A stretch of 64,000 nucleotides of DNA from Nannochloropsis salina CCMP1776 (taxonomy: Eukaryota > Sar > Eustigmatophyceae > Eustigmatales > Monodopsidaceae). The stretch lies in the NCBI GenBank assembly GCA_004565275.1, contig SDOX01000007.1, positions 570,115-634,114 on the forward strand, in the 5' to 3' direction. The notes under the pieces were generated by a model that was given only the letters and a program-made list of their open reading frames with translations, had not been told where the DNA came from and searched no databases. Positions 1 to 64,000 of this stretch are shown one piece after another; position 1 is the stretch's first letter, and every line of letters starts with the position of its first letter. The translations under genes and the position numbers were made by a program.

Positions 1-1158
1 GCCTTGCAAGCCCAGATGTTGGTTGTGGGGAGGGGGCTGGGGGGCGAAGGGAAGGGACGGGGAGACGACAGCCATACCGAGGAGACCGCCAGGGCCGTGG
101 CTACATTGGAGGCGAAAATACACGCGCAGAGCCAGGAGACACAGGTGCGTTTGGACAAAGTAGAGAGTGCGGTGGCCTTCCAAGCCGGGCAGCGAGGGCA
201 CATCCTGCATCGTCTCGACAGGCTGGACAGGTGCCAGTGGGGTCTGGCAGCAGGAGCGTTTCCCGCTCCGAATCCTCCATCCCTTTCTTCCTATGCGGCC
301 TCGCTTGCTCTCTCCCCCCAGCCACGCGCATCTAATTTCCCGCAGGCAAGCCCCAAGCCGCCCCTCCCGCGGAGGGAGCAGGAGCCAGTCGGCCAGGAAG
401 CACCGCCGCCACCCGCGTCGGCGCCCAGCCCCCCCCCCACTCAGGCAGGCCGAGAAGTCCATGACATGCTCACCGAGGCCCCTGTTCTTGCAGGAATGGG
501 CGGGTCCGGCGGTGGGATGGGCGGAAGGGGGAGATGGGCGTCTGCGGGTTGGCAGAGGGCCCAGTCAGGTTATGGCGCGAAGGAGCCCTGCGCTGCGTCT
601 TTGGCAGCACCATTCCCACGTCCCCACGTCAATGTTTCCGGCAGTCATGGCCCTCCACCACCCTTCTATGAAGCACCTCCACCTCCACTCTACTCCCCAT
701 CCGCAGCCCCACTGCAGCCTTCGCGACAGCGAGTGTCGCACGTACCTGCACCGCACCCCCTCAGTCCAGACCAAGTCCGTTTCCGACCACATCCCCCGGT
801 CCACCCCGCGTACGAACAGCCAGCGGACGCGCAGGAAATTTATGGGCCAGGCGGGCAGTCTCGTCGACAAGCAACTCCAAGAACGGAAGAGTGTCCGGGC
901 ACCGGGGGCAGCCACGACCACGTCGAGGGATCCCGTCAGGCGGCTGGGATGCCTCCGCCCTCGGACAGAGCCTCCCATGACGGGATGGGAGGAGCAGAAA
1001 TTGTGGGAAGAACTGTAGCGACTGCGGGCGGGGAGGGGGGTCAAGGGGAGCTAGAGGCTTTGCGGCGCGAGAAGTTCTTGCTGCGGACCAGGATTACAGA
1101 GGGAATCATGAGTCAAAGCACATGTAGAGATGGCATTTTAAATGTTGAGCTAGCATGA
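1..1158 (+). CDS. 3' part of an unrecognised Pro/Gly-rich protein
   Basis: The frame is open from the window's first base to a TGA at the end of this feature, so the 5' end is probably outside; the first in-frame ATG is at position 16. About 385 residues are visible. A short charged, helix-prone segment (roughly residues 20-75) is followed by a long Pro/Ser/Gly-rich low-complexity stretch. The last 40 residues look like a coiled coil (LEALRREKFLLRTR). No catalytic motif or known domain is visible. High-GC third positions resemble those of neighbouring genes, which supports coding. The C-terminus ends abruptly after the coiled-coil-like part, so a downstream exon could exist, but I see no convincing donor. 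Function unknown. Confidence 0.45.
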   Translation, partial: ALQAQMLVVGRGLGGEGKGRGDDSHTEETARAVATLEAKIHAQSQETQVRLDKVESAVAFQAGQRGHILHRLDRLDRCQWGLAAGAFPAPNPPSLSSYAASLALSPQPRASNFPQASPKPPLPRREQEPVGQEAPPPPASAPSPPPTQAGREVHDMLTEAPVLAGMGGSGGGMGGRGRWASAGWQRAQSGYGAKEPCAASLAAPFPRPHVNVSGSHGPPPPFYEAPPPPLYSPSAAPLQPSRQRVSHVPAPHPLSPDQVRFRPHPPVHPAYEQPADAQEIYGPGGQSRRQATPRTEECPGTGGSHDHVEGSRQAAGMPPPSDRASHDGMGGAEIVGRTVATAGGEGGQGELEALRREKFLLRTRITEGIMSQSTCRDGILNVELA

Positions 1159-1307
1159 CAGCGCTGCGACTGGTTTTTATGATGCCGTGGGGGGGGGCGG
1201 AATCGAAGTACGGGCGTCCTCCTCTGTTACGTCAAATGAACGTTTCTGTCGGAAATGCCTCCCGCATCAACTGGGAATACTCAGACAACATTATTTCTTT
1301 GTAGCCG

Positions 1308-2471
1308 CTACTGCCTTGCTCCGCTGTCCATGGCTTTTACAGCCTTCACTATCAAACAAGCCACCCCCTCCCTCCTCACCTCAACCTCCCCAAATTCACT
1401 CGACACAAACAAGCGCCGCAACTCATCCAACTGGAAAAACCGAAACGTATTACTCTGAAGCCGTTCGTTCACTTCAAACGTTGACGCGTACATCCTCCCA
1501 CCTGGTTTGAGTACCCGGAGGCATTCCCGCAGGCTTTCTTCCAACCGAGGCCAGCAATGCAAGGCCGCCCCCGCGTGGATAGCATCAACACTCGACGTCT
1601 GAAACGGTTGTCGGGACGCGTCCGCTCGCACCAGCTCCGGCACCGGTAACTTCTCTTCCAGGAAACGCCGCCGAGTCTCTCGCAGCATGGACTCGCTGAA
1701 ATCGGCCGCGATGACCCGTTTCCATTTCCGAGACCGGCACAGGCGCCGGGCCATAAGGCCGCTCCCACAACTCAGATCGATCACAGTGCCCCGACCACTC
1801 CTTCGCTGCTGCTCACCTTGACGCTCGGATTCAGATCCCGCATCGAATAGCGGGGCGAAGAAAGCCTCCAGATCTCTGAATTCCTTGTCGATGCCAGGAA
1901 AGCCCGCGGTCTTGAAGTTGTCCCGCCATCCTCGCTCGTACAGGAAGGATGTGAGAGGGGAACGAAACAACTCTTGGGTGACAATGGCCGAGGGAGAAAA
2001 GAAGGGCACAATCATTCGTTCTTCTGCGGGAACAAGATCCATGTATACCTCGTTCGCAGGATATTTGTTGCCGCGAGTTGTGACCATATTCACCACTTGA
2101 CCAAACGGGCCGGCGAGGCGGACCACTCGGCGTACGGGCTTCAATGTCAGCGGGCAGGCCAAAACGTGCTCCATAGCGTCATAATTTTCCGCTCTTGAAG
2201 ATGTCGTCGCTTCGTTCCCCAGACTGCGATACAGTGCATCTTTAAGGACCCCGCGCTGCTCATGTGCGTCGATTGGACTGGCCTCTGCTGGGTTTGAAGG
2301 CGGCGTAGGGGCAATCGACACAGATGGAGAAGGTGCGGAAAAACACACACAAGAGCCTGCGTGGCCTGTCGCTGGGGTGATTGGCGGGACAAACCCTTGC
2401 GTGGTGGTCACCGCGAATGCAGCCGCAGCACATAGGCCGAAAGGTTGCAGTGAAATATGTCCGTGAGGCAT
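1308..2471 (-). CDS. Plastid-type SAM-dependent methyltransferase (At1g78140-like)
   Basis: A single-exon 387-residue protein. The first ~50 residues are hydrophobic then Ser/Pro/Ala-rich with TTTQGFVPP, resembling a heterokont signal plus transit peptide. A short segment starting LACPLTLKPVRR follows, then FRSPLTSFLYERGWR, which is diagnostic of the plant family of uncharacterised chloroplast methyltransferases such as At1g78140/At2g41040. The class I Rossmann core is intact: motif I VIDLSCGSGLMARRL, the acidic loop AADFSESML, and a post-motif ending LRVLKPGGRMYAS. SAM binding is therefore expected; the methyl acceptor is unknown. Plastid (plastoglobule or thylakoid) location is inferred from the family and the N-terminus. 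The start is the ATG before the hydrophobic leader. The gene converges on the upstream Pro-rich gene with ~150 bp between stops. Confidence 0.85.
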   Translation of the reverse strand: MPHGHISLQPFGLCAAAAFAVTTTQGFVPPITPATGHAGSCVCFSAPSPSVSIAPTPPSNPAEASPIDAHEQRGVLKDALYRSLGNEATTSSRAENYDAMEHVLACPLTLKPVRRVVRLAGPFGQVVNMVTTRGNKYPANEVYMDLVPAEERMIVPFFSPSAIVTQELFRSPLTSFLYERGWRDNFKTAGFPGIDKEFRDLEAFFAPLFDAGSESERQGEQQRRSGRGTVIDLSCGSGLMARRLCRSRKWKRVIAADFSESMLRETRRRFLEEKLPVPELVRADASRQPFQTSSVDAIHAGAALHCWPRLEESLRECLRVLKPGGRMYASTFEVNERLQSNTFRFFQLDELRRLFVSSEFGEVEVRREGVACLIVKAVKAMDSGARQ

Positions 2472-3394
2472 GACTCAGCCTACCTGGGGGGAGGTTGGTC
2501 TGTAGAGACATGCGCGTGATAAGAAGATAAAGGTGTGAGTCTGAACCACATAATAGCTGCCATACAAAGTAGTCTATAAAATTGGAGTGAAAGGCATATT
2601 GGATCGTTCGGTGAAAACAGATTTTCGATGTCGAAGTATGATGAACCTTCCCGTATATTCCAAACCGCAGAACACATCACTCGCGCCAAAACTTTGCCGA
2701 AGGCCGAAACCTATCTGTACGGATGCAGTCAATACATCGATTTAAGAGGAATTGACATACCCAGAAATCCAATTAAATGCGTAGATTTTAATATGTTCCA
2801 ACGATATATAATACCATTTACCTCTTTCCCACCGTGCAAGGCGGTATAAAGCGTCCGAAGGGCCCGACCCGGAGGGCCGTAACGGCTGCCTGATGACGAT
2901 GCTAGCTCTCGCCCACACCACGCACCTTTGTTCCACCTCATAGTCCAGGCCAGCACCACTCCTGGCATGAAGTATTGGGCCGCGTGTCTCGCAGCGCATA
3001 GCGGAAAGCTACTGCGATGGAATGAGAGAGACTTGGACTGGTAATGGGCGCGATGCTTTGTCGCGGTGTCGAGAGTTAAAAAAACAGGCGGCCAAGATCC
3101 AGTGTGCAGATGCCAGCTCCTGCTCGCCACCTAGGCAACTCCCAAATTAGCTGCTGCAACCATATCAGTACACGATTTGTAGATTTTCTACCTTTTGGCC
3201 TGTGCTTGAAGAGATAACCCAGTTATGGTTCACTGAGTTTGTATTTTGAATATGCTGGTCTCGACCTTGTGACCCCGTTGACGTGGATGTGCGCAAGCTG
3301 CCACGCAATCTGTAGGATCTGTCGTGTAATGCAAGCCTCTTCGCTTCAAAATAAGTTATAGTACTCACCTTACCGTGCACTTTCGAACAGAACC
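2472..3394. other. Intergenic region between methyltransferase (-) and bZIP (+) genes
   Basis: Divergent promoter space of 923 bp, distinctly more AT-rich than the flanking coding DNA. Only short, poorly composed open frames occur on both strands. No RNA gene or repeat recognised. Confidence 0.5.
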
Positions 3395-4639
3395 ATGTCT
3401 GCACACGTGGCGGCCTCCTCGGCCGACCTTCGAGGAGAATCCAAAGGGGGACGAGACAGGGGCGTCCGCAACATGCATGCACACGCCGTGCGGACACATC
3501 CTCACATGTCATCCTCCACGTCAAACGAAGGCAGTTTTGTCAGCATAAGCAGCAGCAAGGATGGCCGCACGGATGACGAATCTCTCTCGGATGGCAGCCG
3601 GAGCCCGTCGTCAAGCTCCTTGTCGTCCGCTTCCTGCGCGTCGTCCACCACCATGGCGGCGAACGCTCCTGCCTACAAGCCGAGGTCGCGGATGGAGAAA
3701 ATGATGCACATGTCCCAGCAGCAGCAATATCACGACCACGAAGACAGGCTCGAAGAGGAAGAAAAAGCTCTTGCCGCGGCCGCTGTCATTGCCTCTGTAA
3801 GGCATGAGGACCCCACGGTGTGGCAAGGGAACAAGAAGGCCGTAGCCCGCGCATCCCCCTCGCATCCCCTGTCCTCGGCGCCCTCGGCCGCCCCCAGACC
3901 TGCGCCAGCTCCAGGACCACCTATTCATGCCTTGGACGTGACGCCAAGAGGCGCTGTCACCAGTCAATCGGGTGGCTCGGGAGTTGACAGCCGGCCCGAA
4001 CCGGAGAAGAGCACCGGCTTCCCCCTCTCCCTGCCGGTCGACGCCTGCCACGCGGCTGCGGACTCGCTCGTTAGCATGTTTCCTCAAGTTGGATCCTTTT
4101 CCTCGACGCTCGCTTCCAAGACCGCCAAGGACTCGGGTTGGAGCGGCCACGGTAGAGAAGGGAAGAGCAACCCCTCCGCACCGGCACCGTCCTCCGCCTC
4201 GAGCGCCCCCACCATGAGCAGGAACAGCAGTTTTTGCTCCGTGGACGAGTTCGAGCCCACAGAGGAGCAGAAGGCGACCATGACAAAGAAAGAGCTACGG
4301 ATGCTCAAAAATCGGGAGTCGGCCGCGCGATCTCGGAAACGGAAGCGGGATATCATGGAGAGGCTGGAGGAGGAGGTACGCACGCTGCGCGTGCAAAACC
4401 GCGTTTTAAAGGCGAAAATCGACGTTTACCAGACTACGTACGGAGAACTAAAGCTCGTGTCTGATGGCATGCAGGGTGTCGGGGGAAGTATTTCGCAGCA
4501 AAATCTCCAGATGGGGCATGGTGATGGGGACAAGCAGGGTCATCCGAGGGAGGTGGGGAGGCGCGCGGAAAGTCGCGCGCCTCGTATCCAGGACAACCGT
4601 GCTGATGAAGATGAAGATGAAGAGGAAGACGAGGATTGA
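3395..4639 (+). CDS. bZIP transcription factor
   Basis: A single-exon 414-residue protein. The N-terminal two thirds are Ser/Ala/Pro-rich and probably disordered. A canonical bZIP basic region lies at about residues 298-320, with the signature NRESAARSRKRK: Asn306 and Arg314 occupy the invariant N-x7-R positions that contact DNA. A leucine-zipper helix of about four heptads follows to ~350. The tail is acidic (DEDEDEEEDED). No LOV domain is visible, so this is not an aureochrome. Family knowledge predicts a dimer binding ACGT-core sites such as TGACGT. The preceding region has no competing upstream in-frame ATG. Target genes are unknown. Confidence 0.9.
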   Translation: MSAHVAASSADLRGESKGGRDRGVRNMHAHAVRTHPHMSSSTSNEGSFVSISSSKDGRTDDESLSDGSRSPSSSSLSSASCASSTTMAANAPAYKPRSRMEKMMHMSQQQQYHDHEDRLEEEEKALAAAAVIASVRHEDPTVWQGNKKAVARASPSHPLSSAPSAAPRPAPAPGPPIHALDVTPRGAVTSQSGGSGVDSRPEPEKSTGFPLSLPVDACHAAADSLVSMFPQVGSFSSTLASKTAKDSGWSGHGREGKSNPSAPAPSSASSAPTMSRNSSFCSVDEFEPTEEQKATMTKKELRMLKNRESAARSRKRKRDIMERLEEEVRTLRVQNRVLKAKIDVYQTTYGELKLVSDGMQGVGGSISQQNLQMGHGDGDKQGHPREVGRRAESRAPRIQDNRADEDEDEEEDED

Positions 4640-5998
4640 CGCATCAGTGGTCTGATTCTCGCCTTGCGCGAAGGCAGGGATTAATCTCGGCGTGAATCGG
4701 GCTCTGATCCATACCCCCTTTAAGACATTGGCGGTTTTAGGGGGAACGCAAAGGAGAGCGCGTGCCTGTGGAGGGGATTTATGTGGTGTCGGAAGACTTG
4801 GATCACGACAGGTGGCATGAGCGACATGGCGGAGTACGTTGCTTCTTGTATTTGACGCCTGGGAAGTGGAGCCGGGTCAAGAGGGAAATCGATGTGGGGC
4901 AGTAGCCGAGCACTGATCTAGGAACGAGCCCATTGCAGGAGCTAGATTGATAAGAGGGGGGAGGCAACTTTCCAGGACGAAGTAGCACACGGATCGATAT
5001 AAGGCTGGGATACGAAGGAGGTTTGCTGTTTTTTCGGCGTCTCGTCCACGATGTGGTCATGGCGGCTTTTCGGGGGGCAGCGCAGGAGTGGGCACAATCC
5101 GTTATTATGAGAGTCAGCTGATCCGATAGAACTTCGGAGGCACAGGCCGGAGGGGGAGAAGAAGGCGTGTAGGCGTGAGACCAGCCAGAGGACTTCCAAG
5201 GATGTGGAAGGATGTCGTTGTGCATTGTTTGAATTTGAGACAGCTAAAAGTACAGATGAAGAAAATGTCGGTAGATGAAAGAGTTTCGTGTAGACTAGCA
5301 TGTGTTTCAATTGTTGTATTTCGGGCGATGTTTCGCCATTAATACGTCGCATATGCTGCGCGGCATGAGGCGAACAGCGGTTGAGAGAGAATGAGACAGG
5401 GGTGGGAGAGGGGGGAGTAATGTTTGGTGCTATCGAAGGCAACCGCTGAGTCATACGTGGATTGCGTTTATTGCAAGTTTTGAAAGCAAATAGGTTCATT
5501 ATTCTGAGCCTGAAAGAAGAAATGGAAGGTGACACAACACGATGATCCGGGTGCGCAAAGTGCTGTGCTACGCCACATGAAATACCCTGTGAGGCCGCTT
5601 GAGAAAGCAAGTGCTGGATTGCAACGTTCTGATGGAAGCATCCAGCATATCGAGAACACTTCTCACCCCTGATATTACGTTGTGCTTTGTGGACTCTGCT
5701 CCGTGGAGTGTGGAACAGGTCGTTGTCGCTATTTCCCTCAGCATATCCCAAGGCCCCAAGGACCACAGGGAGGAAAGGGGGAACGCTTGGAAGGCTCTCT
5801 GGGTGGGACGGGCCTAGCTCGCCATGCAGACCGCTCCACGACTGTATCGATAATGCTCCTCCCACCCTAGACGGAGGCGACACATGTTGCTCTCTGAGAA
5901 CGGCATCGTCCGCATTGCCACTTGGCCCCGCTTGGCCTCAACAAGCTTACACTTTCCCCCCGCTCCCTCGGACACCCCAGGACTCCTTTCCCCCTTTG
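4640..5998. other. Long convergent intergenic region with one doubtful ORF
   Basis: This 1.36 kb lies between the 3' ends of the bZIP (+) and P-type ATPase (-) genes. It contains a 313-codon open frame on the minus strand (4942-5883), but the translation is rich in His, Ser, Arg, Cys and Gln with no domain, and the base composition is unlike neighbouring coding DNA. I do not call it a gene. No terminator, RNA gene or repeat recognised. Confidence 0.4.
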
Positions 5999-8900
5999 CT
6001 ATACTATCACAGCCACCTCCTCTCCTTCCATCGCCACCATCATCAAGCCACTCCTCTCCCCGTTGCCCCCACCCGCACCCCCTGTTATCGTACCCGCCCC
6101 GCTGCTCCCCCCTCCCCCGCCCCCTTCCTTTTTCCGTCGCGCCCCTCCAGTCCAGTGCAACCGGGCAGCCAGCTTGCGCCAGGCGTCTGAGATGTGGTAC
6201 TGAGAATAGGGGTACTCCCTTCCCGTCGGCTGGGCGGGCCGAAACATGACTTTGCGGATGGTGTCGAGGACAAGGAGGGAGGAAGCGAGGAGGAAGATGT
6301 ACAGTAGGTCGGAGAAGGAGAGGGCTTCCGTCTGGAAGATCTCTTGGAGGGGTCGGAAGTAGATGACCAGGAACTGCCCGACCAGGGACCCCCCGATCGC
6401 GATCAGGAACGGCTTGTTGGAGAAAGGGGAGAGGCTGAACACGGGTTTCTCCGCGTGGCGGCAGGAAAGGGCGTTGAACATGTCGAAGAAGACGAAGGTG
6501 GTGAAGGTCATGGTGGTGTCCCGCCTGCTCACGATGCCGTCGTGGCCCATCTCCTTCCAATACACGTACAGGGTCCCCGCCGTGATGAGCGCGGCATTGC
6601 TCAAGACGCGGACGCCAAGGGCCCGGTTCAAGATCGGGTCTGAGGCCCGCCGAGGGGGGCGGCGCATGACCACGGGGTCGACGGGCTCCACGCCCAGGGA
6701 TTGGGCGGGGGGGCCGTCCATGATGATGTTGATCCAAAGTATTTGCATGGCGTTCAAAGGACAGTCGAGACCCATCAGAGTCGCCACCGCCACGATCGTC
6801 AAGGCGGCCACCGAGGTGGAGAGCTGGAAAGTGAGGAAATTCTTGATGTTGTAGAAGATGGACTTGCCCTCCTCCACGGCGTAGGTGATGGTGCTGAAGT
6901 TATCGTCCACCATGATCATGTCGGCCGCCTCCTTGGCCACGTCTGTCCCGCTCTGGCCCATGGCCACGCCGATGTCCGACTGCTTCAGAGCGGCGGCGTC
7001 GTTGACCCCATCGCCCGTCATCGCCACCACCTCCCCCACGGCTTGCAGGGCCCGAACGATCGCCAATTTGTGCCGGGGACTGGTCCGGTAGAAGACCGCC
7101 ACGCGTTTGATGATCGACTCGAGCTGGGCCGCGCTCATGCGTTCCATCTCGGAACCGGACAGGGTCTGGTCGACATCCGGGTCGTAGAAGCCGAGCTCGG
7201 CAGCAATGCTCTCCGCCGTCTCCTTCGCGTCGCCCGTGATCATGGCGACTCGGATTTTGCTCTGCCGCATCACGGAGATCGAGTCCCGGACACCTGGGCG
7301 GGGGGGATCCAGCATCCCGACCAAACCCCCCAGCGTGAGGGCGTCCTTATGGTGACCCCAGGCCACCGCCAAGACCCGCAGGCCCTGTCTCGCCATGCTC
7401 AAGGCTTTCTCCGAGATTTGCACCCGCTCTTTCTCCCTCAGCGGCAACTCTTCGTGTCCCCCCGCGTAGGTTTTACACAAGGGGAGCACGGCTTCGACCA
7501 CGCCTTTCACATAGGCGATGTCCCCCCTGCCCCTCCGACGGCCCCCGTCGCCCGAGTGCCGGCAGACCACCTCCATGAACTTCTTCTCGGAGCTGAAGGC
7601 GGACTCATAGACACGCTCGTGGCAGGGCCTCGGGTCCTCCACGCCAAACTTGGCGGCAGCCACCAGGAGCGCCGCCTCGGTGGGTTGGCCCCTGATCGCC
7701 ACCTTGGAGCCGACCCGCTTGTTCGGAGGGGTGCGCGGGCCGGTTCCCTCCCTGTCTTCTTTCGGGCCGTGGGGCGGCTCAAGCTCTTGGAGGCTGGAGC
7801 TGCTCTGCTTGTAGCTACCACCCTCCACGCCCCCACCAGGGCTCGCATCCTCTGCCCCCGGCCCGTCCAAGTGCGCGTTGTTACAGAGACAGGCCGCTTG
7901 GAGGAGCTGGACCACGGGCGGGAGGGAGTTGGCGGGGACCGTGCTTCCATTCAAGGTGACCCTGCAGCCCACCACGTCGTACCCGACCCCGCTGAAGCGG
8001 ATTTCCCCCCCTCCATGGACCCCCGGGCCTACCCCCAGGCAGAACACCTCCTGAACAGTCATCTGGTTCTGGGTCAATGTCCCTGTCTTGTCCACGCACA
8101 CCACCGTCGCGCAGCCCAACGCCTCCACCGAGGGCAGCTTCTTGATGATGGCGTTCCGCTTGGCCATGCGCATGACCCCCAGTGCCAGGGTGACGGTCAC
8201 GCATATGGGTAGACCCTCCGGGATGGCGGCCACGGCCAGGGAGACCCCGATCTGGAACATGGACAGAAGCCCTTTCCCCTGCGCCAGCCCGAGGAGCCCG
8301 ATGACGGTGATGACTCCGAAGGACACCACGGAGATCTGCTTGGCCAACGCGTCCATTTTCGCTTGAAGAGGCGTGCGTCGGTGCTCCATGTCCCGCATCT
8401 CCTCAAAGGTTTTCCCAAACTCGGTCTTCATCCCCGTCCCTACCACCACCGCCTTCCCATGCCCGTTGCACACCAACGTGCCTTGGAACACCATGTTGGT
8501 GCGTTCCGCGATGGGGATCTCTTGTTCCTCCGGCGCCGTCTGGCCATGACCGTACGAGGCATGGCCTGGCTCTGGCCCGCTTTTGCTCGCACTCAGGCTG
8601 AACATTGAAGAGCCACCTCCCTCGGCAGCGGCTGCTGCTACTGCCGCCGCCGCCGCCGTGGCCGGGGCCGCCGAGGCAAGACAGGGAGCTGTGATTGACA
8701 GGCCACTGCCACCCGTGCTCAGCCTTCTCCTGGACGGGGCGCCACTCAATTCATTGAAGAGAAGCAAGGTCGCGGTCTTCTCGGCGGGCAGGGCCTCCCC
8801 CGTCAGGCTTGACTCGTCTACGAGCAGGTCGGTGCAGGACAAGACACGGCAATCCGCGGGCACTCGGTCGCCCACCCCAATGTGCACCACGTCGCCCGGT

Positions 8901-9310
8901 ACCAGCTCTCGAGCCATGATGTGCAACAGGCGCCCGTCTCGCAAAGCGTGGCATTTTGGGGGAACCAATTTGTTGAGTGCCTCCAGGGACTTCTCGGATC
9001 GGTACTCTTGAATGAATGCGACAGTTGAGACGATAAGGACAGCCGCCGCGATGGACAAGGCGTCGTCAAATTGCCGCATGAGAGCACTGATCAAGGCCGA
9101 GCATAGTAGCATCACGATGAGGGGCTCCTTCAGCTGGTCCATGTACTTCTGACAGAGAGTCTCCCGCTCTCCCTCCTCCATCTCGTTGGGGCCATGAATG
9201 CGCATGCGGGCTCTCACTTCCTCCGAAGTCAAGCCCGTCACAGCATCCACTTTGTGCTTTTCAAGCACCTCGATAACCGACAAGCGCGAGGCTTCTACCG
9301 AGTGCAGCAT
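5999..9310 (-). CDS. Golgi-type Ca2+/Mn2+-transporting P-type ATPase (PMR1/SPCA-like)
   Basis: A single-exon 1103-residue P2A-type ATPase. The order is: cytosolic N-terminus, M1-M2, A domain with the TGE loop (SSLTGEALPAEK), M3-M4 with the Ca-site VAAIPEGLP, P domain with the phosphorylated Asp407 in DKTGTLT, N domain, the MTGDGVNDAAALK hinge near residue 767, then M5-M10. M6 reads NIIMDGPPAQSLG, and the early QEYRSEKSLEALNKLVPP segment is typical of secretory-pathway PMR1/SPCA pumps rather than SERCA. Those have one ion site and also carry Mn2+. An Ala/Ser-rich insertion of about 70 residues lies just after TGE, and the C-terminus is a Gly-rich tail after M10. The start ATG fits the family's short N-terminus. 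Golgi location is inferred from family. Confidence 0.93.
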   Translation of the reverse strand: MLHSVEASRLSVIEVLEKHKVDAVTGLTSEEVRARMRIHGPNEMEEGERETLCQKYMDQLKEPLIVMLLCSALISALMRQFDDALSIAAAVLIVSTVAFIQEYRSEKSLEALNKLVPPKCHALRDGRLLHIMARELVPGDVVHIGVGDRVPADCRVLSCTDLLVDESSLTGEALPAEKTATLLLFNELSGAPSRRRLSTGGSGLSITAPCLASAAPATAAAAAVAAAAAEGGGSSMFSLSASKSGPEPGHASYGHGQTAPEEQEIPIAERTNMVFQGTLVCNGHGKAVVVGTGMKTEFGKTFEEMRDMEHRRTPLQAKMDALAKQISVVSFGVITVIGLLGLAQGKGLLSMFQIGVSLAVAAIPEGLPICVTVTLALGVMRMAKRNAIIKKLPSVEALGCATVVCVDKTGTLTQNQMTVQEVFCLGVGPGVHGGGEIRFSGVGYDVVGCRVTLNGSTVPANSLPPVVQLLQAACLCNNAHLDGPGAEDASPGGGVEGGSYKQSSSSLQELEPPHGPKEDREGTGPRTPPNKRVGSKVAIRGQPTEAALLVAAAKFGVEDPRPCHERVYESAFSSEKKFMEVVCRHSGDGGRRRGRGDIAYVKGVVEAVLPLCKTYAGGHEELPLREKERVQISEKALSMARQGLRVLAVAWGHHKDALTLGGLVGMLDPPRPGVRDSISVMRQSKIRVAMITGDAKETAESIAAELGFYDPDVDQTLSGSEMERMSAAQLESIIKRVAVFYRTSPRHKLAIVRALQAVGEVVAMTGDGVNDAAALKQSDIGVAMGQSGTDVAKEAADMIMVDDNFSTITYAVEEGKSIFYNIKNFLTFQLSTSVAALTIVAVATLMGLDCPLNAMQILWINIIMDGPPAQSLGVEPVDPVVMRRPPRRASDPILNRALGVRVLSNAALITAGTLYVYWKEMGHDGIVSRRDTTMTFTTFVFFDMFNALSCRHAEKPVFSLSPFSNKPFLIAIGGSLVGQFLVIYFRPLQEIFQTEALSFSDLLYIFLLASSLLVLDTIRKVMFRPAQPTGREYPYSQYHISDAWRKLAARLHWTGGARRKKEGGGGGGSSGAGTITGGAGGGNGERSGLMMVAMEGEEVAVIV

Positions 9311-11436
9311 GGTCGTCGCGGTGTACGTACACAGCGTACGATCTACGTGCCAGGTTCCCGCCTGGTTCTGACGCTGTTTTGCACGCGTGGGCCGCCCGGA
9401 TGGCTACTTCAGAGACCCAAGGCCAACGATAGCCAGGATAGGAGTATAGACGTTTATCTTTCTGTGAGAGAGTTTCAAAATCGTGAGCATGTCGTCGGGT
9501 AAAGGCGGGTTCCTGCTCATAGGACCATGTTCCACATGAGGGGGCCGCATGTACCCCTTTCGAATCAACACATAACGATTGTAAACAACAACTCCCGGAC
9601 AAGAAACCCGATACGCCGAAAACAGAAAGGAAGGAAAGGTGTGGGGTTAGTCAAATCCCTGGGACGACCTTTTTCAGCGTGGAATGAAGACGGGGCTGCA
9701 CAATGGGGCCATGGGCGTGGCATTTGGTATGACGGGTCCTCGCCTAAGCTCGGGGGTTAGGGGGATGGGCCGGCTATTAATGCCATTTCAGGATTGTCGC
9801 AAGTAGACAGAAGCCCCGGTGACACGTTACTGGATACCTGAGAAACATGGACAGAAGTGCCAGGAGCAGATGTGTGCGGGGCGTGGAGTGGCAATTTGAT
9901 CCGGACACGCTTTTGCCCTTTCCCTTCTACATTCTACCTCCCTGCTAAAGTATGATCCTCACTCACCATCGCAGCCCAGGTGTAGGTTGCCAGCCTGATA
10001 CTCTGTTTCGCAAGGTGTTGTTCTAAGGATGCAGGCTAATTTCTATGTTTTAAATGCCAGGGAGTTTGTGGAGCCTGAAGAGTGGCTACGGCTCCTGCTC
10101 CATTCGGTGCTTCCTATAGTAAGCTCTCTCTCGGCGGTTAATTTTGCGTCGACCGCGCTTCACAATAATGCCACACGTGGCTCGTTCAAAAAAATCCAAA
10201 GTATGTCACGCTTTATAATTGTGTTGGGGTATACAAAGCTGCAACAAGCATAGACCAGACGTTCTTAACCGTAGTCCCCCCCAGCGACCCTGGCCGTCAC
10301 GGGTTTGCCCAAGCTTCCATCCATCCTGAACAGGTCATGCACCTTCTGCAGGAAGACTTGGTTTTCTTGGGCGGCAATCAGTTCCTCTTTCTAGCCTGAC
10401 CATCGGCTCTAGCCTCCTCCGCTCTTTGCATCATTCATGCCGTGCGCATGGGGAGGCACGCCGGTGTGATGTCTGTGTCAAAAGGTGCGCGGCATCGAGG
10501 CGGTGCTCCTTCCGTAGTGACGGGTTTTGAGACCTGAAAAGCCTCGGTGGGGGAGGACGAGGAAGGGAACTTGATCATGACCAGGGTAGGTCATCGTATT
10601 CCAAGTGGTGTTTGAGGACATGTTGCGTTGAGCTGCTGAGTCCGGGGCCTGTGCGGGACAAAAGCAGGCGGAAATGGCGCCGAGTGTGGCGGCCTGCATT
10701 TTTCGACTGGGATGGTTCTTGTTAAGCTTCCCTTTTCGTTTTCTTTGTAGAATTGTCAACGACATCGCAGGAAATAAAAAAAGAGGCCTTTTGCGCGTCC
10801 ATTGCGAAACAACCGTGAGCTATGCGACGTAGGGTAGGGCGGAGGACCACAAGCTACCTTCAGTGATCATGTAGCTAAGATCTTACAAAGCAATATGTCT
10901 TCAGGAGCGGAAACACACTCTGAAGTCGTTGGATGGTGTCTCAAAAAATACTTAATTGGGGATGAGAGTTTAAGGTTGGCAGCTCTTCTCTGCAGAATTG
11001 AATGTAAACATGCAAATGTCATGAAGTTAAACAAAAGCTTACATATACGCAGGTATCTCATACGCGACGCTCAAATCTACATTTACGTAATATCGATGGA
11101 TCCGTGCTTTTCCCACATTGCGGTGGGGAGTGTGCTAGTCTCGTAGTACTAGTATATTGATACTCTACACAGAAGAATGCACCACTGAAATCGGCTTGAC
11201 CGCTGGCATCTCATTGGTTTAAGATATAAAGTGGAGTCGGTGCATACATTTATCGCCTCTAAACTCCCAATACACCTGCCTGACATGGCCTGCCAGGTCA
11301 AAATACGTTCCCCGAAAATGGCCGCGCCTGCAGCTCCGTAAGCCGGGGCCGCACAGCTCTGATGCAACATGACCCCTCCTTTGGTCGACGCCTTCACCAA
11401 GACAAAACCCCACATCCTCGTCTCCCACAGGCAGAA
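9311..11436. other. Large divergent intergenic region (ATPase / XPF)
   Basis: This 2.1 kb lies between the start codons of two divergent genes, unusually long for the window. Apart from the coding-like minus-strand exon at 10265-10390, only short frames of poor composition are visible. A TATA-like GATATAAAG occurs at about 11221-11229, some 200 bp before the XPF start. The interval is large enough to hold a small spliced gene. Confidence 0.4.
10265..10390 (-). CDS. Putative terminal exon of an unannotated small gene
   Basis: The minus strand reads 41 codons and then TAA. The translation begins KEELIAAQENQVFLQK and ends VTARVAGGDYG. It has the charge and heptad pattern of a real helix followed by a polar tail, unlike the other frames here. 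It starts directly after a CTAG acceptor-like sequence with an in-frame stop just upstream, so an upstream exon would be needed. A 95-codon minus-strand frame at 10478-10765 contains HRGFSGLK, resembling a mitochondrial presequence, and could contribute, but I could not find a strong donor in phase. I do not recognise the protein. It may still be chance. Confidence 0.3.
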   Translation of the reverse strand, partial: KEELIAAQENQVFLQKVHDLFRMDGSLGKPVTARVAGGDYG

Positions 11437-14400
11437 ATGGCGGCAGATTATCTGGACGCGGCCTTTGAGGATTTAATGGACGAGGACGGGTTGCTTGTGA
11501 TGGCTCGGGGCCTCGGGAAGCAACTGCTCATCGCTCGTTTCCTCCGCCGGCACGCCGAGACCCTTCCAGGAGCCTGTGTGCTCTGCCTACACATGTCCTC
11601 CTTGGCCGATAATCAGCTCCTGACGCGGGCGCTGCTGGCAGAAGGCATGGCTCCGGAGCAGTTGCCTCGAATCATTACCAATGACACTGTTTCGACCGAC
11701 CGACAGGCGCTATACACGCAAGGCGGGGTCTTCCTGGTTACCTCCCGGATTCTCATCGTCGATCTCCTCACAAAGCGACTGGACGTGTCGCGCATCCGCG
11801 GCATGGTGGTCAACCACGCGCATCGTGTCACGGACGTGTCCATCGAGGCCTTCATCATCCGCGTGTACCGGGAGCAGAACAGGACTGGCTTCCTCAAAGC
11901 CTTCTCTGACGAGCCGGAGGCGTTGCTCCAAGGTTTCGGGCGGCTGGAGCGCGTCCTTAAATATTGCTACCTCCGACGTGTCTATCTATGGCCTAGGTAC
12001 CACGTGGCAGTGAAGAATTTTCTGAGCCGGCACGAACCGGAGGTGGTGGAGATGGCCCAGGCCCTGACCCCGGCCATGAAGGCCGTGCAACAAGCCATCC
12101 TGGTCGCCATGGACGGCTGTCTGAAGGAACTCCGACGCACCACCACCGTGGACGCGGCCTCTCTGGAGCTGAAGCTTGAGAACGGGATATTCCGCTCCTT
12201 CCACATGGAATTGCGCCGGCAGCTCGAACCGGAGTGGCACCGGATCAGCCCTCGGACCAAGCAGCTTGTGCAGGACTTGGGCGACCTCCGCCAACTCCTG
12301 GACGCCCTCCTCCGCTACGACGCCGTCACCTTCTACCACTTCATTCTCTCCATCCAAAAGGCGAACGCCTCCCTCCGGTACCCCTCCGATTGGCTCACCT
12401 CGGTGGCTGCGGACAGGCTCTTCCACCACGCCAAGGCCCGCGTCTACCGGCTCCGAGAGCAACGAATCGGAACGGGGGGGGGCGGTCAGGGGGGGCGGGG
12501 GAAAGCGAAGGGGGCCCGGGCGGAGAAGGAGAAGAGGTTGACTTTGGAGATGGTGCTGGAGGAGAACCCGAAGTGGAATTTGTTGCGGCAGGTGTTGGAG
12601 GAGATAGAACGGGAGCACGCGAGCAAGGAGGCGAGGCGGAAACAGGAGGGGCAGGGCAAGCACGCCCATCCTTCCATGCGCGCCCTATCTCCCAGTCCCG
12701 GTGCCGGTGGCAAGAGTCCCGACAGGGAGGAGATCGAGGACAAGTCGAAGCTGCCTTTGCCCGATGAGGCCCTTCCCCCCTCCGGACACCGCACCTCCAT
12801 CCTCTCGAATCGCCGCCTCGATCCCTCCCACGGCATCAGCGCTCCGGAGGCTCCCTCCCCGGGCCTGAAGGTCTTGGTCCTGGTGCGAGACGAGCGGACC
12901 TGCTCCAATCTGTGGACGTACTTGCGGCATGGAGGTCGGCGGCTCCTGGAATGCCGCTTCAAGCATCTCCTCCAGCAGCGGTTCCCGGACACTTCTTCCT
13001 CGTGCGCCGCTTCCATTGGGGCGCCCCTCTCCCCCTCCATTACCCCCGTCTCCTCTTTGTCCGGGCCCTCCCCCCTGTCGTCCTCGTCGGGCTTGGCGGT
13101 GGCCGAGGCGCCCGCGGGGCAAGGGGGAGAGGGCCGAGGGGGCGCGGAGAGTGGGAAGGCCGCCGTGGCACAGGTAGAGAGGGAGCTGCTGGTGGGGGAG
13201 TTACAGCGGATGCTGCAGGAGGAGGAAGCAGAGAGGGCGGAGGAAGCGGTGGCGAGGGAAGGGGTGTTGAAAGGGGGGCGGTGCCGGTCGCGGCAGGAAG
13301 GGGACGGGGAGGCTCCTGAGGGAAAGGGAGAGAGCGACGAGGGGTGGCTGGGCGGGGGAGGAGGTGAGGAGGAGGAAGAGGAAGAGGAAGAGGAAGAGGA
13401 AGAGGGGCGTTCAGACAAAGCTCTTCGTGTTGGAGACAAAGGCACCCGGAAAAAAATGAAAGCCTCGGGCACGGGGGGCGGGGCTGAAGGGAGTGCCAGG
13501 GCGACGCGAGCCAAGGGGGGCGAGAACGGAGGGCCCGGTGGAGGGGGCTCGACGGCCCCGGCGATGAGATTGGAGGAACACACACGCACGGAGCGGCCTC
13601 TGCCTGCCGGCACGGGCAAGTCGCGGCGTCGGTCGAGACCTTGGGGCGGGAAAGGGGAGAGATCCAAGTACGAACGGGCCCGCGAGCTATTCGATCGGAT
13701 GGGAGGTGGGGGAAGCGGGATGGCGACGGCGGGGGAAGGAGCCTTCGAGGAGGGTGATCGATGGCAGCACGTTATCATGATCACCTATTCCCAGGCCTAC
13801 ACCAACATGAAGCTGATTGAGGAAGTGTACCCGGACGCGATCGTCCTCTACGACCCGGACGCCCAGTTCGTGCGGGAGGTGGAGGTCCACCAAGCGCGGC
13901 GCCCGCCCACGGAGACCTTGCGCGTGTACTTCATGGTTTACGAGGAGTCGGTGGAAGAGCAACGGTACCTGTCCGCCCTGACGCGGGAGAAGGAATCCTT
14001 CGAGCGCTTGCTTGTGGAGAAGAAGCACATGGTCATGCCCGCCTCCCTGTACGCCGAGGCCTCGCCCACCCCTGGGTCCTACATCGACAAGCTGGTGGCA
14101 GACAGCCGGGCCTTGACCCGGGGCCAGCCCGTCCGCCCGGCCTGCGCCCGCGTGGTGGTGGACGTGCGGGAGTTCCGCTCCAGCCTGCCCAACCTCTTGC
14201 ACGCCGGGGGGCTCGACGTCGTCCCCCTCACGTTGGCCGTGGGCGATTTCGTGCTGACCCCCGAGGTGGTGATCGAGCGCAAGTCTGTGGCCGACCTGTT
14301 CGGCTCCTTTGGGAGCGGGCGGTTGTACACGCAGGTGGAGAGCATGCTGCGCTTCTACAAGGCGGCCACCTTGCTGATCGAGTTCCAGGACGACAAGGCC

Positions 14401-15203
14401 TTCTCGCTGCAGGCCCCGGGGGACATCACGGACGACATCCAGGTGACCAACATCGTCTCCAAGCTCGTCCTCCTCACCTTGCATTTTCCGGCCCTGAGGA
14501 TCTTGTGGTCGCGGAACTCCCACCAAACGGTGCTTCTCTTCAAGGTGAGCATGGTCGTGCCTGGTGGGAGGCGCGGGAGCTAGAGAAAACCCACCCGCCC
14601 TCCTCCCCCCAAAATGAAGGCGGCGAAAGGCGCCCGGCATACTCATGCATCGCTTTGAAACCCCTGACTTGCCACAAATGCCCAGGCGTTGAAGGCGGGA
14701 AACGCCCCTGTGGACGTGCAGAAGGCCCTGGTAAGCAAGCAACCTGCGGTCCCAGCTCTCTGAAAACCTTTTAACGTGGAGGGGTCTTTGTGGTCGCGCT
14801 GAGAGGATGCTCTTTTCGCACCCCACGGCCGCCCTTCTGCCCACCCTCATCTCTGACGAGCAACTACCATACCCGACACACTTCTTCTCTTTCTCCGCAG
14901 ACTGCTGGCGGCGGCACGGGAGAGGAAGATAGCGAGGCGGGACGGCACTTGACCGCCCAAGACCTGCTTTTGAAGCTTCCCGGTGTGACGGTCAGCAACT
15001 TCCGAAGCATCATGAAACGTGTGGACAACCTCGCCGCCCTCTCCCGGATGAGTGTCGCTGAGTTGCACCCTATCTTGGAGAGTGAGGCGGCCGCTAAGAA
15101 GTTGCATGACTTCCTCCACCATAACCCGAACAGGCAGAGGCAGGGAGGGGTAAAATGGAGAAAGAGAGGGGGGAAACAAGGGACGGGGGGGGGGAGGCGG
15201 TAG
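11437..15203 (+). CDS. XPF: DNA repair structure-specific endonuclease XPF (ERCC4/Rad1)
   Basis: Proposed exons are 11437-14544, 14686-14730 and 14901-15203 (1151 residues). XPF with ERCC1 cuts 5' of bulky lesions in nucleotide excision repair and acts in crosslink repair. The N-terminal helicase-like region is recognisable (EDGLLVMARGLGK near residue 20, then LDVSRIRGMVVNHAHR). The ERCC4 nuclease carries the metal-binding GDF..IERK signature (Asp937, Glu947-Arg-Lys949). Exon 3 encodes the tandem helix-hairpin-helix (LLLKLPGVTVSNFRSIM) used to bind ERCC1. Exon 2 is only 45 nt and restores the conserved ALKAGNAPVDVQKAL. The protein is longer than human XPF because of low-complexity Glu/Gly/Ser-rich inserts around residues 340-760. 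The open frame extends to an ATG at 11362, but residue 1 here matches the usual family start. Confidence 0.93.
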
Positions 15204-15494
15204 AGACAGCCGCGTGCACTGGTCGTCGAGGGGGGGTCAGAGAAAAAATAAAGCTAGCCCCCTCATCGGTATATCAACCGTGTATACAAGCGATCCATAC
15301 CATAAAAATGTACAAATATGTCAAACGCAACCGTTTCCATCACTGTAGGTTGTATGACTGCCTTTACGATGACTTCCAAGCACCATATTTCGTTCCTTCT
15401 CAAAGAATCTTCTTCCCCTTCCCCTCCTTTCCTCCATCCTTTCACCCACGACCACCATCTCTTGCTTGAACCGATATCCAAACCCTCCCGTCGA

Positions 15495-16933
15495 TTATCT
15501 CGCCGAGTAAATCCGCCCCCCACCCTCGCCGGCCTCCACAGAGGAGCGAGTGTGCTTCAGCAAGAAATCCTCCAGTGTCTTCTTTCCTGGGACCAGGGGC
15601 AGCATGTACGGCTCCATCTCCTCGAACCGCCATTTTTTCCTGACAGTGAACAGTCTTTTCAACCTGGCCGCGGGGTCCAAGGGCATGGTCACCCCGGGGA
15701 GGTACCTCAGGCAAGCCTCCCCTCCTATCTCCTCTTTCAAGGCGATTCCCCGCAAAACTTCCGGATCGGGTCGATGTAGACCGGGCAACCGCGCCTCCCA
15801 TTCCAAGAAAAAAGCCTCCCTGGTCCACACTGCCCCTTGCGGTCGACACATCCCTTGCTGGAAAATCTGGTGGGCCTTGAAAGCAGCAACTTTCCCCATA
15901 TTCAACGTCCAACGACGGCCCCTCGACTGCTCCAATGCCGCCTCGGTGATTCCCTCTTCCAAGGGCCCGTGTGCCAAGGCTGACGGTCCCACACGCTCTA
16001 CTGACGTCGATTGCTGACTATCCTGCTCTAGAAGCGAGTGGGGATCTCCATACGCCTTGAGACAGTGCTGAACCAACACTGTCTCCACGTCCGGCTGATA
16101 GTTTCCGCAGTGGGGGGGGGAAGGATGGGGTCACACACCGGTGTCAGTATCTTAGGTGGAGAAAATTTTCGTTGAAAAGCGACACAATGACACACACGGG
16201 GTTAGGCACGTACCAGCAAAGCCACGCAGTCCTCCTCGGCGACGCCCTCCAAGCTCTTCCCTCGGGCCATCAATTCTGTCAAAAGACGATCAAGTATCGG
16301 AGAAACTTCCTTCTCCTCGCTTACAGCCCGCCAACGCTTCCCCGCACCGTCCACCTGCAAGGCATTCATCTGCCGTAGCAAGGCCAAGACCTCGGCTCGA
16401 CTGCCTTGCACCCGCGTTTCCAGCTCGTCCAGAGACCAGACCCTCCCCTCCCCTAGCAACTGCCGCAAGAGCTGCTGCTTCGGCTTGGACCTCTTCAGTT
16501 CGTAATGAAAGGAGACATTGCCCGCAGCAGTCCCTATGTCTCCCCCCTCTTCGATGGGAGGGAACAACAGGAGCAAGTTGGACGTTTCTACGCGGCACAT
16601 CTCGAAGGTCGCCGTCTCTGTAACCAGGGCTGCGGGGTGCTCCAGGCCATCGCCCACCACCCGCAGATTTGCGCCTTGACCAAGAGCGTCTAAGACCTCT
16701 TGAGTGGCCTCCATTAACCGTAATTCTGCCGTTTCGAATCCTTTCGCCAAGCCCAAAGGAAATGTGGCCATGCCTGCGTGACTGGCGCCTTCTTTGTTCC
16801 CGACCGGATCACCTGCATTTGCCGGGCCAGGGCCCAAGGACGTTCGACCAGCGGCAACATCCTCCACAAGGCGACGCCGTTTTCCATGGCGGGGCAAAGG
16901 CGTGACAGATGCGCTCACGTCAGGTGGTGCCAT
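15495..16933 (-). CDS. DSCC1: Sister-chromatid cohesion protein DCC1 (CTF18-RFC subunit)
   Basis: Exons on the minus strand are 16933-16214 and 16094-15495, joined in phase by a 119-nt GT-AG intron, giving 439 residues. DCC1 with CTF8 and CTF18 forms the alternative clamp loader that supports cohesion and engages leading-strand polymerase epsilon. The N-terminal half contains TSNLLLLFPP, typical of the DCC1 beta-barrel region. The C-terminal winged-helix part contains LFTVRKKWRFEEMEPYM, matching the family's conserved LFsLReKWt..di.PYi region. A basic KRRR near residue 18 may be a nuclear signal. It converges on XPF (291 bp between stops) and lies 290 bp downstream of the CSK-like gene on the same strand. 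Length is close to the human protein (393). Confidence 0.88.
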
Positions 16934-17223
16934 GTTGGCTGAGGACGAATAGTTGCTGTTGGCCGGGCGGGCTCGCCAACGGGACAGGAAGTTCTTTGAG
17001 CGAGACCTGTGCGATGCGCGGCAGAAATGTTTTCGACGTTACAAAACAGACAGGCAAGCGTTTGATGGTGGGAGATGCTGACAACAAAATGGACACGCAT
17101 AGCATTGTCCAAAGAAATAAGAAGATAAAAGCGGGCAAACTAGCAGGAAAAGAAGGGTCGCAGCACCTCTGGTTGCCCTTACTCACGAGCTTTATCGGTC
17201 AAATCGATCTGCAGTCAATGGAT

Positions 17224-18660
17224 TCATGCTTTATCAGCTTTGCAATCTATGTACAGACATGCCTGGCAACCTCCCAAATCGCTAGAACCTCGAATTTCCA
17301 GCCGGGCCCCTATCCTTTCCACTTCCTTGCGAATCTCGCCGTAGACAGAGGGCCGTGCTGCTCCCGGCGCCCGGGGCCCATTGTCTTGGACGATGAACAC
17401 CACGGAGGATACCGACCGTGGACTAGCCTCCAGAAACCTCACTTCAAGCGTCACCGTAGGTTTCTCGTTTTCCAAGGCGTGCGCCATGGCTGACTCGACC
17501 AGGCCGCCAACCGCTTCCTGCAGGCGGGCCATATCCACCACCGGCACACGCACTGGGAGGGTCTCTCCCATCAAAAAACCGAAATTGATACCGTCGCGGC
17601 TGCTTACCAACTGCGCTGCACTCACAATAGGAGCAAGAATTTCACGCAGTTCGAAATGTCTGGGTTCAGGGTCTACCATTCGGCCATCCCTCTTCACCAG
17701 TCCTCCTCCTCGTCCCTCCCCACCATTCACCTCCTCCCCTTCCTCCTCCCCTTTCTCCGCCCCTTCCTCCGCCATCAGGGGGGGTAGAACTCCCTTCTGC
17801 CGGCACACCACTGCCTCTGCTGTTTCATGCCCTTCTGGATACGCCATCAGTATATCCATCAACCGGTCACTTTGTATCAGCACGTTCTTTGCCAGCTCCA
17901 AGCTCAGACCCTCGGGGTCGCGCTCGAGACGGCGCATCAACAACTTGCTAAAAGTGCGCAATGCCCCCAATGGCGTTCGAACCGCCCGCAAAAACCAATC
18001 CAACCTGGCGTTGCCAGGATCTTTGTCGAGATCTGGGCGGGAGCCTAGCTTTAAGGAAGCTATCAGGCACTTGATGCAAGCGTCCAGGAGTCGATATTGA
18101 GCCGGCGGCTGCTTGCTCTCAGGCATGAAGGTCAGAACCAGCCAGACTCCACCTTCGGCCTCGAGTTGCTCCTCCTCCTGGAGAGGGAGGAGAAGTGTGG
18201 AGGGTATGGGATCCATCGTCCGCACGCGCTCGCAGGACTCGGTGATTGTAACATTGAAATCCTCCCGGCACCGGCCTCGGCTCAAGAGGGCACCGAATTC
18301 CACTTCATTTATCAGCACCTCGAAACCTGGGCTTGAAATAGAATGATTGGGCTCAGGAATGTAGAGGCGACAACTGGTCAATTCTGGAAAAAGTGATTTC
18401 ATGAGACTTGAGTAGGCTCTGATTAGGTCTGGTATAGCGTCGGCTTTGGCAGCCTTCAATTTAGTTTCAAAGGGCTTTCGACTATCTTTAGACAGGAAAA
18501 AAGCATTCCGAGTCGGAGGTTGTATGACGGTGGTGAACGCACCACATGCTTGATAACGCGAGGGTGCGTTCAAGGGAAACCATGCATCCACGCCCCGTCT
18601 TGTTATAAATATGGTACCGAGCATTGCCCCAGCGCTTGCGAGCTTTTTCGCACCTTGCAT
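17224..18660 (-). CDS. Chloroplast-sensor-kinase-like protein (CSK), non-canonical H-box
   Basis: A 478-residue protein from the first true ATG; the open frame continues upstream without ATG. The N-terminus (MQGAKKLASAG..TRRGVDAWFPLN) resembles a signal peptide cut before an aromatic residue plus a transit peptide. A GAF-like domain spans about 70-185. A dimerisation helix pair follows, with RAVRTPLGALRTFSKLL, closely resembling chloroplast sensor kinase and cyanobacterial Hik2. At the position of the phosphoacceptor His in the usual HELRTPL there is Arg225. The ATPase part retains a G1-like VQDNGP, but the Asn box is degenerate, and a Glu/Gly-rich linker (~310-330) separates it. CSK links plastoquinone redox state to plastid gene expression in plants. 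A pseudokinase or a non-His acceptor is possible. Plastid location is inferred. Confidence 0.72.
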   Translation of the reverse strand: MQGAKKLASAGAMLGTIFITRRGVDAWFPLNAPSRYQACGAFTTVIQPPTRNAFFLSKDSRKPFETKLKAAKADAIPDLIRAYSSLMKSLFPELTSCRLYIPEPNHSISSPGFEVLINEVEFGALLSRGRCREDFNVTITESCERVRTMDPIPSTLLLPLQEEEQLEAEGGVWLVLTFMPESKQPPAQYRLLDACIKCLIASLKLGSRPDLDKDPGNARLDWFLRAVRTPLGALRTFSKLLMRRLERDPEGLSLELAKNVLIQSDRLMDILMAYPEGHETAEAVVCRQKGVLPPLMAEEGAEKGEEEGEEVNGGEGRGGGLVKRDGRMVDPEPRHFELREILAPIVSAAQLVSSRDGINFGFLMGETLPVRVPVVDMARLQEAVGGLVESAMAHALENEKPTVTLEVRFLEASPRSVSSVVFIVQDNGPRAPGAARPSVYGEIRKEVERIGARLEIRGSSDLGGCQACLYIDCKADKA

Positions 18661-19359
18661 GGCATGCGAAACCCACACAAGGTACCTTTCCGCGTTTCGA
18701 AGCCAATCCAATCCCTATAGTGTTCTGGAGAAAAGATGAGAAATTACTCGCCGGGTCGCCCTATCTTTAAGTGTTTCCCCACCTACCTTGATTTGGAGTA
18801 ACGGGGATGGGGGAGGTTACTGTCTATCCGCTCAAATTCAAACAGAAAATGATTATTAACTCAACGCTCCAGGCTGTCCGCGATCATATAGAGCAGCACA
18901 CACTAAGTTTTCATTTTAAATTTATTCGTGTGTTCGCTCGCTCATGGTGGCTGGCATATGATGTCGATCGAAAGACTTGCAAAGAACCTCATCACCGTGC
19001 AAGTCACCTTCCCTGCCTTCTGCTCTCCGTCACCTCTGCCGCAAGACGCGCGCAAATACTATCAGGCCTCACTTCCTCTTCACTCTACCCGAGACTAGCA
19101 TTCTCGCCACCTCATCGAGCTTTCGTAGCGAGGGCATTCGCAGCGAACACCTTCGTAAACCACTGTCGCGCCATGCACCTTTACCAAAAACATGCATGAG
19201 CAACAAATCATCTCAATCCTTGCCTAAACGCTACAACATCGAACAGACAATTCCTCCTGATTTGCTGTCCAACACTATTTTTCAGTTCCATTCCTTCAAT
19301 CTCTTGTACTCCCCTCCGCGTAAACCGCGCGAGTGCGTGCGACTGCCTCTCTCCCTGTC
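18661..19359. other. Intergenic region between CSK-like and bHLH genes
   Basis: About 0.7 kb holding the CSK-like promoter and the bHLH 3' end. Short open frames on the plus strand have non-coding composition. No RNA gene or repeat recognised. Confidence 0.4.
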
Positions 19360-20957
19360 CTATGCGCACGGTGCATGCGTGGGCGCCTCATCCGCTCCTT
19401 CAAAACCTGCGGTACTCGATTGGCCTGTAAGACTACCGTCGCCACCTGCAAACGACCCTGGATTGCCGGGCACGACCGCAGACATGTCTCCATCGTTATG
19501 GGAAGGCATCAAGAACGGCATGGCAGCGAACGGGAAGGCGTTGCCACCGGGCAGCACCTGATGATCCAACATCATACCTTTCATGTGCGCGATAGCGGCC
19601 TGGCGTTCTGTGTGCTCTGAGTGCCCTCCGGATGGCATCCACAGCGGTACCCTCACCCATGTCACCGGCGGGCCCCCCTTGTTCCCAGGTGCGTCCCAGG
19701 CATGATTGAGCGTCTTCGAAGCGAGCGCGCAATCCGTCTGAGAAGAGACTGTGGGCATTACGCAATTCTCTCCTTCCCGCCCGGACAAGGCTCCCGACGG
19801 GGAGTGGCATGCCTGGCGTTCCTCGTGTCCCGACCACTCCTTGTCCACCCCCTCTTCCTCCTTGACCGGCCCACACTTCTGCTCCATCTGCGCGCGAAGA
19901 CGCTCCACTTCTGTGTGCTCGGCCTTCAGTTCGGCCTGTAAACGTTTGATCAGCTTCACCGCCCTGGAAAGCACATCAACGCGGAAGTTTCCCTTGTCCG
20001 CGTTCCCGGCTTGGACCTGCTGCAGTTTCTTTTGCTGCTGCTGCTCCAAGGGCGTTTGATCTTCCGCCTCTACTTCTGCCAGGGCTTCCATCAGCTCGTT
20101 GAACTTGTCGTTCACTTCCAACCGACGCATCTTTTCCCGGGTCTTCTTACGCTCCATGCGTTGAGCCACTGCTTGGGTGCGGGACGTGGTAGCCTGGCCG
20201 GCCGAAGCCGTCATCGACGCGTCTCCCGTGCTCGAGGAGCTGTCAAATTGGTCATGCTCCATATCGTCTCGGAATGTGGACGAAGAGGGGGTGGGGGAGG
20301 TGACGTGTGAGTGCGAATCGGGCCCTGTGGGGTACGAACGGCATTCCTCCTCCACCGCACTCGACATACGCTGCCTGGAAGTGGTGCGGATACTCCTGCC
20401 ACCCATCCTGCGGGTCAGGTTACCGTTGTCCTCATTGCTGCTGCTGTTGAGGATAATAGGCAGGGACGAGGGGGCGGGGGCGGGGACCAAGACGGGGCCG
20501 CAGGTTTGAGAGGGATACGAGTTCACTTGGAGGGCTTCAGTCATACGCCTGTCACAGTGAAAGGAAGAGGAAAATGCGTCAGAATTGCCAAGGTTTAAAG
20601 TCTTGGTAGGTGAGAATATATATGCAAGGGTGTCACTGTGGTGCCCATCTTGTATTCCTTACCGCTTATTGCCAGACGAGCAGTTCGGCACCGACCTGAA
20701 GGAACGAGGGGAGAAGAGTCGAATGAACAATCTTTCTGAAACATGGGAGGAATTGGAAGGTGTAACAACCTGGATTCGACCAGACTAACTTACAAGACGT
20801 GGGACGACACATGCGGCGGCGGGAGAACCCCTCCACTGTGCGCCAAGTGGACATGGTCCTGGTGGTCGTTCTCCAGGAAGCAAAAGGGCTCTCCCCCCCA
20901 GTCCAGGTCCTCCAAAGGCTGCCCTAAGAGCTGCGCTAGCTCTTCAATGTCAGACAT
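19360..20957 (-). CDS. bHLH transcription factor (three exons)
   Basis: Proposed minus-strand exons are 20957-20794, 20695-20663 (33 nt) and 20548-19360, giving 461 residues. Exon 1 begins MSDIEELAQLLGQ, an acidic amphipathic start typical of an activation segment, and ends at a GTAAGT donor. The bHLH lies at about residues 197-272: basic region/helix 1 ERKKTREKMRR followed by LEVNDKFNELMEAL, a long Gln-rich loop, then helix 2 VDVLSRAVKLIKRL. The Glu and Arg residues needed for E-box binding appear present. Flanks are Ser/Pro-rich and probably disordered. The middle exon can be included or skipped without changing frame. A TATA-like element lies ~60 bp upstream of the ATG. Target genes are unknown. 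Confidence 0.82.
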
Positions 20958-21945
20958 GCTTATCAGGCTTTTGTCCTTGGCTGGTTAGGTCCTTGACGCG
21001 ACTTTTCGCGTACGTTTATATATTGCTGAGCCGAAGACAGTGGTAGCTGTGCTTCGTCTCCTTAGCCCCCAACGGCGTCTGTGGGCAGACAGTGCACTCT
21101 ACAAGTCTCAGTGGCCTCAACGACGCCTATTGCCACCCTGCCTGCTCAATTAATCGAAAGAAAAGAGAATTGAGCGCCATGGTGTAGGACCATTGCACTT
21201 CGAGCCAACCTCGCTACATTCAACTCTTCGCGTGACTCGTTAGAGGAGCTTACGAGGTGTGTCAAGGCTCAGGGCAGTTATCTAATCAGAATGCCAAAAA
21301 AGGAAATCCTGTCCATCCGTCACTTGCAGCTGAGGCCCCAAGTGAAGATGTGGCCGAGAGAGATTCCAACAAATCTTGCGGGCAGATGATGCCAAAGGAA
21401 TAGATTGAGGCACGCGCCCCTCCGTCCTCGTTCAGGGTAAGGCTGTCCCACACAGAACGTCCAGCAAGGCTGCTCCACCACCCACGCCGCCGCGGACAAT
21501 TTTCCGGGCGGGAGAGCGCGTCACGGACAAAAAGCTACGGCCATTTTTGAGGAGGGTTATACCGGGGTACTATCCTGAGCGGATCAAACTACAGTGTATG
21601 ACTGGCTTGAGCCGGCTTATGGCCAGCATTGAGCACATTTAGTGATGAGCCGCTTAGTTTCCGTTGGTTTGAGTCGAAAGAAAGGGCCCGTTCGCGGTGA
21701 ATCGGCTAAAGTCCGCGGACATTTTTCCTATTTTGGTCCGTAGAAAATCTGTTTAAAGGCAATCATTTACATATGGGAGACACCTTGTTGATCGCAGCAG
21801 TGAAGACTGTGTGCAGGTTGGAAGAGCACACGGCAAAGGGAGACGTCGGCCCATTTGAAAGGCGAAGAAAGGTTCCGTCTCTCGCGTGACGTACAAAAAC
21901 AAAAAAATCATCCCATAATTTGTTTATTTAATCTACATTGCTCGG
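20958..21945. other. Intergenic region upstream of bHLH gene
   Basis: About 1 kb between the bHLH start and the 3' end of the oxygenase-like gene. Apart from the TATA-like element there are no long frames, repeats or RNA-like structures that I can support. The end near 21890-21935 is AT-rich, as expected for a 3' UTR/polyadenylation region of the neighbouring minus-strand gene. Confidence 0.4.
21013..21024 (-). promoter_or_regulatory. TATA-like element upstream of the bHLH gene
   Basis: On the minus strand the sequence reads AATATATAAACG, a good TATA box match 58-67 bp upstream of the proposed bHLH start codon. Position and orientation fit a core promoter, but this is inferred from sequence alone. 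Confidence 0.4.
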
Positions 21946-23837
21946 TCATATCGATGGATCCTGGCGCTGCCTAGCGATTTTATAATCGAAAAAATCGAAG
22001 TGCCTATCAACAAAATGCAGAAGCAAAGACGAGACAGTGGATAACTCGTCAGGCATGGCTTCCCGGTAATGAGTGTGCCGTCGACCCAAGAAAACCAAGG
22101 CATCTCCGTTTTTGATATCGCATTGGATGGCGGATCCCTCTGAAGGTTTTGGTCGCCAACTGCTGTGTTCCGGGAGAGTTTCGGTCGTGTCGACGTAAAT
22201 TGGCCACTGAGAGTGCGCCTGGTCGCTGTAAATTTGCGCGCTCACGGTGACCTATGAGAAAAGTTAAAATCCATGCACGTGAGCGAAATTCATATATCAA
22301 CACGCCAGAAAAGAGATAAAGGATCGTGTGACATAATGGCGGCGCTCATAGCACGTACACGGCAATACTCGCTTTTAGTCTGTGCCCTAGGAGCTCGAAC
22401 ACTCACCTCGTTGTCTTCCCGGTCTGTGTGTGGTTTCAATTGAGGGACTACCCCATTCCGTCGCTCATAATGACACAAAAAAGAGTAGGCATGCTTCAGA
22501 GGACGTTTCGCAATCGTGTTCAACAGCCCGGTCAGGCGATGATTTAAAAAATTACCGACGCGGTCCTGGTACGAAGTAGCTCGGCCCAAGTGTTGATCAT
22601 ACTCCACGTCCCCTCCCTGAGCTCTGGCTTGATAATGCCGTTCCAATACAGCCAGTTCGAAGGGATGCAAGAATTCTCGCAAGATGACAAAGTCTTGTGC
22701 TGCGAAGAGGTCCGCCGCGCGCGCCACTCCGGCGGAATGGAGCCCCCAGCCAATATTGGCGCCATGCCGGTCCTTGTCGCTCTGCGCGGCATCCGACCAC
22801 ACGTCCCCGGGCCAGCTAGCCGCAGGCGACAGTGCATGCTGCCGCGTGTAGAGCTCGCGGAAAACGAAGAGGTCCGCCAAGGCGGGCCAGTAGGCGGGGC
22901 GTTCCGCCGGGATCCCCGCGCTGAGTTTGTAGTGAGGGGGCTGGTAGCTTGTGTCAAAGAGCGATTCGTGGCATCCCTTTGGATCGTATTCGCGAGCCAG
23001 GGCAAAAAACATTCCTGCCTTGTCCGTCCCTTGTGCCTCCTGCACGTAGCCCTGCAGCAAGGCCAAGAGGGACTTCTCCTCCGGGTCGAGGTCTACTTGG
23101 GCCTGGAGTACCCCCACGAGTCTGAAGACTTCGTCGAAGTTGCCCTCATGTAGCCTCAGCAAAGCCAACACGGTCGTGGCATTCACATAATCTCGCTCGA
23201 TGATCTCGAGTTCGCCTGAGTTGGAATGAGCCAATACGTTTGCTGATTGCTCGATCTGACTGAGAGCTTCGGAGAAATCGGGGCTTGTGGGCCCCGGGTC
23301 ATGGCGTAAGGCGGAAAGAGGAGGCTGTCCTCGCGTCGCTATAAGCTCTTGCAACGCCAAAGCAATGCCTTTCAGCAAGTGGGCCCGGCCCGTGGCCATA
23401 CGACCCTCCCAGGAGGACTCCGTCTCTGTCTGGGGAGCTGCCCCCTCGCCTACTCCGAATTCCTCCCGACCCATGGGCGACACTGATCTATCATCCGCTT
23501 GTACGGGCTGTGACATATTTTCTTGCTCTTTTTCGTGATAAAAATCCGGTGAATCTTCTTCGACCTTCAGTCCTCGCTCGTTTTCCGATAGCCGGGCCCT
23601 CGCAGAGAAGAAGCTTACGTTAGCTCCAGAGGTACGACTGGCCAGTCCAACTACCACAACAAATAAGCCCCACGCAAAACAAACTATCATGGCCCACTTT
23701 AGCGCCACGGGTAACGTTTGATTGCGTCGCTTTCTGTGCTTGTCATCTTCGTCGCATTCGAAAGCCCGATGACTAAAGCTACGCAACCCGGCCTCAGGAT
23801 CATAATACCCCCTTTGTGGACAGTCCGTCGCGTACAT
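21946..23837 (-). CDS. Type II membrane protein with putative 2OG-Fe(II) oxygenase domain
   Basis: Exons on the minus strand are 23837-22407 and 22251-21946, joined in phase at a GTGAGT donor, giving 578 residues. A single transmembrane segment lies at about residues 44-66 after a basic cytosolic tail, so the bulk is predicted lumenal. A middle region with helical repeats (~200-300) looks like a scaffold. The C-terminal part has the arrangement of a prolyl-4-hydroxylase-type double-stranded beta-helix: His470-x-Asp472 in KPHTDREDN right at the exon junction, and a distal His536/His538 with Arg540 in RRHTHYREAMP. These would bind Fe(II) and 2-oxoglutarate. A role in hydroxylating secreted proteins or wall components is inference. 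The substrate is unknown. Confidence 0.6.
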
Positions 23838-24657
23838 CGTTCCTGTGTTTCATAAATAAGCAGGGAATAGCCATGTAATGAAACTGCTCGTGCCGAATGG
23901 AGCCAGCGGGACTTAGTGGTGGAATGCAGGACACTTCACTTCGTTTATGTCCAACTGGGAGAACCCCACGAAGAGTGGCGATATGCAAAAACATTGGCAA
24001 GTGATACACAATATTCGTATTCCATGTTTATGAACTCGAAAACATCCAACAACCATTCTTCGTATATTTTCTTGTCATCGTTTTGGGGTGAAAGAGCCTC
24101 TAAACATAAACTTTGCCCATGTGGCGAGTGGATTCAAACTGCCTTTTGAAGCAACGGAATAAGTCGGCGAGGCACTGGCTTCTAGCATAGTAGTATAGTA
24201 AGACAAAAGTCATGCAACGGGCGAGGTTGCGGGCACGTAAAAGAGTAACGACAGGTCCTGTCGATGGTGTGAGGTAAATCTTGGAGTTTTTATTGCCCAT
24301 AAAGAAGAAAAGGGAAGCACTTGTTGCTCAACATACCTCCTCAGCGCTGTTGCGGCCAAAAAGACATGCACGTGTAAGGTCGCGGTTAGAAGTGGAGAAA
24401 GTAATGCAATTAAAAACTAGGCCGCAAAGTTATCTTTTTGCAGGAAACCTTGAAGGACCTACAAAGGCAAGAAGCATAGGCTCCACAGGTAGACAAGAAG
24501 TATCAAGGAAGAAGTTTTTGGAGAAAAAAAACACACTCGAAAGTCTTTCTGTCCAAATAACACGGTCTTGTTCGCTCTAGCATTTGGAGCCGTGGTTCAA
24601 CAGCCCCTCGCCAGGTCAGTTGGAGTTCCCCTTTACCATCTTCCGCGCACTCTTCCC
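23838..24657. other. Intergenic region, oxygenase promoter and Cdc37 3' side
   Basis: About 0.8 kb, AT-richer than the flanks. No supportable gene, repeat or RNA seen. Confidence 0.4.
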
Positions 24658-26339
24658 TCAGGATTGACTGACTTCGTGCTCTTCCTTTACCGTCTCGCCG
24701 TCCCCTCGATGTGGCACCCACAAACCCGAATCTTCGCACGCTTCCATGTGTCTACGAGCTTCCTCTGCGGGCATGGCCGCCAGAGCCGCACGTAAGGCAT
24801 CCATGTCTCGGCTTTCAAATGCCTCTTGCAATACCGGAGGGAGTTCTTGAAAGACTTGGATCGGATTTAACCCCCCCGGACCCAGCGCCACCTCCTCTTC
24901 TTCTTCCTGAACAAGGCCGTCCACCTCCTCCCCCCGAGCTCGTGCCTCCGCCATCTCTTTGCGTTTTTCCACCGCCCGCTTTTGAACCTTCACTATGAAG
25001 TCTTGCACGGCGTCAGAGAATCCTTTCAAGTGTACGGGTTCCTGCAGACGGCGGAAGAAAGGCATTACCACATCCCGGGGACTGCGGTTCAGCGAGTGCG
25101 CCAGCTCCGTGATGTGCGAGAGGATCTGACTCTGCCGGGCCGTGTTTTTCATCCGTGCGTGTTTCCCATTCATCTCATCCTCCAGGCACGAGAGCAGCAG
25201 GTAGGACTGGGAGTGCTCCGCCAGCAAGATGTGCCCTTCCTTGTGCAACATTTCCTGGGCTTGCTCCAGAGACGTGACCTCGCTGAAGTCTTCCAAAAGC
25301 TTCTCGTGACCCAGGACAAAGTTGTTGTAGCTCTCCGCAGCGTCCAGCTCCGAATGCGGGCCTACTCCCGCCGAGGGTCTCGCTAGCCCCCCAGGCTTAT
25401 CATTGCTCGCGGCCCTCGAGGGCGCCGTGGAGGGTTCCTTGGTAACCTGGTCCGTCGACTGCACCGTCATAGCGCTGCTCGTGGTTTTCGTCGCGCTGTC
25501 ACCGGCAGCGCTCTTCGAATTGAGGCATGGTTTGGGAATGAAATCCAAGGAGTCGGGTAATACGTCCGAGGCTCCCTCTCGAGTGTTGATGAAGGTGTAG
25601 TCCTTGACCACCGTCCCGACATTGTCCACGTTCAGCTTTCGATTTCGATCCATTTCCTCCAATCGTGCACAGCGCTGTTGCATGTCTTTTTCAATTTCAG
25701 CTAGCTCCGCTCGCAGACCTATGAGCTCCTCTTTGCTAGCTGCGTTGTCCACGCCCTCCTCAATCTGCTGCATCTGCGCCTGCAACTCCACCTTTCGTGC
25801 TGTTGCCATTTTGTTTTTCTCTTTAAATATTTCCTGTTCCTGTTTTTCTTTCATTTCGCTGGGATGTGGGGGAAGTTCGCCACGTGGGATCAGGTGTGCT
25901 AGCTTTCCGAGTTGTGTCTGATACTCATTTATATGCAGACGCACTTGTCGTTCCAAATTTAAGACGCACACAGTGTAAGTATCTTGGACAAAGTTCACAA
26001 TTTTCTTTCACCAGAGTTTTTTAAAGTGCCCGCTCGGGCAACATCTCACTGCTTCTCTTCCATGGCCCCCTGAAGAACATTCTTAGAGCTCTCCTGAAAA
26101 CATCCCACCCGCAACTTTTTCGCTTACAAAAGCTCAAGGCAATAAAAAAGGGTGACATAAGCATCAATACAAGGTTGCTCCCAAGGTAATTCCATCGCGC
26201 GTACTTACCGTTCAACGCGAGCCTGATGCTTCCATCGGAACCAACTCTGCTTGTCGATATTCGGATGCACATCGTCCTCGTCGTCTGACAGCTCCAATTT
26301 GTCCCATTTTTTATACTTGTCCGTTAGGCTGCTAGCCAT
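24658..26339 (-). CDS. CDC37: Hsp90 co-chaperone Cdc37
   Basis: Cdc37 loads protein kinases onto Hsp90. A clear first exon (26339-26209) encodes [20 protein letters not shown] and then VHPNID and [12 protein letters not shown], the hallmark Cdc37 N-terminus; Ser18 in LELSDDED matches the CK2-phosphorylated Ser13 of human Cdc37. It ends at a GTAAGT donor. The large exon (to 24658) contains the long coiled coil, an [14 protein letters not shown]-like segment and the C-terminal [21 protein letters not shown] region. Exon 1 leaves a two-base remainder that cannot be joined directly in frame to any AG in the 5' part of the large exon. A small middle exon between about 26090 and 26014 is needed, and several options fit the phase. 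So the N-terminal join is uncertain while gene identity is secure. Confidence 0.88.
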
Positions 26340-26805
26340 AAGTGACCCGATTGGAATGCGTCTGTGCGTGGATCAGTATGGATAGAATGGTTCCCTTTTT
26401 CCATGTCTATGGCATCACTAGCAAGAGGAAGGAGACCTGGCGATGAGCGAGCGACGGGGTCGGGTCCCTGGCGATGGAACACTTGTAAGAGCTTGAAACC
26501 AAAAAGGATGGTTTATGGAAGGAAATAGCTATCTCCGACAGTGGCTGAAACGTGGTAGTGTCCGAGGTCGTGGCGCGAGCTCTCTCAGCAGAAGGAGCCA
26601 TATCTTGCATCCAAGATATTAACTCTCCAAGCAATATGCCTGGTTTTTTTGCATCCTTAAATAACTGTAGGAGCACCCAAAATTATTTTTTTACTTCAAT
26701 CAATATCTCAGAGGGACTCAAGGAACTCCCTGTCGATGGCAGAGCCAAAGGAAGGTGCGGTGACCTTCGACAGAGGTACGTCCTCCACTCCTCCAGCCAT
26801 GTGAG
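26340..26805. other. Divergent promoter region, Cdc37 / methyltransferase
   Basis: About 470 bp. An ATG at 26736 opens a 13-codon plus-strand frame (MAEPKEGAVTFDR) ending at a GTACGT donor-like site. It may be a first coding exon of the downstream methyltransferase, but the phase does not match the obvious acceptors. Nothing else supportable. Confidence 0.35.
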
Positions 26806-27811
26806 GTGTTTGCCTCGCCTTACCACTTTATCCAACAGCCAAGTGATCCATACTGTGAGACTGAGCACGAGCGTTACTGCACACTGTCAGATCACTATCC
26901 TGAAGGCTTAAATGCGAATTTTCTCGTATCGGATGCCGAAGCTCTGGAAGCCAAGTATTCCGGAGCCAAGGGGTTGTTCACAGACCCAGAAACCAGAGAC
27001 ATAGCCCGAAACGTGCCGGACATTTTGGAAGCACTTGGTGATCTGAAGGGGAAACAAATTGTCGATCTTGGAGCTGGAACTGGCCTTTTTCTTAATTTTC
27101 TTGACGCAGCAGTAGGCACGGAAGGCCATGTATACGCTGTAGAAATTTCACCTGGATTCGTGGAACTGTTGCGAAAGAAGAAGGAAGATGAGGGATTGAG
27201 CAACACAAGCATAGTGCTTGGGAACACTACAAATAGTGAGTTACCTGCTGATCTTAAAGTGGACATGGTTCTTCTTATTGATGTCTACCATCACATCGAG
27301 TATGTGCAAACGTACATGACAAAGGTGCGAGAAGGAATGCGGACGGGGGCCGAGCTGGTGCTCATTGATTTCCACAGGGTAAGCATAAAGCTCACTGGAT
27401 AACATTCATGATTCACCTGGAAATTAGATCGATGAGTGAAAAGTGGGTGGTTTACAATTCGCAGGCTGATTAGAGAACCAGAATGACTGGATCTCTTACT
27501 GCGCAGGATGGGTTTTCTTCCTCACAAATTTTACGAGTGGAAATCGGCTAAATGTATCTACTGAGCTTGTCGTGTCTTCTACTCATGTCCTTGTAAGTCT
27601 CAAGCCTGCTCTACAATATTTCCGTTAAACAAACATTCATCAGATACCAGAAAAGATATGGAGCCATCCTCCGGAGTGGGTTCTATCCCACGTACGTGCA
27701 GGCCAGGATGTTTTTCGAGCAGAACTGGAACAAGCAGGTTTCGTGTTCCAGCGAGAAGTGACTTTGCCCAAGCTTCAGGAAAACTATTTTATGATTTTCA
27801 CAAACCCTTGA
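26806..27811 (+). CDS. Class I SAM-dependent methyltransferase
   Basis: Exons are 26806-27378 and 27644-27811, joined in phase 0 by a GTAAGC..CAG intron of 265 nt; about 246 residues visible. Motif I is IVDLGAGTGLFLNFL, followed by the acidic ribose-binding YAVEISPGFVELL, and the motif IV-like DMVLLIDVYHHIE. The C-terminal exon ends ENYFMIFTNP, which completes the final beta strands of the Rossmann fold. The domain is of the Methyltransf_11/25 type found in bacteria and algae; the substrate cannot be told. The first codon here is GTG, so the real start is probably in an upstream exon or at a later residue. Codon use and GC are lower than in neighbours, a possible sign of different origin but weak. 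Confidence 0.72.
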
Positions 27812-28737
27812 GACACCGGTGTTATTTTACTCTACACCTGGCGGGGGAAAAGAAAGGCGTTGAAAGCAAAGGAACTTGACGGTGAAATGTTCTCTTGCAC
27901 TCGTTTGTTGGGTTCCATTTCATTTTAAGTCAGATGCACAGGTAATGTTGACAGAAAAACCTATGCCCTGGTGGAGTAAATCGCGCCGTATAATTTTCCT
28001 TCAACCGGCAGGAGTAGCTTGGGTCACTGAGGACTCGTTTCATGGATTAAAAGGCCATGTTTTACGGTGCGACTGAGAGATTTGTTGTAAAAAAAATAGC
28101 TATGACACATAATGAAGCTAAATGATGTAATTTGGTTCTCGACTGTCCAAGTCCAACGCAAGTATGCAGTAGTTCTTGCGAGCAGGCGAGGGCAATCCTC
28201 GTCGTTGGAAGAAAAACGAAGCGACAGCTGTTGCCTCCACTCGCCGTTAAAACTTCAATTTGGCAACGACCAGTCGCATATCGCAGACAACAACCATGTC
28301 CCCCGCGCCAGACGTTTTATTATCGTAATACGTACCCTTGAACTGGAGCCCAAAAAGCCACAAATGATGCTGTCGAGACGACGTCTATGAAGTGATTTGA
28401 TTGTTTTTGTCATAAGGCATGTAACTCTGCTGGATTGTTTTGATCGGTGCGTCACCTTACATCCTTAGCTATAACACCTCCGGGAAGCTTGCGTACTTTT
28501 TTTTTCTGTTTCTTTCATGAATGATGATTCGCATGGCTATGGTGGCATTGTAGGTTAAAAAGACGCATTTTCCTCCATGTTTGCATCATGAAAGATTCTG
28601 CATCATTAATGTTTGCTTCCAATTGTGCTGCTCTTAAGCCACAGATATCTCGACGCCCATGCCCATATTTCATCTTCACACACAGGACACCTGGAAACAG
28701 TATCAATTTTAAATTCTTCAAGGAATAAGCCGTAGCA
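27812..28737. other. Intergenic region upstream of topoisomerase II
   Basis: About 0.9 kb, AT-richer than flanking coding DNA. Only short frames of non-coding composition. It holds the 3' end of the methyltransferase and the TOP2 promoter. No repeat or RNA gene seen. Confidence 0.4.
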
Positions 28738-31700
28738 ATGGAAAACGTTCCCAAGGTAGGCAAGAAGATTTTACACTCTTTTCAGCTATCGACCTTGATT
28801 GTATCGCGCTTCCCATTAGTGATGTTCATTTCTCATTTATCGTCTTAATTATTGTTATGACACAAGAATGCGGCAAGCCAAAGTATATTCTGAAAGTAAG
28901 CATTTTTCGGAGCTAGACTTTGTTTCTGTTCAAATATCGAAATAATTGTTCCCCCCAAACAGGCCAAGAAAAAGGGTGCGAGTGCTAAAGCGTCAGCTTC
29001 GACAGCCGCCACCATGAAGGCACCACTGGGAGAGAGCTCAAGCAGCATCAATGCTGGCGAAGAAAATCGTAGCATTGAACAGATTTATCAGAAAAAAACA
29101 CAGCTGGAGCATATCCTCCTTCGCCCTGATACGTATAGTAAGTGACATGGGTTACGCGTAATGCCATGCACGCAGAGGCTTTCAACGTCTGAATTTTGAA
29201 CGCCTTTTTATTGTTCCTCTACCCCAGTCGGCTCCACGGAAAGTGTCACACAGCCCATGTGGGTCTTGGACGACGCACAGAAGAAGCTGGTACAACGCAA
29301 CATCAGCTTTGTTCCTGGTCTTTACAAAATCTTTGACGAGATCATGGTGAACGCATCCGATAACAAACAGCGAGATCCTACGATGGATACAATTAAAATC
29401 ACGATCGATCAGGTAAATTTGCTCTCCTTATTCGTGAAACATACCGTAAGGAAACTGTATGCAACGCATTGTATCCCTTTGTAACACACATTGTCGCGTC
29501 TGTTGTGGCTACTCGTGTCCAGAACGGGGTCCCCGCGCTCTTGACTTCGACCTCCTTTTCGACCTCATTTCCCATCTCCCCCTCGTGCACTCCCTCGACA
29601 TGACCAGGATTCCAACACAATCTCCGTATGGAATAACGGCTCCGGCATCCCTGTGGTCGTCCACAAGGAGCATCAAATCTACGTTCCTGAACTTATCTTC
29701 GGGAACCTGCTGACGGGCAGCAATTTTGACGACGGCATGAAAAAGACGACCGGGGGCCGGAACGGTTACGGCGCCAAACTGGCGAACATCTTCTCGACCC
29801 GTTTCACGATCCAAACGGCAGACAAAGCCTCGGGGAAAAAATTCAAGCAAACCTTTCGCGATAACATGACGGTCCGCGAAGAGCCGGAGGTGGAGTCGAT
29901 GGGCAGCAAGGAGAGAGAGTACACGTGCGTGACGTTCTCTCCAGACCTGACTCGCTTCAAAATGGACCGCCTCGACGATGCCACCGTAGCTTTGCTGGCC
30001 AAACGCGCCTATGATGTGGCCGGCTGCGCCTCTGGCTTCCCCGGAAAACCCCTGAAAGTTTATCTGAACGAGGAACGCCTCAGTCTGCCCACCTTCTTGG
30101 ATTACCTCAAGCTCTACGAGGGTCTGGACGCGCCCATCGCTTTCGAGCGGGTGAATCCCCGCTGGGAGGTGGGGGTGGGGATCAGTGACGGTCAGTTCCA
30201 GCAGGTCTCCTTCGTGAATGGGATTTGTACCGTCAAAGGCGGACAGCACGTGAACTTCGTGGCGGATCAGGTCGTGAGCAAGCTGACCGCCTTGGTCAAG
30301 AAGAAGAACAAGGGCCAGGAGGTGAAAGGGCACCAGATCAAGAACCACCTGGTCGTGTACGTGAATGCCCTCATCGAAAACCCGGCCTTCGACTCCCAAA
30401 CCAAGGAGACCCTGACTACCCGCCCTTCTTCCTTCGGCTCCAGCTGCTCAGTCAGCGACAAGTTTTTGAAAACGGTGGAAAAATCTAGCCTGGTGGACAG
30501 CGTCGTAAACTGGGCGAAATTCAAGCAAGACGAGCAGTTGAAGAAAAAGGGCGGCTCCAAGAAGAGCAAGGTTCTGGGGATTACGAAACTCGATGATGCG
30601 AATTTCGCCGGCACCGCACGTTCTTCCGATTGCACCCTCATTCTGACCGAGGGAGATTCAGCCAAGACATTGGCCATTTCAGGCCTGAGCGTGGTAGGCC
30701 GGGACTACTACGGGGTCTTCCCTCTCAAAGGGAAACCTTTGAATGTCCGCGAGGCGGCGCACGCCCAGATCGTTAAGAACGAGGAGATCCAGAACATCGT
30801 GAAGATCATGGGACTCCGCTTCGGGACCCAGTACACGGACGCCAAGAGCCTTCGATACGGGCATTTGATGATCATGACCGACCAGGACCACGACGGCAGC
30901 CATATCAAGGGCTTGCTTATCAACCTCCTGCACCATTTCTGGCCCTCGCTCCTCAAGCTCCCCGGCTTCCTCCAGGAGTTCATCACGCCAATCGTGAAGG
31001 TGAGCAAAGGGAGCAAGCGCGCGGATGCATTCTACACCATACCCGAGTACGAGCAATGGAAAGAGCGGACGAGCGAGGCGGCCGGGTGGACCATCAAGTA
31101 CTACAAAGGGTTGGGAACGAGCACGGCCCAGGAGGCCAAAGAATATTTCTCGGACCTGAGCACGCACCGGATTGATTTCCGCTGGGCGGACGAGGGTGAC
31201 GGGGACGTGATCGACATGGCCTTCGCCAAGAAGCGTGTCGAGGATCGGAAGGAGTGGCTTCGGGGCTTCAGCAAGGGCACCTACGTGGACTACAAGGTGG
31301 AGAGCATGAGCTACGACACCTTCGTCAACCAGGAGCTCATCCTCTTCTCCATGGCGGACAACCAGCGCTCCATCCCCCACCTGATGGATGGGCTGAAGCC
31401 GGCCCAGCGGAAAGTTCTCTTTGCCTGCTTTAAACGGAACCTCAAGAAAGAGATCAAGGTCGCCCAGCTGGCTGGCTACGTCTCCGAGCACTCGGCCTAC
31501 CACCACGGCGAGGCCTCCTTGAACGGGACGATCGTGGGCATGGCCCAAAATTTCGTGGGCTCCAACAACATTGGTTTCCTCTACCCGAGCGGGCAGTTCG
31601 GCACGCGGATCATGGGGGGGAAGGACGCGGCCAGCCCTCGATACGTCTTCACGCGTCTGGAAGAGGTTACCCGGGCCCTTTTCCACCCCGAAGACGACCA

Positions 31701-33840
31701 GCTGCTGCCGCTCCAAGAGGAGGACGGACAAGTCATCGAACCCGAGTACTACGCACCGGTTATTCCCACCGTCCTGGTGAACGGCGGGGACGGGATCGGG
31801 ACGGGCTGGTCTTCCACGGTGCCCAACTACAACCCCAGAGACATCATGGCGAACATCCGTCGGCTCTTGAGAGGCGAGGAGCCGGAGGAGATGCACCCCT
31901 GGTATCGGGGGTTCACGGGGACGGTGGAGGCCAAGGGGGGGCGGGAGGCAGGGAGCTACGCGGTCCTGGGCACAGTGCGACGTGTGGACGATGTCACGGT
32001 GGAAGTGACGGAGCTGCCGGTCAAGAAATGGACGCAAGACTACAAACAGTTCCTAGAGAGCATGACGGTGGGGGCCTCGGATGAGAAGGGGGCCTTCATC
32101 AAGGACTTGAAGGAGCGCCACACCGATACTTCGGTCTACTTCGTCATCACCCTCTCCGAAACCGCGGCGCCCGAGCTCCTTGTGGACGACCAGGCCTTGT
32201 TCAAGCGCCTCAAATTGGAAAGCAGCATAACCACTTCCAACATGCACCTCTTCGACGCGGAAGGTCACATCGTCAAGTACGAGACCCCCCTAGCCGTCCT
32301 CCGAGAGTTTTACCCCTTGCGTCTTTCCCTCTACGAGAAGCGCCGGGCGGCCCTCTTGCAGCGTTTGGAGCGCGAATGGCGGCGCATGGACAACAAGGTC
32401 CGGTTTATTCTCAGCGTGGTGGATGGAAGGCTGGTCGTGAGCAATAGAAAGAAGGCAGAGCTCCTTCAAGAGCTGGCTCGAGAGGGGTACGAGTTGTTCG
32501 CGCCGGGGGCGGGCGGGTACGACGAGGAAGAGGGGGAGGGAGGTGGCGAACTCGGGAAGGGTTACGATTACCTGCTCTCGATGAAGCTGTGGAGTTTGAC
32601 CTTGGAAAGGGTGGAGGATCTGAGGGGTCAACTGGCAGAGAAAGCGGCCGAGCTGGAGGCATTGCGGGGGACGTCCGCGGCCGACCTGTGGTTGCAGGAC
32701 ATGGACGCGCTGGAGCAAAAGCTGGAGGACTACGAGGCAGGCTTGGAGTTTGAACCTGCCTACGTGGTGGCGGCGGCAAGGGGGAAAGGGAAGGAGAAGA
32801 AGGCGGGGAAAGCAAAGAAAGGGAAGCCCAAGGCCCGGGCTATGGACTCGGACGGGGACTCGTTCAGCGAGGAGAGCGAGGTGGAGGAGGAGGACGACAG
32901 CGACTACGCGCCCTCTCCCAAAAAGAAGAAGGGAAAGGCCAACGCCAACGCCAAGAGCGCAATGATCAAGGCGCATGTGCCTGAGCCCCGCGTGATTGTT
33001 CCCATTCGCAAAGCTCCCAGTGCCCCGAAGCCCCCGGCCGCTCCCAAGCTTGCCGTCTCCACATCCAACAAAACGAGTCAGGGGCCGGTGCCCGGGACCA
33101 AGAAGAAAAGCATGCCTGCCCGGAGCAGCGAGGACGAGGACGAGGACGAGGACGTGCAGGTCCTGTCCCTGGCTGAACGCATGCGTCGGCGTATGCAAGT
33201 GAGTCCTGCGCCCCCAGCAGTGGCAGGTGACGAGGACAAGGAAGCCCCGGGGCTCTCAAGTGGCTCGCCAGTGCCGGCCCGCGCGACCGGCTTACCGCCT
33301 CGGACGGCTGCGACCAAGACAGTCCTGTACTCGGAGGGAGGGGAGAGCGAGGAGGAGGCGGTGGCTCCGGACGCGTTCATGGTCATGTCCCCCCCCCCGA
33401 AGAAGGCGCCGGCTGCCTCCAAGGCCAAAGTGGCCGGCGGGGCGGGTGCGGTGAAGCGGGCGAACAAGAAAACGGGGGGAGGGAAGGGAGGCATGGAGGG
33501 CGAGGGGCACGCCAAGGAAGCTCTATTCTCCCCGCTGAAAGGCACTTCTCCTGCCGTCGTGAAAAAGGCGCGGAAAGCCGCCGCGTCCGCCTCAAAGGCC
33601 CGAGGGGCGACGAAAAAGATGAATAAGGCAGAATCTGGCTCGGAGGAAGAGGAAGAAGAAGAGGAGGAGGAGGAAATGACCGCTTCGCCCGTAGCGCCTC
33701 GCACGATGGCCCCGCGTCGCGCCGCTGCCAAGAAAGTCGTGTACGACATGAGCGAGGAGGAAGGGGACGAGGAGGAAGAGGAAGAGCCAGACAGTGAGTT
33801 TGAGGAAGAGGAAGAGGACGATTCGGATTTCGAGGGTTGA
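28738..33840 (+). CDS. TOP2: DNA topoisomerase II
   Basis: Five exons by my reading: 28738-28755 (six codons, MENVPK), 28963-29137, 29228-29412, 29608-33840, all in phase (four joins tested as three GT-AG introns); 1536 residues. Family landmarks are intact: RPDTYIGS, the GHKL ATPase with MVNASDNKQRDP and GRNGYGAKLANIF, the TOPRIM domain with LTEGDSAKTLA and TDQDHDGSHIKG, and the winged-helix with catalytic Tyr805 in SPRYVFTRL. The Mg-binding Glu and Asp residues are present. The last ~330 residues are a divergent Lys/Glu/Asp/Ser-rich nuclear tail, as in other eukaryotes, with several KKKKGKA and Glu-rich tracts. The enzyme passes one duplex through another for replication and chromosome segregation. 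Length is typical of eukaryotic TOP2. Note: the model has four coding exons and three introns. Confidence 0.95.
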
Positions 33841-34353
33841 AAGTCGTGGTTAACCATCGGTCAGCTGACTCCCAGCGTCTGGAGGAAGATGTGACCAAGC
33901 GTGTGAGAGCAGTGCTGCCTGGGGACGATGATGGCGACATGGTGGGAAGCAATGTAGACTAACAAGGCAGTGCAAGAGTCAGGTGCACTTGTGCAAGGGC
34001 GCGGTTCAATATGCTAGTAGTGAAGGAAAGATACAGAAGTAGCAGTACACATGAAAGTCCGGCGTCCAAACATGGCGCGAACCATAAAACAGAAGAAAAA
34101 AAAGATTGCTTCTGCACTCTGGCCGCAATCCCATGATGCTCCTTCTCGTTCTTTTCAGGCGCTGCCCCATGCTCAGGCATACACGGCCTGGGCGGGAGAC
34201 AAAGTCTCCGCCTCCCCCTCCTACCCACGCCTGCTTGACCGCTTACCCCCGGTCATACCCCCTCAGCACTCTCCCACCCACCCAGAAACGCATCAACACC
34301 TCCGCATCCGAATTATTGTTCCTCATCGTAACCGTCCCAGGCCTCGATGCATC
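33841..34353. other. Convergent intergenic region, TOP2 / RPS2
   Basis: About 0.5 kb between the stops of convergent genes; 3' UTR space. Nothing else recognised. Confidence 0.4.
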
Positions 34354-35202
34354 CTAGTACTCCACCTCCTTGCGCCGCGTGAACTCGACCTTCCCCGAGC
34401 TCAGAAAGTCCGTGTGCTCTTGGTACGGATCCTTGCCCAAGGCCGTCGGCTGCCAGAGGTCAGGCGTCAAGTAGCCGTACGTCTTGGAAAGGGCCGAGAA
34501 GACCGCCTTGACGAAATTGCCCAGCGTGCGGGAATTCCCCGTGGTGGCTGTGTACACGTCCTTGATCCCCGCCATGTTCAACAACTTCTTGGGAACGGGG
34601 GCCGCCACCAGGCCACAGCCTCGAGGGGCAGGGACCAGGCGGACAGAGACGGACCCGCATTTGCCGGTCACCTTCACAGGGATGGTGTGGGGTTTGCCAA
34701 TCTTACGGCCCCAGTAGCCTCGGCGGACAGGGACGATCGACAGCTTGGCCATGATGATGGCGCCTCGAATCGCCGTCGCCACTTCCTTCGCGCACTTGAC
34801 GCCCAGTCCCACGTGTCCGTCGTAGTCACCAATGGCCACAAAAGCCTTAAATCGAGTACGCTGTCCCGCGGACGTTTGCTTCTGCACCGGCATGATCTTC
34901 ATCACCTCGTCACGAAGGCCAGAAGTGGGGGCCACGACACCGGGGGGAGGGGCGGCAAGGAACTTGTCGATAATCTGGTACTCCTTCACCGGCAGAGAGT
35001 ATAGAAAAATCTCCTCGAGACTTTTAATCTTGCCCTCCTTCACGAGCCGGCCGAGTTTGGTGACCGGAGTCCAGCCCTCCTTCTCGTCTTTGTCTCCTCC
35101 ACGCCCGCGCCCGCGCCCGCGACCACGGCCACGGTCGCCCCTATCTCCACGTCCTCTACCGAAACCACCACGGCCGCGTCCAACATCGCCGCCGCCTTCC
35201 AT
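34354..35202 (-). CDS. RPS2: 40S ribosomal protein S2 (uS5)
   Basis: A 282-residue protein. The N-terminal ~45 residues are an RGG/RG-rich tail, as in animal and plant RPS2, likely methylated. The body carries the S5 domain: [36 protein letters not shown], and the C-terminal [18 protein letters not shown] and [10 protein letters not shown]. It sits at the mRNA entry of the small subunit and aids decoding accuracy. The open frame continues 46 codons upstream, but a CAG acceptor-like site lies 13 bases before this ATG and the upstream residues do not fit the family. A 5' UTR intron is therefore likely, common for ribosomal protein genes. It converges on TOP2. Confidence 0.95.
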
Positions 35203-36119
35203 ACTTTGGATTGCCTGGAGGAAAAAACTTCCTGTTGATAGTTGAGAAGGCAATGATGGGAGGTATAGGAAAGGTTTGTCAGAAAGAGCATTAAAGTAAA
35301 GGGTTAAACACACCAGCGCACATATTGCTGCCATACACATATCGTGGCGTGCAAAGATGCGTTTCTATATTTTAATTGATACAAAAAACTCCAGACATGA
35401 CCCGGGGAGAGGTGTTGGGCGAGACGTAAGTAGTACTGAGCTTCCCCTCCTCACAATAAGTACCACAGACCACCTCTCCGAGACGCATGAGGAAAATTTT
35501 CCCTCATCGGTGTACATTGTATGGTGCGCATCATTGTCTCCAACAACGCAAGAAAAGACATCAAAGGGAAAGAAATGCGGAAAGTCGCGGCGGCGGAAGA
35601 CGCAGGGCGGGGGGTGGATGGATGGTGTTGGGAGAGGGACAGCGAGTGGCCGGGAATGATGGAAAACATACCCTGCGGGAGGTAAGATGACGATGACGAT
35701 GATGGAAAATATACCCTGTGGGAGACGACATGACGATGACGATGGTGGAAAAGGACCTTTTCCTGGCCGTGCCGATCCGTCCACCGATCTGTCCGCACGT
35801 CCGCACTGGCTTGTGGCCTCGCCGCACCTGAAAACTTTACAGAATAGCATGAACGAAGAGAACCGAGACAGATTGACACGGGCAGATTATGTTGAGCCTG
35901 GTGTAAATCGTTCCCGTGTCCCAGCACTCAATAATGTCTCCTTCTTTCACCACTTGTTTACTAGCTCAGACCATCCTCACGCGTCAAATAGCCTTACATT
36001 TGATGCCCGGGTGTTCAGACCGCGTCATGCCTTGCTTCATTTCAAATGTCGTATGATGATCTACAATATCATCCATCCAAAACTCTTCATTCAGTACGGC
36101 AGCGTCCGACTTTCTCTTA
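35203..36119. other. Divergent promoter region, RPS2 / UreD
   Basis: About 0.9 kb. Contains the two-copy 43-bp tandem repeat at 35657-35742. Open frames through the repeat on both strands are low-complexity and unconvincing. Confidence 0.4.
35657..35742. repeat. Two-copy 43-bp tandem repeat
   Basis: Two adjacent copies of a unit that starts TGATGGAAAA and ends ATGACGATGACGA, differing at a few positions, followed by a truncated third start (TGGTGGAAAAGG). It lies upstream of both RPS2 and UreD. Function unknown; may be a minisatellite seed or regulatory. Confidence 0.7.
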
Positions 36120-37395
36120 ATGGTAGCTGCACGAGCCGATCTCGTGTTCGCAAAAGTGAAAGGGAAAACCACGCCGATAAGGATTTCGTTCAGGTATCTT
36201 ACATCGAATGAAGTGGAGCAGTGCACTACATTATTCAAGCCTTTTACAAATGCTCCGTACAGGTATCCGCTGAGGTTCTTGGTGCCTACAAAGTTAGACG
36301 GGGACTCCCGTGTGGACAGCTGTTGGGTGGTGAGATGAGTTTTAGTGCGGGCTGATGGCCATCTAACAGGAGATTTAAAGCCTTATGCACGCGACATACC
36401 ACAGTACACATTAAATTACGGCGGGGGACTTGTTGCGGGCGACCAAGTGCACGTCACGTGTGACGTCGGTGCTGAATGTACGGCGGTGCTTACAACACAG
36501 GTGAGAGAAGTATTAAATTTAGAATAACGGGAATATTCGCTTACGATCCAATCGTAAAAAATCACAGGGGAGTACAAAAATATACAAAATGAGACCGCAC
36601 CTCGGTGCCTCGTCAGCCCGCTCTGGGGTTACGCGGCAAACCCTCACGGCCACTGTGGCGCCCTCCGCAACGCTTGCTCTCCTCCCAGATTTCTTGACCT
36701 GCTTCCGGTGCGTCAAAGTCCGCAAAATCGTCCCTCTCTTGGTCCCTGACTCGAAACTTTTCTTTTCTGTGTCTTTCTCACACAAAAGTGGGGCGGACTA
36801 CGAGCAATCGCAAGAGATCCGCATGCTTCGGGGCGGGAACTTGGTCCTAGTGGACTGGTACACCAGCGGTCGCATGGGTCGCGGAGAGTCATGGGTCTTC
36901 CACCGGCTCTCTTCCAATACCCGTGTGTATATGGACGGCCAGCTTCTCCTTTGGGAACCGTTGCTCTTGGAAGGAGGGAAGGGTGAGGGCGCTACTTGCT
37001 CGAAGCCATCCTCCGCCTCCGCGTCCTCCTCATCCTCGCGTCTGACAGCTCTCGCCACCCGGATGGGGTCCTACCATTGTTTTTGTTTGTTGGTTCTAAT
37101 CGGACCACGGCTGGCGGATCTCATTCAGCAGGTGTCCCGGTCGCAGGGGCGGCCGACGTTCCAGGCCTGGGAAAGAGGGGCAGCAGGGCCAGCAGAGCAT
37201 CGGGCTCAGTCCCTCGGAGATTCTGCCTGTGTATCCTCTTTATGCCACCTCATAGACGGTACTCAGGGCAAAAAGGGTCAAGGTTTAGCGTTGAAGATCG
37301 CGGGGAAGGCGACTGAGGACGTGCGGCAGCTTTTAAAATCCTTTTTGGCACCCTTGGCGAGCGTTGTGGGTACGGAGCCTTACAGCGGCATGTGA
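36120..37395 (+). CDS. UreD: Urease accessory protein UreD (five exons)
   Basis: Proposed exons are 36120-36193, 36263-36329, 36405-36500, 36568-36707 and 36789-37395, all in phase; 327 residues. UreD, with UreF and UreG, delivers nickel to apo-urease. The family features appear one per exon: VKGKTTPIRISF then RYPLRFLVPTK across junction 1, YTLNYGGGLVAGDQV in exon 3, TTQGSTKIYK across junction 3, LLPDFLTCFR then GADYEQSQEI across junction 4, and NLVLVDWYTSGRMGRGE in exon 5. The last exon has a Ser-rich insert and a C-terminal tail longer than bacterial UreD. Introns are 67-81 nt, the shortest seen here. The ATG at 36120 is probable; the frame stays open just upstream. Cytosolic role inferred from family. 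Confidence 0.87.
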
Positions 37396-37742
37396 TGACC
37401 TGAAGATCTCGGAGCAGGATGACGGCAATCATATGTGACGGTCCAAATGGTCTCCGTTAAGTCTCGATACATTCCGCGATAAGGTGAACGATACCTCCCT
37501 TCATCTTCTCACGGTGGGGGTCAAAGTAGTGAGCGGTCAGACACTTAGTTCACATATGGCAATGGTCACTTGTTTTACAGCCAACAAGCAATGAAAGTCA
37601 CAGCACGTAAGCGTGGGACGGTAGGAAAAGCACACTTCAAGAAGAATCGCAGAAATGTGCTAACAAAAAGTTCAAACCCCAGTTATTCGGTGATTCTTCT
37701 CACTCGCAGACAAGAAAGCGTTTCCCCACTCTTAAATATTTG
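37396..37742. other. Convergent intergenic region, UreD / ankyrin gene
   Basis: About 350 bp between convergent stops. Nothing recognised. Confidence 0.4.
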
Positions 37743-38819
37743 CTACTCTATCGGCACACCGTCAAAGCTGGAAGGAGACAAGGATCTCTTGCGAAGGAAA
37801 AGCCAAGATCGCGACGTCTGCCCCTCATTTTTTTCTGGCATGGGGGCATGTACTTTTTTTGCTAAAACCTTGGCCCTAGATATTGAGGATCTATTGCTGT
37901 CCTGGTTGCTAAGCAGTATTCCCTCGGAAAAGAAGTCCTCGCACTCAATTTTAGCCTTCAGGCTCCATGTCTTTGCTAACTTTTGTCGTTTTATTTTTTC
38001 TCGAATGACGGAAGGAAAATCCCCCTCCTCGTGAACATTCACCTCCTCCTCACATTTGTCGTCCACTTCGAAGTCTTTCATCGCGTACGCCTGTTCATTG
38101 ATTCCCTGGTCTTGTGGCCCCGTCAACGCATCGAGTACATGGGATTGAAGAAGAGCAAATGGAATATGTGCGAGCCAACAGTTACCGATCCTAGTGGAAT
38201 CTCCAATTTCACGATCCCATACCGATCGAAGCAATAAATTATAAACATGTCGGCGCCATGTCTTTTCATAATCTTTTAACAGCTTTGAGCACTCCTCCGC
38301 GCCAGCTTCGTTCGCCATGTCGACAGGAGTTTTGCCATACAATGCTTCTCGTACATGTGGATCTGGTCTAGCCTTGGTCAACAGTACTCGAAGAACGGGC
38401 GTGTGTCCACGATGTGCGGCGACATGGAGAACCGTTTGACGATCGTCCGTCCGAATGTTAAGATCCAACGGCACGGCCTGCTGGCGAAGGAGCAAGGCGA
38501 CCGCTTCAGAGTGCCCGTGGATGACCGCTGAATGAAATGCGCGATGCACGTGCTTGACGGTGGGCAGGATCCGGCCATGTAGAAGCAGCTCCAAAATGTA
38601 GACATCACCCTGACGTGCTGCTTCTTCTACTGCATGCCTACCCTTACAATCCAATACATTAATTTGGTCTGCTGTGCCACCACGAAGAAAGGCGCGAACT
38701 ACAGATGGAGCGTGATTAGCTGCTGCATGGACGAACTCATCGCTTGTGATGATTTTCTTTGAGGAGGAAGGCAGTATCCATGATGACAGTTCAGTACTTG
38801 TTCTTGTTTCATACGCCAT
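37743..38819 (-). CDS. Ankyrin-repeat protein
   Basis: A single-exon 358-residue protein from the first ATG. The frame is open for 29 more codons upstream without an ATG, so an upstream exon is possible. About four or five ankyrin repeats cover residues 20-185, the best being QTVLHVAAHRGHTPVLRVLL and the preceding FHSAVIHGHSEAVALLLRQQ. The C-terminal half is charged and Ser-rich, with basic clusters (REKIKRQKLAKTW, WLFLRKRSLSPSSF), without a domain I recognise. Ankyrin repeats mediate protein-protein contact; partner and role are unknown. GC is lower than in the housekeeping genes nearby. Confidence 0.7.
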   Translation of the reverse strand: MAYETRTSTELSSWILPSSSKKIITSDEFVHAAANHAPSVVRAFLRGGTADQINVLDCKGRHAVEEAARQGDVYILELLLHGRILPTVKHVHRAFHSAVIHGHSEAVALLLRQQAVPLDLNIRTDDRQTVLHVAAHRGHTPVLRVLLTKARPDPHVREALYGKTPVDMANEAGAEECSKLLKDYEKTWRRHVYNLLLRSVWDREIGDSTRIGNCWLAHIPFALLQSHVLDALTGPQDQGINEQAYAMKDFEVDDKCEEEVNVHEEGDFPSVIREKIKRQKLAKTWSLKAKIECEDFFSEGILLSNQDSNRSSISRAKVLAKKVHAPMPEKNEGQTSRSWLFLRKRSLSPSSFDGVPIE

Positions 38820-39859
38820 CGCTAGGTGCAATAAGGGATGTGCAACATTAGAAGTCACATTAAGCTTTGAAAAAGTATGAGATAAATGACAAACTTCATC
38901 GAACAAAGAGATGCTGGAATTTCAGCACTCTTATGACACACTTTCCGGGAGGAAATATGCATTTCCATTCAACGTCAATATATAACGGAACGTAGATTGA
39001 TGTCCTTATGATGCAATCGACTTGATCACCACTGAATGTCTGGGAAGTCAAAATGAAAAAAGTGAGGATCGAAGCACACCTAAAGAAACGGCCACTGAGC
39101 CGTTGATTTGAAATCCGGGGTTACGAGTTATCTCCGTCTTCTTGGCGCTCGAAGTCCTCACACAGAGTTTTTTCGTTGAACAAAGTTACCCGTATCATCT
39201 TTCTCCTCTATTTAATTACCAAAATACTGGTCGTATCCGTTCCATCTTTTCCTTCAATCATTATCGATGTTACGACGTGGAGAAGACTTGAAGTGGCCCC
39301 AGCGACGAGTACATCGTCGTAGATGTTGATGCCACTGGCATGGTGCGCGGTGTTGTCGTCGCCTTGGGAAGCCACGATTTGGGCGTTGACTAATTCGCTA
39401 GAAAGGGAAACGCCATTCGTGGCAAGAAATTACAAAGTGACGTGTGAATGGCGGGAGAACGCAAGGACTTAGGAGGAGCTGAATTTATCTGACAGGTCTC
39501 ACGCCACTCCTCCCTCCTATATCTCAACGTTTCCATTATCGGTTTCCTCCTTATCTACTATCTGCGCTGATGCTCGCCCTAGGGTCTAGACAGCACGTGG
39601 CCAGGCTTATTTGTCCTTCCTTCTGAGTTTTTAGCATCGCATCTGAGCTATTACAGGGTGATGTCATGTACCACATATTGGATTTTATTAGATACATAAT
39701 CTTGTCGGGCTTGTCCTTAGTCCAGCACATGTGGAAAACGTAAGGAGTGTGATTCCGTGCTGTGAACGAGGGGTGTGTGCATCGTGCGCAGTGTGAGATA
39801 CCTATCGGATCGTTTTAAGATCCGAAAACACATCCATACAGGTCACCTGATGCATGTTG
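38820..39859. other. Intergenic region upstream of the ankyrin gene
   Basis: About 1 kb, AT-rich, with a TATATAA at about 38980. No open frame, repeat or RNA gene that I can support. Confidence 0.4.
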
Positions 39860-42079
39860 CTATACGTCCAACAAATTCAGCGTGTCTTGATCGTTCCCCC
39901 GTTCTGTTGTGTTTTTCCCCTCACCTGTAATTTCCCTCATGAAAGCCTTCTGGTGGTGGAAAACCTGCCCCTGCGGGAAATCCCTGTCAGGCAAGACTTT
40001 CACCTTCATGCCACTCCTCGACATGTGCTCCGTTATCTCCCGAATGAACACCGTCTGATGGCTCGCGCACTGTCTGATGGAGTCGTATGACAACAGGAGT
40101 CCTTGCATGAAGTGGGTGACGATGGGGTTGGACCGCAAGAAGTAAAAGCCACTATTGGCGTAAAGGGGAGCAAAGCGCTCTGAGCGCGCGCCGTCGTCCA
40201 TAAAAAACCCGTCGATGCTTGTGTCCGCAAAGGCCTCCCATGGTGATTTGAGCCACACGAGGTCTGCGTCCTGGAAGAGGACGTGGTATCCCAGTCGGAT
40301 GGCTATCCACACGGACACGACCTTCAGCCACATCATGACCTGGAAATTCTCGTCACCGTACCTGGAGGAAAGAGGGCGATGATCGGGACATGAGAAGAGG
40401 AGGATGAGGGAGCCAAACGCCGGAGCCGAAGGTCACGAACAGGACTTTCCACTTGCTTGGGCACTTCTTCCCGCCATCCCGCTGCCCAAGACCCTGCCTT
40501 CACCCTTTAACATCACCGCATCAACTTACCGCCCGGAGCGTTCGCTAGGCAAGGTTCCGAAGCCGGGATGGGAGAAAGCGTGCAGGTGCAGGGCTTCCGC
40601 TATGTCCACCACGCTCTGGTCCGCGCTGATCACGACCAAATTCTCCACCGAAATGCTGGCTTGTCGTGCCGAGCATACGAAGTTGACGAGCAAGTCCACG
40701 TCACCTTCATTGAGGGCCATTATTAGCAAGCGCTTCTCGGAGTCGGCCGCCCGGGCAAAGAGGGCGCCGGCCTTTTCCTCCAGGTCTGGCAAGTTCGAGA
40801 AAAGCTCAAGCAGAAAGCCTTCTTGACTACGCATGTGTGTCATTTTCGGTGGCCGCGATCCCTCAAGGGAAATGCGCGGCTTCAATCTCCACGAAGGAGG
40901 ACGCAATGCTTCTTCCTCCTCGCCTGCCTGCTTGTCCTCTTTCGCTTCCTCCATCCCTCCCTCCTTTCCCTCCGCGGGTTCGGGAGCTACCGGCGAATAC
41001 CGGTGCACGTGGAAAGAGGACTGACTCATTTGCGTGTTCACCGCCACGTAACACCGTTCGCGGGCCAGGGCGATGACGTTCACCTCTTTGCATGCCTGAA
41101 GGTCCTCGAAAGGGAAGGTTCCGTCGGCGGAGGAAGGGGAGCGCAAGGGTAGAAACCCCGAGCCTTTGGTCATGAACACCATGGCGTGGTCCGACACCTT
41201 CGACTGTTTATTTAATGCGGGGCGCGATGTATTCGTGTTGAGCCAAGGCGGGCAAAACAAAACATAAAGCCCCGTTGAGACACCGGTTAGTGCGTACCTG
41301 AATCTTCTCAGGTACAAAAGGCAAGAACTCAGAAAACGCCCGTTTCCCGTCCACAACGCCGTGGAATTCAAGCCCTGCTGTCTCGTCGAGCGATTGGAAT
41401 AGAGTCGTCATCTCCGTCGCACCGGATGGGGGGGCACCCGTGTCGGCGCTTGCGTCAGTCACGGTCTTGTCACAAGGCTTTGGGGGGGGGGGGCATTTCG
41501 GACACTGCTGACATTTCTCGCACCTGTGACGAGCATCGATGAAATGCGAAAAAAAATCGACCCTTCAGTTTGCTCAGTCGCTATACATTAGGTTCACGCT
41601 ATATATTCATACCCAACGTGCTGCTTGTGTACGTTACTTACTTGGCGCATGGCGGGCACGTGGGAAGGGGGGGGGGGGCATCGTGTGGGGTTTCTCTTCC
41701 AAATCTAATATCATTTCTCGCGACGGCCGTGGCGATGCGGGGCTGAGATATGCGATGATAAGTTATTAGTCAAACAAGGGGAATTAAACGCGGGCGCGGC
41801 ATAATTTCAAAACATCGAAGAGTGCTGTCGATTCCCGGGTCGTGCATTCCTCCTTCTAAGAGGGACTTACCCCGTGAGCAAATCATTGCGGAAGACAAAC
41901 GCTCCATATATGCCCAACAAGAATCCCCCCAAAAATGTCATCGAATGCCTAAAATATCCATGCCTTCTGGATGATGTTCTGTATGTGTGCCTCTCATTGT
42001 GCACTGGTGAAGAGGGAATCCCCCCGAAGTGATGGTCACCTGCTCCTCCATCGTCTGAAAGCTTCGCGTGCCTAGCCAT
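39860..42079 (-). CDS. Golgi type II glycosyltransferase, GT77-like nucleotide-diphospho-sugar transferase
   Basis: Minus-strand exons are 42079-41871, 41523-41298, 41203-40530 and 40361-39860, all joins in phase; 536 residues. Exon 1 gives a basic cytosolic tail and a signal anchor (TFLGGFLLGIYGAFVF, ~residues 48-63). Exon 2 gives a Cys/Pro-rich stem (CEKCQQCPKC then a Pro run encoded by a 12-bp homopolymer). Exon 3 carries an acidic linker and the first Rossmann strand of the transferase (LIMALNEGDVDLLVNFV). Exon 4 carries the metal-binding DxD in VLFQDADLVWLKSPWE (~residue 400) and the acceptor-side SGFYFLRSNP. The pattern matches the GT77/Nucleotid_trans family that adds arabinose, galactose or xylose to wall glycoproteins and glycans. 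Donor sugar cannot be told. Confidence 0.8.
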
Positions 42080-42694
42080 GCCGGCTGCGTCTTCCAAGAC
42101 GGTCCAGAGTATGTGAAAAGTGTTATAGATGGCTATGAGTGATTTGAACAGCACAGTCCGGAGATTCAAGTAACTTCCTTTCCGCGTAGAATGTCGTGCT
42201 TTTTTGAAATTTAGCGAGAGCGTCACACTCGGAGTCCGCTTTGTCTTTTGTGTTACCATGCCCTCAACCAATGCATGCACGAACCCATACCACGGCCAGG
42301 CTGGAGGACGACCGCGTTTTGCAAACATGCCGGGCGGGAAACGCGACGTCCTGACTGATTTGGCCCTGGTCACAGCCGGTGCGTCGACAGGTACGTTTTG
42401 TCAGCGAAATTTGGGAGTCCACAGGGGGTGAGAAAGCAACGACAGGGGCGGGAAGAAGCTCCTTTTGCCGGGCACAAAGCATGGGATGCTGCTTCGTTGC
42501 AGCTATCTTTTGTTGATGCAAGAGTTTAAGAATAGAGTGTGAAAGCCATGTCATCTGCTCTTGGAGGACGCTCGTGAAAAAGGCGTAAATAGGCCTCATG
42601 GTCAGCCTTATCATGAAGGGGCCTCCATATATTTCGATGGAAGTGCCAAAACTTTGGCCGACTGAGAGATGTGGCAATTGAATTGAGGTGCAAG
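42080..42694. other. Divergent promoter region, glycosyltransferase / IMPase
   Basis: About 0.6 kb. Overlapping frames on both strands are extensions of flanking exons with no ATG support. No motif that I can assign. Confidence 0.4.
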
Positions 42695-43663
42695 ATGTCC
42701 TCATATCCCTTTTTTCCTGGATTTTTTTTCCGTCCTCTTGAAGCTATCGGAGTGTATTGGGGCCTGACCAAATTGCAGCGCCGATACTGGCGGCTGAAAG
42801 GTAAAGCAAAAGCCCGCATTCCCCCCGCGCTCTTCAAGTCGGAATGGGCTCGTGAAATTCACATCGCTACCCAGGCTGCTTTGAGCGCAGGGGTGAATTT
42901 GAAGGCTTGCTCGGAGAAAGATCCCACCAGCAAGTGTGTCTCGCACAAGGGGGAGATCGATCTGGTCACCGAGACGGACAAAGAGAACGAGCGGGAGATC
43001 GTCGCGTTACTGCGCAAACATTTTCCCTCCTACCTCGTCATTGGGGAGGAAGAGGCCTCCGACGCCGGTGCCATCCCTCCCTTGACTCGGGCGCCTACCT
43101 GGATCATCGACCCCATCGACGGCACCACCAACTTCGTGCACGGATGCCCCCTCTCCTGCGTGTCAATAGCCCTGGCCGTGGACAAGGCCGTCGTCGTTGG
43201 CGTCATTCACGACCCGTTCAAAGACGAGCTCTTCTTGGCGGCCCGGGGAAGAGGCAGTTACCTTAACGGAAAGCCGTTGCAGACCGCGGGTGGGACCCAT
43301 GAGTTACACCAGGCCGTCATCATCCAAGAATTCGGGTACGAGCGGAGCGAGGCTGGGATTCGTAAGCTTCTGCGGGTCTCGGAGCGTTTGCTTCGAGGAA
43401 ACGTGCAGGCCTTACGGCAATTCGGGTCAGGAGTCTTGGATTTAGCCTATGTGGCGGCAGGGCGGGTGGACGGCGTGTATTGCGGCGTGGCTGGGGATGG
43501 GTGGAAGCCCTGGGACTATGCGGCGGGCTCGTTGGTGGCGACAGAGGCGGGGGCGACCATGAGCACGCTCCAAGGACAGGAGTTCGACGTGTTCGGGTCC
43601 TCCATGCTCTGTGCAGCCAACGAGTCCATTGCGCGGAAACTCGTGGGGGCGGCGAGGGAGTGA
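42695..43663 (+). CDS. Inositol monophosphatase family protein
   Basis: A single-exon 322-residue protein. The metal-dependent phosphatase core is complete: GEE at the first metal ligand (VIGEEEASD), WIIDPIDGTTNFVHG with the two Asp ligands and catalytic loop, and the second motif GDGWKPWDYAAGSLVATEAGA containing the WDxAAG ligand. Family members hydrolyse inositol 1-phosphate for inositol and phosphoinositide synthesis; some plant and bacterial relatives prefer galactose 1-phosphate or histidinol phosphate, so substrate is not certain. The N-terminal ~45 residues (SYPFFPGFFFRPLEAIG) are extra relative to the ~277-residue human enzyme and hydrophobic, perhaps a membrane or organelle signal. 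The upstream GTG-only extension was not used. Confidence 0.9.
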   Translation: MSSYPFFPGFFFRPLEAIGVYWGLTKLQRRYWRLKGKAKARIPPALFKSEWAREIHIATQAALSAGVNLKACSEKDPTSKCVSHKGEIDLVTETDKENEREIVALLRKHFPSYLVIGEEEASDAGAIPPLTRAPTWIIDPIDGTTNFVHGCPLSCVSIALAVDKAVVVGVIHDPFKDELFLAARGRGSYLNGKPLQTAGGTHELHQAVIIQEFGYERSEAGIRKLLRVSERLLRGNVQALRQFGSGVLDLAYVAAGRVDGVYCGVAGDGWKPWDYAAGSLVATEAGATMSTLQGQEFDVFGSSMLCAANESIARKLVGAARE

Positions 43664-44073
43664 ACAACGGGGTAAAGGGGTGGAGGGAGGGGGAGGGTGG
43701 GGTGGAGGGGAGGAGGTGGAAGGAAGTTTTTAAAGGCGAGAAGATAGGCTGGGGGGAAGGGAAGGAAGCCGAGTCAAAGAAGTAACGGGTGAACTCTCAT
43801 GCTGCGCGCGCCGTTAAAGCCGTCGCTGTTTCTTTACGGGCCTGGCCGTTCGTGTCAACTTTACGTCGTCCATTTCCCCTCCCCACCGCCTGCCTTTCTC
43901 CACACGCCTTCCATACACTGCCAGCCTCCGGGCCCGGCTCTCCCACCACATCCCCATGACGCCCGAGCACTGCCTGGGTCCCCTTTGCTCCCCATCGCCT
44001 CCTTCCCTGTGCAATCCATGCCTTCTTCCTTCCATTCACCCTCCCTTCTTCCCTTCCCTCCCTCCCTCCCTCC
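43664..44073. other. Convergent intergenic region, IMPase / eIF3f
   Basis: About 410 bp between convergent stops. The IMPase side is a G-rich run (GGGAGG-type) and the eIF3f side is a pyrimidine-rich run ending CCCTCCCTCCCTCCC, presumably 3' UTRs. Nothing else. Confidence 0.4.
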
Positions 44074-45018
44074 CTATTTGTGCCGTACCCCGCTCAATTT
44101 CTCCGAGATGGCCAAGTTGGCCTTCGTCAGACTCGCCAGGTACGACACCATCAACAAGTCTTGGAGGTTCCCATTGAATATTGAGTCGAAGAGCTCCGGG
44201 CGCACCCGTGGGACTGCTGAGAGGGTGTCTGCCAGCTCGCACCCTATTGCACTGTCCGCCTCCGCCTTCCCCGCCACCACCCGGTCCACAAAGTCGATCA
44301 CCTCCTCCAGCATCTTCAAGAGGGCCGCCACAGAAGCTTCTAGATCTTCTCGGGCCGCGACTGCCCCCCCCCCCGGCAGCACTTTGGCGAAAGTGTCGCT
44401 CTCTGACCAGGCTTTCTCTCGGCCCTGGCCCCGAACCATGCGGTCTAGACACACGCGCTCCGGTGCTGTGCTCACCACCTGGACCTTTACCTGGTGGAAG
44501 ATGTTCGCTACTGGTGCCCCGCTGATATGTACTGCTGTGCTGACGTAGGCTTTGATCGCGACCCGTCCAGAGGCCACCGCGGCGTCCACCACCAGATGCA
44601 CCAGGCGAGCCCCGGCTGCGTCCGAATTGCCCGCATAGAAACCATGGATAATAATACTGTTCGAGTTCAATGCCCTACCCTCCTCTAATGTTGTGGCGTA
44701 CCATCCTACGATCCGTTCCTTGTCGTTGATGCGGGTGAATTGTGCGTACATGGTCCGGTGATAGTCCTGCCCCAGCGCCACTTCATTCCCGTTCTCCGCA
44801 TGCGGCACGCCAAAGGCATTGTGAATCTGCACCACATTCCCCACCACCGTTCCCAAAAGTGTCCCAATCACACGACCTGGCGCCTGGCCCGGTCCTTGCT
44901 CCGGCCGCCGGTTGTAATGGTCCAGGATCCCAAAGATGACGACCGGGTGGACTTCCACGTGCACGTTTTGCACACTGTCGACAAAAAGGGCGTCCGCCGT
45001 GGAGCCCTGCAGCGCCAT
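44074..45018 (-). CDS. EIF3F: Translation initiation factor eIF3 subunit F
   Basis: A 314-residue protein. It is an MPN-domain protein: VHPVVIFGILDHYNRR and RVIGTLLGTVVGN at the N-terminus, IVGWYATT and IIIHGFY in the core. It lacks the JAMM zinc-binding set (no H-x-H-x7-S-x2-D), as expected for the non-catalytic eIF3f. The C-terminal helices (QDLLMVSYLASLTKAN) match the family and form part of the eIF3 helical bundle. eIF3 recruits the 40S subunit and prevents premature 60S joining. The frame continues 23 codons upstream of this ATG, but the family starts here and a CAG acceptor-like site lies just before it. It is divergent from ThrRS. Confidence 0.93.
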   Translation of the reverse strand: MALQGSTADALFVDSVQNVHVEVHPVVIFGILDHYNRRPEQGPGQAPGRVIGTLLGTVVGNVVQIHNAFGVPHAENGNEVALGQDYHRTMYAQFTRINDKERIVGWYATTLEEGRALNSNSIIIHGFYAGNSDAAGARLVHLVVDAAVASGRVAIKAYVSTAVHISGAPVANIFHQVKVQVVSTAPERVCLDRMVRGQGREKAWSESDTFAKVLPGGGAVAAREDLEASVAALLKMLEEVIDFVDRVVAGKAEADSAIGCELADTLSAVPRVRPELFDSIFNGNLQDLLMVSYLASLTKANLAISEKLSGVRHK

Positions 45019-45893
45019 GATTGACGCTGTCTGTGTAAAAAAGTGAAAGTGTGACAGTAAAGTATAAGCGCATGTTCGGCGGGTCATGTGGCTCTACCGA
45101 TGTTCACGGCCAGGGCATAGGGTTGGGAAGTGATGCATGGCTGCCCCGCCCTATCCTCTCTTTTTCGCTCTGTCGAATCCAATCATGCCAATTAAACGCA
45201 TGGATCAATGATTTGCATTATAATTGTCACCACGCACGTCGTTTCCTATTTGCTTGATGCACAGACACTGAAAACTGTGGGGTACCCCAGCATCGACCGA
45301 GTACGGACGGTCGATGGAGACGCGCCAAGACCCGAAGCCCCTGAAAGAACGGATCGAGCACTTATCCGCCAGAAAGCCAAGACCACAATAAGCGCGCGGT
45401 CACGTTCGTTGGAGTAGAAAGCAGTTGACAGAATAAATGAGGAGCCGTGTGCATAAGATGCACCAGGTCTGTTTTCTCTATTGGAGGAGGATGCATGTCC
45501 ATACTTCTGGCGCGAGACGCAAGCGATCGATTGACTAGAACGATGACTTGGCAATGTCGTGAAGTCTGTACGTAAATTTTTGTCATATAACGCACACGAA
45601 TGGCATACATAGCAGGCGCTACAATCGACACGCGCAACGACCACAGAGATCAGTGGTTGGTACAAAGGGAGACGTTGTTATGGAGCAACGCAGCGGTAGG
45701 TCTTGTCAACAAGTATCTAGCCTCCCTTCAGCCTTGAGAGCGCACCGGGAGGATGAAAGGCCTGTAACAAACACGGGTCGAAGCTGACTTGCACGGTTTT
45801 CCCTCCACAGGCACTGTATTTCGGAAGCATCTACCCTCCGCATCACTCTTCCCCGCTGCTGGCCTGACTTTGTGGGCGCTAACAACCGGTAGC
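45019..45893. other. Divergent promoter region, eIF3f / ThrRS
   Basis: About 0.9 kb. The last ~105 bases (from 45789) are in frame with ThrRS after a CCACAG acceptor-like site and could be coding if a first exon lies upstream. Otherwise nothing supportable. Confidence 0.35.
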
Positions 45894-47964
45894 ATGCTTG
45901 TACTCTCCTCAATCGCGTGCACGGCCTCCGCCCGCGCCACGAGTGGCACTCGACGTGCCGCCCTCAACGCATTTTTACGCCCCACACTATCATCGTATCT
46001 CCCGTCAAGCCTTTCCAGCACCAGCCGGGCCCTGAGTATCAGCCGCTCGGTCTCCCGGACATCGCAACGTTTCCACGGTCCCCCTCCAAGCTTCGCCCCC
46101 CGTTCGCCCTCCCATCTCGGCGCGGCGGCCACAAGCACCGAGGTCAGGCCCACACAGGCCGTTAAACTCCCCAGCAATGACCAGTCCCCGAATCTGCTTC
46201 GCATTCGCCACACGTCTGCCCACGTGATGGCCATGGCCGTGCAGCGCCTCTTCCCCTCTGTGCAAGTGACGATCGGTCCCTGGATCGAGAACGGGTTTTA
46301 CTACGACTTCGACACGGGGGACACAAAATTTACGGAGGAGGATTTGAGCAAAATCAAAAAAGAAATGGAGCGTATCATCAAGAAACGGCTCCCGCTTCGC
46401 CGGGAGGAAGTGACGCGGGAGGAAGCCAGGAAACGGATCGAGGCGATGCAGGAGCCGTACAAGTTGGAGATCTTGGACGGGATCAAGGTGAAGGGGCAGA
46501 AAGGAAAGGCGACAGTGGAATGAGGGGGAAGGCGTCAGTTTGGAGGCAAGGGGACGGATGGGATGACAGGGACCTTTGTCTTTGAAAGGGGTTCCTCACC
46601 TGTCACGGTGGACCCACTGTCTTCCCTCTCCCCCCCCTCCCCCTCCCCTCCCTCGTTCCCTAGACCGAGCCCATCACCATCTACCACATCGGGGACGAAT
46701 GGTGGGATCTCTGCGCCGGGCCTCACGTGGAGTCGACCGGAGACCTTCCCTCCAACGCCATCAAGCTCGAGTCCCTGGCGGGCGCCTACTGGCGGGGCGA
46801 CGAAAAGCGGGCCATGCTCACCCGGATCTACGGCACCGCGTGGGAGAGCAAGGAGCAGCTCAAGGAATACCAGCGGCTGATGGAGGAGGCGAAGAAGCGG
46901 GACCACCGGGTCTTGGGGAGGAAGCTGGATCTGTTCTCCATTCAGGAGGACGCGGGGGGGGGGTTGGTGTTCTGGCACCCCAAGGGGGCGACCGTGCGGA
47001 AGATTGTGGAGGACTTCTGGAAAGACGAGCACGAGCGACGTGAGTACCAGCTTCTCTACACCCCGCACATGGCGAACCTGCAGCTTTGGAAGACGAGCGG
47101 GCACTTTGACTTCTACAAGGAGGGCATGTTCGACCAGATGGAGGTGGAGAACGAGGCCTTTCAGATCCGCCCCATGAACTGCCCCTTCCACTGCTTGATA
47201 TTCAAAGACACGTTGCGGAGTTACCGGGAGCTACCGATACGGTGGGCGGAGCTGGGGACTGTGTACAGGTGCGAAGGGAGGGAGGGCGGGAGGACGGGAG
47301 GAAAGGAGGGCGGGAGGAAGGGAGGGGAGGAAGGTCCGCCCCGGGACACTTCCTCACTTTGAGTGACCTGGAGCATCACCTGGCGCACCGCTTTCTCTTT
47401 CGCTCCCTGATCCCTGCCCCGACTTTGTGTAGGTACGAGCGCTCCGGCACCCTGCACGGTCTGATGCGGGTGCGAGGGTTCACGCAGGATGATGCCCACA
47501 TCTTCTGCCTCCCTTCCCAGCTCCAAGACGAGATCCGCGGCGTGCTGGACCTGGTGGAGTCCATCCTCTCCAAGTTTGGCTTCGTCGACTACGAGGTGAT
47601 GCTCAGCACCCGGCCCGAGAAGAGCGTGGGCAGCGAGGAGATATGGCAGGCGGCGACGGAGGCCCTGGTGGGAGCCTTGGAGCGGAAGGGGTGGGGATAC
47701 GAGGTGGACGAGGGGGGGGGGGCGTTTTATGGGCCGAAGATCGACATCAAGATCCGAGACGCGATAGGTGGGGAGGGTGGGGTGTAACCAGCGGGAGCAA
47801 GGGGAGGGGCGGGCAATCCGGTGTCAGCCGTGTAGTAAGGGCTCCCTCCCTCCTTCCCTCCTTCCCTCCTCACCTCATTTTCTCCTTTTCTCCTTCTTTC
47901 CTTCATTCCTTCCCTCCCTTTCTCCCCTACAGGTCGGCTCTGGCAGTGCTCCACCATCCAGTGT

Positions 47965-47998
<34 letters not shown>

Positions 47999-49059
47999 AC
48001 GTGGCAGACGACGGCTCCAAGGTACGGTCTTCACAATATCGCGTCCGGCCTTGCAGCATCCATGCGCCTGGCTGGGTCTCAGGGCTGGCGTCAGAACCCT
48101 CTCTCTGTTCCTTTCCTTCATCTGAAGGCTCTGTCCGGGAGGACTGCTTTCCCACCCGTTCCTCCCTCCGTCCCTCCTGGACTCTTCACAAGTCATCTCT
48201 CCTTCCTCGCTCGCCTCTCCTTTTCTTGCCTTCCGCTGCGAAAGACGTCACCCGTTCTTTTTCTCCCTCTTTCCCCATTGGCTTCCCTTTGGATTTTAGA
48301 AACGCCCCATCATGGTGCATCGGGCCATTTTCGGGTCGATTGAGCGGTTTTTCGGCATTTTGGTCGAAAACACGGCCGGGGATTTCCCTTTGTGGATGAG
48401 TCCGGTTCAAATGCGACTCTTGCCGGTTACGGACAAGGTAAGAAATAAAAGAATATTTTAATATTTTAACAAAGGGAGAGATACTTATAGAGGAAAGATT
48501 GACAAGGCGGCTCCACTTGAGGGAGGGGCGATGGCTGACTATATCAACCTTTTCTCGGCATCTTTTTCTTTCCCTAGGCCATGGATCACGCCCAAGATAT
48601 CAAGAAACGCCTTTCCAGCGCTGGTTTTCGGGTGGAGGTGGATCCGGGCTCGGAACGGCTTGGGAAACAGATCCGTAACGCGGAACAAGCACGCATTCCG
48701 GTCATGGGCATCATCGGCGCCAAGGTACCGTCTTGTTGGGTGGTCGAGGGGGGGAAGGAGCGATGGCAATGCGATGAATGGTGGTGCATTAGAAGGAATT
48801 TGCTCGTGTACACATATATACACGATACTCATAGAGCTCACCGAATGGTTATTTATCACTGTTGTTTACGCAGGAGGTGGAGAGTGGGGGGGTGACCGTC
48901 CGTACTCGATTAGGGGGACAACTCGGGCTTTATGGAGTGGAGGAATTGGCATCCGGGCTCGTTTCAGCGGTGGAGAGCACCAAAGAACTACACGAGGTTC
49001 TTGAAAAGCGCGATGAGGAAGTGAAGAAGGAGAAGGAACAGGAGAAAGAGGGGGTTTGA
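45894..49059 (+). CDS. Organellar-type threonyl-tRNA synthetase (seven exons)
   Basis: Proposed exons are 45894-46487, 46664-47268, 47433-47767, 47933-48021, 48300-48437, 48578-48724 and 48874-49059, all in phase; 697 residues. It charges tRNA-Thr. The first ~90 residues are Ser/Arg/Ala-rich, a plastid and/or mitochondrial presequence. The editing domain is present ([11 protein letters not shown] and [10 protein letters not shown], giving the HxxxH and CxxxH zinc/editing residues). There is no room for a TGS domain, as in cyanobacterial and organellar ThrRS. Motif 2 spans junction 2 (VYR|YERSG), and motif 3 is in exon 5 ([14 protein letters not shown]). The anticodon-binding domain fills exons 5-7. 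The first donor (GTGAAG) was chosen because it yields the family spacing [16 protein letters not shown]. The frame stays open to 45789. Confidence 0.93.
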
Positions 49060-49720
49060 AGATCGGAGGGAAGAGGCCTATGGCAAAGAACAGCAGTGTA
49101 GATTCAGCCATGGCCGAGGACGAGGCTGAACGAGGGGTGAATTATTAATTCCAGTGGCTCTCAATAATACTTTTAGATTGCCGTGGAACAACGAAAGAAT
49201 CTGATAACCTTTTTGATAAACGTCTTACAACGCTCGCTGTCACATGGTTGACCTCGACGAATTTCGAACATTCATTGAACACGATCATAGCCTTTGGTTT
49301 TTCCCCAACAAAAAAAATACTAGGCAGATTTAACGAAACAGGGAGGTACGTCTCGTGTCACGGGAAAGCACTTTCTCAGGCTTGGGAGTTTTCCCCTCGC
49401 GTGGTAAGGCAGGGGCTGAGAAGATCGGAACGGCCGAGGGCCAGAGCAACGTACGCATCACTTGCAGCTCTCTGCGCCGGGACTCCGAAGTGGGTTTAAA
49501 AAAGAGGACCCGGTCTGCAAAGCCGCGGTGCCTGGGCCACCTGCTTCCGTGCAGATTAAGTCTAACGTTGGAAGTGAACTATAGAACTTACCTTTTCTCG
49601 TGTCCTTCGCGTTCTCTTGCAGTCAGAAGTTAGCTGAGCTGTTTTGACTCCAAGGAGAGTGTGAGCTGTCGCTCCGCGTGAGGGCAGGTCTTTCTCAAGA
49701 GGGAGGCGCCCTTGGAAGCC
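49060..49720. other. Intergenic region, ThrRS / LysM gene
   Basis: About 0.66 kb between tandem genes. Nothing recognised. Confidence 0.4.
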
Positions 49721-51304
49721 ATGGACTATTATGGAGACGATGCGTTCCAGCAAAAGCAAGAGCTGGCGATGCCGCTGCTGGAGGAGCGTTCCAGGATCAA
49801 ATGTGTCAAGTTTCCGCTCGTCTACCACGTGCTTTTACCGCGGGCCATGCTGATTGAAGCCGTTTCCCCGGAACCAGGGCATACAAAACGATTGCATTTT
49901 GGCCCTTTCCCTGCCTTCGCCGACGTACTTGAGGTTTTGCAAGTCCAATCATCGTCCGACGTGCACGCCTCGGGTGGGCAAGAGAGTCACAATTTCTGTG
50001 ACAAGCAGGCCCCCCCCGGCCTGGGCTATTTGCAAAGACACGATCGTCTGACGCATGTCAACGGCCGAATTGTGCACTCCCTCCAGCACGTCCAGGATAT
50101 GCTCGTGGAAATGGAAGAGGATGGTGCATGCGACAGCCGGGAAGCAAGAGATAAGGGTAGCGAGGTGCGGGTCCAGCTGCTTCGCAAGAAGAACCCATAC
50201 GCAGTCTACATGGATGTGGATGACCCCGCCTCCCCCTCGACCTCGTCCTCCTCTTCCTCCTCCGACTCGTGCCACTCTTTTCACGAGGACAGCGGCCAAA
50301 CTAGCTCGTTGCTGGCCTTGGTCTTGTCCGGGGGGGGCTGCATTTCCTTTTCCCCCTCCTCTCCATCGTTCACCTCCTTGGTCACGAGTGGCACCGGCAC
50401 CGGCAGCAACCGCCGTCCTTGCCGAGTATCTTCGCTGGAATCATTACAGCCCTACGAGTCTTGGGGGGACGAGGCCTCCCTCGAGCGCACCCACTACATG
50501 CCCCTGTGGTGCTTCCCCCTTTTCCACTACCTAGTCCAGGCGGGGGACTCCCTGCCTTCCATCGCCCGTGCTTTCGGCGTGAGCGTGGACGTTTTGCGGA
50601 GGGACAACCGGGATAAATTCAGGGTGGGGGAGGCGGCTGGGGTATTGTCCGCCGGTCAGAAACTGAGGGTGCGGAACAGGGACTACGACGCGCGAGCCAC
50701 GGCGGCCATGGTGGCCTCGGGGGGATGGGAAGGAAGGAGGGAGGGAGGGAGGGAAGGAGGGAGGGAAGGAGGGAAAGGGAGGGGTCAAGGCGTGGAAGTG
50801 CCGTCGTCAGAGGGCCGAAATGGCGAGCTGAATGGAGAGCAGAAGAGTGGTGTGTGGGCAGGGGTGGGTGGGCCGGCATCGAGGGAGCCTGGCGGGAGGC
50901 ACGTGGTGCGCAAAGGGGAGACGCTGCAGAGCCTGTGCACGCAGTACGGAGTGGACGCGCTGGAGCTCCGACGCAGGAACCGCAGGCACTTTCCCGTGGG
51001 GGAGAAGGGCGAGGTCTGGGAAGGGATGTGTCTCTCTGTGGGCCTCGCCCTGCCCCGGGAGGCAGGACAGGGAGGCCCCGCGGCCAGGGGCCAGACCGGG
51101 CGGGAGAGGGAGGCAGGTGGGCCCCCTCCGGCCTCGCCCTCGCCCGTGGGGGCGTTGTGGAGACGGACCGTTCTGCCGTCGAAGTCGTCGGCGGGCCGGG
51201 GAGCACGCGGCGGAGGGGGTAGCGAGGACGGGGGGAGGGGGGAGATAGGGGGGCGGGTCTCGGGGGTCCTTTCGCCGGCCGTGGAGGTGGGCCGGGTGGT
51301 GTAG
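49721..51304 (+). CDS. PDZ-like and double LysM domain protein
   Basis: A single-exon 527-residue protein starting MDYYGDDAF. No signal peptide or transmembrane segment is seen, so it is probably cytosolic or peripheral. Residues ~90-140 look like a PDZ fold (LGYLQRHDRLTHVNGRIVHS, then the helix LQHVQDML). After a Ser-rich linker come two LysM motifs: ~268-317 (YLVQAGDSLPSIARAFGVS..GQKLRV) and ~393-443 (HVVRKGETLQSLCTQYGVD), each with the GDS/GET-L-IA start of the fold. A GGREGG repeat (from GGGAGG-type DNA) separates them, and a Gly/Arg-rich tail ends the protein. LysM usually binds N-acetylglucosamine glycans, but intracellular eukaryotic LysM proteins exist. Function unknown. Confidence 0.75.
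   Translation: MDYYGDDAFQQKQELAMPLLEERSRIKCVKFPLVYHVLLPRAMLIEAVSPEPGHTKRLHFGPFPAFADVLEVLQVQSSSDVHASGGQESHNFCDKQAPPGLGYLQRHDRLTHVNGRIVHSLQHVQDMLVEMEEDGACDSREARDKGSEVRVQLLRKKNPYAVYMDVDDPASPSTSSSSSSSDSCHSFHEDSGQTSSLLALVLSGGGCISFSPSSPSFTSLVTSGTGTGSNRRPCRVSSLESLQPYESWGDEASLERTHYMPLWCFPLFHYLVQAGDSLPSIARAFGVSVDVLRRDNRDKFRVGEAAGVLSAGQKLRVRNRDYDARATAAMVASGGWEGRREGGREGGREGGKGRGQGVEVPSSEGRNGELNGEQKSGVWAGVGGPASREPGGRHVVRKGETLQSLCTQYGVDALELRRRNRRHFPVGEKGEVWEGMCLSVGLALPREAGQGGPAARGQTGREREAGGPPPASPSPVGALWRRTVLPSKSSAGRGARGGGGSEDGGRGEIGGRVSGVLSPAVEVGRVV
50729..50785 (+). repeat. GGGA-type simple repeat in the LysM gene
   Basis: An imprecise run of GGAGGGAGGGAGG units within the coding frame, giving the repeated Gly-Arg-Glu-Gly linker between LysM 1 and 2. 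Length is expected to vary between strains. Confidence 0.8.
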
Positions 51305-52198
51305 TGGATCGCTAGGGGCCCGGGTGGGACAAGAAGGGGAGGGAGATAATGGGGGCGAGTGGTGTGTACAGAAGGTGCGCTTTGGGGTGCACGTGTGCGG
51401 AAGGAAGGAAGACGGTGTCGATGGAAGAGGGAGGGGAGGCGATCTACGCAGAAGACGCATTCCAGAGCCGCGTGGTCGAAGTCTGGGTGAGGCAGGGACT
51501 GGAAGAGGGAGAGGCGTGTAGGAGGGAAAGGGGAGGGGAGGTAAGAGGCAATGGTAGGGGGAGGTCGGTGGGATTTACTCGAATTCCGGGTATTGATGGA
51601 TGGTTTCGGAGACCCGCGCGTAGTCATGTAGGGATCTCTTCGGACACAAGCTTTCATGTGACACACATGTACAAATCATTTCATGGATCGACGCCTGGTT
51701 GAAGCGTATTCTGCATTCGCGGTCCTGTCGGCAATATATTTTATGCGGATTTTCAAGCTTCTGTGTGCAGCCACACGTATAGAGGGAGGGAGGGAGGTAA
51801 ATAGAGAGACGCCTAGACAGGGCGGAGGATGGGAATCAGTATTGTATAAAATTTGCGCAAACGATGATATATGGGCCTCTGTGGTCGGTGTTGCTTTTCC
51901 AAAAAGGGCAGTACGTGCCCTCCACACGAGGATGATCCCTCCTGCCTGTCTCCCTCCCCTTCCACCCTTCGGGCTGTTCTGACCAGCCTGGCCGCCCCGA
52001 GCACCTCAACCAAATAGGCCTCGTCTCCTTCATCAGTTTCTTCCCTCCCTCATTTCATGAAACACCGTCGCATAGAATTCTGGTCCTCAATTCTCCCCTA
52101 CCCATATCGCTTCCCCCCCCCGCCCCCTCCTCTTCCCCAGGCCTGACCCTGTCGGTCTTCTCCAACGCTTCCCGCCCCTCTTTCCCCCCCTCTACGTC
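51305..52198. other. Convergent intergenic region, LysM gene / ATP sulfurylase
   Basis: About 0.9 kb between convergent stops. The first part continues the purine-rich composition of the LysM 3' end; the ATP-sulfurylase side is pyrimidine-rich. Nothing else supportable. Confidence 0.4.
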
Positions 52199-53795
52199 TC
52201 AGTTCTCCCGCAGCACCTGGACCACCGACTTGAAGGCAAACCATTCGGGGATATCCTCCCCCGCCCTCAGCATTTGCCGGAACTTCGTGCCCGAGAGCTT
52301 CTTGATGTGCAGGTTCGCCTCCTTCGCCCGCTCTGCCGTCACGTAGCCTTCCTCCTCCGTGAAGACCAGGTCCAGGGAGGGCACTGTGTCTACGCCCAGC
52401 TCCTTCGAGATGGACTTGGCGAAATTTTGCGCGTCGTAGGCTCCGTAGAAATCCTCCCCCGTCACCGAGCTCTTGCTCCCGGCCATGTCGCGCCCGATGA
52501 TGAAGTGCGTGCACCCGTAGTTCTTCCGGATCATCATGTGTTGGAGCGCCTCGCGCGGACCCGCCATGTGCATGGAGTAGGGGAGGTAGGCCCATTCGAT
52601 GCGCGGGTTGGCCGTTTCCTCCTTCAGGACCTCGTAGGTCCGGTAGCGGACGATCCCGGGGATGTCGTCTGCCTGGGTGGGGCCGCAGGTCGGGTGCACG
52701 AGGACAATGCCGTCCTTGCCCACATTGGGAGCGTCCAGGGCTCGGGTGAAGAGCTCGTAGTGGGCCCTGTGGACGGGGTTGCGGCACTGGAAGGCCACCA
52801 CGTCTTTGCCCGTGGGGAGACCCGCGCGCACTTCCTTAGGCGTCTTGCAGTTGAAGTCCCGGACGGGGAGGTTCAAGCCCGTGAGCTGCCCCCCCAGATA
52901 ATACTTGCCTCGCTCCATGGCGATCATCTGCACGCCCGGGTGCTCCAGGGAGGAGGTTCCGTAGCACTTGAGTGCCTCTAGGGGCTTGTTCGGCGTGTAC
53001 TTGGCCGAGACATCGAAGACAGCGATGGGCCGATCTCCCTGCTTGAGAAGGAGGGAGGCGCCCGGCTGCACCTCCTCGCTGTCCGTGTCAAACACCACGG
53101 GCAGGCCAAATAGGAGCCCGTTGGGCAGCCGATGTGTCTCCACCACGCTTTTATATTCCTCCTCGTTCATGAAGCCTGTCAGCGGGGAGAAGCCGCCATT
53201 GATGATGAGCTCCACGTCACACAGCTGCCGGTCGTTCAGCTGAACCTCTTGAGTGGCTCGGGTCTTGGCAGCCTCCGCCTCCGCGCCTTCGACCAAGGAT
53301 TCGACGAGCTTCCCCCCGTGGGGCTGCTGCTTAACGTCGGCTGGCATGGTTGTCTGTGGGATGAGAATGTTGACCATGCCGGGGGAGATGCGTGAGAGGC
53401 GATAAAAAAGATCCATGGAAAGCGCTGAACGAAAGGGAAGGAGAAGGGAGGGGGGGGGGGTTCGCTACAGTGTATTCGTACGACTTTGCATTCCTCCGTC
53501 AAACACTCCACGTTGCGCCTGCCGTCAGGCTGAAGTTAGTGAACCAAAAAAAGTCAAGAGGGAGAAAAATACCCAAGGAGACAGGGAATGCCAGCCGACA
53601 ACCTTATAGATTCTAATTTGTAGTGGATGATCATCACGCACAACGTTGTTCTCTCTCCTTCTCTGGCTTTGTACTTACCGCCGCAAGCTGAGTGGGGGAG
53701 GTCGCAGGGGCGCGGGCAATCCTCGTGGTGGGGAGAACAAAGGCACTTGTCTGCGTCGCGACAAGGCCAAGCAAGGCCAAGGACACTCGAAACAT
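52199..53795 (-). CDS. Plastid-targeted ATP sulfurylase (sulfate adenylyltransferase)
   Basis: Exons on the minus strand are 53795-53679 (39 codons) and 53353-52199, joined in phase 0 at a GTAAGT donor; 423 residues. It makes APS from sulfate and ATP, the entry step of sulfate assimilation. Exon 1 is a textbook heterokont presequence: hydrophobic MFRVSLALLGLVATQ, a TSAF|VLP cleavage site, then a basic transit stretch (TTRIARAPAT). The catalytic core has the QCRNPVHRAHY nucleotide motif, VHPTCGPTQ, and the second nucleotide loop IIGRDMAGSKS, the Met variant also found in algal and some bacterial enzymes instead of GRDHAG. No APS-kinase domain follows. Internal Mets in exon 2 lack a transit peptide, so exon 1 decides location. 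Plastid location is inferred from the leader. Confidence 0.93.
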
Positions 53796-54836
53796 GCCTC
53801 AGAAGCAATCCAAACTGTGCGTGAATGGATAGACTGCCGTGAGGTCCTCAAATGTTCCCATATAGGGCGCGAGTCCTCACGGGTGCCTCCGGCCCGTCCA
53901 CAACGCACGCATGACCTGATGCCTCTTGATTGCTAGACAACCACGGAGACATAGGGTGTTACCAATACACGAAGAGGTTTGCTCGGAGCAAACAAGCCAA
54001 AAGAATCTCAACCTCAAGGACACATCTCCATGCATCATGCCCTGCTTAGAGCATGCACATTAGTCTTGCGCCTGCACGCCCCGGGGGCAGGCACCCGATC
54101 TTCCGCAGCACCAGCACTCGTTCCCGCACGCCTTGTCCACTTTTTACGTGCGCAAGCTATGATGGTTGGATCAACAATCGCTTTTGGTGATTGAATCTAT
54201 GGGCAAGATGTACACAGATCAAGTTTGTGACCTTTGACCTACTTTATGTCGTAAGTGTGATGTGACGACCGCCTGCTAGCTTTGCGCGTGACGTCACATC
54301 GAACCGAACGCCGTCTTTGCCTGAAATACGACAAAGTGGTACGAGTTCCCTCCCCGTCTCAAACACATTAGGCTGTCACAAGGGGGGGAAATCTCGGGAA
54401 AACAAAGCCCGTTTGGGAAAGCAAAGAAACAGCAACGCGATAGAGATCGCAGACCCTCGCATCTCCTGCGTCTTTCTCACCACCTGCCATGTGCACCAGA
54501 ATGGGCCGAGGTTTCAGTCCCCCTCAGCCACACACCATCCCTCTTGTCCTCAACATTTTCCCAATCTCTAATCAGATGTAAGTCTGTACATCCTCGCTTG
54601 TCAAAATTCGAGGTACATCGTCTTGGGGTCCCTGCAATGGCACGAGCAAACGCGTCCTTTCGACATCACGTGGGAGTTGCCTCTCTCCCCTCTTTCACGC
54701 TTCTTCCTTCTCATCTGCTATCTTTATATCCTGCGCATGCATCCTTTCTGACTTAAGCCGTGAAGATTCCGTGACTGCACAACTTTCCCTATTCACGCCG
54801 ACCGTTACACCGACTGTTGTAAGAGATGATCGACCG
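53796..54836. other. Intergenic region upstream of ATP sulfurylase
   Basis: About 1 kb. Holds the inverted repeat with TGACGTCA at 54259-54300 and the start of the direct repeat at 54799. Short frames have non-coding composition. Confidence 0.4.
54259..54300. promoter_or_regulatory. 9-bp inverted repeat containing a TGACGTCA (CRE/bZIP-type) palindrome
   Basis: GATGTGACG at 54259-54267 is the exact reverse complement of CGTCACATC at 54292-54300, with 24 bases between. The right arm overlaps a perfect GTGACGTCAC palindrome at 54288-54297, the core CRE/bZIP binding sequence. It lies about 490 bp upstream of the ATP sulfurylase start. A role as a bZIP site is inference. Confidence 0.4.
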
Positions 54837-54851
54837 TTACACGAGATGATC
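54799..54851. repeat. Short interrupted direct repeat at the end of the RING gene
   Basis: CGACCGTTACAC occurs at 54799-54810 and 54831-54842, and GAGATGATC at 54823-54831 and 54843-54851. The stop codon of the RING gene (minus strand, 54837-54839) lies inside the second copy, so a small duplication may have reset its C-terminus. Confidence 0.6.
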
Positions 54852-56646
54852 CCCCGTAGACCTCCGCGACTGTTGTTGCTGCTGTTGCACCTGGTGGTGC
54901 TGCTGCGATGCCCTTCCTCCTGCAAGACTGCCCCCCCGGTGCGGGGTGCCCGGGTGGGTGGGAATTGCCGAGGAGGCTGAGGAGAGGGGAGAGGTGGTGA
55001 GGGGGTGGATCGTTCCTTGCCCCGCCCCTCCCGGGCTGTTTCCTGTGCTGCCGCCACTCAGACTGGTGCTGGCAGAGCTGCCGAGCACTCCTGCGCTGGT
55101 GGTGCCGTAGTGAGAGGACCGAGGGGTCGGTTGCTCGGCCGATTCCGGGAGAATGGAGGCGCGACACGTGGGGCAGGAGGCGTTCACCTTGAGCCATTCG
55201 TCGACGCACTGGGAGGGGAGAGGAAGGGTGTGAAGGGTGTGGATGGAGATGGTGGGCAAAGAAGCAGGCGATGGTCCGAGTGACACGGCGGCAAGAGGGA
55301 GGGGAGGGAGTGAGGGAGGGAAGGCAAAAGAAGATACTGGACAGCTCGCCGGCCCAAGATGCGAAACTAAATGAGGAATGCCACGAATCAGGAGATCCAG
55401 GCACCTAATTAGCCCTCTTCCCCTCCCTCCCTCCCTCCTACCCGCCCTCCCTCCCTCCCTTCCTCCTCCCTTCCCTCCCTCCCTTCCTTACCGAAGCATG
55501 GAAGTAGTGCGCGCAAGGCAAGAGCCGCACATCTTCATCGGGAGCGTATTCGCTGATACAGACGGCGCAGCTTGTGCTGTTGCTTTCCACCCCCGTCACG
55601 GACACTTGCGTGTCCTGTTCCCCTCCCTGCGACGCGGGCGGCGCCGCTTGTCCCTCCAGGCTCCCCGCCGAGGCGGTGGCGGCTTTCTCCGCCTGGATCT
55701 GTCGGGATTTCATCATGGGGAGCTTGTTGATCATGCTGGGAGTTGCGCCTTTCCCACGCATCGGGTCCTGGATCCGGGCCAAGATCCGAATCAGGCAGGG
55801 GAGGCAAAAGCAGAGGACGGGGAGCATGATTATCACCACCACGCAGGGAAGGCAGAGCTGGGCGTAGTTGATGAAGACAAAGGCCACGCACAGCGAGTAA
55901 ACGGGGCTGCGGTTGGGGTGGGGGCAGATCTCGACGTCGCCCCCAAAGAGCCACATGTTCCCCACCACGAACCAGATCAAGCCGAAGGCGTCCAGACCGT
56001 TCCGGGCGTGGGACAGGAACCGCATCAGACGAGTGGTGGCCGGCATGCGCCCGTTGAGCCGGTACAAGGCGCTGACCGAGGAGACGTAGAGAAACATGCG
56101 CAGGGCGGCAATCAGCGCGTAGGTCTTCCACTTGGTCGTCTCCGAGGGCTCGCAGGTGGTGTCATGCCAATACTTGGAGAGGATCACCACGGCCGCGATG
56201 ATCTGGGGAATGTTCACCACCAGGACCACGCAGAGGGCGAAGGACGCGCTGCGCACCTCGCGGACGTTGTGTAGAGCATTCAGTCGCGTCTGCCGGGCGT
56301 CGATAGAACCATCCCGCCCTCCTCCGCTCCCTCCCCCTCCCGAACCGCCCTGCGACTGTCCTCCTCCTCCCCCCGTCCCCCCCCCCCCCCAATATCAACG
56401 GCGTGCTGATTCCATCCATTTCTGCCCGCTGCAACTGCCTGGCCAAGGCCTCGTCCAACTCCATCTGCGTGGGCCCACCCTCGCTACTGGTGCTGCCGGC
56501 ACTTGCCCCCGTGCCTCCCTAAGATACAGCAGGTAACAGACACGGTCACGACCTACACGTCATTTTCCCAAATTTTCATTTCTATTCTTGGCTGCTGCAC
56601 CCCCACTTACCAACTGAGACGCTCTGGACATTGGCGTGTAGCTCAT
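54837..56646 (-). CDS. Multi-pass membrane RING-H2 E3 ubiquitin ligase
   Basis: Proposed minus-strand exons are 56646-56611 (12 codons, MSYTPMSRASQL), 56518-55492 and 55208-54837. The protein has an N-terminal soluble part with Gly-rich runs, about four transmembrane segments (first near VVLVVNIPQIIAAVV, last LPCVVVIIMLPVLCFCLPC), and a C-terminal RING-H2: CAVCISEY then LLPCAHYFHA in exon 2, CVDEWL and CPTCR in exon 3. The CLPCLIRIL..LP..K linker before the RING matches the plant family of four-TM RING E3 ligases (At1g12760/At1g68070-like). Exon 3 ends in a Ser/Gly/Gln-rich tail. A G14 run at 56377-56390 puts the N-terminal and membrane frames one base apart, so the DNA as given does not translate through. 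Substrates unknown. Confidence 0.78.
56377..56390. repeat. C14/G14 homopolymer inside the RING gene
   Basis: Fourteen consecutive C on the plus strand (G in the sense strand) within exon 2. Thirteen would keep the N-terminal and membrane frames continuous (LILGGGG..GGGQSQGG). Confidence 0.85.
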
Positions 56647-57703
56647 TTCCACCGCTTGCGGAGGCCCTCGCCCAGCTTCTTCAGCCCGCGACGTAATGGC
56701 TGAACAGATTGGGCGAATGAGTTCGTGATTGGGCCTGCTGGGACGTAACGAGAGACTTTTATTATAGATGTCACAACAAAGCGTGTGGTACTACTCTATA
56801 CTTCAAAAATATTCGTCTCGCAAGCCGTTTCCCACGCTCTTGCCCAGTGAGTGCCTTGGCCGGATGTGTCCCTATCAAAGCTCTAGCAAGCTCCGATTTC
56901 CCCGTCACTTACCCGTCTTATCTTGCTCTTCACGACCTGCAGAGTCGTCGACGAGTGTCGGTTGGCGCGGCCGCTACGGTCCGACGCGCTCCCTGGTGCA
57001 CTGCCACTCGCCTTCCCTTCTTGAGTCCCAAGACTTTTCTCTCAGCCCTTCTGATCTGGCCCACCCCAAGCGACAGCCAGCATGCAGCTCTGAGGAGGCT
57101 CTCTTCAATCAAAGATCATGTGATCACGTGTGTGTGTTTGCGAGGTGTGGAAGTGGAGTTGAGTGAGTGCACGAATCGTCCTCGGGCAGGGAACCACTTC
57201 ATCACCAGAAAGCTGGCTTCGCCCGTTACGAGCCCCGGAATGGCCCCCCTCGTAATGACCAAAACCCTGTGCGCCACGACGGTAGGGCCAGCATTTTCAG
57301 CACCGTAGACGTGCGACGAAATCATCCCGAGCGGACATGTGTAACAGCATTCACCGTCGCGCCCGCCCTCGGGAAGTGAAAGGTCAACAAGTGGGAGTCC
57401 CCTTTCCCTTGAGCGCAGAGGCCTCAGTCGCTAACGAGACTCAGACCAGGACACTCCCATCCACCTGCGCCCGAAATGTCAATCGCTCCCGTGTGGTGGC
57501 GGCCAGTGCGCGCGTGTTGTGGTACATTCGTATGCTAAAGCCTCGTCTTCACGTGGATTGAATGGGGTCCTTTTCCTGACATAGCTACAGCACGGTGGAA
57601 GCGGAGGGAAACTGCCCGCCAACCGCTTCCCTGTGGAGGATATTATCACGCCCGTCTCCGCCTTCAGGTCGCGTATCCAGGATAGAACCCGGTGCATGGG
57701 AGC
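56647..57703. other. Divergent promoter region, RING / NOP56
   Basis: About 1 kb. Frames of 60-150 codons occur on both strands, one at 57116-57325 (minus) with fairly protein-like composition, but none has a domain or clear exon borders. No RNA gene recognised. Confidence 0.35.
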
Positions 57704-60274
57704 ATGGTACGTATACGATCCTGGCTTGATTTCGAATAACTAGTATGCAGCGCATTTACTGAGTCATGGGGGAAACTTTGGAGGTTTTGGAGTCGATACG
57801 CATTGCACATTTCACAACTCAACAATGTCAGGCGCTACCTCCCCGCTCCCCAGGAGCTTTTAGCACATTTGTCCCAAAGTAACTGCGTAATATTGTTCTC
57901 GTGGTGTACTCACAGAGGGCGAATCAACCGTTTGGACATACATGACGGATTTGTGCTCGTGCCCCCCTCCTTTATCCCACTTGCCCTCCCTTCGAAGCCC
58001 TTCTGGCTCAGAGATTCCGAGTATGATGTTGTTCCTGTCCCATTGTAGTCATCAATCTCATCTATTTACCTATCCCCACTTCCTCCATCACTTCATACAC
58101 GCGCCCCTCTCCCGGCCTCAGACCTCATACGTCCTTTATGAGTCGGCCTCAGGGTACGCCCTCTTCGAGTTGATTCAGCACGATGACATCGCCTCTCTGA
58201 CCGACGAGGTCCAAGCCTCCGTCCAGGATGTGCAGCGCTTCGGACGGACCGTGAAACTTAAGGCCTTCCAGCCCTTCACTTCCGCCGAGAACGCCTTGGA
58301 GAATATAAATGCCGTATCGGAGCACATTTTGAGCGACGACTTGAAACATTTCCTGGAACTGAACCTGCCCAAGGTCAAGAAGGCGGGAAAAGGGACGACA
58401 CTGGGTGTGATCGAACCGGCTCTGGGTACAGTGATCCAGGAAACGCTGTCCTTCCCATGCAAGAGCGATGAGTCGACCCGGGAAGTGCTGCGGGGGGTGC
58501 GCCTCCACTTCCACAAGTACGTCAAGGAGTTGGACGGCGGCCTCTTGGAGCGCTCCCAGCTAGGCTTGGGGCACTCGTACTCCCGAGCCAAGGTGAGATG
58601 GAGTGGGGATAGGGTGTTTGGAGGGAGGGAGAGTGGGAGGTAGGGAGGGAGGGAGAGAGGGAGACTCGGTTGCCTGCCTGTTGGCTCCCTTTCCCTTGCT
58701 CGTCTCCGCCCTCCCGCCGCTGCTTTGGCCTTCTGCACTCTTTTGGCACATGAGTGCGGGAGGCATGCCACGCGCGTGGACACTCGTCGGTGGCGTGCGC
58801 GGAGAACCTGCTGATGAAACCCATTACTCAGCTCACTCTGAATCCCCCGGACCCCCCAAAATGAGGGGTCCGCGGTCCTGAAGAGAGAGTTATCCTTCAC
58901 TTTGACCTGAAGGTCCTTCGCACGCGCCCCCCCCCCGCTCGACTGCCCTCATGCCCCTGGGCTGGGCGGGACGATCGGGTCCCACCTCTCTCCTCCTAGA
59001 CACCCCGCGTCGACGACCCTGCAACGCCTCCTCGCTGTCTTGGTTCCTTCTTTTCCCGGCGAGCGTGGCTCCTTATGATACCAGGACGACTCACGGCCCT
59101 TCCCCCCCACCCCCCCACCCCCCTCTGGACAGGTGAAATTCAACCCGGGCCGCTCCGACAACATGATCATCCAGTCCATCGCCCTCCTCGACCAGCTCGA
59201 CAAGGACCTGAACACCTTCGCCATGCGGGTCCGAGAATGGTACTGCTGGCACTTCCCGGAGCTTCGGGACTTGGTCAAGGACAACTACGTCTTCGCCCGC
59301 TGCGCGGCCTACATCCAGGACCGGGCGTCTCTGACGGAGGAGAAGCTGGAGGGCCTGACGGAGATCACCTTGGACGAGGAGCTGTCTCAGAGCATTTTGG
59401 CGGCGGCCAAAACGAGCATGGGAATGGACACATCCGCTTTCGACATGGGCAACATTGTCGCCTTCACCACCCGGATGGTCAAGCTGGCCGAATACAGGAA
59501 GCAGCTCCATGCCTACTTGCTTGAAAAAATGGCGACGGTTGCGCCGAACCTGGGTGGGTGTCGCCTTGTGGCCGAGGCTGGGGGTCTCCCAGGATACTTG
59601 GGACCACGGCCTCACTGAACACCACCCTCCCTCCCCGTCCCCCCTCCCTCCCTCCCTCCCTCCTTTCCCCAGGCACTCTCATCGGTGAGACCGTCGCGGC
59701 CCGTCTCATCGCCAAAGCCGGCTCCTTAACCTCCCTGGCCAAGTCCCCCGCCTCCACCATCCAGATCCTAGGCGCGGAGAAAGCGCTCTTCAGGGCCTTG
59801 AAGACCAAGGGGAACACCCCCAAGTACGGTCTTATCTACCATTCGTCCTACATCGGCCGGGCGGCCGCCAAGAACAAAGGCCGCATCTCCAGGTATCTAG
59901 CCAACAAGTGCTCGATCGCCTCCCGCATCGACACGTTTGCGGAAGAGCCCACGACCCTGTACGGAGAAAAACTGAAGGAGCAGGTGGAGGAGAGGCTCCG
60001 TTTCTATGACACAGGGGCCGCGCCACGGAAGAATGTGGATGTGATGAATGCTGTGCGGAAAGAGCTGGAGGAGGCGGGGGTCCTGGTGGTGGGCGCGGGG
60101 GAGGAGGGGGAGAAGAAGAAGAAGAAGAAGAAGAAGGAGAAAAAGAGGGAGGAGGAGGAAGGGGAGGAGGAGGACGCGGCAAGCTCGCCAACGAAAGAAG
60201 GGAATAAGCGGAAGGCGGAAGTTGAGGAGAGCGCGGAGAAGAAGAAGAAGAAGAAGAAGAAGGAGAAAAAGTAG
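57704..60274 (+). CDS. NOP56: Nucleolar box C/D snoRNP protein NOP56
   Basis: Coding exons are 58122-58592, 59133-59553 and 59673-60274 (497 residues), probably preceded by an ATG at 57704-57706 that is the last codon before a GTACGT donor, giving [15 protein letters not shown]56 with NOP58, fibrillarin and 15.5K guides rRNA 2'-O-methylation. The NOP5NT domain is in the first large exon ([14 protein letters not shown], then HSYSRAK at its end). The coiled coil and NOSIC region start [19 protein letters not shown]. The Nop RNA-binding domain carries [21 protein letters not shown] and [18 protein letters not shown]. The C-terminus is a KKKKEKK/E-rich tail, typical of NOP56/58. NOP56 rather than NOP58 is judged from spacing and the [13 protein letters not shown] wording. 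The first exon is inferred from phase only. Confidence 0.93.
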
Positions 60275-60860
60275 GCAGAGGAAAAATGGGGGACGGCTGG
60301 GGATGGAAATGTGTAAAAGAAGGGTCGGATGCTTGTGCGGGGAGCAGGTTGTGAGTTGCTGGAAGCGAGGGGGGAAAGCAGGTAAAAGTGGCGTTCACAG
60401 GAAAGAGAGACTCGCTGGCCCTGTGGGGTTGTGTATTTGCTGTCCGGGTGCCTGGGCTAGGGACAAAGTCGGGGCGGACAGTGCAAAGGCTCGTGGTCTT
60501 TTCATTTGGAAAAGAAAAAGTTGAATGAAAAAGTTGAATGTGGCACAGAAAGGAATGGGCGTTCCCGCTCAAGTGTTCTCAATAGGTCTCCGAGCTTGGC
60601 CAGGCTGACATCCCAAGTAAGGGTCAGGTGTGCGTACTTTCGACATTGATTGCTTTGGTTAGGGCGCCCCTCTGGCGTTCTGACTCCACCACACTCCGAG
60701 CGTTGCGCTGGGACTGTTTTTCTCTCCTAATTTCGTCAAACTACGACACTCCTAGCGCCGAAAAAGGGCACTACCAGGAACTCGCCCTTTCCACCGCACT
60801 CCTTCCCCTACCCTGGCTCGCCACGCGCTCTTCTTTCTCCCCTCCTTGCCTTTTAGTTTT
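60275..60860. other. Convergent intergenic region, NOP56 / Gln-Pro-rich gene
   Basis: About 0.6 kb between convergent stops. Nothing recognised. Confidence 0.4.
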
Positions 60861-61274
60861 TCAAGTCGATGCCGGCGCACCTCCTACTTCTGTCATGGGG
60901 TTCGGGGCGGGCGAACCGGTCACCTGCGTCCGCGACTCTGTCTTCTTCTTGCCGGCGCTGCTGATCAGGACGGAGGAAGGGATGACCCCCCGCGTCAAGG
61001 CCAAGGTTTTGGCGTTAAGACCAGGAGGCTTGCGTTTCAGCACCCTGTTGGTCGGTCCCTGGTGAAAAGCAAACTTGGAGGCAGGGACGGGCGTGGAGGA
61101 TGCCGTCTCCGCCTCCGTCTGAGGTGCATGGCGGGCGTGAGAAGCCTCGTCCGGGCCCTGCGCCCCAAACCCGAGTATGGCCATTAAATCTCCTGGCGGC
61201 TGAGTCGGACTTTCCCGAGGCGCTGACAAGTTGGAGGGGTGGTGTCCCTGTTGTTGTCGTTGTCGTTGTTGTGG

Positions 61275-61305
<31 letters not shown>

Positions 61306-61307
61306 GG

Positions 61308-61339
<32 letters not shown>

Positions 61340-63524
61340 GCACTTGTCGGGGCGGCGGTTGCGCTGGGTATGGAAAATGTTGCTCTTGGAACGGGTGGGA
61401 ACGCAGTGCTTGAGGACGTGGCTGCGAAGACCGATGATGCTGAGAGGATGGCGGGAGTGAAAGTGGTTGCTGGGGACCGGGAGGAGAGGTGACAGGCGAA
61501 GGAGGCATGCGAGAAGGGGAAGGCCGGGCCGGATGGCCACCCGCCTGTGGTTTGAACAGCATGGCGCTCAAATCAACGGCAGAGACAGGGGCTGACCGCG
61601 CTCCATTCTGTGCCGGAGGCGGCGGCGGGGCTTGCGAAGGGCGACTTTGAGGGCGGGTCACGGGCAGCGGCAGCGTCGAATCTCGTCCGAAGGGGGTCAG
61701 TCCAGGTGGGGGCAGGGAAGGGAAAGGAATCCCTTGACGATATGGGCCGGGTGGCGTCGGCCCTTTCCCCGGACCCACCGGTCCTTGCCCCGGTGCGCTA
61801 GGCGCCTGGCGTAGAGAAGCTTCCATGCCCGAGGGAGGCCTGGCCAAGGGAGTTCCAGGGGGGGAATGCGAGCGCGCCGGTGGGGGTACTTGTGAGGTGG
61901 GGAAAGAGGAAGCGGTTGCTACCGCCGCGCCCGCGCCAGGAGGCTTGGTCACCGAGGACATGTGGCCGGTCTGTGGGCCCTGAGAGTCCTTTGCTCGAGC
62001 TGGGCCAGCTCCCTCCGGGTAGGTTACGGGCGAGGACGACGCCAGGTCTCGGTACAGGTCAATGGTGGAGAACCCCGCCCCCGGGGCGGCGAAGGAGAAG
62101 AGGCTGGTGGGGAAGGCCCCCCCCGCGGTCGCCATGGAGGGTGGAGCGTCGGACAAGAAGGAAGGGTGCGTGCCGGTGTCCAAGCGGGCTACCTGCCCGC
62201 CGGGGGGGGGGGGCGGGCCCAGGAGGGAGGCGAGATCGATGTCGAGGTCCTGCAGGGGCCAGGGGCGCGCGGGCGGGGAGGCCCGAGCCTTAATACGCCC
62301 CGGGATGCATGGGCCCGGCGGAGAGCGGGAAAGGCCCGGGGGACTGCCCCGTGATTTTTCCTCCTGTGCCACACCGGCAGAGGCTTCCTGCGCCCACGCC
62401 GGTGCCTCTTCCTCCTCCGCCTCCGCCGGTGCCGCCCTCCCCGACCGCCCCGGCGGCTTGCGGACACTTGCCTGGATCCCCTGCGACCGCAAGTACTTGG
62501 CACGCTCGGCTTCAAACGCCGCCGCGAGCCCTTCGTCAGGGACAAAAGCCTTGTCCAAACCCGACATGCCCGTTCCCTCCCCCCCACCTCCCCCCAGGCC
62601 CCCGGCCGAGGGCATCTCCCAGTAGTCGTCCGTAGGGTTCTCCCATAGATCCTCCTCCTGCTGGGCCTGTCCCCTTTTCCGCTCAGAAGAGGCCTGCCCG
62701 CCCCGGTGCCCATCCCCAGTTGTGGGTCCTCCCTCGAGCCCGTCCCTCCTCCTTCCTCCCCCCCTTCCTCCCCCCCTTCCTCGCTCACCCTCCCGGTCCC
62801 ACCCCCCCCGCCCAGGACCGCCCTCTCGTGGCATCCTACCCTCCCGCTGCGAGAATTGATGCGAATAAGCCCCGCGACTCGACGGCCTCTCCCCCTCCCG
62901 ATACCCTCGCAGACGCTCCACTGGCATGTCCGAGCCCAGCAGGGCATAATCCACCCTCCCTTTCGCGTCCCTCTCAGAACCCTGCCCTGGTTTGGAAGCC
63001 ACAGACGCCGGCTGGTACCGAGGTGGCACGTCGGGTTGTCGACGCACCGCCTGGTCCCCGGCATGAGGCACGCCGGTGCGGTCGCGCGAGGAGATCACCA
63101 GGGGGGGCAATCCGGACGGCCGGGACGCAAGAGGCTTCACTCTCTCTTTCAGCGCCTCCAGCTCCTCCACCGAGTAGCATATCTTGCCAAAACGACCCTT
63201 TGGGGGCGCTCGCTTCTCCTGTCCGCCGTGTCCGGACCGGAGTCGACTAGGCGAGGCCTCAACTGGGGGTTGCAAACTGCCCGCACGTTCATCGTCCAGC
63301 ATGGCCTTCCCACCCTCCTCACGGGCTTGTATTCCCCCTTCTTTGCGTCCTCCGCCCAATTTGAGCATAGCCATGAGTTGCTGGGACGCTTTCAAGTCCG
63401 TAGAGGCCAGGGAAAGGGAAGGAGAAGCCACCCGGCTCGAAGAGTCCTCCTGCCATGACGCAGGCGCCTGGTCACTTCCTGATGTTGCCCCCTCCCCGGC
63501 CACGCCGCGCACCGCCCTCGGCAT
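60861..63524 (-). CDS. Large Gln/Pro-rich, probably disordered protein with a YSVEEL motif
   Basis: An 887-residue open frame from ATG 63524. A CAG acceptor-like site lies four bases upstream, so a 5' exon or 5' UTR intron is likely. Most of the protein is disordered and rich in Pro, Gln, Gly, Ser. Conserved-looking islands are: KGRFGKICYSVEELEALK near residue 115, WENPTDDYWEMPSAG near 300, LAAAFEAERAKYLRSQGIQ near 345, and a basic C-terminus (NRVLKRKPPGLNAKTLAL). The YSVEEL island resembles the Y-x4-L-phi helix of eIF4E-binding proteins and 4E-transporter, but the last position here is Glu, so this is a weak lead. Two Gln runs (~10 and 11) come from a TTG/GTT repeat. Long Pro runs precede them. 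Function unknown; RNA-granule or transcription scaffold are guesses. Confidence 0.6.
61251..61340 (-). repeat. CAA/TTG trinucleotide repeat encoding poly-Gln
   Basis: About 90 bp of near-perfect GTT units on the plus strand (AAC/CAA on the sense strand), interrupted by GTC/GTG. It gives long Gln runs with single Pro or Arg interruptions in the large disordered protein. Confidence 0.9.
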
Positions 63525-64000
63525 CACCTGGGGAATTTATCTACTGCATAACCTGCCTGGTCCACAGAAGTAGAGGCAAAGGAAGGGGTGGGGTCGTGGA
63601 ACGTGTAGTGAGACGTGACAGGCGTACATGAAAGAAGTGTAGATAGAAGACGCTTGACAGCGCATGGCAGTGACGAGGGATAATTCGCGACGTGGATATT
63701 TGAACTATACGCATGCGAGTGGGCGTCATCACCTCACACAAGGCGTTTCTCTTTTCAATTGTATCACTGCAACCTGCTGTCGCTGCTAGAACGCAGAAAA
63801 GGAAAAACAAGCTGGAGGCGTACTACGTAGTACGTGAGAAGGCTCCGCGAGTCTAAAATGCAAAACCTGTGTGGACACGACCGCTACGCATTCTATCCCC
63901 CTGAGCCGATCATCGCGGCGTCTACCAAACATGAAAGCGCGTTACATGGCCTTTGGGTGCACTCTTTCGCGTGACGCTCCTCGATGTTCCTTTGACAGAA
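63525..64000. other. Upstream region of the Gln/Pro-rich gene, window end
   Basis: About 0.5 kb. A minus-strand frame (63541-63810) has poor composition. Probably promoter and 5' UTR; nothing else supportable. Confidence 0.35.

Follow-up and report, generated by a model that had tools for sequence, protein, structure and literature searches.

CSK and Hik2 have been proposed as a link of photosynthetic electron flow to chloroplast gene expression. The phosphoacceptor of CSKs has been reported to be His in red algae and diatoms (PMC2677595), and Tyr or Gln in green algae and Glu in moss and higher plants (PMC2677595, PMC5054060). In the pattern published so far, the green lineage lost His along with the response regulator and CSKs stayed canonical in red algae and diatoms (PMC2677595, PMC6949291), and the loss of the regulator in the green lineage has been proposed to accompany the loss of His (PMC6949291). 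On the sensing side, both plant CSK and Phaeodactylum CSK are reported to bind a 3Fe-4S cluster, and replacement of Cys19 in Synechocystis Hik2 lowers iron and sulfide binding (PMC6949291). The G1 and G2 boxes of Arabidopsis CSK are altered, yet the protein still binds TNP-ATP with a Kd of about 1 uM, and its recombinant form showed no autophosphorylation in vitro (PMC5054060), while CSK taken from Arabidopsis plants in far-red light was phosphorylated on Ser188 (PMC6949291). In plant CSK, G2 is also described as retaining its third Gly and the ATP lid as having Hik2-like secondary structure, and the G2 box is reportedly not fully conserved in some algal CSKs (PMC5054060). A 2021 iron-sulfur survey stated that weak conservation prevented a decision on CSK orthologues in other algae (PMC8003979), and the titles and abstract openings of the papers listed in our literature searches mention neither a eustigmatophyte CSK nor Arg at the phosphoacceptor site. 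Here, we describe a 478-aa protein with Arg at that site, encoded in a stretch of DNA of 64,000 nucleotides that was analysed as a whole (the window) and for which an original prediction had named a CSK/Hik2-type sensor kinase.

Coding Frame and Genomic Setting

The ORF of the putative CSK/Hik2-type pseudo-histidine-kinase occupies positions 17224..18660 of the minus strand and comprises 478 codons plus the stop, from ATG to TGA. In 20 simulated windows of 64 kb, matched to the real one in dinucleotide content, no open frame exceeded 346 codons. With 11 other ORFs of the window as the training set, the frame ranks first of six by codon usage; its codon score (0.075) falls below those of 9 of the 11 training ORFs, and its GC3 is 0.58 versus 0.69-0.84 in the six neighbouring genes tabulated. 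Since an out-of-frame ATG (18663-18665, minus strand) lies 5 bases upstream of the ATG of the ORF and opens a 20-codon overlapping frame, the exact start is uncertain. The surroundings are those of a eukaryotic nuclear genome by gene content, the neighbours in the window including 40S ribosomal protein S2, topoisomerase II, CDC37, Dcc1, an ERCC4-domain protein, a P-type ATPase and ATP sulfurylase. The host is probably an alga.

Several other features of the window were recorded. Two ORFs at 21946-23837 (minus strand) appear by eye to be parts of one dioxygenase-like gene, perhaps split by an intron, with HTD in the larger and a possible second His in the smaller; the larger piece had no Pfam match. 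A piece of a class II tRNA synthetase lies at 46727-48343 (plus strand), with tRNA-synt_2b in 46727-47362, followed by ORFs in other frames whose Gly-Arg-Glu-Gly runs stem from purine-rich repeats, perhaps introns, and similar runs are present at other places in the window. As well, a low-complexity ORF of 888 aa with polyglutamine is found at 60861-63527 (minus strand), for which a Pfam search gave no match and whose repeat also yields poly-Asn and poly-Val frames near 61184-61540.

Kinship with Hik2 and CSK

Judged by its sequence, the 478-aa protein is a member of the CSK/Hik2 family. General domain models give little on this point, as Pfam HisKA (15.1 bits) and HATPase_c (15.2 bits, cut-off 26.4) both stayed below cut-off, and NCBIfam returned no match. 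The DHp (dimerisation) region, residues 218-279 (17824..18009, minus strand), reads RAVRTPLGALRTFSKLLMRRL...SDRL, carries the Hik2-type signature R.PL.ALRTF.KLL...SDRL and scored 46.8 bits against a Hik2 DHp profile. On the same profile, 34 Hik2 proteins, which also helped to build it, scored 85-120 bits, and 30 other cyanobacterial HisKA loci, a non-random set returned for the strongest HisKA matches in four genomes, scored at most 16.3 bits.

The tblastn ranking points in the same direction. In each of five cyanobacterial genomes reached through Hik2 loci, the top match was Hik2 (E 3.6e-7 to 4.5e-6), and the second match, which existed in four of the five, had E 0.37 or weaker. A search over 194 cyanobacterial genomes gave a match at E <= 0.1 in 95 and none at that threshold in 99; the best 30 places from this draw, made into loci, were all Hik2 by profile (30/30), and, as read from the table, the best place lay outside the DHp helix in 8 of the 95 matching genomes. 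The protein found no relative among plasmids (tblastn) or PDB sequences, nor did viral contigs contain one, whether the query was the full-length protein or its DHp alone.

Full-length Hik2 profiles gave 46.4 bits (first profile) and 57.8 bits (second) for the 478-aa protein, and four non-Hik2 ORFs reached 57-68 bits on the first, no worse than the protein itself, because its CA domain is heavily altered. The family call therefore depends on the DHp control and the tblastn ranking, both of which agree with the kinship first proposed. The comparison set behind the following sections consists of 113 Hik2 ORFs (108 distinct sequences), for which 80 cyanobacterial loci were gathered with a fragment of the Hik2 DHp containing His-Gln, and further loci by similarity to the 478-aa protein; alignment A1 (60 members) sets the 478-aa protein against 59 diverse Hik2.

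Phosphoacceptor Site

The translation around the phosphoacceptor site reads ...DWFLRAVRTPLGALRTFSKLLMRRL..., and Arg225, encoded by CGG (17986..17988, minus strand), stands at the place of the phosphoacceptor His. In the alignment with cyanobacterial Hik2 that had been proposed as a check, this column is His in 113/113 ORFs, and the next, Ala226 in the 478-aa protein, is Gln in 113/113; part of the set was gathered with a query containing His-Gln, and the 34 ORFs gathered by similarity to the 478-aa protein agree. The replacement of His by Arg, the central claim of the original prediction, is therefore upheld. The rest of the DHp is better preserved, with 14 of the 21 positions that are near-invariant in Hik2 (at least 90 percent among the 59 of A1) kept.

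An artefact, in which a sequencing error or a wrong gene model masks His and normal boxes, might be considered, as the data consist of a single sequence and the putative start codon has the out-of-frame ATG just upstream. However, CGG is two bases from either His codon, and therefore a single base error cannot explain Arg225, while Ala226, the changes in the N box and the short G1-G2 stretch described below are independent of Arg225 and lie in one continuous frame. We regard an artefact as hardly credible.

ATP-Binding Domain

The DHp is followed by a linker (residues 280-335; 17656..17823, minus strand) that contains a Glu/Gly-rich low-complexity run and has pLDDT below 50 over most of its length, and by a CA domain of the HATPase type (residues 336-478; 17227..17655, minus strand), in which AlphaFold2 and the fold search indicate a kept fold and the catalytic boxes are mostly lost. 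The AlphaFold2 model, built from residues 55-478 together with the 59 Hik2, has a mean pLDDT of 67.5, with values up to 92 in the DHp helices and of 78-96 by block in the CA domain, except for its last block (50). The DHp and CA fold of histidine kinases was recovered in this model. At E <= 0.001, Foldseek matched it to 144 PDB chains; most of the best 50 of these are histidine kinases or phytochromes, with ZraS, HK853 and RetS among the first rows. The CA domain of PhoQ (3cgz_C) aligns with a TMt of 0.79, and CA domains alone with 0.74-0.79, while the whole-model TMq is just 0.26-0.34 because the model has loose parts. The CA fold is thus predicted to survive while its catalytic boxes do not.

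In alignment A1, the N box (residues 380-395; 17476..17523, minus strand) is degenerate, with Gly386 and Ser390 in place of two Asn, Ala393 in place of Lys and His394 in place of Tyr, each original residue being present in 59/59 Hik2. The G1 box, DNGPR (residues 426-430; 17371..17385, minus strand), retains Asp426 and Gly428, and its second Gly is replaced by Arg430. Both a degenerate N box and a remaining DxG-like G1 box had been foreseen, and both are borne out by these residues. The expected site of the ATP lid and the G2 box, placed by length comparison at residues 432-441 (17338..17367, minus strand), is much reduced: the stretch from G1 to G2 is exactly 23 residues in 112 of the 113 Hik2 and about 6 in the 478-aa protein, and the last strand motif follows the G1 Asp at 37 residues, compared with 57-84 in the 83 of 113 Hik2 that could be measured by pattern. 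GxGLG is absent under either alignment. We read SVYG as sitting at the G2 position, since the model places a helix (441-449) and two strands next, as after G2. The MAFFT alignment A1 differs in that it keeps the lid columns and puts the gap at G2; the position of the deletion is accordingly alignment-dependent, with the elements of the model and the lengths favouring the lid and A1 favouring G2. We also considered whether an intron or a frameshift had been overlooked at either the His or the lid, and rejected this because the frame is single and continuous and the change at the lid is a loss.

Asp426 and Gly428 of G1 are all that is left of the canonical histidine kinase boxes (H, N, G1, F/lid and G2). 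The original prediction was right on His and the N box and understated the extent of the loss, as it missed the Gln beside His, the lid stretch and the G2 box. Overall, 30 of the 80 near-invariant Hik2 positions are kept, of which 11 of 39 belong to the loosely aligned CA domain (the split per domain was counted by hand).

With so many catalytic positions lost together, it may be asked whether the gene is decaying under relaxed constraint and has no present signalling role, and the low GC3 and codon score would also suit a weakly constrained gene. The 478 stop-free codons, the first rank of the coding frame among six, and the better conservation of the DHp than of the CA domain speak against decay, which seems very unlikely to us.

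Another possibility is that, like plant CSK, the protein has swapped His phosphotransfer for an ATP-dependent Ser/Thr kinase activity. Arabidopsis CSK, with its His lost and G1 and G2 altered, binds TNP-ATP (PMC5054060) and is phosphorylated on Ser188 (PMC6949291), and Asp426 and Gly428 of G1 are still present here. However, plant CSK is reported to keep the third G2 Gly and a Hik2-like lid (PMC5054060), whereas the 478-aa protein lacks both Asn of the N box, the lid stretch and the G2 box, so that such an activity appears improbable.

Sensor Region and N Terminus

Residues 1-58 (18487..18660, minus strand) might form a bipartite plastid presequence by hydropathy and composition. Within the N terminus, hydrophobicity is highest over about residues 7-20, and the stretch 27-58 contains three Lys/Arg and lacks Asp and Glu. 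The motif VDA/WFP, which we take to resemble the ASAFAP-type cleavage motif of ochrophytes, could mark a cleavage site, and the protein is possibly plastid-targeted. Elsewhere in the window, a methyltransferase of the UbiE/Methyltransf_11 type (1308-2471, minus strand) has the N terminus ...TTTQG/FVPP..., which presumably resembles the ochrophyte plastid presequence motif and would lend slight support to a red secondary plastid in the host.

The N-terminal sensor region (residues 72-217 in the AlphaFold2 model; 18010..18447, minus strand) shows elements in a GAF-like order, namely a helix (73-90), strands (94-100, 155-159 and 173-178) and a helix (186-207), with pLDDT of 35-86 by block of ten and low in the middle. 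In a fold search with this region, the best row overall had E 0.16, and named GAF domains occupied rows 2, 3, 5 and 7 with E 0.22 or worse. Residues 55-218 scored no better than -3.8 bits against the Hik2 profile and so do not match it, and Pfam GAF was detected in 54 of the 60 members of A1 and not in the 478-aa protein. MAFFT alignments of the N-terminal region vary with settings and were not relied on; in the loose alignment, 5 of 20 near-invariant Hik2 N-terminal positions are kept.

A Cys in the first helix is present in 54/59 Hik2, and it probably corresponds to the Fe-S ligand Cys19 of Synechocystis Hik2, because one Hik2 locus (L098) has a second Cys 16 residues on, matching Cys19/Cys35. 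The list of Cys in the 478-aa protein contains none between residues 40 and 96, and therefore, however the first helix is aligned, its ligand is absent.

A Probable Pseudokinase Descended from a Sensor Kinase

It is unlikely, from the residues lost, that the 478-aa protein runs the CSK/Hik2 reaction. With Arg225 as the acceptor and Ala226 in place of its neighbouring Gln, no phospho-His would form at the usual site. The loss of the N box, the ATP lid stretch and the G2 box makes ATP binding of the usual kind unlikely, and plastoquinone sensing via the CSK Fe-S cluster has probably been lost because the first-helix Cys is missing. Since Arabidopsis CSK binds TNP-ATP despite its altered boxes, sequence decay alone is no proof of lost nucleotide binding. 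With somewhat better than even confidence, we consider the protein to be a nuclear descendant of CSK/Hik2 without kinase chemistry, most likely acting in the plastid as a pseudokinase scaffold or allosteric partner. Of the two outcomes offered at the outset, signalling by another residue is weakened, as the ATP site is dismantled too, and a pseudokinase is supported.

As the DHp core and a folded CA domain are kept, the protein is probably dimeric. Such a pseudokinase might alter the activity of a bound partner by conformation, the candidates being the transcription machinery, a response regulator or a further kinase. With regard to response regulators, stramenopile plastid genomes are reported to be without ycf26 and ycf27, raphidophytes excepted (PMC9235467), and a survey of 72 species, six Nannochloropsis among them, recorded plastid ycf29 only from red algae and cryptomonads (PMC4810238). 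If the host is a non-raphidophyte ochrophyte, its plastid genome should therefore be without ycf26 and ycf27 and, by the survey, without ycf29; nuclear copies of these regulators may exist, as in diatoms (PMC2677595). Resting on one sequence, the Arg225 protein is a good lead.

Comparison with Known Systems

The cyanobacterial Hik2 (Synechocystis slr1147) is alike in its DHp motif, RTPLGALRTFSKLLMRRL against RNPLTALRTFGKLLLKRL, and in the order of sensor region, DHp and CA domain. Hik2 ORFs differ in having the His-Gln, N, G1, lid and G2 boxes and the N-terminal Cys (54/59).

CSKs of Phaeodactylum, Thalassiosira and Cyanidioschyzon are alike in being nuclear and of a red-plastid line, if the host belongs there. 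They are unlike in that CSKs of diatoms and red algae reportedly bear His, the comparison with these and with plant CSKs being made from published statements. Their retention of His (PMC2677595) is consistent with the 478-aa protein being a divergent paralogue that modulates a His-bearing CSK elsewhere in the genome, for example as an inactive heterodimer partner. Contacts of one kinase with another have precedents in DivL-CckA (PMC4211667, PMC9491836) and RetS-GacS (PMC12189002), and we hold such a paralogue to be possible but doubtful. RetS of Pseudomonas aeruginosa is itself among the fold matches, and it is reported to affect GacS through complex formation and to have further activities (PMC12189002). 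It is unlike the 478-aa protein in being a bacterial hybrid kinase, and the identity in the fold match is 12-13 percent.

Plant and green-algal CSKs share with the 478-aa protein a nuclear gene, a replaced phosphoacceptor His and altered CA boxes, but carry Glu, Tyr or Gln where this protein has Arg. The loss of His in plant CSK had been cited as precedent in the original prediction, which was correct for the Glu of plants and incomplete as to the Tyr or Gln of green algae; the replacement of His was thus already known more than once. The combination of Arg with the loss of the N box, the lid stretch, G2 and the first-helix Cys appears, from the sequence in hand, to exceed the CSK descriptions encountered in the published sources.

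Returning to the pseudokinase that we favour, a functional parallel might be DivL of the alphaproteobacteria, which likewise has a histidine kinase fold with a replaced acceptor, repurposed for binding. Its acceptor is Tyr, or Ala in Magnetospirillum, and it signals by binding DivK~P (PMC4211667); a pseudokinase derived from ChrS by laboratory evolution provides a second precedent (PMC9491836). By analogy, the kept DHp helix could give a dimer able to bind partners, as DivL binds DivK~P. DivL is unlike the 478-aa protein in that its N, G1, F and G2 boxes are kept, and no special sequence kinship between the two is claimed. A more far-reaching reading is that the light-balance sensor kinase common among oxygenic phototrophs has, in a red-plastid alga, been stripped of its redox ligand, phosphoacceptor and ATP pocket and works purely by conformation and contact as a DivL of the plastid, which we put forward tentatively and think rather unlikely. 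For a eustigmatophyte host, this reading would agree with a report on Nannochloropsis, in which state transitions went undetected and the plastoquinone pool stayed partly oxidised in bright light (PMC5389811).

Set against the published pattern of CSKs, the combination of Arg and a dismantled ATP site in a CSK of the red-plastid line would mean a separate and deeper loss than that of the green lineage. Such a CSK would allow the coupling of response-regulator loss to the loss of His chemistry to be tested, and would show what a CSK does once it is no longer a kinase.
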